Program-made: the position numbers and the translations under genes
IMG/VR virus record: IMGVR_UViG_3300006121_000055
Span: 1-22,598 of that record
DNA length: 22,598 bases
Strand: one strand, 5' to 3'
From: a virus
The notes under the pieces: model-generated
What the model saw: the letters and a program-made list of their open reading frames with translations, nothing else
Database searches by the model: none
What the model was told of the DNA's origin: nothing
Shown: piece by piece, positions 1 to 22,598 of the stretch
Layout: the number at the start of each line of letters is the position of its first letter
Position numbering within the stretch: position 1 is the stretch's first letter

Positions 1-470
1 AGATAACGATGGATCATGTAAATCATAAGAGACTTACCTGATGCTGTTGGAGATAACAACAATACTTTGCGGAATCTTATTGTTTTAAGCAAAGCATTAA
101 GCTGATAGTCGTGAGGTGTGATTGGTTTGCCGTTAGAATGGAGCTGTAATGATTCGGCAAATTGTTTTGCTTCTTCTAATTTAAATTGATTAAACGATTG
201 TACGTCAGGCGCTATAAGATAATTATAATTGCGCTCTTTACAGAAGTCTCTAAGATATTTTACTAGACCACCATAAAGTTTGTTAGTCTTTTTAGAATAG
301 AGATATATCTTACCGTCCCAAATTCTCTTTTTGTAGAGAGGACTAAATTGATAGTTTTTGGAATAGAAAGAAAAGAAATCCGAAAGCTCGGCTGAAATAC
401 TTTGTTCGCATTCAACTTCTACATATACTTCATCTAGTTTACTAACTATAACAGCGTTAACTTTGTCCAT
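1..470 (-). CDS. uvsW: UvsW-like ATP-dependent DNA/RNA helicase, N-terminal part (runs off the left edge)
   Basis: I translated this from the ATG at 468-470 to the window edge (about 156 codons, 3' end missing). The N-terminus resembles T4 UvsW: a segment reading ELSDFFSFYSKNYQFSP followed by WDGKIYLYS, then a PHDYQLNALL Q-motif-like stretch and a Walker A motif SPTASGKS near residue 143. In T4, UvsW is a superfamily 2 helicase that unwinds R-loops and branched DNA, drives branch migration and helps switch replication from origin to recombination mode. The ATG lies 14 nt inside the 3' end of uvsY, so the two genes are probably translationally coupled. The neighbouring uvsY and the match across the whole visible N-terminal domain make this identification firm. 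Only the helicase C-terminal lobe cannot be checked. Confidence 0.92.
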   Translation of the reverse strand, partial: MDKVNAVIVSKLDEVYVEVECEQSISAELSDFFSFYSKNYQFSPLYKKRIWDGKIYLYSKKTNKLYGGLVKYLRDFCKERNYNYLIAPDVQSFNQFKLEEAKQFAESLQLHSNGKPITPHDYQLNALLKTIRFRKVLLLSPTASGKSLMIYMIHRY

Positions 471-900
471 GTACAAATCTCTCAAATTCTATAAATGCTC
501 TTAACTGATAAGTTCTAGCATTAATTTCTTTAATAATCATCTCACAAGCAGTTACACCTTGCTCGAATAAAACTTTTCTTGCTGCAATCTTTGAAAGATC
601 ACCGTCGGATTCAAGATAAGTGTTAAGATCAGACTTTAGTGTAAATCTAAATGGTTCCCAGCCGTATTTCTTAAGTTCATCTTCATCAAGACGACCGTTA
701 TAATATTCCCATTTAATCTTTTTCATTCTAGCATATTCAAATGAACACTGTTTAGCAGCAAGTGAATTTGCAATATGTTGTTTAACATACTTAGAATGAA
801 GAATAGGAGTTCTCAATAACTCTTTTCCTGGATCGGTTTCATCGATCTTAGAGTCTTTTTCCCACATCTCAATGAGATCTTCAAGCGCCATCGGTTTCAT
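457..900 (-). CDS. uvsY: UvsY recombination mediator protein
   Basis: About 147 aa, close to T4 UvsY (137 aa). Matching landmarks include MALEDLIEMWEKDSKID near the N-terminus (T4 has MRLEDLQEELKKDVFID), HSKYVKQH, YYNGRLDEDE and a LKSDLNTYLESD stretch. T4 UvsY loads the UvsX recombinase onto gp32-coated single-stranded DNA. Start choice: the longest open frame begins at a GTG (906), but an ATG at 900 follows a GAG-type ribosome binding sequence at short spacing and is preferred. A third ATG at 891 aligns best with the T4 start. The gene overlaps uvsW by 14 nt and follows the gp3-like gene after about 30 nt. Head and recombination genes adjoin in the same direction, as in T4-like cyanophages. 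Confidence 0.9.
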   Translation of the reverse strand: MKPMALEDLIEMWEKDSKIDETDPGKELLRTPILHSKYVKQHIANSLAAKQCSFEYARMKKIKWEYYNGRLDEDELKKYGWEPFRFTLKSDLNTYLESDGDLSKIAARKVLFEQGVTACEMIIKEINARTYQLRAFIEFERFVHGQS

Positions 901-931
901 AATCACTCACAATAAAAACAAATAATTACTA

Positions 932-1468
932 TTATACTCTAATTATGTTGAAATAGCTAAATTTAAATGATGCTTCGCCGTAGATAATTGTATCGGCATC
1001 TTTTTCAACATCTAAATCAATTCCCGATAAACTGACAGGGAAACAATCTATGAATTTAATTTTAAAGTTTTCGTTGTTTTTATTTGTATAGATTGACAAA
1101 TAAGCGTCACTGTACTGTGGAGGAAGTGAAGTTGTCCCTGGAGGCAATGCGCGATTTTGTAATCTTAAATTCACATATTCTTCAAAATCATGAGGGAATG
1201 ACATTCCGCGAATCCAATCATGCACACCTTGCCATGATCTGTAATCTTCATCTATAATGAATTTAATATCTAATGTCTCATAATGTAAACGGTCGCCTGG
1301 AGTGAATAGTTCAACAAATGCTGTTGGTTGCGGAACCATATCAATATGAAATCCTGGAATGTTTACACCATGACAGAAAAATGTCATATCTGGTAAACGG
1401 TCAAAGTGTAATTGAAACTTTGTACTTTGTGCTGGATTTTGATTTGATGGAGCTGAGCCGATTGCCAT
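932..1468 (-). CDS. Tail completion/tail-tube-fold protein, probably gp3 (tail terminator)
   Basis: 178 aa, close to the 176 aa of T4 gp3. It has a tail-tube-family look: FQLHFDRLPDMTFFCHGVNIPG near residues 18-39, LHYETLDIKFIIDEDYRSW around 81-99, and a C-terminal strand set FIDCFPVSLSGIDLDV followed by FKFSYFNII. This pattern (RL.YET...I.F..DED...W...W, then a .GCFP.S.SG.. strand) is shared by tube proteins gp19, gp54 and gp3. The position just upstream of uvsY and downstream of gp23 fits gp3 in exo-T4 phages, where it would cap the head-proximal end of the tail tube. I cannot exclude a gp54-type tube initiator, but the length argues for gp3. The preceding endonuclease gene ends 3 nt before this ATG and no strong ribosome binding site is visible, so translation may depend on coupling. 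Confidence 0.6.
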   Translation of the reverse strand: MAIGSAPSNQNPAQSTKFQLHFDRLPDMTFFCHGVNIPGFHIDMVPQPTAFVELFTPGDRLHYETLDIKFIIDEDYRSWQGVHDWIRGMSFPHDFEEYVNLRLQNRALPPGTTSLPPQYSDAYLSIYTNKNNENFKIKFIDCFPVSLSGIDLDVEKDADTIIYGEASFKFSYFNIIRV

Positions 1469-1471
1469 GTG

Positions 1472-2182
1472 TTATTTACGACCTTTAATAAATCCTAGAG
1501 GAATTTCATCATCTATCCTTATTCTTTTATTTAGGGTTCCATTATTAACCCATATTCTATTTTTTGCATGTCCACCATTAATTTGAGATAGTTTTATTTT
1601 ATTTTTATGTTCTTGAGTTTTTGGTTTTCTTAACTTAGTTGATTTTTTATAACCATTGACAAACTTTGGTCTTTTTGTACCATTAATTCTTTTATGTCCT
1701 GATTGAGTTCTTCCTCTATGAAAACCTTCTGGTATTAAAAAATCTTTATGGATGCGAATATTTGTAGCGCCATCTGTTATCCAGACATATTGCTTACCAC
1801 GTTCAGCATTTGCTAGATTTTGCGTTAATGTTCTTTTCTCACCTTTTTTAGCTAAACTGATTTTCTTTGCTGTTTCGGGAGAACAAGGACCAGTTCCTTC
1901 TCCGCCTAGAGTCATATTATAACCTGAACCGAACGATTCATATTCCTTTACGAAATAAGGTTCCATTTCTTTTAAAGTATGTTCTCCGTCCCAAGATTCA
2001 TAAAGAGTTTTAATTGAGAAGTTTTCCCAACCATATTTTCTAATAGATTGATGTATTAGATAATTAGATCCTGTTCTTGCTGCGCTTAGATGACCGATTA
2101 AACGTTCTTCTACGTCGTTAGAAGTATATCCAACATAATGTTTATTGGTAATATTATTAGTAATTAAATATATCTTGTGCAT
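1472..2182 (-). CDS. Free-standing GIY-YIG homing endonuclease with duplicated C-terminal DNA-binding module
   Basis: 236 aa. The N-terminal GIY-YIG nuclease domain (about residues 1-100) shows KIYLITN (GIY position changed to KIY), YVGYT (the YIG strand), RLIGHL with the catalytic Arg, IRKYGWENF, and the catalytic Glu in EMEPYFVKEY, ending in YNMTLGGEG. An SPETAKKISLAKKG segment resembles NUMOD3. Two copies of a W..(D/N)G..N.RI.....IP.GF..GR module lie at about 133-158 and 211-236. This type of short module recurs in phage endonucleases and probably contacts DNA. The gene is inserted between the terminator array of gp23 and the gp3-like gene, a usual place for T4-type homing endonucleases that spread by cutting phages lacking the insert. 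It resembles the second GIY-YIG gene at 19829-20407, so the two share ancestry. Confidence 0.88.
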   Translation of the reverse strand: MHKIYLITNNITNKHYVGYTSNDVEERLIGHLSAARTGSNYLIHQSIRKYGWENFSIKTLYESWDGEHTLKEMEPYFVKEYESFGSGYNMTLGGEGTGPCSPETAKKISLAKKGEKRTLTQNLANAERGKQYVWITDGATNIRIHKDFLIPEGFHRGRTQSGHKRINGTKRPKFVNGYKKSTKLRKPKTQEHKNKIKLSQINGGHAKNRIWVNNGTLNKRIRIDDEIPLGFIKGRK

Positions 2183-2195
2183 TTTGCATAACCAT

Positions 2196-2228
2196 AAAAA
2201 AAAAGAGGGTAGATTTCCTCTACCCTCT
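2196..2228 (-). terminator. Rho-independent terminator downstream of gp23
   Basis: A perfect 10-bp stem (arms 2204-2213 and 2219-2228) with a 5-nt loop is followed on the minus strand by a run of eight or nine U residues (A-tract at 2196-2204 on the plus strand). It lies about 70 nt past the gp23 stop codon and should end the abundant capsid transcript. The downstream GIY-YIG gene starts 14 nt beyond it. Confidence 0.88.
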
Positions 2229-2233
2229 CAAAG

Positions 2234-2255
2234 GAGAGTAGATTTCTCTACTCTC
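2234..2255 (-). terminator. Second hairpin of the post-gp23 array, related in sequence to the terminator
   Basis: A 9-bp perfect stem (arms 2234-2242 and 2247-2255) with a 4-nt loop. Its arms and loop (GAGAGTAGATTTCTCTACTC on the plus strand) closely resemble those of the neighbouring terminator at 2204-2228, which suggests a duplication. No U-tract follows directly, so it may stabilise the mRNA 3' end or act together with the main terminator. Confidence 0.6.
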
Positions 2256-2263
2256 TATTTATA
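2256..2263 (-). promoter_or_regulatory. T4-type late promoter consensus TATAAATA within the hairpin array
   Basis: Exact TATAAATA on the minus strand, placed between the second and third hairpins after gp23. It could serve the GIY-YIG gene, the gp3-like gene and uvsYW. Transcripts starting here would immediately meet the hairpin at 2234-2255 and the terminator at 2196-2228, so its use is uncertain. In T4-like phages such -10 elements are read by host RNA polymerase with gp55, gp33 and gp45. Confidence 0.5.
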
Positions 2264-2280
2264 TCTCCTGTATCGGAGAT
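2263..2280 (-). other. Third hairpin, immediately after the gp23 stop
   Basis: A 6-bp perfect stem (arms 2263-2268 and 2275-2280) with a 6-nt loop, about 18 nt after the gp23 stop codon. It has no clear U-tract. It may protect the capsid mRNA 3' end. Its foot overlaps the last base of the TATAAATA element at 2256-2263. Confidence 0.5.
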
Positions 2281-2298
2281 TTATCGTTATATTAACAA

Positions 2299-3660
2299 CT
2301 ATTTCAAATTGGCAACGATAAACTTGCGATAATACACATTGGTATTATTCGTAAGAGCGCCAAGACCTTGAGTTGTACCTTGTGCGAATGGGTTTGCTAC
2401 GATACCATAACGTGTCTTGAAACCAATTTTTGGTTGATAAGTGTTAGGATCGATAGCACGTACCATTTGTAGAGGAACGTATGGGCAATAGAATAGACCA
2501 GCGTCATATGCTACATTACCCTTGTATCCAGTTACAACGTAGTCAGCACCAGCGACAGAATATGGATCAACATATACTTTTACGCGACCGAATAGAGTAC
2601 CAGCAAAAGTATTGCCTGTATCGTCAACGGTTAGATTGGTGTTGTTGGTTAGAGCTGATTGATAGTCTAGAAGACCTGACATTGCTAATGCTGATGCCAC
2701 ATCTGTTGAACAGATGATCATGTTGCCCTTCCCTCTACGGGTATCTTTAGCAATTTTGTTAGCTTCGCGTTCGATTTGGAAAATTAGAGACTTATATGTC
2801 TCAACTTGCCAACGACCTGCTGTATCGCCACCAGTTACTGCTAAGTTGAATAGACCTGGAACGTTAGAGTATTGTGCACCTGGAACAGCTGTTGCGTAGA
2901 TTGTACGAACAACTTCACGGTTGATTTCAGCAAGAATTTCAGTTGACAAAATATTTGCCAATTCTGTTTCTGCGTCTAGACCATGAACTGCTTTAAGGTC
3001 TTGTGCCAATTCGATGGTGTAAGCTGCTTGTAAGCCACGTGTGTTAGCTGTAACAGTTACTTTTTCGATTGAGAAGCCCATTTGGTTCATAGTATATGCA
3101 CCGCCAAGATCTTCACCTTGAGCATTGGTGAAACCGTAACCAGTGTTAGCTAGACCAAAGATTGAGCTGTTTGACTGACCACCAGAGATAGACAAGTTAG
3201 CATTTGCAGCAGCACTGAATGCTGTGAAAGTACCAGTACCTGAATATGCAGTGTTAGCTTCGTTAAATAGAGCTTCGGTATATACGTTCAAGCTTGAGTT
3301 TGCACCAGCATAAACTGAACGCATTGCGAAGATCAAACCTGTTGGACCTGTCATTGGCTGAACGCCGCAAACGTCATAAGCCATTAGGTTTGGTAGTGAA
3401 CGACGAACCAAGCTGATTAGGATTGGGTCGAAACCAGCTACTGGACCACCAGCATATGCACCGCCACCATAACCGCCTGTACCAGCTGAGTTTGGTGGAA
3501 TTGTTTCGTTAAGAATACCAGCTTCTTCCTTTAGTGCCTTTTCTTGGTTTTCTAGGATGACAGCAGTAACGGCACGACGATATGGATCTTTGATAGATGG
3601 CATATCAGCGTGGTCCAATACTGGTGCCCACTTATTTTGAATTGATTCTGATAAATACAT
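2299..3660 (-). CDS. 23: Major capsid protein gp23
   Basis: 453 aa. It is recognised by the segment LISLVRRSLPNLMAYDVCGV (about 81-100) followed by QPMTGPTGLIFAMRSVY, the signature region of T4-like gp23, and by the C-terminal KIGFKTRYGIVANPFAQ stretch. It assembles as hexamers of the HK97-fold shell. The N-terminal propeptide probably ends after Glu52 in GILNE, which fits the gp21 protease preference (L/I)xE; this site is inferred by analogy with T4. T4 gp23 is 521 aa, and exo-T4 homologs are shorter, as here. A clear AAGGAAA ribosome binding site precedes the ATG. No gp24 vertex-protein gene follows, unlike T4. A triple hairpin/terminator array comes next. Confidence 0.97.
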   Translation of the reverse strand: MYLSESIQNKWAPVLDHADMPSIKDPYRRAVTAVILENQEKALKEEAGILNETIPPNSAGTGGYGGGAYAGGPVAGFDPILISLVRRSLPNLMAYDVCGVQPMTGPTGLIFAMRSVYAGANSSLNVYTEALFNEANTAYSGTGTFTAFSAAANANLSISGGQSNSSIFGLANTGYGFTNAQGEDLGGAYTMNQMGFSIEKVTVTANTRGLQAAYTIELAQDLKAVHGLDAETELANILSTEILAEINREVVRTIYATAVPGAQYSNVPGLFNLAVTGGDTAGRWQVETYKSLIFQIEREANKIAKDTRRGKGNMIICSTDVASALAMSGLLDYQSALTNNTNLTVDDTGNTFAGTLFGRVKVYVDPYSVAGADYVVTGYKGNVAYDAGLFYCPYVPLQMVRAIDPNTYQPKIGFKTRYGIVANPFAQGTTQGLGALTNNTNVYYRKFIVANLK

Positions 3661-3691
3661 TTTCTTTAATTTCCTTTGTTGTAGAGTTCAA

Positions 3692-5146
3692 TTACATTGG
3701 TTTTGTGCGAGAAATTGCATTAACATAAGCAGCCATAGATGGCGCTAAGTCTTCTGCAACAACTGGCTCTGAAGCTTCAGCTAACTGAATTTGCTTCGTT
3801 GCTGTTTTCACCTTTGTTGGTTCGCTCTTAACATAACTCTCGCGAATGATGCTAAGTTTCTTTACATATTCACCCTCTGTGGTGAACTCTACACCCTCTG
3901 CGAGTGCTTTTACTTTTTCAGCTTGTGTGGCGGTGAGACCTTCACATACTGAAGTTACAAGTTCTGACTTTCTTGATTCAACGATAGCTTGAGCAAGTTC
4001 AATGTTCTTGTTTAGAGCTTCATTTAACTTAGCTTCAAGTTCTGCGTTTTCTTCAGCAATAGCTTCAAGAACGTCAACTTTTTCTTCTGGAACGTCGATG
4101 TAATGTTCAACGAATAAGTTCTTTAAACCAGCCATGAAGTCTTCAACAATTTCTGACTTCAATCCTGATTCAATAGCAACTGCATTTTCGTTAACCCATT
4201 CTTCAACCATATAGTTTAAGTATGCATCAACTTGTTCTTCTAATTCTGCTTTGATTTCTTCAACAGTTTCTTCAGCAGATGCTAAAATTTCAGCTTCCAT
4301 TTCTTCAACAACTGTTACTGCACGAGCAATTACAGCGCTTTCGAAAATAGCAGCAGCTTTAGCTTGGAATTCTGAAGAAAGATTTTCACCGCTGAATAGA
4401 GCTTCCATGTCTTCTTTCATGCCCTTCATTTCTTTCATCTTCTTCTTCATCATTTCTACTTTCATTTTATGGGCTTCAGCAATTTCTTCTTCAGTCATTT
4501 CAGCTGATTCTTCCATATTTCCGTAGCATTCTTCCATATGACGGCTTACATGTGGATGTTTTCCCATGTATTCTTCGTCATAAACTGGATAACCAGTTTC
4601 TGCGAAATGCTTTGTAGCACAACGATGTGCTTCTTCCATATGGTGTTTAGCTTCTTCCATATTGCCTTCTTCCATATGATGCTTATGAGCTTCCATATGA
4701 GCATGATATGCTTTTGAATGCTCAGTATGCATATGGTGATGCATATGATGTTTTTCATCTAACTTAGGACCAGGAGCCTTAATTGTTGGATGTGTATATT
4801 CATGACCTGCTGTATCTACGTGTTCACCATTTTCTTCATCTGGTGAATGATAAGCTGGATGAGCTTCTGTATCTTTAGCTTGTGGCTTAAGATGCTTCAT
4901 TGGCTCGTGCATGCTTGCATCTGGCTTGACTCCAGGATATTCTGCTTGACCATGTTCATGGGAAGCAGCCATACCTACGTGTGTGCCTTGTGGATTTTCG
5001 TGAGTTGCGCCACCAAGATCTACCATGTGGGCAGCTGGTTGGTTGGCATATTTTTCAATGTCTTTGTGCATATGTTCTGCTGGTGCTGTTGCGCGTGTTT
5101 TATTCAGTACTTCAGCGGCAGCTTCTGCTAATGTGCGAACTGTCAT
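3692..5146 (-). CDS. 22: Prohead scaffold protein gp22 with a long His/Met-rich N-terminal extension
   Basis: 484 aa against 269 in T4. Residues about 245-484 form the conserved scaffold: an acidic helical region containing LSSEFQAKAAAIFESAV, a coiled-coil-rich Glu/Ala section, and LKNLFVEHYIDVPEEK. T4 gp22 forms the core around which gp23 assembles and is degraded by gp21. Residues 1-244 are extra: a His/Pro/Glu-rich linker (40-140), then HMHHHMH clusters and a helical HAH...H...M..G....A.HHME.A module at 145-192 that recurs in the core protein at 6767-7813, then a Met/Lys/Glu helix (222-247). A late promoter at 5171-5178 and a strong AGGAG site serve this gene. It ends 31 nt before gp23. 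The scaffold identity is firm, but the role of the extension is unknown. Confidence 0.9.
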   Translation of the reverse strand: MTVRTLAEAAAEVLNKTRATAPAEHMHKDIEKYANQPAAHMVDLGGATHENPQGTHVGMAASHEHGQAEYPGVKPDASMHEPMKHLKPQAKDTEAHPAYHSPDEENGEHVDTAGHEYTHPTIKAPGPKLDEKHHMHHHMHTEHSKAYHAHMEAHKHHMEEGNMEEAKHHMEEAHRCATKHFAETGYPVYDEEYMGKHPHVSRHMEECYGNMEESAEMTEEEIAEAHKMKVEMMKKKMKEMKGMKEDMEALFSGENLSSEFQAKAAAIFESAVIARAVTVVEEMEAEILASAEETVEEIKAELEEQVDAYLNYMVEEWVNENAVAIESGLKSEIVEDFMAGLKNLFVEHYIDVPEEKVDVLEAIAEENAELEAKLNEALNKNIELAQAIVESRKSELVTSVCEGLTATQAEKVKALAEGVEFTTEGEYVKKLSIIRESYVKSEPTKVKTATKQIQLAEASEPVVAEDLAPSMAAYVNAISRTKPM

Positions 5147-5170
5147 TGTTGTCTCCTATTTGGATAAGTT

Positions 5171-5178
5171 TATTTATA
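5171..5178 (-). promoter_or_regulatory. T4-type late promoter for gp22
   Basis: Exact TATAAATA on the minus strand in the short gap between gp21 and gp22, 25 nt upstream of the gp22 ATG, with AGGAG close to the start codon. Scaffold and capsid are needed in large amounts, and a dedicated late promoter here is consistent with that. Confidence 0.8.
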
Positions 5179-5181
5179 AAA

Positions 5182-5826
5182 TTACAGTTTTGAAAGGAAG
5201 CTTTCAAACTGACGTAGTTGAATCTCTTCAAGCTGCTTGCGCTTTGCTTTCTCAATGGCTTTTTTCATTTCATTGATTTCAACTTCTTTTACAAGACCGT
5301 TGTCCCAAATCCACTCTTTGCCTTCCATAATGCCTTGTACAAATGCGCCTGGAGCTGAAGGATCAGCTACAATATCTGCCGCTGTGGCAAGATAATAGTC
5401 GGGCTGAACATAGTTTGTACCATCAATGTTCTTTAATGAGCCCATGCCTCGTGAAGAAACGCCAAGTTGTGCACCACCTTTCATAAGGTTTTCTGCAATC
5501 TTTCCCATTGGTGTTTCTAAAATCTTTGCTTTACCGATCCAGCAATCGCCACTTTCACGTAGATCTACGATCATATGGCTGACGCGATCAAGGTTAATTG
5601 TTGGTGTTTCTGGATGTCCTAATTCGCCGAATGCTCTTTTCTTGGATACAAATTCATCCATATAACGAACAACTTCTTTTCTTAAAACGTGCTTAGGATA
5701 TACGCGACCATTTTTGTTTTTCTTTTCAGCAACTAAAAATGGACCTTCGATGTGAAGTGAAGGATGACCGTCTGTATTTTCGGTTATATACTTTACTTCT
5801 TCTACTGTTTCTCTAATTAATTTCAT
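5182..5826 (-). CDS. 21: Prohead core scaffold protein and maturation protease gp21
   Basis: 214 aa (T4 gp21 is 212). The serine protease triad of this herpesvirus-assemblin-like family is visible: His in AFGELGHPETP (about 70), Ser in LGVSSRGMGS (about 125) and Asp in TAADIVADPSAPGA (about 152). A C-terminal Lys/Glu-rich helix ending QLRQFESFLSKL serves as the core-binding tail. It cleaves gp22, gp23 and the core proteins at (L/I)xE sites and itself during prohead maturation. An AGGA ribosome binding site precedes the ATG. It is followed after 35 nt by gp22, with the gp22 late promoter lying between. Confidence 0.96.
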   Translation of the reverse strand: MKLIRETVEEVKYITENTDGHPSLHIEGPFLVAEKKNKNGRVYPKHVLRKEVVRYMDEFVSKKRAFGELGHPETPTINLDRVSHMIVDLRESGDCWIGKAKILETPMGKIAENLMKGGAQLGVSSRGMGSLKNIDGTNYVQPDYYLATAADIVADPSAPGAFVQGIMEGKEWIWDNGLVKEVEINEMKKAIEKAKRKQLEEIQLRQFESFLSKL

Positions 5827-5841
5827 TTTTAATCCTAGTTA

Positions 5842-6294
5842 TTAAGGAACACGTTGTCCTGTTACATCATATTGTAAGTACGCATTAGCATAACCAGATT
5901 CTTTATTCAATGTTAGAATGATTGTGTAAACGTCATTTCCTGTAGTGTTATATGTTGCTAAATTGAGATCGCCTGTTGGACTTGTTGCATTGTTTGGAAT
6001 ATAATAATCAAACATGCCTGCTTGACCGCCACCAAATGACGCGATACCTGTATTGCTTGATGCTCCAATCCATTGTAAAGCAACAAATCCATTGGTCATA
6101 TCTGATGCAAATTGCATTTTAGCAATACTGAATAAGCAAGTTTGTGAAGTGTTGGCGAATGATAATGCATTTGCAGTAACAACTACTGTATTGCTGTTAG
6201 CTGTTGCTGATGCATTATAGTATCCGTGGATTTTGACACGAGTTGTTGTGCCTTCGTCGCTTAAAATTTGAACTTCTGGTGCATTTGCTGCCAT
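5842..6294 (-). CDS. Small beta-rich virion protein (decoration-like), function unproven
   Basis: 150 aa, predicted mostly beta from alternating hydrophobic strands. It begins with APEVQILSDEGTTTRVKIHG, has a central strand TNGFVALQWIGA, a Gly-rich turn, then TGDLNLAT and a terminal YTIILTLNKE strand. I recall proteins of this type (N-terminal VQIL...T...K..G and C-terminal YTI.L.L.K) as virion structural proteins in T4-like marine phages. Its place between the core genes and the protease, inside the head operon, supports a capsid-surface or head-associated role. It has no membrane segment or signal peptide. AAGGAA precedes its ATG, and it ends 15 nt before gp21. The specific function is inference. 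Confidence 0.5.
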   Translation of the reverse strand: MAANAPEVQILSDEGTTTRVKIHGYYNASATANSNTVVVTANALSFANTSQTCLFSIAKMQFASDMTNGFVALQWIGASSNTGIASFGGGQAGMFDYYIPNNATSPTGDLNLATYNTTGNDVYTIILTLNKESGYANAYLQYDVTGQRVP

Positions 6295-6305
6295 ATTACT
6301 ATTCC

Positions 6306-6758
6306 TTAAATTTCGTTCGCTCTAATGAATTTAACAACATCGTTAAAATCAGCAGGTGAAGCATTAACTTTTGCTGCTAATCTATGCTTATTGTAAGTAT
6401 TTATCATGTCTCTCAGCTTTGTAATTGAAGCTGCTGTTGCAGGTTGAACATTCTTCATCACTGCACCATTTGGAAACTTTACGTCTCCAACTTTACCTTT
6501 AGCAATAGATCCCAACTTTTTCCATATGGTTTGGTTTTCATGAACCTTACCAAATCCTAATTTTTCAGTCCCGAATTCATGAGGGAAATATGGAACACTT
6601 ACATCAAGGTTAAGTAGGTCATTGTGGTAGAGAGCGACTCTTTGGCCATTAGGAAAATTTCTAATAGCCTTGCGCTTCAACAACACAACCATCGGAGGGT
6701 CTGGCAGCTTCGATTTAACCTTTTTCAGTGTTCCTTTTATTTCGCTTAGAGTTTTCAT
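6306..6758 (-). CDS. Probable prohead core protein (positional gp68 counterpart)
   Basis: 150 aa, basic at both ends: a Lys-rich N-terminus (KGTLKKVKSKLPDPP), a central segment NGQRVALYHNDLLNLDVSVPY, and a C-terminal helical part TKLRDMINTYNKHRLAAKV. T4 gp68 (141 aa) lies in the same position between the gp67 core protein and gp21, and the size fits. I do not see a decisive sequence motif, so the assignment rests on gene order and length. The gene starts 8 nt after the His-rich core protein stops and is followed by the decoration-like gene 11 nt later. An alternative is an unrelated head protein acquired in this position. Confidence 0.4.
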   Translation of the reverse strand: MKTLSEIKGTLKKVKSKLPDPPMVVLLKRKAIRNFPNGQRVALYHNDLLNLDVSVPYFPHEFGTEKLGFGKVHENQTIWKKLGSIAKGKVGDVKFPNGAVMKNVQPATAASITKLRDMINTYNKHRLAAKVNASPADFNDVVKFIRANEI

Positions 6759-6766
6759 GACTCAAC

Positions 6767-7813
6767 TTATTCTTCTTCCTCGTGATGTTTCTTGCTGTGC
6801 TTATGAGCAAGTTTCATCATTTTCTTTGTCATTTTATGGTGTAATTTACCATGTTTCTTTTCATGTTCTTCTTTATGAACAATATAGCTTGCTGGCATTT
6901 CTGTTTTTCTGCCAGTGATATAGTGCATACGTTCGCCTTGAGATGGTGATGGTGACCAACCGCTAACAGTGCGATCTTGGTGATGTTTTGCAACATCACG
7001 ATGACGCTTAATTGTATCAGCTGTTGTATCTTTAAATGTATTTGGGAACATTGTCTTTACAACTTCTTTTGATTTTAGATGATGTTTTTCAACTGCGTGG
7101 TGACCACTTCCCATTTCTTCTAATGCTTTATGGTGTAGATGTTCTTTTGAACCAACACCTTCTACGCCGTGATGATTACCATGATCAGAATGGTGTGGAT
7201 TATGCTTATCGTGGATTTGCATACCTTTTGAATCACCTGGAGCTGGATGTTCTTTAGAATATGTATCACCTACATGTTTTGCAGGAGCTGGATAATGCCA
7301 TGATTTCTTACCAGCTTTTGGTGTTCCCATTCCTGTGAAACCGCCAACTTGATGGCCAGCAATACCTAAATGATTTTCCATTTCTTCATGAATAGGATTA
7401 CCTGTTAATTCATGATGAGCCTTAGCATGCATCTTTGCTTTTTCCATGTGGTGATGAGCAGCATGATGGTCACCATGAGCCATAGCTTCTGTGTGCTTAC
7501 CAATATGAGCATGGAAATTAATTTTGTGGTGTTCAGCAGCAGCTGCAGTTGCTGAAGCATTAGCAACATGATGTGCTAATTCGCTATGTGCTAATGGGTC
7601 ACCCATTCTTTCTGATGATTCAGATTCGCACATGCATTTCGCTTTACCGCATTCTGGGCAAACGTGTTTCTTTTCAGTAAAGAAGCTTTGAGCAATTTCT
7701 TGTTTTTTTGCTTCTAATACATTGAATACTTTTTCTGATACTGCTGCTTCAAATGATTCTTTGAATGCTACGGCATCTTGTTGTTGAACGAAGTCGATAA
7801 ATTTAGTTGCCAT
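6767..7813 (-). CDS. His-rich prohead core protein with gp67-like N-terminus and zinc-knuckle motif
   Basis: 348 aa, about 50 of them His. The N-terminal 46 residues (FVQQQDAVAFKESFEAAVSE...) match the start of the preceding gene product (FAEEKNAAAFKDLFEKTVAE...) and resemble T4 gp67 (D..A.KLF.E.M...), a prohead core protein cut by gp21. A CPECGKAKCMC motif (52-62) could bind zinc. Residues 98-145 carry a HAH...H...M..G....A.HHME.A helical module that also occurs in scaffold gp22. The C-terminal 100 residues are very basic and His-rich (HKHSKKHHEEEE end), suggesting metal or DNA contact inside the prohead. T4 gp67 has only 80 residues, so this is a large extension. The core role is inferred from the N-terminus and gene order; the rest is unexplained. 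Confidence 0.55.
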   Translation of the reverse strand: MATKFIDFVQQQDAVAFKESFEAAVSEKVFNVLEAKKQEIAQSFFTEKKHVCPECGKAKCMCESESSERMGDPLAHSELAHHVANASATAAAAEHHKINFHAHIGKHTEAMAHGDHHAAHHHMEKAKMHAKAHHELTGNPIHEEMENHLGIAGHQVGGFTGMGTPKAGKKSWHYPAPAKHVGDTYSKEHPAPGDSKGMQIHDKHNPHHSDHGNHHGVEGVGSKEHLHHKALEEMGSGHHAVEKHHLKSKEVVKTMFPNTFKDTTADTIKRHRDVAKHHQDRTVSGWSPSPSQGERMHYITGRKTEMPASYIVHKEEHEKKHGKLHHKMTKKMMKLAHKHSKKHHEEEE

Positions 7814-7814
7814 C

Positions 7815-8249
7815 TTATTTGCCCTTTGCAGTTTCTTTTGTAAATGGAAGTTTTGATTGACCAGCAGGAATATGTGGCTTTAGCCAAATTTTTGCCAATG
7901 GCTTTTCATTTGTAAACCCGCCACCCATTCCTGGACCTTTGTTTAATTCGTCAGGATTTAAACCTTCAACGTCTGTTCTTGCACCTTCAGCAGTAAATCC
8001 ACCCTTATGACTTGCTTTCTTTGAAGCATCAATTGTAAGAAGACCTCTTACGTCTTTTTGAAGATCTGACTTATTGTCAGCTGCTGGGTTGTGGTGAATT
8101 TGTTTGCTGATTTCTGCAGATAGTTTTTCAGCTACATGTTTTTTTCTTTCAGCAAGAGCAGCCATAACCTTCTCAGCAACTGTTTTTTCGAACAGATCTT
8201 TGAAAGCTGCTGCGTTTTTTTCTTCGGCAAAAACAACTAAATTCGACAT
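7815..8249 (-). CDS. Prohead core protein, gp67-like (paralog of the next gene)
   Basis: 144 aa. The N-terminal helix FAEEKNAAAFKDLFEKTVAE continuing to VMAALAERKKHVAEKL matches the gp67-type core N-terminus and the N-terminus of the adjacent His-rich protein, so the two genes look like a tandem duplication that diverged after residue 46. The C-terminal half is low in hydrophobics and Gly-rich (NKGPGMGGGFTNEK), as expected for a flexible internal core protein. T4 gp67 is a similar small core protein required for correct head shape. The start is 1 nt after the gp20 stop, and the next gene begins 1 nt after this one's stop, indicating tight translational coupling. A late promoter at 8298-8305 lies inside the 3' end of gp20. 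Confidence 0.6.
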   Translation of the reverse strand: MSNLVVFAEEKNAAAFKDLFEKTVAEKVMAALAERKKHVAEKLSAEISKQIHHNPAADNKSDLQKDVRGLLTIDASKKASHKGGFTAEGARTDVEGLNPDELNKGPGMGGGFTNEKPLAKIWLKPHIPAGQSKLPFTKETAKGK

Positions 8250-8250
8250 T

Positions 8251-9879
8251 TTATGTTCCTGTTTCTTGTGTATCTTTGAATAATGCAGATACTTTTTTAT
8301 TTATATCATCGCCATCTTGAGAGCCATCTTCAGAACCGCCGTTTCCTTGTTGCGGAGCGCCATCTGCAGCTTGCTGCTGCATTTGTTGTTGCTCCATTTC
8401 TGCAGCTTCTTGATTCATTTCTTCTTGCATTTTTTCAATGTCGTTCTCATCGAACTGAAGAACGTTTTCTTGAACCCAGCGACGAGAATAGAACTGGCCA
8501 ATATATGGCTGAACAGTTGCAAGCATGTTTAGACGATTTTGTAATAGCTCTGCTTCTTTAAGTTCTGTAAAATTATTGTCCTTAATGAAGTCATAACGGA
8601 TATCTTGTTTAAAGGTATTCCATTCGTCTAAAGTACAAATGCCCTTAAGAGCTAATTGACGAGCAAGTAATTCGTCAAAAATTGTAGAGAAACGTGAGCG
8701 AAGTTTATCAACGAACTTGTCAAACTTTAATTCGTCACGAGTGATTTCATTAGAACGACCTAATGAAAATCCTTGTTGAGATTCAAGTCTTGAAACAGGA
8801 ACGTTTAATGCTCTGTAGAGTTTCTTTTCAAAGTAAAGAACGTCATCCATCTGGCCAAGGTTTTGACCTGCTGGAAGAGTTGTAATTTCGGTGGACTTGC
8901 CTTCGCCACGACGTGGCATCCAGAAGTCCTCAAGCATGGACATATGCTTACGATCATCGCGGATTTCGCCTGTGCCAGCATCATACGTGAGCTTATTACG
9001 ATATTTTGTCATAATATCTTTTAGGTATTGCTCTTGTTTGTTTCTTGGCATATTGCCTACGTCGACGTAGAATACGCGACGTTCTGGTGCACGGGATACA
9101 CGATAGATAACCGTTGCATCTTCAACGAAGCGCAACTGGTTCATTGGACGGATAGCTTTATGTAGATATGAAAGCACCGTCGATTTTGCTGGATCAAATA
9201 GTCCTGATGTTAAGTGGACAACCGAGTCCTCGCTTAATTTAACGCCTCCAGCATAGCTTCCCAGTAATTGTGGCGACTGTACATTGTTATTAGTTAATTT
9301 CTCGTTGTACAAATAGAATGTTTCAATTCTATCAATAACTTCTGTACCGTTTTCTTTTTTCTTTGTAATGTTACGGATTTTACGAATACGTCTTGGGTCG
9401 ATGTAAATTAATTGTTTGATACCAGCACGTGTATTTTCTGGGTCAATTACAACGTGATAGTATAAACGTCCATCAACATACCAACGACGGAAAATGTCTG
9501 ATGCGAATGAGCCGAAATCTAGAAGTTTTACAACCTCTTTGAATTCGGCTCTAATCATTTTCTTAATACTGTCTGGTTGGTCTAATTCGTCAAGATCTAT
9601 TTTTACAATATGTCCACGATTATCATGAACGATTGCTTCATTGACGATATCTTCAATGGCTGTTTCCATTTCTGGTTGCATTGCCATTGTACGATATTTG
9701 GTGATTAAATCGATTTCAGTTCTATAAGAACCGTCTAGGTCGACATAAATGCCGTAGTGTGCGCCAGTCTGAACGTTAATCGCACCGTCTTCGAGTTGCG
9801 GTGTGACTGGCGATGGTAATAGTTCTTCTCCGTCTTCATCGCGGACAATTCTAAAACCAAATAATTTTATTCCTGCCAT
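8251..9879 (-). CDS. 20: Portal vertex protein gp20
   Basis: 542 aa (T4 gp20 is 524). Family landmarks include YRTMAMQPEMETAIEDIVNE (about 62-81), FRRWYVDGRLYYHVVIDPEN, IYIDPRRIRKI, an RFVEDATVIYRVSRAPERR stretch, FWMPRRGEGKSTEI, and a C-terminal helical region with NRLNMLATVQPYIGQFYSRR. Twelve copies form the portal ring that initiates prohead assembly, conducts DNA during packaging and binds the neck. The extreme C-terminus is a Gln/Gly/Asp-rich tail (about 500-530), probably disordered and possibly trimmed by gp21. The ATG follows an AGGA site. A terminator-like hairpin precedes the gene, and the promoter for the core genes lies within its last codons. Confidence 0.97.
   Translation of the reverse strand: MAGIKLFGFRIVRDEDGEELLPSPVTPQLEDGAINVQTGAHYGIYVDLDGSYRTEIDLITKYRTMAMQPEMETAIEDIVNEAIVHDNRGHIVKIDLDELDQPDSIKKMIRAEFKEVVKLLDFGSFASDIFRRWYVDGRLYYHVVIDPENTRAGIKQLIYIDPRRIRKIRNITKKKENGTEVIDRIETFYLYNEKLTNNNVQSPQLLGSYAGGVKLSEDSVVHLTSGLFDPAKSTVLSYLHKAIRPMNQLRFVEDATVIYRVSRAPERRVFYVDVGNMPRNKQEQYLKDIMTKYRNKLTYDAGTGEIRDDRKHMSMLEDFWMPRRGEGKSTEITTLPAGQNLGQMDDVLYFEKKLYRALNVPVSRLESQQGFSLGRSNEITRDELKFDKFVDKLRSRFSTIFDELLARQLALKGICTLDEWNTFKQDIRYDFIKDNNFTELKEAELLQNRLNMLATVQPYIGQFYSRRWVQENVLQFDENDIEKMQEEMNQEAAEMEQQQMQQQAADGAPQQGNGGSEDGSQDGDDINKKVSALFKDTQETGT
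8298..8305 (-). promoter_or_regulatory. T4-type late promoter upstream of the gp67-like core gene
   Basis: Exact TATAAATA on the minus strand within the last codons of gp20 (reading D-I-N-K there), 49 nt upstream of the core-gene ATG at 8249. It probably drives the core-gene run down to gp21. Spacing to the start codon is like that of the gp18 promoter. Confidence 0.7.
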
Positions 9880-9898
9880 GTATTTTTCCTCATAATAT

Positions 9899-9928
9899 CA
9901 AAATCAAAATAGGGAGGGCATGCCTCCC
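9899..9928 (-). terminator. Terminator-like hairpin between gp19 and gp20
   Basis: A GC-rich 6-bp stem (arms 9912-9917 and 9923-9928, 5-nt loop containing part of a GCATGC palindrome) followed on the minus strand by TATTTTGATTTTG. It lies about 20 nt after the gp19 stop and before the gp20 start, so it probably attenuates the high tube-protein transcript before portal, which is needed in only 12 copies. Confidence 0.65.
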
Positions 9929-9948
9929 CACATTATGTTCCTTCAAAA

Positions 9949-10500
9949 TTAAAGAGTAGGAATACCAGATGGTAGATAGTACTGGTATGCGAATGTTACA
10001 TTAAATTCTTCAAGCTGGTCGTTTGATTGCCAGTTCAAGTCAATTGCGCTAAGATTGGTTGGCCACATGCCTACGAATTGATATTGTTTAATTACATTAC
10101 CACTTTTACCATATTGAATTACAGTAGCATTAACGCCATAACCGCTGTCAACATTAAGTGCCACATTTGATCTTGCGTTGCCAACTGGACCGTTAATATT
10201 TGAATGCCATTCTTCCATTGCATTTCTGATTAGGAAGTCTTCATCATTAATAATTTGTACCGTCCAATCAGCATAAGTGCGGTTTCCAGCAATCTTAACT
10301 TCACGACCGAAGTAATATGCTGGAGTTATCCCAATTGTCGATTCAGGCAATTGGGAAGCATTACACATAAATGTTAATTTTTGGCCAGCTGCAGTACTGT
10401 TATTGACGAATGTTGGAAGCACTAACGAAACCTGGAACAGATTAGGACGTGCACCATCGCCTACTAAGTTATTTCTAAATTGATCTACATTAAAAGCCAT
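9949..10500 (-). CDS. 19: Tail tube protein gp19
   Basis: 183 aa (T4 gp19 is 163). It begins MAFNVDQFRNNLVGDGARPN, with FQVSLVLP, then CNASQLPESTIGITPAYYFGREVKIAGNR split by turns, and ends with the tube-fold strands GMWPTNLSAIDLNW and EFNVTFAYQYY. It polymerises into the inner tail tube on which the sheath assembles. A strong AGGAG site sits 7 nt before the ATG. A near-consensus late promoter (AATAAATA) lies across the gp18 stop codon just upstream. The gene sits directly behind gp18, as in T4, and is followed by a terminator-like hairpin. Confidence 0.96.
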   Translation of the reverse strand: MAFNVDQFRNNLVGDGARPNLFQVSLVLPTFVNNSTAAGQKLTFMCNASQLPESTIGITPAYYFGREVKIAGNRTYADWTVQIINDEDFLIRNAMEEWHSNINGPVGNARSNVALNVDSGYGVNATVIQYGKSGNVIKQYQFVGMWPTNLSAIDLNWQSNDQLEEFNVTFAYQYYLPSGIPTL

Positions 10501-10520
10501 TTGTATCTCCTGGATTCAAC

Positions 10521-10528
10521 TATTTATT
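10521..10528 (-). promoter_or_regulatory. Possible late promoter variant (AATAAATA) before gp19
   Basis: AATAAATA on the minus strand differs from TATAAATA at one base and lies 21 nt upstream of the gp19 start, overlapping the gp18 stop codon. The same variant stands 31 nt before gp13, and both positions match where the exact promoters sit. Weak evidence without transcript data. Confidence 0.35.
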
Positions 10529-12575
10529 AGAACTGGCCAACGACTTCACTGAAGCTTACTCCAGTTCGTACTGCTACGAAGTTTAGAGTAATGAAGTTGG
10601 CGCTTCTTGCTGGCTGAATGTAAATATCGCCTCTAAATTGATTTGCGTCAATAACAGCAGGTGTGTTATTTGTTGAGTCGCAAACAATCTTGTAAGCATA
10701 AATGCCGCGCTGAGCTTGAACAGTTCTTAGGAATGGATCAACTAGAGCAACAAATTGAGCTTGAGTAAATGCATCATTGAATTCAAACAAGCTATTCTTA
10801 GCTGCTTGACCAATTGTTTTCTCAAGAACAATGAATAGACGACGTACATTGATGCGATCAAATGCACTTGGACGATTTTGCATAGTCTTGTCGCCATACA
10901 ATACAGTTCCCTGTCCTGGGAATGATACAACTGGATTAATGCCAGCCTTGTATAGTTGATCGCGAGCTGCTTGGTTTGGATTAAATGCCAACTGAATAAC
11001 GTTGTTTAGAACACCACGTTGGAATCCAGCAGGTGACCACCATGGAGCTTTTACATTATCAGTGTATGCGCATAGACCTGCGATATCACCGTTTAATGGG
11101 ATCCAACGATATTGGTCATTGTATTTGTCGTATTGATATTTCCAACCTGTATCAGCAACAGCATATGAGCTGAATGTGTTTAGAGTTGAGTTGAAATATG
11201 TTGTAATTGCATTAGATGGGCTCAAAGGATCTTGCGCTGCAGATAAAGGAGGCGACACGAATGCAAGACAGTCTTGTCTTGCTGCTGCTAATTGAATTGC
11301 TTGTTGTTGAACAGTTGAATCAAAGTCAGCAGTCATTAACAATGAAATGTTAACTGCTTCTGGATCTTTGAAGTTGTTTAAAGCATTAATTAGAGCACTG
11401 TCTAATGTTGATGGGCTTGCATATGAAATACCATCAGCACCGTTTCCTAATTGTCTGTTGTGTGCTTTAGTGTCTTTGAAGATTGTCAAGCTTGGAGTTG
11501 TTGATAAACCGCCCCAACCAGTTGTGTTAGTTGTTGGGTGACCAGTCCATAAAATCCATTTTGACTTTCTGTAAAGAACTTCTTTATAGTAGTTTGTTGA
11601 ACCATCAACAGCAATAGCATCTGAAAGAACAGATACGCTTGTGTATGTTTCTAGTGGAGTGTTAGCATAACCAGTAATTAAACCAGTTGAGTCAACAACA
11701 GCAATATGGATTTCATCGTTTACGTTTGGGTTGCCTGTTTTGTTCTGAACATATGGAGATGTTCCTGGAGCATATGGGAACAATTTTGCGAATTGATACA
11801 ATGGATCAGCAACGCCAGTAATGATTACATTACTTGTTGAGTTTGGAGTATTTGTCAATTGAGCGTTTAGAGTTACAAGATTGGTTACTGTGTTGTAAGC
11901 AACGATTGTTGCGCTGTTGATTGCGCCGTTTGCACCATAACCGCTTGCAATTGTTAGAACACCACCAACATATGAGTTTGGTGTTGTGTTTGGTGTTGTT
12001 AAGATTGTTGAAACAAGGTTAACAGTTGATACGGTGTTACCGTTATAAGTTGTTGTACCTGAACCACCACCTGTGATACCACCAACAGAAACGTTAAATG
12101 TTGCGTTAGCGTTAGCTGCCCATGCAGTTGCTGATGGCCAGTAGATAACTTGTAAAGAATTACCTAAGTTTCCTGGATATCTTGCGATAGTTGAGTTGTT
12201 TTGGTTTCCAGTTTGGCTGTAACCAAAAGATGTTGTATTGCTGAAGTAGAAACCTTCGTTTGGCATACTTACGTTTGCGCCGTATGAAGTATTTGACATG
12301 GCATTATTAGCACCAGACAATTGAGCGCGAACGACTTGTAAGTTGTTTGAATATGATAAGAAGTTTACAGCAGTAAAGAATGAATTTGAAGTGTTTGCAT
12401 CTGGGCTACCAAATGTGTTGTTCAAATTCACTTCACTTGAAATTTGTACTGGTGTGTTTGCAGGACCCCAATTGAAAACGCCAGCAATTGCGCCGATTGA
12501 TGTTGAAACTGCTGGTGTCTGAGTAGTTAAATCTACTTCATTAATTTGGACGCCTGGTGAAACTAGAATTGCCAT
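10527..12575 (-). CDS. 18: Tail sheath protein gp18
   Basis: 682 aa (T4 gp18 is 659). The N-terminus MAILVSPGVQINEVDLT and the segments FNWGPANTPVQI, ARYPGNLGNSLQV, NRPSAFDRINVRRLFIVLEK and QRGIYAYKIVCD with a terminal NFVAVRTGVSF are typical of contractile sheaths. The sheath contracts around the gp19 tube to drive injection. Residues about 155-257 are an Asn/Thr/Gly-rich insertion (GGITGGGSGTTTYNGN, then alternating beta strands), probably an extra surface domain. A late promoter at 12618-12625 lies 43 nt upstream, and an AGGAG site precedes the ATG. The gene follows gp17 and precedes gp19, the T4 order. Confidence 0.96.
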   Translation of the reverse strand: MAILVSPGVQINEVDLTTQTPAVSTSIGAIAGVFNWGPANTPVQISSEVNLNNTFGSPDANTSNSFFTAVNFLSYSNNLQVVRAQLSGANNAMSNTSYGANVSMPNEGFYFSNTTSFGYSQTGNQNNSTIARYPGNLGNSLQVIYWPSATAWAANANATFNVSVGGITGGGSGTTTYNGNTVSTVNLVSTILTTPNTTPNSYVGGVLTIASGYGANGAINSATIVAYNTVTNLVTLNAQLTNTPNSTSNVIITGVADPLYQFAKLFPYAPGTSPYVQNKTGNPNVNDEIHIAVVDSTGLITGYANTPLETYTSVSVLSDAIAVDGSTNYYKEVLYRKSKWILWTGHPTTNTTGWGGLSTTPSLTIFKDTKAHNRQLGNGADGISYASPSTLDSALINALNNFKDPEAVNISLLMTADFDSTVQQQAIQLAAARQDCLAFVSPPLSAAQDPLSPSNAITTYFNSTLNTFSSYAVADTGWKYQYDKYNDQYRWIPLNGDIAGLCAYTDNVKAPWWSPAGFQRGVLNNVIQLAFNPNQAARDQLYKAGINPVVSFPGQGTVLYGDKTMQNRPSAFDRINVRRLFIVLEKTIGQAAKNSLFEFNDAFTQAQFVALVDPFLRTVQAQRGIYAYKIVCDSTNNTPAVIDANQFRGDIYIQPARSANFITLNFVAVRTGVSFSEVVGQF

Positions 12576-12617
12576 GTTTTTCTCCTACGATATAGGCAGA
12601 GATCGATAATCTTCATT

Positions 12618-12625
12618 TATTTATA
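12618..12625 (-). promoter_or_regulatory. T4-type late promoter for gp18
   Basis: Exact TATAAATA on the minus strand in the 61-nt gap between gp17 and gp18, 43 nt from the gp18 ATG. A separate late promoter fits the high demand for sheath and tube protein compared with terminase. Confidence 0.8.
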
Positions 12626-12636
12626 AAAACCAGTTC

Positions 12637-15600
12637 TTATTGATACCAGTTCTTATAGAAGTCTTGCAGAGCTGCCCCGTCGGTTTCTTCGACAGTTTCC
12701 CAGATCAGACCAACGCTTCTGTAATATTTAGGGTTTTCTACTTCTTCAACTTCATTATAGAATGGAAGAGGCATTTCCTCCTCAATTTGTTTCATTTTCT
12801 CTTGATATAATTTCTCACGAATGTCAAAACTGGTTAAATCTCTAAAATAAGGTTGCGAAGTCAGCCAAGCAAATATGACCAAACACATCGCCAAGTCGTC
12901 ATTTGACCCTTCTTCAGCGGCATAAGTTTGATCTCGTTTCATTACAAAGGTAGAAAGTTCTTCAATAACATTAAAATCTTGAATCAATAAACGTTGATTC
13001 TCAATTAATTCTTTCAGCGAGTTACATCCTTGACGTTTACTTCTTTTTGTGGTCTTAATACCTAATTGTTTGGCTCGTCCTTGAGTCAAATAATATCTTC
13101 CGTTGGCTTCTTCGCCGTGGAACATGTTGTCGTATTCTAATTCGTAGAACGTTAAATCTGCAACCTGAGCACCAACGTCATTATTTTCAATTAATAGGTA
13201 AGCCTCATTATAATGTTTAGCTGTTTGCACCAGTACGTCTGGAAAGTGCATTGGTGAGATGGTATTGTTTCTATATTTGGCAGCAATTGTAAATGGTTCT
13301 TTAGAGGTATTAATTACCAAAAATGCAGAATAGTCTAAAGCCTGACCTCTTGACGAGTCGACTGCCATTACATAAAAGTTTCCTGGAACTGGTTCTTCAT
13401 AAATTTCCAATTTACCATCAAACTTAAGATCTATTGGTCTTGAGAAAGCCATACTTCCTAGAGCCGCTGCTGAGATCAATGTTCCAGCAGAACCGAGGAA
13501 TGTACAGTTATGAGAAACTAAATCGTTTGTATAATAACGACTCCACTTATCGACATTAACTAAGTCATAAACATATTTTTGTTCTTTTACTCCAATTATT
13601 TCTTTAACAATTTTATTAGAAAGAACTTGTCCAGATTTAACAAAATTAGCATAAACGAAAGTGTGTTGGTCTATCTCAAATAAATGATCTTTTGTACAAA
13701 TAATGTCGCTATTGTCTGTAAATGTTATTTTTATTAGATTTGAAGAAAGCTTTCTTTTAATATTAGAAAAATCTGACCAACCATCTGGAGTCAATACTTC
13801 ATATTGATTATTAATTTTATTTTCTAACATCGATAGTCTCAATTCTATTTTAGAATAAAGTTCTCCTATTGTAATTTTTTCTATGTTCCCAGTATTTTTA
13901 TTTCTAACTGTTATAACAGTATCTTCACCAACACATTCCATTTCTTGCATGTACTTCTGTTCACCAAGTACACGTCTTTGTCCAGCAGCCCAAGCATCGT
14001 CACGACCTGGAACTTGACGCCAGTTTGCCTCAATAAAGTGGAATCCGTTTACACCTTCTTCGGCTTCTTTCCATATACGATAAAAGTGGTTCATACCATT
14101 TGGCGTAGATGAAATTAGAATCTTAGAAGTTGTACCAGAAGAAATCGTTGGGAATACTGAGGTGAAGAAGTCTTCAGCAACGTTGTTAGGAACGAACGCA
14201 AATTCGTCAAGATACAAAAAGTGAATTGTATAACCACGAGCTGCGGAACCTGACGTTGAGTCAGCGATGATACGGCATTTGTTTTCTAATTCAATGTCAC
14301 CTTTGTTCCATGCAGTAATACCTTGCTGCATCCAAATGGGTATTTGTTCGTATGCGAATTTGATACGATCTAGAATTTCACGAGAGGTTTTAGCTTTGTT
14401 AGCAAGAATCGCGACTAGTTTACCTTCGTCAAATAAAATGTACCATAACAAATAACCGACAACGGTGGTTGTATTATGACTCAATATTCCATTTGTATAT
14501 AATCTATGATCGTTAGAATTAACTGTCAAATCAAACATGTTTGATTCTTTATCAGTTTCATACACACTAATTACAGTTTCAGGACCATTCTCAGTTAATA
14601 TTTTTGTACTATTTGGTTTAAGGTTTTTAATAAATGTTTGATTTCCATAAGCATCAAAAACTATATGATCATCAGCGCAAATTAATTTTTTACCACTTAT
14701 CGTTTTTACTACCCATTCTTTATATTTAATTGTTTTATGGATATGTGTAATTGGAACCCAACCAGAATCTGATGAGACTTCCCAATCAGAAACATTAATT
14801 GATCTTACAAATTTTCTTTCTACTCTGTCAGAAAGTTCAGACATGCTCGAATTTGAGATTGGGGATCTTTGTTGTAGTCGTGTTCTCTCACTCTTAGTAT
14901 TAAAAAATTGTCGTTCATGATCATTTTTTGTCTTGCTTCTTCTTTCTTTTTGTTCGCTCGAACTCCATTGTGCCAATAATCCCCATCGAATTCTATTATT
15001 TTCTTTTTCTCCAAATCTATAAAATCTGGCATCACCGTATTTCCGCTGCTTAATTTCAAACGATATTCCTTGTTCTTGTACTGGTGCATATCTGGACGCT
15101 CCCAAGTTGCAAAATAAACTGTTTCTGAAGAATAATCTTTCATAATTTGATTGAATAGCTTTTGTGAAATTTTTGAATAATTTTGTTTCTTGAAGTTTTT
15201 TAACCACTTTGCTTGTCGTTCTGCCCAGATTTCTTTTCCTATTTCCTCCCCATGCTCTCGCACACACTTCTCCAAAGAAAATGTTGATTGTCTTTTTGAA
15301 AGAAGTTTGTTGGCTAATTTTTGATTGCCGTTTGTTTTCTTTAGCCAATAATCTAGCGTTGTCGTGCAGTTTCCATTTTTCTTTCTTTTTTCCATCCCCT
15401 TCTTGAATATTTCTTCTTGCCTCCCACCCTTGACGAATTTTTCGGAAAAAGGAGAGAATTTTCCTCCATGCTGGTATGCGGGGTTCTTCGCGCCTTGAAC
15501 TCTCTCTGACGCTCTGTTTATTAGAAATTCCGAAACCAAGGGAGTGTTGGGATACATCTGAGTATATTCCAAGGTAGTCATCTTGTGTGTATTTTTTATG

Positions 15601-16029
15601 TGAGAATGAAGTTGACTCATACTCCTCTTGCAAATCTGACACTCTACTGATGTATTCATAAAATTCTCCTATAGTCGTTTCAAAAATCTCACCACTTTTG
15701 GTGTTTCTTATTTTAACTATAGTATTTATAAAAAAACACTTTCCAACCTGACGACCTGCTTTTAAAACGATAAAGCGATTATTCTGAATATCTCTAACAG
15801 TTTGTTTCTGGAACGGATAAAGTTTTAATTTAACAAATCCACGGTCAATGGTATTAATCTCAACATAATTCTCAATAAAATATGTGGGATCTTCTTTACA
15901 TCTCATATATTCTTCGAGTTCTTCCTGCGACATAGGCACAGGAACCCCTGCTTTTTTAAGCTTGGGATTATTTAAGTAAATTTGTTTCTTACTTAATTTC
16001 TTCTGGATTATTTGCGCTGGTGTTGACAT
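12637..16029 (-). CDS. 17: Large terminase subunit gp17 precursor, interrupted by two inteins
   Basis: 1130 codons. Removing two inteins (residues 98-519 and 699-841) leaves a 565-aa extein product (T4 gp17 is 610). The spliced ATPase domain has Walker A AGRQVGK/TTTVVG (slash marks intein 1), Walker B FLYLDEFAF and coupling motif ISSTPNG. The second intein stands before the conserved Cys of CTFLGSAGTLIS. The RNase-H-like nuclease shows MAVDSSRG (Asp), LLIENNDVG (Glu) and EGSNDDLA (Asp pair). gp17 is the packaging motor and headful nuclease, bound to portal gp20. Intein 1 breaks the P-loop, so splicing is needed for activity. Codons 124-404 overlap a complete endonuclease gene in the +1 frame while staying open. 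The gene overlaps gp16 by 41 nt. Confidence 0.96.
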   Translation of the reverse strand: MSTPAQIIQKKLSKKQIYLNNPKLKKAGVPVPMSQEELEEYMRCKEDPTYFIENYVEINTIDRGFVKLKLYPFQKQTVRDIQNNRFIVLKAGRQVGKCFFINTIVKIRNTKSGEIFETTIGEFYEYISRVSDLQEEYESTSFSHKKYTQDDYLGIYSDVSQHSLGFGISNKQSVRESSRREEPRIPAWRKILSFFRKIRQGWEARRNIQEGDGKKKEKWKLHDNARLLAKENKRQSKISQQTSFKKTINIFFGEVCARAWGGNRKRNLGRTTSKVVKKLQETKLFKNFTKAIQSNYERLFFRNSLFCNLGASRYAPVQEQGISFEIKQRKYGDARFYRFGEKENNRIRWGLLAQWSSSEQKERRSKTKNDHERQFFNTKSERTRLQQRSPISNSSMSELSDRVERKFVRSINVSDWEVSSDSGWVPITHIHKTIKYKEWVVKTISGKKLICADDHIVFDAYGNQTFIKNLKPNSTKILTENGPETVISVYETDKESNMFDLTVNSNDHRLYTNGILSHNTTTVVGYLLWYILFDEGKLVAILANKAKTSREILDRIKFAYEQIPIWMQQGITAWNKGDIELENKCRIIADSTSGSAARGYTIHFLYLDEFAFVPNNVAEDFFTSVFPTISSGTTSKILISSTPNGMNHFYRIWKEAEEGVNGFHFIEANWRQVPGRDDAWAAGQRRVLGEQKYMQEMECVGEDTVITVRNKNTGNIEKITIGELYSKIELRLSMLENKINNQYEVLTPDGWSDFSNIKRKLSSNLIKITFTDNSDIICTKDHLFEIDQHTFVYANFVKSGQVLSNKIVKEIIGVKEQKYVYDLVNVDKWSRYYTNDLVSHNCTFLGSAGTLISAAALGSMAFSRPIDLKFDGKLEIYEEPVPGNFYVMAVDSSRGQALDYSAFLVINTSKEPFTIAAKYRNNTISPMHFPDVLVQTAKHYNEAYLLIENNDVGAQVADLTFYELEYDNMFHGEEANGRYYLTQGRAKQLGIKTTKRSKRQGCNSLKELIENQRLLIQDFNVIEELSTFVMKRDQTYAAEEGSNDDLAMCLVIFAWLTSQPYFRDLTSFDIREKLYQEKMKQIEEEMPLPFYNEVEEVENPKYYRSVGLIWETVEETDGAALQDFYKNWYQ
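13507..13935 (-). mobile_element. Intein 2 of gp17, a 143-aa mini-intein without endonuclease
   Basis: Precursor residues 699-841. It begins Cys-Val-Gly-Glu-Asp-Thr (block A CVGEDTVITVRN), has TIGELYSKI, then YEVLTPDGW, block B ICTKDHLF with the Thr-x-x-His pattern, and ends YYTNDLVSHN before Cys+1. The penultimate His and terminal Asn required for Asn cyclisation are present. In block F the His seen in many inteins is replaced (KWSRYY). There is no homing endonuclease, so it is either a degenerate or a minimal form. Block spacing and residues match intein 1 closely (same TIGE(F/L)Y and EV....GW landmarks, 30 residues from Cys1 to the Ile after TIGE), so the two are sister inteins at different sites in one host protein. 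Confidence 0.93.
14820..15659 (-). CDS. Vsr/EDxHD-type homing endonuclease nested out of frame inside gp17 intein 1
   Basis: 279 aa in the +1 frame relative to gp17. An N-terminal zinc finger (CQICKRSMSQLHSHIKNTH, then a MTTLEYTQMYP segment) is of the type found in phage endonucleases. A middle part with CVREHGEEIGKEIWAERQAKW and YSKISQKLFNQI is characteristic of a marine-phage endonuclease family. The C-terminal nuclease core VMPDFIDLEKKKIIEFDGDY / WHNG, ending LRVREHDY, matches the Vsr-like EDxHD fold (catalytic Asp in EFDG, His in WH, Glu-x-Asp in REHD). It has its own ATG with AGGAG 6 nt upstream, a TATAAATA late promoter 64 nt upstream, and a TAG stop. It therefore appears to be separately expressed and would mobilise the intein by cutting intein-less gp17 alleles. 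Cleavage activity is inferred. Confidence 0.9.
   Translation of the reverse strand: MNTSVECQICKRSMSQLHSHIKNTHKMTTLEYTQMYPNTPLVSEFLINRASERVQGAKNPAYQHGGKFSPFSEKFVKGGRQEEIFKKGMEKRKKNGNCTTTLDYWLKKTNGNQKLANKLLSKRQSTFSLEKCVREHGEEIGKEIWAERQAKWLKNFKKQNYSKISQKLFNQIMKDYSSETVYFATWERPDMHQYKNKEYRLKLSSGNTVMPDFIDLEKKKIIEFDGDYWHNGVRANKKKEEARQKMIMNDNFLILRVREHDYNKDPQSQIRACLNFLTE
15666..15670 (-). promoter_or_regulatory. Shine-Dalgarno site of the nested endonuclease, inside intein codons
   Basis: AGGAG on the minus strand, 6 nt before the ATG at 15659. In the gp17 frame these bases are part of the codons for T-I-G-E-F, a motif also conserved in intein 2 (TIGEL), so one stretch serves both splicing-domain structure and translation initiation. 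Confidence 0.85.
15723..15730 (-). promoter_or_regulatory. T4-type late promoter inside intein 1, for the nested endonuclease
   Basis: Exact TATAAATA on the minus strand, encoded by the codons F-I-N-T that begin intein 1 right after its catalytic Cys. It lies 64 nt upstream of the endonuclease ATG. Expression from a late promoter within the element recalls I-TevI in the T4 td intron. Confidence 0.72.
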
Positions 16030-16459
16030 TATTCTTTATTGCTTTTAATAATTCAGCTGTAGTTCCTACAAATAAAGCTGCATTATTTACATTGACGTTT
16101 TGTGTAGTGTTAGTAACTTTTTTCTCTTTAACTTCTATATCTACAAGAGTTTTTTGTAGCTGAACAAGTTTATCAGTTAAGTCGCCCACATTCTTAATTA
16201 GGTTTCCAGCAACTTCATATGCTCTAGGATGTTGCATTTCGTTTGCAACTTTTAAAGCATTATCTGCTGCGGTAGTTCCTTTTTTGATTAAATCGTAAAG
16301 ATTCGCACGAACATGTTGAATGTCCGCTTCTTTTTCGTCTTCAACATTTACGACTTGAAATTGTTGTGGTTCTGTGTTGGCGACTACTACAGGAGTTGTT
16401 TCTTCTATAGAGTATGTGCCAAAAACTTCTGCCAAAGATTGATCAGTAGAATTATTCAT
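15989..16459 (-). CDS. 16: Small terminase subunit gp16
   Basis: 156 aa (T4 gp16 is 164). The central helical hairpin is recognisable: ADIQHVRANLYDLIKKGTTA, then ALKVANEMQHPRAYEVAGNL and DLTDKLVQLQKTL, the oligomerising coiled coil of T4-like small terminases. Both termini are low complexity and probably flexible. gp16 recognises concatemeric DNA and stimulates the gp17 ATPase and cutting at packaging initiation. It overlaps gp15 by 8 nt and gp17 by 41 nt, giving a coupled gp15-gp16-gp17 translation unit in the T4 order. Confidence 0.94.
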   Translation of the reverse strand: MNNSTDQSLAEVFGTYSIEETTPVVVANTEPQQFQVVNVEDEKEADIQHVRANLYDLIKKGTTAADNALKVANEMQHPRAYEVAGNLIKNVGDLTDKLVQLQKTLVDIEVKEKKVTNTTQNVNVNNAALFVGTTAELLKAIKNNVNTSANNPEEIK

Positions 16460-17447
16460 ATTCCGAAATTGTTATAGTAAAGCCAAAGTCATCACCAACA
16501 TTTGCAGTAGGAGGATTCGGTGTGACCACTACCGAACTGTTCTCAATATTTTTTGGGTAATATGAGCCAATCTCATAATTGGCATTGGTTATTGATCCAA
16601 TAATATTCGCACTTGTATTTAGGTTGCCTTGTTTATTAACAAGAACCAATGTATTTGAAGTGTTGCTCCATGAAGAAACAACAGCAGTCACTAATGCTGA
16701 TGGAAGATTTATTCCTTGATAGACAGTTTCACCTGTCATATAGTTACCGAAGCCAGTGCTTGTTGTAATTATAATTGGATCTGATGGCATTCCAGGCGAT
16801 CCGCTAACATTGGCAGAAACTGTTTTAATAATATTGGCTTGAGAAACTGGACCAAAGAAGTAAGTTTTCATTTTAAATGTCAAAGTCCAAACTAATGTTC
16901 TAACTGTTGTTTCAGCTGGACCTTCGTATTTGTTTTCGTATTTAATATCTTCAAGAATAATTGGAACTTCTCTGCTTATGTTCATTGATTCAACAAACAT
17001 CATTGAGAGTGTATAATCTGGATTAAAGAATGGTAGAATTTGTTCTACGATTTGAGTTCCGTCTTCAACGTTACGAACATAGATGTTTAATTCAAATTGT
17101 AAATTATAAGGAACACCCTGATATTGTGAATTTGCTTGTGTTGGGCTTATGCCGCTTCCAGACTTTAAGAATGAGGAAAGCTTTCTAGATGGATCATATT
17201 CAATATTAGTCATTTCAAAAGTCATAACAGGAAGATTGATTTGAGTTTGTTTATGTAAATCAAAGTTCTCTGCTAGACGGGTTAGAAAATCTTCTTTACC
17301 TGCATATTTTAATGGAACGTTTAAACGATTAATTTCGTCGTAGGTGTCTTTTGCATAACGAACTAATGTGATGTCTTTAAATATGGTGCCGAATGCGACA
17401 ACCATATTTCTTATAGTTCTATAATAGAATGGATTATTTCCTAACAT
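16452..17447 (-). CDS. 15: Tail terminator / proximal sheath stabiliser gp15 with added C-terminal domain
   Basis: 331 aa (T4 gp15 is 272). The conserved part (1-200) begins NPFYYRTIRNMVVAFGTIFKD split by short turns and contains LVRYAKDTYDEINRLNVPL, QINLPVMTFEMTNIEYDP and LNIYVRNVEDGTQIVEQIL, ending FKMKTYFFGPV. gp15 forms the hexamer capping the finished tail and joins it to the neck. Residues about 232-297 are an extra domain, GETVYQGINLPSA...W....NTL.L.NKQG...., that also occurs in gp14. The C-terminal 30 residues resemble a short beta strand pair. AAGG lies at good spacing before the ATG. Confidence 0.93.
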   Translation of the reverse strand: MLGNNPFYYRTIRNMVVAFGTIFKDITLVRYAKDTYDEINRLNVPLKYAGKEDFLTRLAENFDLHKQTQINLPVMTFEMTNIEYDPSRKLSSFLKSGSGISPTQANSQYQGVPYNLQFELNIYVRNVEDGTQIVEQILPFFNPDYTLSMMFVESMNISREVPIILEDIKYENKYEGPAETTVRTLVWTLTFKMKTYFFGPVSQANIIKTVSANVSGSPGMPSDPIIITTSTGFGNYMTGETVYQGINLPSALVTAVVSSWSNTSNTLVLVNKQGNLNTSANIIGSITNANYEIGSYYPKNIENSSVVVTPNPPTANVGDDFGFTITISEYE

Positions 17448-17459
17448 GCATCACCTTTA

Positions 17460-18815
17460 TTAGTTACCAATTGCCATCCAGTTTACAGTATTTGCAGTTG
17501 TGCTATTTGTTCTAACGTTGAACGTGGTTGAGTTACTGGTTGTGATAAATGCAGCGCAGTTTACGTTCGCACCAGTCGCGCCAACACCACCTTGAACTGT
17601 AGTTGCAGTTACTTGGAATATATTAGTAAATGGAACTGGGAACGTCACAGTAGTGTTTGCATTTGTTACAGAAACATTACCCCACTGGAACAATAATCCG
17701 TTTGTTAACCTGCTGTAGCCGTTAGCAGCGGCAGATGAGCTTGTTCCAACGCTTAATGTATTTGAAGACACATTCAATGTAACCAAGTTCATTGATGTGT
17801 TGACAACGAAAGAAATATTCGCGCCAACTGTTCCGTTAGCTGTCACAACAGCATTGACTGATGCTGTATTGTTAAATGTCAAATTAGCTGAGTTTGCTAA
17901 CACTAATCCGCTATTTGCAAAAACGTCTGGAATGTTATTGTTTGCAGCAGCATAAGCAGCATTTGCCTGGTTATATGAGTTGTATATTGCAAGATTAGCG
18001 AAATTGGTGAATGCAGTAGATTGACCTGTTGAGTCTGGAAATACTAAAGTGTTTGCATTAGTAAATGCCCATCTACCACTATTAGTGTTTGCTTGAATAT
18101 AGACAGCATTCATATTGCCGTTTGCCATAATTTTACCACCAAATGTTGGTAGTGTTATGTTGCCAAATTTATCAAACTGCCAGTCTGCAGACAATGTTCC
18201 ATCATAATTATTGGCAGACCAGTTTGTTCCAATGAACCAACCATTAGCGTTTGCCCACAAGTATTGGTCATAACCATAATTCATGGCAACATAGGTCATT
18301 GTGTTTGGTGTGAACAATTCTGCGGCATTTTGCGCATCAACGTCACCTAACGCAGCTCCGCTTGGTGGAATCTGTAGTGTTGGTGCATTATATGAAAGAT
18401 AAGAGTTGTCAAATTTCCATGTTAGTCCATTAGCTGTAATTGCTAATTGTTGCCCACCAGCTGCAACATTGATTGCAGCAGAATTATGAAATGGGTCAAA
18501 ACTACTAATTGGTAAAGTCAATGATCCATCAGTACCAAAAGTGAAAACTGCACTGTTAGCATTAATTTGTACTGCATTAGCACCAGAAACAATTGAAACA
18601 TTTGATGAATTATTGGCAAGATTGAGAACGCTATTAGCATCGATGTAGGAAAGATAACCATTATTAGCAATACCGTATGGTGTTCCTGATTCATTAGCGA
18701 CATTTGCCAAATAGTTGGAAATAGCACCAAAGTTTGCATCGAATGCTGATAGATTTGCCGTCTGCGCTAAATTAGCGATTGCATATGGCATTGGGAAATT
18801 ATTTGCGTAGAACAT
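17460..18815 (-). CDS. Fibre-like structural protein with gp53-type C-terminal domain
   Basis: 451 aa, very rich in Asn, Ala, Ser and Thr. The N-terminus (MFYANNFPMPYAIANLAQ) may anchor to the virion. The middle has repeated short beta motifs (FGTDGSLTLP at about 93, FGNITLPTFGGKIMANGN, TLVFPDSTGQSTAF) typical of beta-structured phage fibres or baseplate wedge proteins. The C-terminal 95 residues (RLTNGLLFQWGNVSVTNAN to NTVNWMAIGN) match the putative tail-fibre gp53-like C-terminal domain, with QWG near its start, a FPVPF strand and a terminal W.AIG. Placed between neck gp14 and gp15, it may form a collar-associated fibre or appendage that contacts the host. It is not a gene of the T4 cluster at this position, so it looks like an insertion. 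Confidence 0.65.
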   Translation of the reverse strand: MFYANNFPMPYAIANLAQTANLSAFDANFGAISNYLANVANESGTPYGIANNGYLSYIDANSVLNLANNSSNVSIVSGANAVQINANSAVFTFGTDGSLTLPISSFDPFHNSAAINVAAGGQQLAITANGLTWKFDNSYLSYNAPTLQIPPSGAALGDVDAQNAAELFTPNTMTYVAMNYGYDQYLWANANGWFIGTNWSANNYDGTLSADWQFDKFGNITLPTFGGKIMANGNMNAVYIQANTNSGRWAFTNANTLVFPDSTGQSTAFTNFANLAIYNSYNQANAAYAAANNNIPDVFANSGLVLANSANLTFNNTASVNAVVTANGTVGANISFVVNTSMNLVTLNVSSNTLSVGTSSSAAANGYSRLTNGLLFQWGNVSVTNANTTVTFPVPFTNIFQVTATTVQGGVGATGANVNCAAFITTSNSTTFNVRTNSTTANTVNWMAIGN

Positions 18816-18826
18816 TTTTTACTTGC

Positions 18827-19825
18827 CTATATTTTGCTTGAGTTGTTTGATTTAGGAGATCCAACTGGGAATTCTACCAATTGATCAGCATTATTAAACA
18901 TATTGACTTCTTGACCATTGACATTAATGAAGATCGTGTCTTGGTTTGTAATGCTTGTTGGAATTTGTGTTGGTTCGCCGAATGGATTTGATTCACTAAA
19001 GTCAAGAATATCATCAGCTAATACACCTAATTCAGTATTATTGTCATCTAAAGCATTTGCGTTATTCAGACCATCATAACTGTATAGTGTGAATATTGCA
19101 CCAGAATTAGCACCATGAATTGCGGCGTTTGTTACAAAGACGCCTTGGATGTTCTTTAATTGTAACGTTGACGATGGAAGATCCCAATTTACGATAGTTG
19201 CTGTTGCAGTTGCTGCTGATAGATTTGATCCTTGATATACTGGTTCGCCTAATTGATAGGTCAAGAATCCACCAGTTTCCATATTGAAGTTGTATGAGAT
19301 GACTTGTGTGTTGACTGCATCATCGATTTCAATAATACCACTATTAACAGTTTCATTACTGTAGCGGAATCTTTCGCAAACTAATTCATAACCATAGAAT
19401 TTCTTTTGACCGAATGCATAGAAAAAGTGTTGTTGGTTTACAAACTTAATTTCAAATAATGCTTGGAAGTTTGTCAACCATAACAAGTCGCCTTCGCGTG
19501 GTCTTGAATATGTTGATGGAACACGACGCTTGAATGCATCGGTTGTCATTAAGAAACGAATTTGGTGTTGAACTTCTAAACCAAATTTACTAAACAATTC
19601 TTGACCTTCGAAGTTGTCAACATTCTTAATGTAAACTTCAACAGGATAAGAATCTGTAAATTTCTTAGTTGGGTCATCGCCGAAAATCAGATCAGTAGTT
19701 GAACCTGATGTGCGTGGGAGATAAAAAGAATCCAATCCCCAAATTTGAATTGTCTCATTGATCAGAGCATTATAGAGTTCTTGCTCTGGTTGAGAATTAA
19801 AATTATTAAAGTAATGATTTGTCAT
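18827..19825 (-). CDS. 14: Neck protein gp14 with an inserted beta-domain
   Basis: 332 aa (T4 gp14 is 256). Conserved parts: NEALINE-type N-terminus with ALINETIQIWGLDSFYLPRT, LIFGDDPTKKF, PVEVYIKNVDNFEGQELFSKFGLE, PREGDLLWL and FEIKFVNQQHFFYAFGQKKF. gp14 with gp13 forms the head neck ring that stops DNA leaking and receives the tail. Residues about 185-250 (LGEPVYQGSNLSAATATATI..W....STLQLKNIQG) are an added domain shared with gp15. The C-terminus has acidic, Asn-rich linkers and ends SPKSNNSSKI. The start lies 4 nt after the stop of the GIY-YIG gene. The ribosome binding sequence (TGGTG) is weak and is part of that gene's last codons. Confidence 0.93.
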   Translation of the reverse strand: MTNHYFNNFNSQPEQELYNALINETIQIWGLDSFYLPRTSGSTTDLIFGDDPTKKFTDSYPVEVYIKNVDNFEGQELFSKFGLEVQHQIRFLMTTDAFKRRVPSTYSRPREGDLLWLTNFQALFEIKFVNQQHFFYAFGQKKFYGYELVCERFRYSNETVNSGIIEIDDAVNTQVISYNFNMETGGFLTYQLGEPVYQGSNLSAATATATIVNWDLPSSTLQLKNIQGVFVTNAAIHGANSGAIFTLYSYDGLNNANALDDNNTELGVLADDILDFSESNPFGEPTQIPTSITNQDTIFINVNGQEVNMFNNADQLVEFPVGSPKSNNSSKI

Positions 19826-19828
19826 AGA

Positions 19829-20407
19829 TTAACACCAAACTCTTTTTCCTGTTTCAGGATCTTTAATCCAACTTCTACCTGTGAATTTCGCTTTATTATG
19901 AATGCTAACCCAATTACATTTTTTACCTTTGTTTGGTGGCGATTTCCCTATCTTAGCTAAACTCATTTTTTGTTTAACTGTTTCGGATTTGCTTGGATTA
20001 TTTAACATCATTCTTCTTGAGCATTTTCTTTTTCTTTCTTCAGTCCAAGCAGAACTCATTTTTTCTCTAGTCTTTTCAGAATGAATTTTATCTAACATTC
20101 CACCTTGACCGCCATATGTCATATTATAACCATTTTCACTTATAAAACTATTATGTTCTTTAATAAAATAAGGCTCCATTATATTTAATGTGTGGTGCTT
20201 ATCCCAAGATTGATATACAATTTCAAATTTAAAATTATCGACACCATATTTACGCATTGCTTCATGTAACGCATAGTCGCTGCCTGTGTTGACAGCTGAT
20301 TTATGCTCAATTAATCTTTTACTTGGATTTTTTTTAGTAAACCCAATATATGATTTATTGTTAATGAGATTAACAAATTTGTAAATTGTATAGATTGTCG
20401 GAGCCAT
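19829..20407 (-). CDS. Free-standing GIY-YIG homing endonuclease between gp13 and gp14
   Basis: 192 aa. GIY-YIG domain: TIYTIYKFVNLINNKSYIGFT (strand pair with YIG intact, GIY changed to TIY), RLIEHKSA with the catalytic Arg, MRKYGVDNFKFEI, catalytic Glu in MEPYFIKEH, and YNMTYGGQGG. The C-terminal part has HSEKTREKMSSAW and KSETVKQKMSLAKIGK, NUMOD3-like repeats, and a short terminal GRSWIKDPETGKRVW DNA-binding motif. Its start codon overlaps the stop of the HNH gene by one base (TAATG), so the two are co-translated. The domain is clearly related to that of the gene at 1472-2182, with the same NIMEPYF and SW(D/E)-type landmarks. Confidence 0.9.
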   Translation of the reverse strand: MAPTIYTIYKFVNLINNKSYIGFTKKNPSKRLIEHKSAVNTGSDYALHEAMRKYGVDNFKFEIVYQSWDKHHTLNIMEPYFIKEHNSFISENGYNMTYGGQGGMLDKIHSEKTREKMSSAWTEERKRKCSRRMMLNNPSKSETVKQKMSLAKIGKSPPNKGKKCNWVSIHNKAKFTGRSWIKDPETGKRVWC

Positions 20408-20835
20408 TATGATGATACCTTAGCTCTACGACGATTAGCTTCACGAATCTTTTCGCGATGTTCTTCAGTCATCCAATTCTTTTTTCCTTTACACCAAGAA
20501 ACATTACCTTTTTTAAAAGATCCACTATTAGAACCAATTGGTGGTCTATTTCCATTTCTTAAATTGGCTTGACGAATCTTCTCACCCATTCCAGCTGGCA
20601 TCTTTCTACCTTTTCTGGCTTTATTGACTTCTATTCTTTTTTGGCGTGCGGCTTCTGCTCCATTAATCTGACCAGACAAAGTCAACCAAGCAATACGATC
20701 TTGCCACTTACCATGTTGTTCAAACAAAACACGATGAGCTTCTGCATGTTGTTCAATTGTAAGCTCAATTAAATTGGAAGGATCATCGAATCCACCCATA
20801 TGTTTAGGAACAATGTGATGTTTATGGACAATCAT
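20407..20835 (-). CDS. Free-standing HNH homing endonuclease
   Basis: 142 aa. The HNH nuclease motif is at the very N-terminus: HKHHIVPKHMGG (His pair), then NLIELTIEQHAEAHRVLFE with the Asn and distal His of the beta-beta-alpha-Me fold. The C-terminal half carries basic NUMOD3-like segments (KMPAGMGEKIRQANLRNGNR and NWMTEEHREKIREANRRR) that likely bind DNA. The ATG is directly next to the gp13 stop codon (TAG-ATG), so it depends on gp13 translation or on a site inside gp13. With the following GIY-YIG gene it forms a two-endonuclease insert between gp13 and gp14, genes that are adjacent in T4. Confidence 0.88.
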   Translation of the reverse strand: MIVHKHHIVPKHMGGFDDPSNLIELTIEQHAEAHRVLFEQHGKWQDRIAWLTLSGQINGAEAARQKRIEVNKARKGRKMPAGMGEKIRQANLRNGNRPPIGSNSGSFKKGNVSWCKGKKNWMTEEHREKIREANRRRAKVSS

Positions 20836-21594
20836 CTAGCCGACCTCAAATTGAGCTGGCATTTCGTACATGTCTCTTAATTCTGCTTCTAGAGCTGTAC
20901 ATTGTGCATCAGCTTCTTGCCAAATTTGTTGACCGTTAAGAGCAATTCCACCTGGAAGTTGAACGCCAGCAAACTTCTTAAGATTCTCACCCCATTGTCT
21001 TTTAATTAAAGCAGTGGTGTATCTCTTAAGCCAGTTATCGTTCCAGAATGTTGTGACTGTTGCTGGGTTTAGTGTTGCGTATGCTTCGGCAATAACCCAA
21101 GAACCAACTGTAACTGAGCCGCCCCAGTTTACGTCGATCCAGAGTTTATTTTCGAATTGATTGTAACGGATTGGAACTTCACCAATGAATAGCATTTCTA
21201 GAGTACGAATGTGTTGATTAGCCAATTCGAAGTAAACATAATCGGCTGAGGTAAAGTCGTAAAGTTCGTTTAAACGAATCTGATAGTTAATATCGAACAT
21301 GTTAAAGTTCTGAGTTGCCGCAGAATTAACCTGTTCTGTAGAAAGTGTAAAAATACGAGTGATGCTGATGATAAATGGATCAACTGGAATCCAACGATTG
21401 TTTACATCATCTTGCGTAATTTGATGGCGCATGTAAACTTTGGTTACAGCATCGTAGTGAAATTGTTGCCACAATGAGATGGCTTCATCGATACGATCAT
21501 CGACTTGATCGTCATCAACGTTAATTTCAATTACTGGAAAACCTAATTTACGAAGGCAATAGGTCTTTAAGTCCGATCTGCTTGCTGGAATCAT
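20836..21594 (-). CDS. 13: Neck protein gp13
   Basis: 252 aa (T4 gp13 is 309; exo-T4 homologs are shorter). The N-terminal signature RSDLKTYCLRKLGFPVIEIN followed by VDDDQVDDRIDEAISLWQQFHYD is diagnostic of gp13. A later part KRQWGENLKKFAGVQLPGGI and a terminal LRDMYEMPAQFEVG complete the family pattern, so the endonuclease insert right after the stop did not truncate it. gp13 forms the dodecameric neck ring under the portal. GGGTG precedes the ATG, and an AATAAATA near-consensus late promoter lies 31 nt upstream. Confidence 0.94.
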   Translation of the reverse strand: MIPASRSDLKTYCLRKLGFPVIEINVDDDQVDDRIDEAISLWQQFHYDAVTKVYMRHQITQDDVNNRWIPVDPFIISITRIFTLSTEQVNSAATQNFNMFDINYQIRLNELYDFTSADYVYFELANQHIRTLEMLFIGEVPIRYNQFENKLWIDVNWGGSVTVGSWVIAEAYATLNPATVTTFWNDNWLKRYTTALIKRQWGENLKKFAGVQLPGGIALNGQQIWQEADAQCTALEAELRDMYEMPAQFEVG

Positions 21595-21624
21595 TTATTA
21601 CACCCATAGTGTGAGTTCTTATTA

Positions 21625-21632
21625 TATTTATT
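21625..21632 (-). promoter_or_regulatory. Possible late promoter variant (AATAAATA) before gp13
   Basis: One mismatch from TATAAATA, in the 50-nt gap after the repeat-protein gene and 31 nt before the gp13 ATG. The position fits a promoter for the gp13-gp17 operon, but the match is imperfect. Confidence 0.35.
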
Positions 21633-21644
21633 AAATGATTACGG

Positions 21645-22598
21645 TTAATCAATTTCAACAATAACGTTGCTTCCTGGACCTGTTCCGAGAGTTACAGAGA
21701 ATGAAGTTCCTGTATTTGAAGTTACTGGATAGTTATAATAGTTAATTTCAGTTGCTCCAACAGGAGTTGCAGTTTGTGAAATACCGCCTCCAGGAAATGG
21801 AACTCCAAGAACAGATGTTGGTTGTCCTGCTACACCGCTAACTGGAGTTGTAAATGGTGTTGTAGAAGGAATAAACGCTTGATATGGTGTCTGTCCAGGG
21901 GTTTGATATGGCGTTTGGTTTGGAGTATAGAAAGGTGTTGTTGACGGAATAAACGCTTGATATGGCGTTTGTCCAGGAGTTGTGTATGGCGTCTGGCTTG
22001 GAGTATAAAATGGTGTTGTTGATGGAATAAATGCCTGATACGGTGTTTGTCCAGGAGTTTGATAAGGACTCTGGTGTGGCGTTGTGAATGGAGAAGTCGA
22101 TGGAATGAACGCTTGGTATGGCGTTTGTCCAGGAGATTGATATGGCGTTTGACCAGGAATCTGATATGGCACAGCCTGTTGATATGGTACTGCTTGCTGA
22201 TATGGAACAGCCTGTTGATATGGTGAGGTTCCAGGAATCTGATATGGCACAGCCTGTTGATACGGAACAGCTTGTTGATAAGGAACTGCTTGTTGATATG
22301 GTGTTGTTCCAGAATATGGAGACTGCCCAGGAGATTGTCCAGGAGATGTTCCAGGATTTTGAAAATAGTTAATATATGGTTGTTGATATGGCTTAGGGTG
22401 ACCAGGTCCTCTCTTATGTGGAATTGTTCCAGGAACTGATCCTTGTGATGTGTATGGTTGTTGGTATGGACTTGTATATGGAGTTGTCCCAGAATATGGA
22501 GACTGTCCAGGAATATAATACACAGATGGAATATAATATTGTGTTGGAATATAATATTGCGTAGGTGAGGTATAAGGCGACTGCGATGGAATATAATA
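21645..22598 (-). CDS. Pro/Tyr/Gln/Thr-rich tandem-repeat protein, partial (start beyond the right edge)
   Basis: 317 codons are visible and the frame is open to the window edge; the GTG at 22523 is an internal Val, not the start. From the N-terminal side: a YYIP-type repeat (YYIPSQSPY, YYIPTQ, YYIPS), PYTSP stretches and one basic patch HKRGPGHPKPYQQ, then six PYQQAV hexads interrupted by PYQIPG, then a 26-aa repeat PGQTPYQAFIPST(S/T)PF..TP present about 3.7 times. A final folded-looking part of about 65 aa (from SGVAGQPTSVLG to VTLGTGPGSNVIVEID) is beta-like. The repeats almost lack charged residues. It sits directly upstream of gp13, where T4 has whisker fibritin wac, so a neck or head appendage is possible. 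I recognise no family. A stalk or adhesive role is speculation. Confidence 0.75.
   Translation of the reverse strand, partial: YYIPSQSPYTSPTQYYIPTQYYIPSVYYIPGQSPYSGTTPYTSPYQQPYTSQGSVPGTIPHKRGPGHPKPYQQPYINYFQNPGTSPGQSPGQSPYSGTTPYQQAVPYQQAVPYQQAVPYQIPGTSPYQQAVPYQQAVPYQQAVPYQIPGQTPYQSPGQTPYQAFIPSTSPFTTPHQSPYQTPGQTPYQAFIPSTTPFYTPSQTPYTTPGQTPYQAFIPSTTPFYTPNQTPYQTPGQTPYQAFIPSTTPFTTPVSGVAGQPTSVLGVPFPGGGISQTATPVGATEINYYNYPVTSNTGTSFSVTLGTGPGSNVIVEID
21868..22140 (-). repeat. 78-bp tandem repeat encoding a 26-aa unit
   Basis: The core string GGAATAAACGCTTGATATGG, with small variations, starts at 21868, 21946, 22024 and 22102, an exact 78-bp period, and each copy encodes PGQTPYQAFIPST. Most differences between copies are at third codon positions, which points to selection on the protein rather than a very recent duplication. 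Confidence 0.92.
22161..22303 (-). repeat. 18-bp repeat array encoding PYQQAV hexads
   Basis: Six PYQQAV units in two groups of three, each group closed by PYQIPG. At DNA level the units vary at synonymous positions. Together with the 78-bp repeat they form a hierarchical Pro/Tyr/Gln coding array. Confidence 0.88.

What the first reader, a model, noticed from the sequence alone, without database searches (positions are those of the whole stretch)
14820..15659. Complete homing endonuclease gene nested out of frame inside an intein that stays open
Seen directly: gp17 reads without a stop from 16029 to 12637, and a full 279-codon Vsr/EDxHD endonuclease with its own ATG and TAG lies inside intein 1 in the +1 frame. 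The third minus-strand frame has stops at once (TGA, and TAG within five codons of the start), so the double openness is not a trivial property of this DNA. At uniform codon frequencies the chance of 281 open codons is near 1 in a million, although the overlap biases this. In known inteins the endonuclease is fused in frame. In 'fractured gene' split inteins it is free-standing between split halves. This overlapping arrangement is neither: one DNA segment encodes both a spliceable single-chain precursor and a separate nuclease.
Basis: partly seen in the sequence, partly recalled or inferred. Interest (0 to 1): 0.92.

Follow-up and report, generated by a model that had tools for sequence, protein, structure and literature searches.

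The report
Intein with hidden out-of-frame homing gene
In some lake and metagenome phages, a self-removing insert (intein) in the DNA-packaging motor gene hides a complete DNA-cutting gene in a second reading frame, and at least seven diverged versions of that gene have avoided every codon choice that would put a stop signal into the motor gene's frame.

Summary
gp17 (12637-16029, minus strand) is open for 1130 codons, and a 279-codon EDxHD/Vsr-type homing endonuclease gene (HEG, 14820-15659) lies inside intein 1 in another frame. This is not chance. Codon shuffling that keeps the HEG protein predicts 15-28 stops in the gp17 frame; none of 20,000 shuffles gave zero. Seven HEG lineages (49-62% aa identity where measured) all have zero stops there. 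In 56 relatives with ordinary 'fractured' (split-intein) genes, stop counts sit at the chance value. Across six of the open lineages, T never occurs at third codon positions where it would create a gp17-frame stop (0 of 323 sites). Substitutions show that the HEG protein is conserved, whereas in the gp17 frame only openness is. The intein is 100% identical in two phages whose flanking terminase is 67-72% identical, so it moved recently. Two relatives have deleted the HEG exactly in the gp17 frame. The likeliest reading: gp17 is translated straight through as one precursor, the atypical-split-site intein excises itself with a meaningless ~270-aa loop, and the HEG starts internally from a Shine-Dalgarno site inside the intein. 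Known parts, new arrangement. Splicing and translation were not tested.

The parts
12637..16029 (-). gp17 / terminase large subunit ORF, 1130 aa, with two inteins
   Evidence: Terminase_6N 1.9e-13, Terminase_6C 3.6e-12; PHROG terminase large subunit 5e-59
15739..16029 (-). N-extein (aa 1-97), ends in the Walker A motif GRQVGK^C
   Evidence: tblastn to T4-like terminases
14473..15738 (-). intein 1 (aa 98-519, 422 aa): C1...HN, +1 Thr
   Evidence: boundaries; AlphaFold/Foldseek to VidaL, gp41-1 and Cat inteins; profile hits
15660..15738 (-). conserved N-intein piece before the HEG start (CFFINT...TIGEFY)
   Evidence: pLDDT about 80 for residues 10-30
15666..15670 (-). Shine-Dalgarno-like AGGAG for the HEG, 6 nt before its ATG, inside codons for I-G-E of the N-intein
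   Evidence: same ATAGGAGA(A/T).TTTATG in most open and fractured relatives; HEG ATG nearly always 79 nt after intein C1
14820..15659 (-). nested free-standing homing endonuclease gene, 279 aa, +1 to the gp17 frame; Zn-finger-like N-terminus, Vsr/EDxHD catalytic domain (IIEFDGDYWH)
   Evidence: 3r3p I-Bth0305I E=7.5e-5; Vsr; Foldseek best hit I-Bth0305I
14820..15659 (-). the same segment read in the gp17 frame: stop-free corridor translated as a disordered intein loop
   Evidence: 0 stops; null expectation 15-28; pLDDT below 50 at intein residues 36-303
14842..14844 (-). gp17-frame ATG at -24 from the HEG end: the place where split relatives start their C-intein; here without a Shine-Dalgarno site, GTG in three open relatives, absent in L040
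14473..14823 (-). C-intein (VERKFVRSINVSDWEV...ADDH...TNGILSHN)
   Evidence: pLDDT 80-92 over most of residues 310-400, 62-73 at the C-terminus
13507..13935 (-). intein 2 of gp17, a mini-intein without endonuclease (CVGEDT...LVSHN^C)
   Evidence: Pfam Intein_splicing match

Best explanation
This is a mobile, probably cis-splicing intein of the atypical-split-site class whose homing endonuclease gene sits out of frame inside the intein coding sequence. Step 1 (inferred): ribosomes translate gp17 in one piece, reading the HEG DNA in the gp17 frame as a ~270-residue meaningless loop. Step 2 (inferred from the intein motifs and fold): the N-intein (about 35 aa) and C-intein (about 117 aa) fold into a HINT domain around that loop and splice it out, restoring the terminase at its Walker A motif. 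Step 3 (inferred from sequence): other ribosomes start on the same mRNA at the AGGAG + ATG inside the N-intein codons and make the 279-aa EDxHD endonuclease. Step 4 (shown as an outcome): the intein is copied precisely into diverged terminases. Selection keeps the HEG protein sequence, and in the gp17 frame it keeps only the absence of stops (shown). A stop there would leave the essential packaging motor truncated, unless the C-intein has its own start, as it does in the related fractured genes.
For: Zero gp17-frame stops in seven divergent open lineages (window/L001/L004/L005; L021; L007; L176/L178; L189 partial; L038; L040), z = -4.0 to -8.2. In 56 fractured relatives with the same HEG family the mean z is -0.24 and the lowest -2.6. 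T is used at 0 of 323 third codon positions that precede AA/AG/GA, against 252:78 T:C at other two-fold pyrimidine sites; Fisher p 8e-44. HEG codon position 3 carries 33 of 46 differences between L003 and L005; HEG-nonsynonymous changes 13 observed against about 31 expected, gp17-nonsynonymous not depleted. gp17-frame residues are little or no more alike than the HEG proteins plus 'no stop' predict (z -0.1 to 2.8). The intein is 1266/1266 identical between the window and L001/L002 while the N-extein is 67.7% and the C-extein 71.9% identical. L019 and L015 have lost most of the HEG by deletions that keep the gp17 frame. L040 has no usable C-intein start, so read-through is its only apparent way to make the C-half. 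AlphaFold: N- and C-intein mostly confident, overlap disordered; Foldseek to VidaL, gp41-1 and Cat. The C-extein tree scatters open members among fractured ones (AU p about 1e-52) while the HEG tree unites them.
Against: No splicing, expression or cleavage data. All open examples are uncultivated virus contigs; none was found in the named phage collection. The window's C-intein frame keeps an ATG at the place where split relatives start, so some independent C-intein synthesis is possible. The intein model is only partly confident (pTM 0.38; C-terminal residues pLDDT about 62-73). Statistical tests treat related lineages as separate.
Confidence: 0.87

Rival explanations
1. It is really a fractured (split) intein: N-intein and C-intein are made separately, the C-intein from the gp17-frame ATG at 14844, and the open frame is accidental or a recent relic.
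For: Same insertion site, same HEG family and same start position as dozens of true split relatives. The -24 position is ATG in the window, L004, L005, L021 and L176.
Against: An accidental open frame has probability about 10^-9 or lower per full-length lineage and is seen in seven lineages. True split relatives are at the chance stop count. No open member has a Shine-Dalgarno site at the C-intein start, three use GTG there and L040 has none.
Confidence: 0.05
2. Both arrangements work: most terminase comes from the read-through precursor, and a minority C-intein is made from the internal start and trans-spliced.
For: ATG or GTG retained at -24 in most open members. Atypical split inteins of this class are known to trans-splice (PMC11766414).
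Against: The ATG follows automatically from the conserved HEG Cys codon when the codon before it ends in A; no Shine-Dalgarno site; not conserved in L040.
Confidence: 0.2
3. The gp17-frame corridor is kept open because the out-of-frame residues themselves do something in the precursor, such as regulating splicing or binding DNA.
For: Some pairs show slightly raised gp17-frame identity (z 2.0-2.8 for 5 of 15 pairs).
Against: gp17-nonsynonymous changes are not depleted between close relatives (41 of 46, about 30 expected). Natural deletion derivatives lack the loop. The region is predicted disordered.
Confidence: 0.07
4. The HEG is expressed as an in-frame fusion by ribosomal frameshifting from the N-intein instead of from its own start.
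For: HEG frame and gp17 frame overlap at the N-intein, so a +1 shift would fuse them.
Against: A Shine-Dalgarno-like AGGA(G) 6 nt before an ATG lies at a fixed place (79 nt after intein C1) in nearly all open and most fractured relatives. No slippery-site search was made beyond reading the junction.
Confidence: 0.03

Closest known systems
Fractured genes / split inteins with a free-standing EDxHD endonuclease gene (Dassa et al. 2009, NAR 37:2560; known here through citations and recall, full text not held)
   Same: Same EDxHD endonuclease family, phage genes, endonuclease gene between intein halves. In my set, the same site, the same HEG start position and the same C-intein start position.
   Different: There the host frame is closed by stops (15-72 in the relatives found here) and the intein must splice in trans. 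Here the host frame is continuous and the endonuclease gene lies out of frame inside it.
Atypical-split-site TerL inteins (AceL-TerL, GOS-TerL, Cat, VidaL)
   Same: Short N-intein, about 104-117 aa C-intein, terminase large subunit for AceL/GOS. Profile and fold matches to VidaL and the Cat C-half.
   Different: The known ones are split or engineered; this one is contiguous with a ~270-aa loop at the split site.
ShiLan domain and Pacc40 insertion: out-of-frame HNH endonuclease in an open phage methylase ORF (PMC11855218, 2025)
   Same: A complete endonuclease gene in another frame of an uninterrupted host ORF, with evidence of mobility.
   Different: No splicing domain and no detectable ribosome-binding site there, and the nuclease is HNH. 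Here the insert is an intein in AT-rich DNA, where an open second frame is highly improbable, with a Shine-Dalgarno site.
Classical inteins with in-frame LAGLIDADG or HNH endonuclease domain
   Same: Mobile intein with an endonuclease inserted between the splicing halves.
   Different: Endonuclease out of frame, separately started, and at the atypical (N-proximal) split site.
I-Bth0305I / Vsr-like EDxHD homing endonucleases
   Same: Best solved-structure match by sequence and by fold.
   Different: I-Bth0305I is described as a group I intron endonuclease (PMC3943268); this one rides in an intein.

Membership tests
Intein (HINT splicing domain) | N-terminal Cys/Ser, C-terminal HN and +1 Cys/Ser/Thr at the junctions | tested here: met
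   C1, HN422 and +1 T/S invariant in open members
Intein (HINT splicing domain) | HINT fold | tested here: met
   Foldseek top hits all inteins (VidaL 4.3e-8, gp41-1 2.0e-7); model partly confident
Intein (HINT splicing domain) | Self-excision | not testable with these tools
   inferred from the essential, otherwise intact terminase and recent horizontal spread
EDxHD / I-Bth0305I-type homing endonuclease | Vsr-like catalytic domain with conserved acidic residues and His | tested here: met
   3r3p E=7.5e-5; Vsr E=0.0017 (below curated cut-off); IIEFDG.YWH invariant among open members; Foldseek best hit 3r3p, E 0.044
EDxHD / I-Bth0305I-type homing endonuclease | Site-specific cleavage of the intein-free allele | not testable with these tools
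   indirect only: precise 100%-identical intein in terminases 67-72% identical
Fractured gene (split intein) | Host gene broken into two ORFs, N-intein closed by a stop | tested here: not met
   0 stops from N-extein to C-intein
Fractured gene (split intein) | C-intein ORF with its own start and ribosome-binding site | tested here: inconclusive
   ATG at 14844 but no Shine-Dalgarno site; only 18 of 50 fractured relatives with an ATG showed a Shine-Dalgarno-like motif, so its absence discriminates weakly
Fractured gene (split intein) | Free-standing endonuclease gene between the halves | tested here: met
   same HEG family as fractured relatives
Atypical-split-site intein | Short N-intein (about 25-37 aa) and long C-intein | tested here: met
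   HEG starts 79 nt after C1; C-intein 117 aa
Classical intein with in-frame endonuclease | Endonuclease domain fused in the intein reading frame | tested here: not met
   HEG is +1 to gp17
ShiLan-type out-of-frame endonuclease insertion | No splicing domain in the host frame | tested here: not met
   clear intein halves in the host frame
ShiLan-type out-of-frame endonuclease insertion | Host frame stays open across an endonuclease gene in another frame | tested here: met

The most novel reading that the evidence does not exclude
The overlap is an adaptive trait of a distinct, spreading clade of inteins. Because the HEG shares its DNA with an essential gene's frame, an indel that would inactivate it also destroys the terminase. 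The usual degeneration of homing genes by frameshift is therefore blocked, and only exactly in-frame deletions (as in L015 and L019) can remove the HEG. This dual-coding intein would also be the missing link between contiguous inteins and fractured split-intein genes, since the two share site, starts and often phase and differ mainly by stop codons.
Probability: 0.35. Interest if true: 0.92.

Novelty: new variant of a known kind. Interest (0 to 1): 0.82.

Why it matters
It is a clean natural case in which selection holds a second reading frame of a gene merely open, so the cost of an overlap can be read codon by codon. It supplies contiguous and split forms of the same intein at the same site with the same endonuclease family, which makes the long-standing question of how split inteins and fractured genes arise, or heal, directly testable. 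It also provides inteins of the atypical-split class that apparently tolerate a ~270-aa arbitrary loop at the split site, useful for splicing engineering, and it warns gene finders that a host-frame-only annotation hides the endonuclease.

Tried and rejected
Rejected: (1) chance open frame. (2) Assembly or frameshift error: the same structure in separate assemblies and in 52-60% identical relatives. (3) Stop-codon reassignment: TAA, TGA and TAG are all absent, against expected totals of 54.7, 32.3 and 17.2 over six lineages. (4) A conserved second protein in the gp17 frame: no more similarity than the HEG imposes, apart from small excesses in some pairs. (5) A trace of past openness in fractured relatives, which would have given the direction of evolution: their stop counts equal chance, so direction stays open. 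The HEG tree puts the open clade as a single clade among fractured ones, but losing openness is mutationally far easier than gaining it. (6) My first C-half tree mixed intein with extein and gave four groups; separating them showed that the extein scatters strongly and the intein only weakly. Led nowhere: PHROGs named neither the intein nor the HEG; the genome collection gave one relative, fractured; Dassa et al. 2009 is not held, so an earlier remark on such an overlap cannot be excluded; literature searches found only ShiLan.
Full report
What is there. The minus strand carries gp17, the T4-type terminase large subunit, as one 1130-codon ORF (12637-16029; Terminase_6N 1.9e-13, Terminase_6C 3.6e-12). 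It has two inteins. Intein 1 interrupts Walker A (GRQVGK^C ... SHN^TTT; 14473-15738, 422 aa). Intein 2 is a 143-aa mini-intein (13507-13935). Inside intein 1, in the +1 frame, lies a complete 279-codon gene (14820-15659). Its product has a Ros/MucR-like zinc-finger start and a Vsr/EDxHD catalytic end. The best solved relative by profile and by fold is the catalytic domain of I-Bth0305I (3r3p).

Is the double openness more than chance? Keeping the endonuclease protein fixed and shuffling its own codons gives 15-19 gp17-frame stops on average; drawing codons from phage usage gives 25-28. None of 20,000 draws had zero and the minimum was 6-14. Exact probabilities run from 10^-9 to 10^-26 depending on codon usage. 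Other genes of the window show longest open stretches of 17-70 codons in the same relative frame.

Relatives. Scans with the endonuclease, with the C-intein plus terminase, and with the open set fetched about 200 loci. They fall into two non-overlapping groups. OPEN: zero stops from N-extein to C-intein with the endonuclease at +1: the window clade (L001-L005), L021/L022, L007, L176/L178/L179, L189 (partial), L038/L039, L040. Pairwise endonuclease identity between full-length lineages is 49-62%. FRACTURED: the same endonuclease family and mostly the same site, but 15-72 stops, about what shuffling predicts (56 loci, mean z -0.24, minimum -2.6; open loci z -4.0 to -8.2). Nothing lies between. 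There are also mini-inteins at the same site (L012 Vibrio phage VP-1, L046, L051), two deletion derivatives (L015, L019), and split inteins with no detected endonuclease (L026, L060, L070).

How the frame is held open. A gp17-frame stop arises whenever a HEG codon ending in T precedes a codon starting AA, AG or GA. Over six divergent open lineages T is never used at such sites: 0 of 87 two-fold pyrimidine codons (C always), 0 of 204 four-fold codons, 0 of 32 Ile codons. Elsewhere T predominates at two-fold pyrimidine codons (252 T: 78 C); Fisher p 8e-44, 1e-27 and 4e-8. The expected totals of 54.7 TAA, 32.3 TGA and 17.2 TAG are all zero, so no stop codon is being reassigned. Fractured relatives use T freely at these sites.

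What is selected in each frame. Between L003 and L005 the overlap has 46 differences, 33 at HEG third codon positions. HEG-nonsynonymous changes are 13 against about 31 expected, whereas 41 of 46 change gp17-frame residues (about 30 expected) and none makes a stop. Between divergent members, gp17-frame identity (23-35%) is what the HEG proteins plus a no-stop rule predict, with small excesses in some pairs. So the HEG frame is a real protein under purifying selection, and the gp17 frame is a corridor under selection to contain no stop.

Mobility. The whole intein, 1266 nt, is identical in the window and in L001/L002, while the N-extein is 67.7% and the next 600 nt of C-extein 71.9% identical. 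That is precise recent transfer. The C-extein tree scatters open members among fractured ones (seven changes; one clade rejected, AU p about 1e-52), the C-intein tree weakly so (three changes, p 0.09), and the HEG tree makes them one clade (99/92). Open and fractured cassettes therefore occupy the same site in closely related terminases (L007, L176 and L190). L019 carries the same terminase type as L001 and an intein with most of the HEG deleted, in the gp17 frame; L015 is a second such case. These show that the loop is dispensable while the gp17 frame is kept.

Expression signals. The HEG ATG lies 79 nt after the first intein nucleotide in nearly all open and most fractured relatives, usually preceded by ATAGGAGA(A/T).TTT, a Shine-Dalgarno site that doubles as codons for the conserved TIGEFY motif. 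Intein 2, which has no endonuclease, carries the same kind of codons (ATA GGA GAA CTT TAT), so the site may have been exploited rather than built. Fractured relatives start the C-intein mostly at an ATG 24 nt before the end of the HEG. Open members have ATG or GTG there without a Shine-Dalgarno site, and L040 has neither. The absence of a Shine-Dalgarno motif is weak evidence alone, since only 18 of 50 fractured relatives with an ATG showed one.

Structure. AlphaFold of intein 1 on ten natural sequences gives confident strands for most of the N-intein and C-intein and disorder for residues 36-303, the overlap (mean pLDDT 48, pTM 0.38). Foldseek's best matches are VidaL, gp41-1 and other inteins, with the Cat C-half also matched. 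These are atypical or phage split inteins; AceL-TerL, GOS-TerL and Cat-TerL have 25-37-residue N-inteins, and Cat a 104-residue C-intein (PMC11766414), much as here.

Mechanism and its status. Shown by sequence: two overlapping intact genes, selection on the HEG protein, selection against stops in the gp17 frame, recent precise transfer, in-frame loss of the HEG. Inferred: translation of gp17 through the overlap, splicing in cis, internal initiation of the HEG, cleavage of empty sites. The internal ATG leaves room for some trans-splicing as a side route.

Prior work. The closest published arrangement is the ShiLan domain: an HNH gene out of frame in an open phage methylase ORF, with no intein or intron features and no ribosome-binding site (PMC11855218). 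Fractured genes (Dassa et al. 2009) share the parts but are closed; that paper is not held. I found no report of an intein with an out-of-frame endonuclease, within the limits of an open-access library. I therefore call it a new variant of a known kind.

Open question. Which came first? The HEG tree has the open clade within fractured ones, which read literally means that an open frame was gained, although clearing tens of stops has no evident stepwise benefit. Repeated loss from open ancestors is mutationally easy, and fractured relatives often keep N- and C-intein in the same phase, as an open ancestor would. Their stop counts are already at equilibrium, so the sequences at hand do not decide.

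Noticed in passing
window 13507-13935 (-): Second intein in gp17, a 143-aa mini-intein without endonuclease; its TIGELY motif carries AGGAG-containing codons like those of intein 1, although no gene starts there.
   Followed up: partly
L026 about 1890-2576, L060, L070, L085: Split inteins at the same terminase site with no endonuclease detected between the halves; the two ORFs nearly touch or overlap.
   Followed up: partly
L015 231-809: Recombinant mini-intein: N-side linker and HEG remnant like L176, C-intein identical to the window's in protein sequence; the HEG deletion keeps the gp17 frame.
   Followed up: partly
L013 (Vibrio phage Va1) 1781-4066: At the second terminase site an EDxHD-like endonuclease is fused in frame in front of the C-intein, and the N-intein is closed by a stop: a half-fractured arrangement annotated simply as terminase.
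   Followed up: partly
L012 (Vibrio phage VP-1) 914-4256: Terminase with a mini-intein at site 1 and, at site 2, an insertion in frame with the N-part that looks like a GIY-YIG endonuclease, followed by a C-intein in another frame; annotated as two separate terminase genes.
   Followed up: partly
L010 (Caulobacter phage Cr30) 2345-3367: A free-standing EDxHD endonuclease gene directly upstream of an intein-free terminase gene.
   Followed up: no
L185 3801-4753: About 0.9 kb separates the endonuclease gene from the C-intein, so something else has been inserted in this fractured terminase.
   Followed up: no
L004 vs L005 vs window, intein 1: L004 looks mosaic: HEG N-part like L005, C-intein identical in protein to the window's, pointing to recombination inside the intein.
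   Followed up: partly
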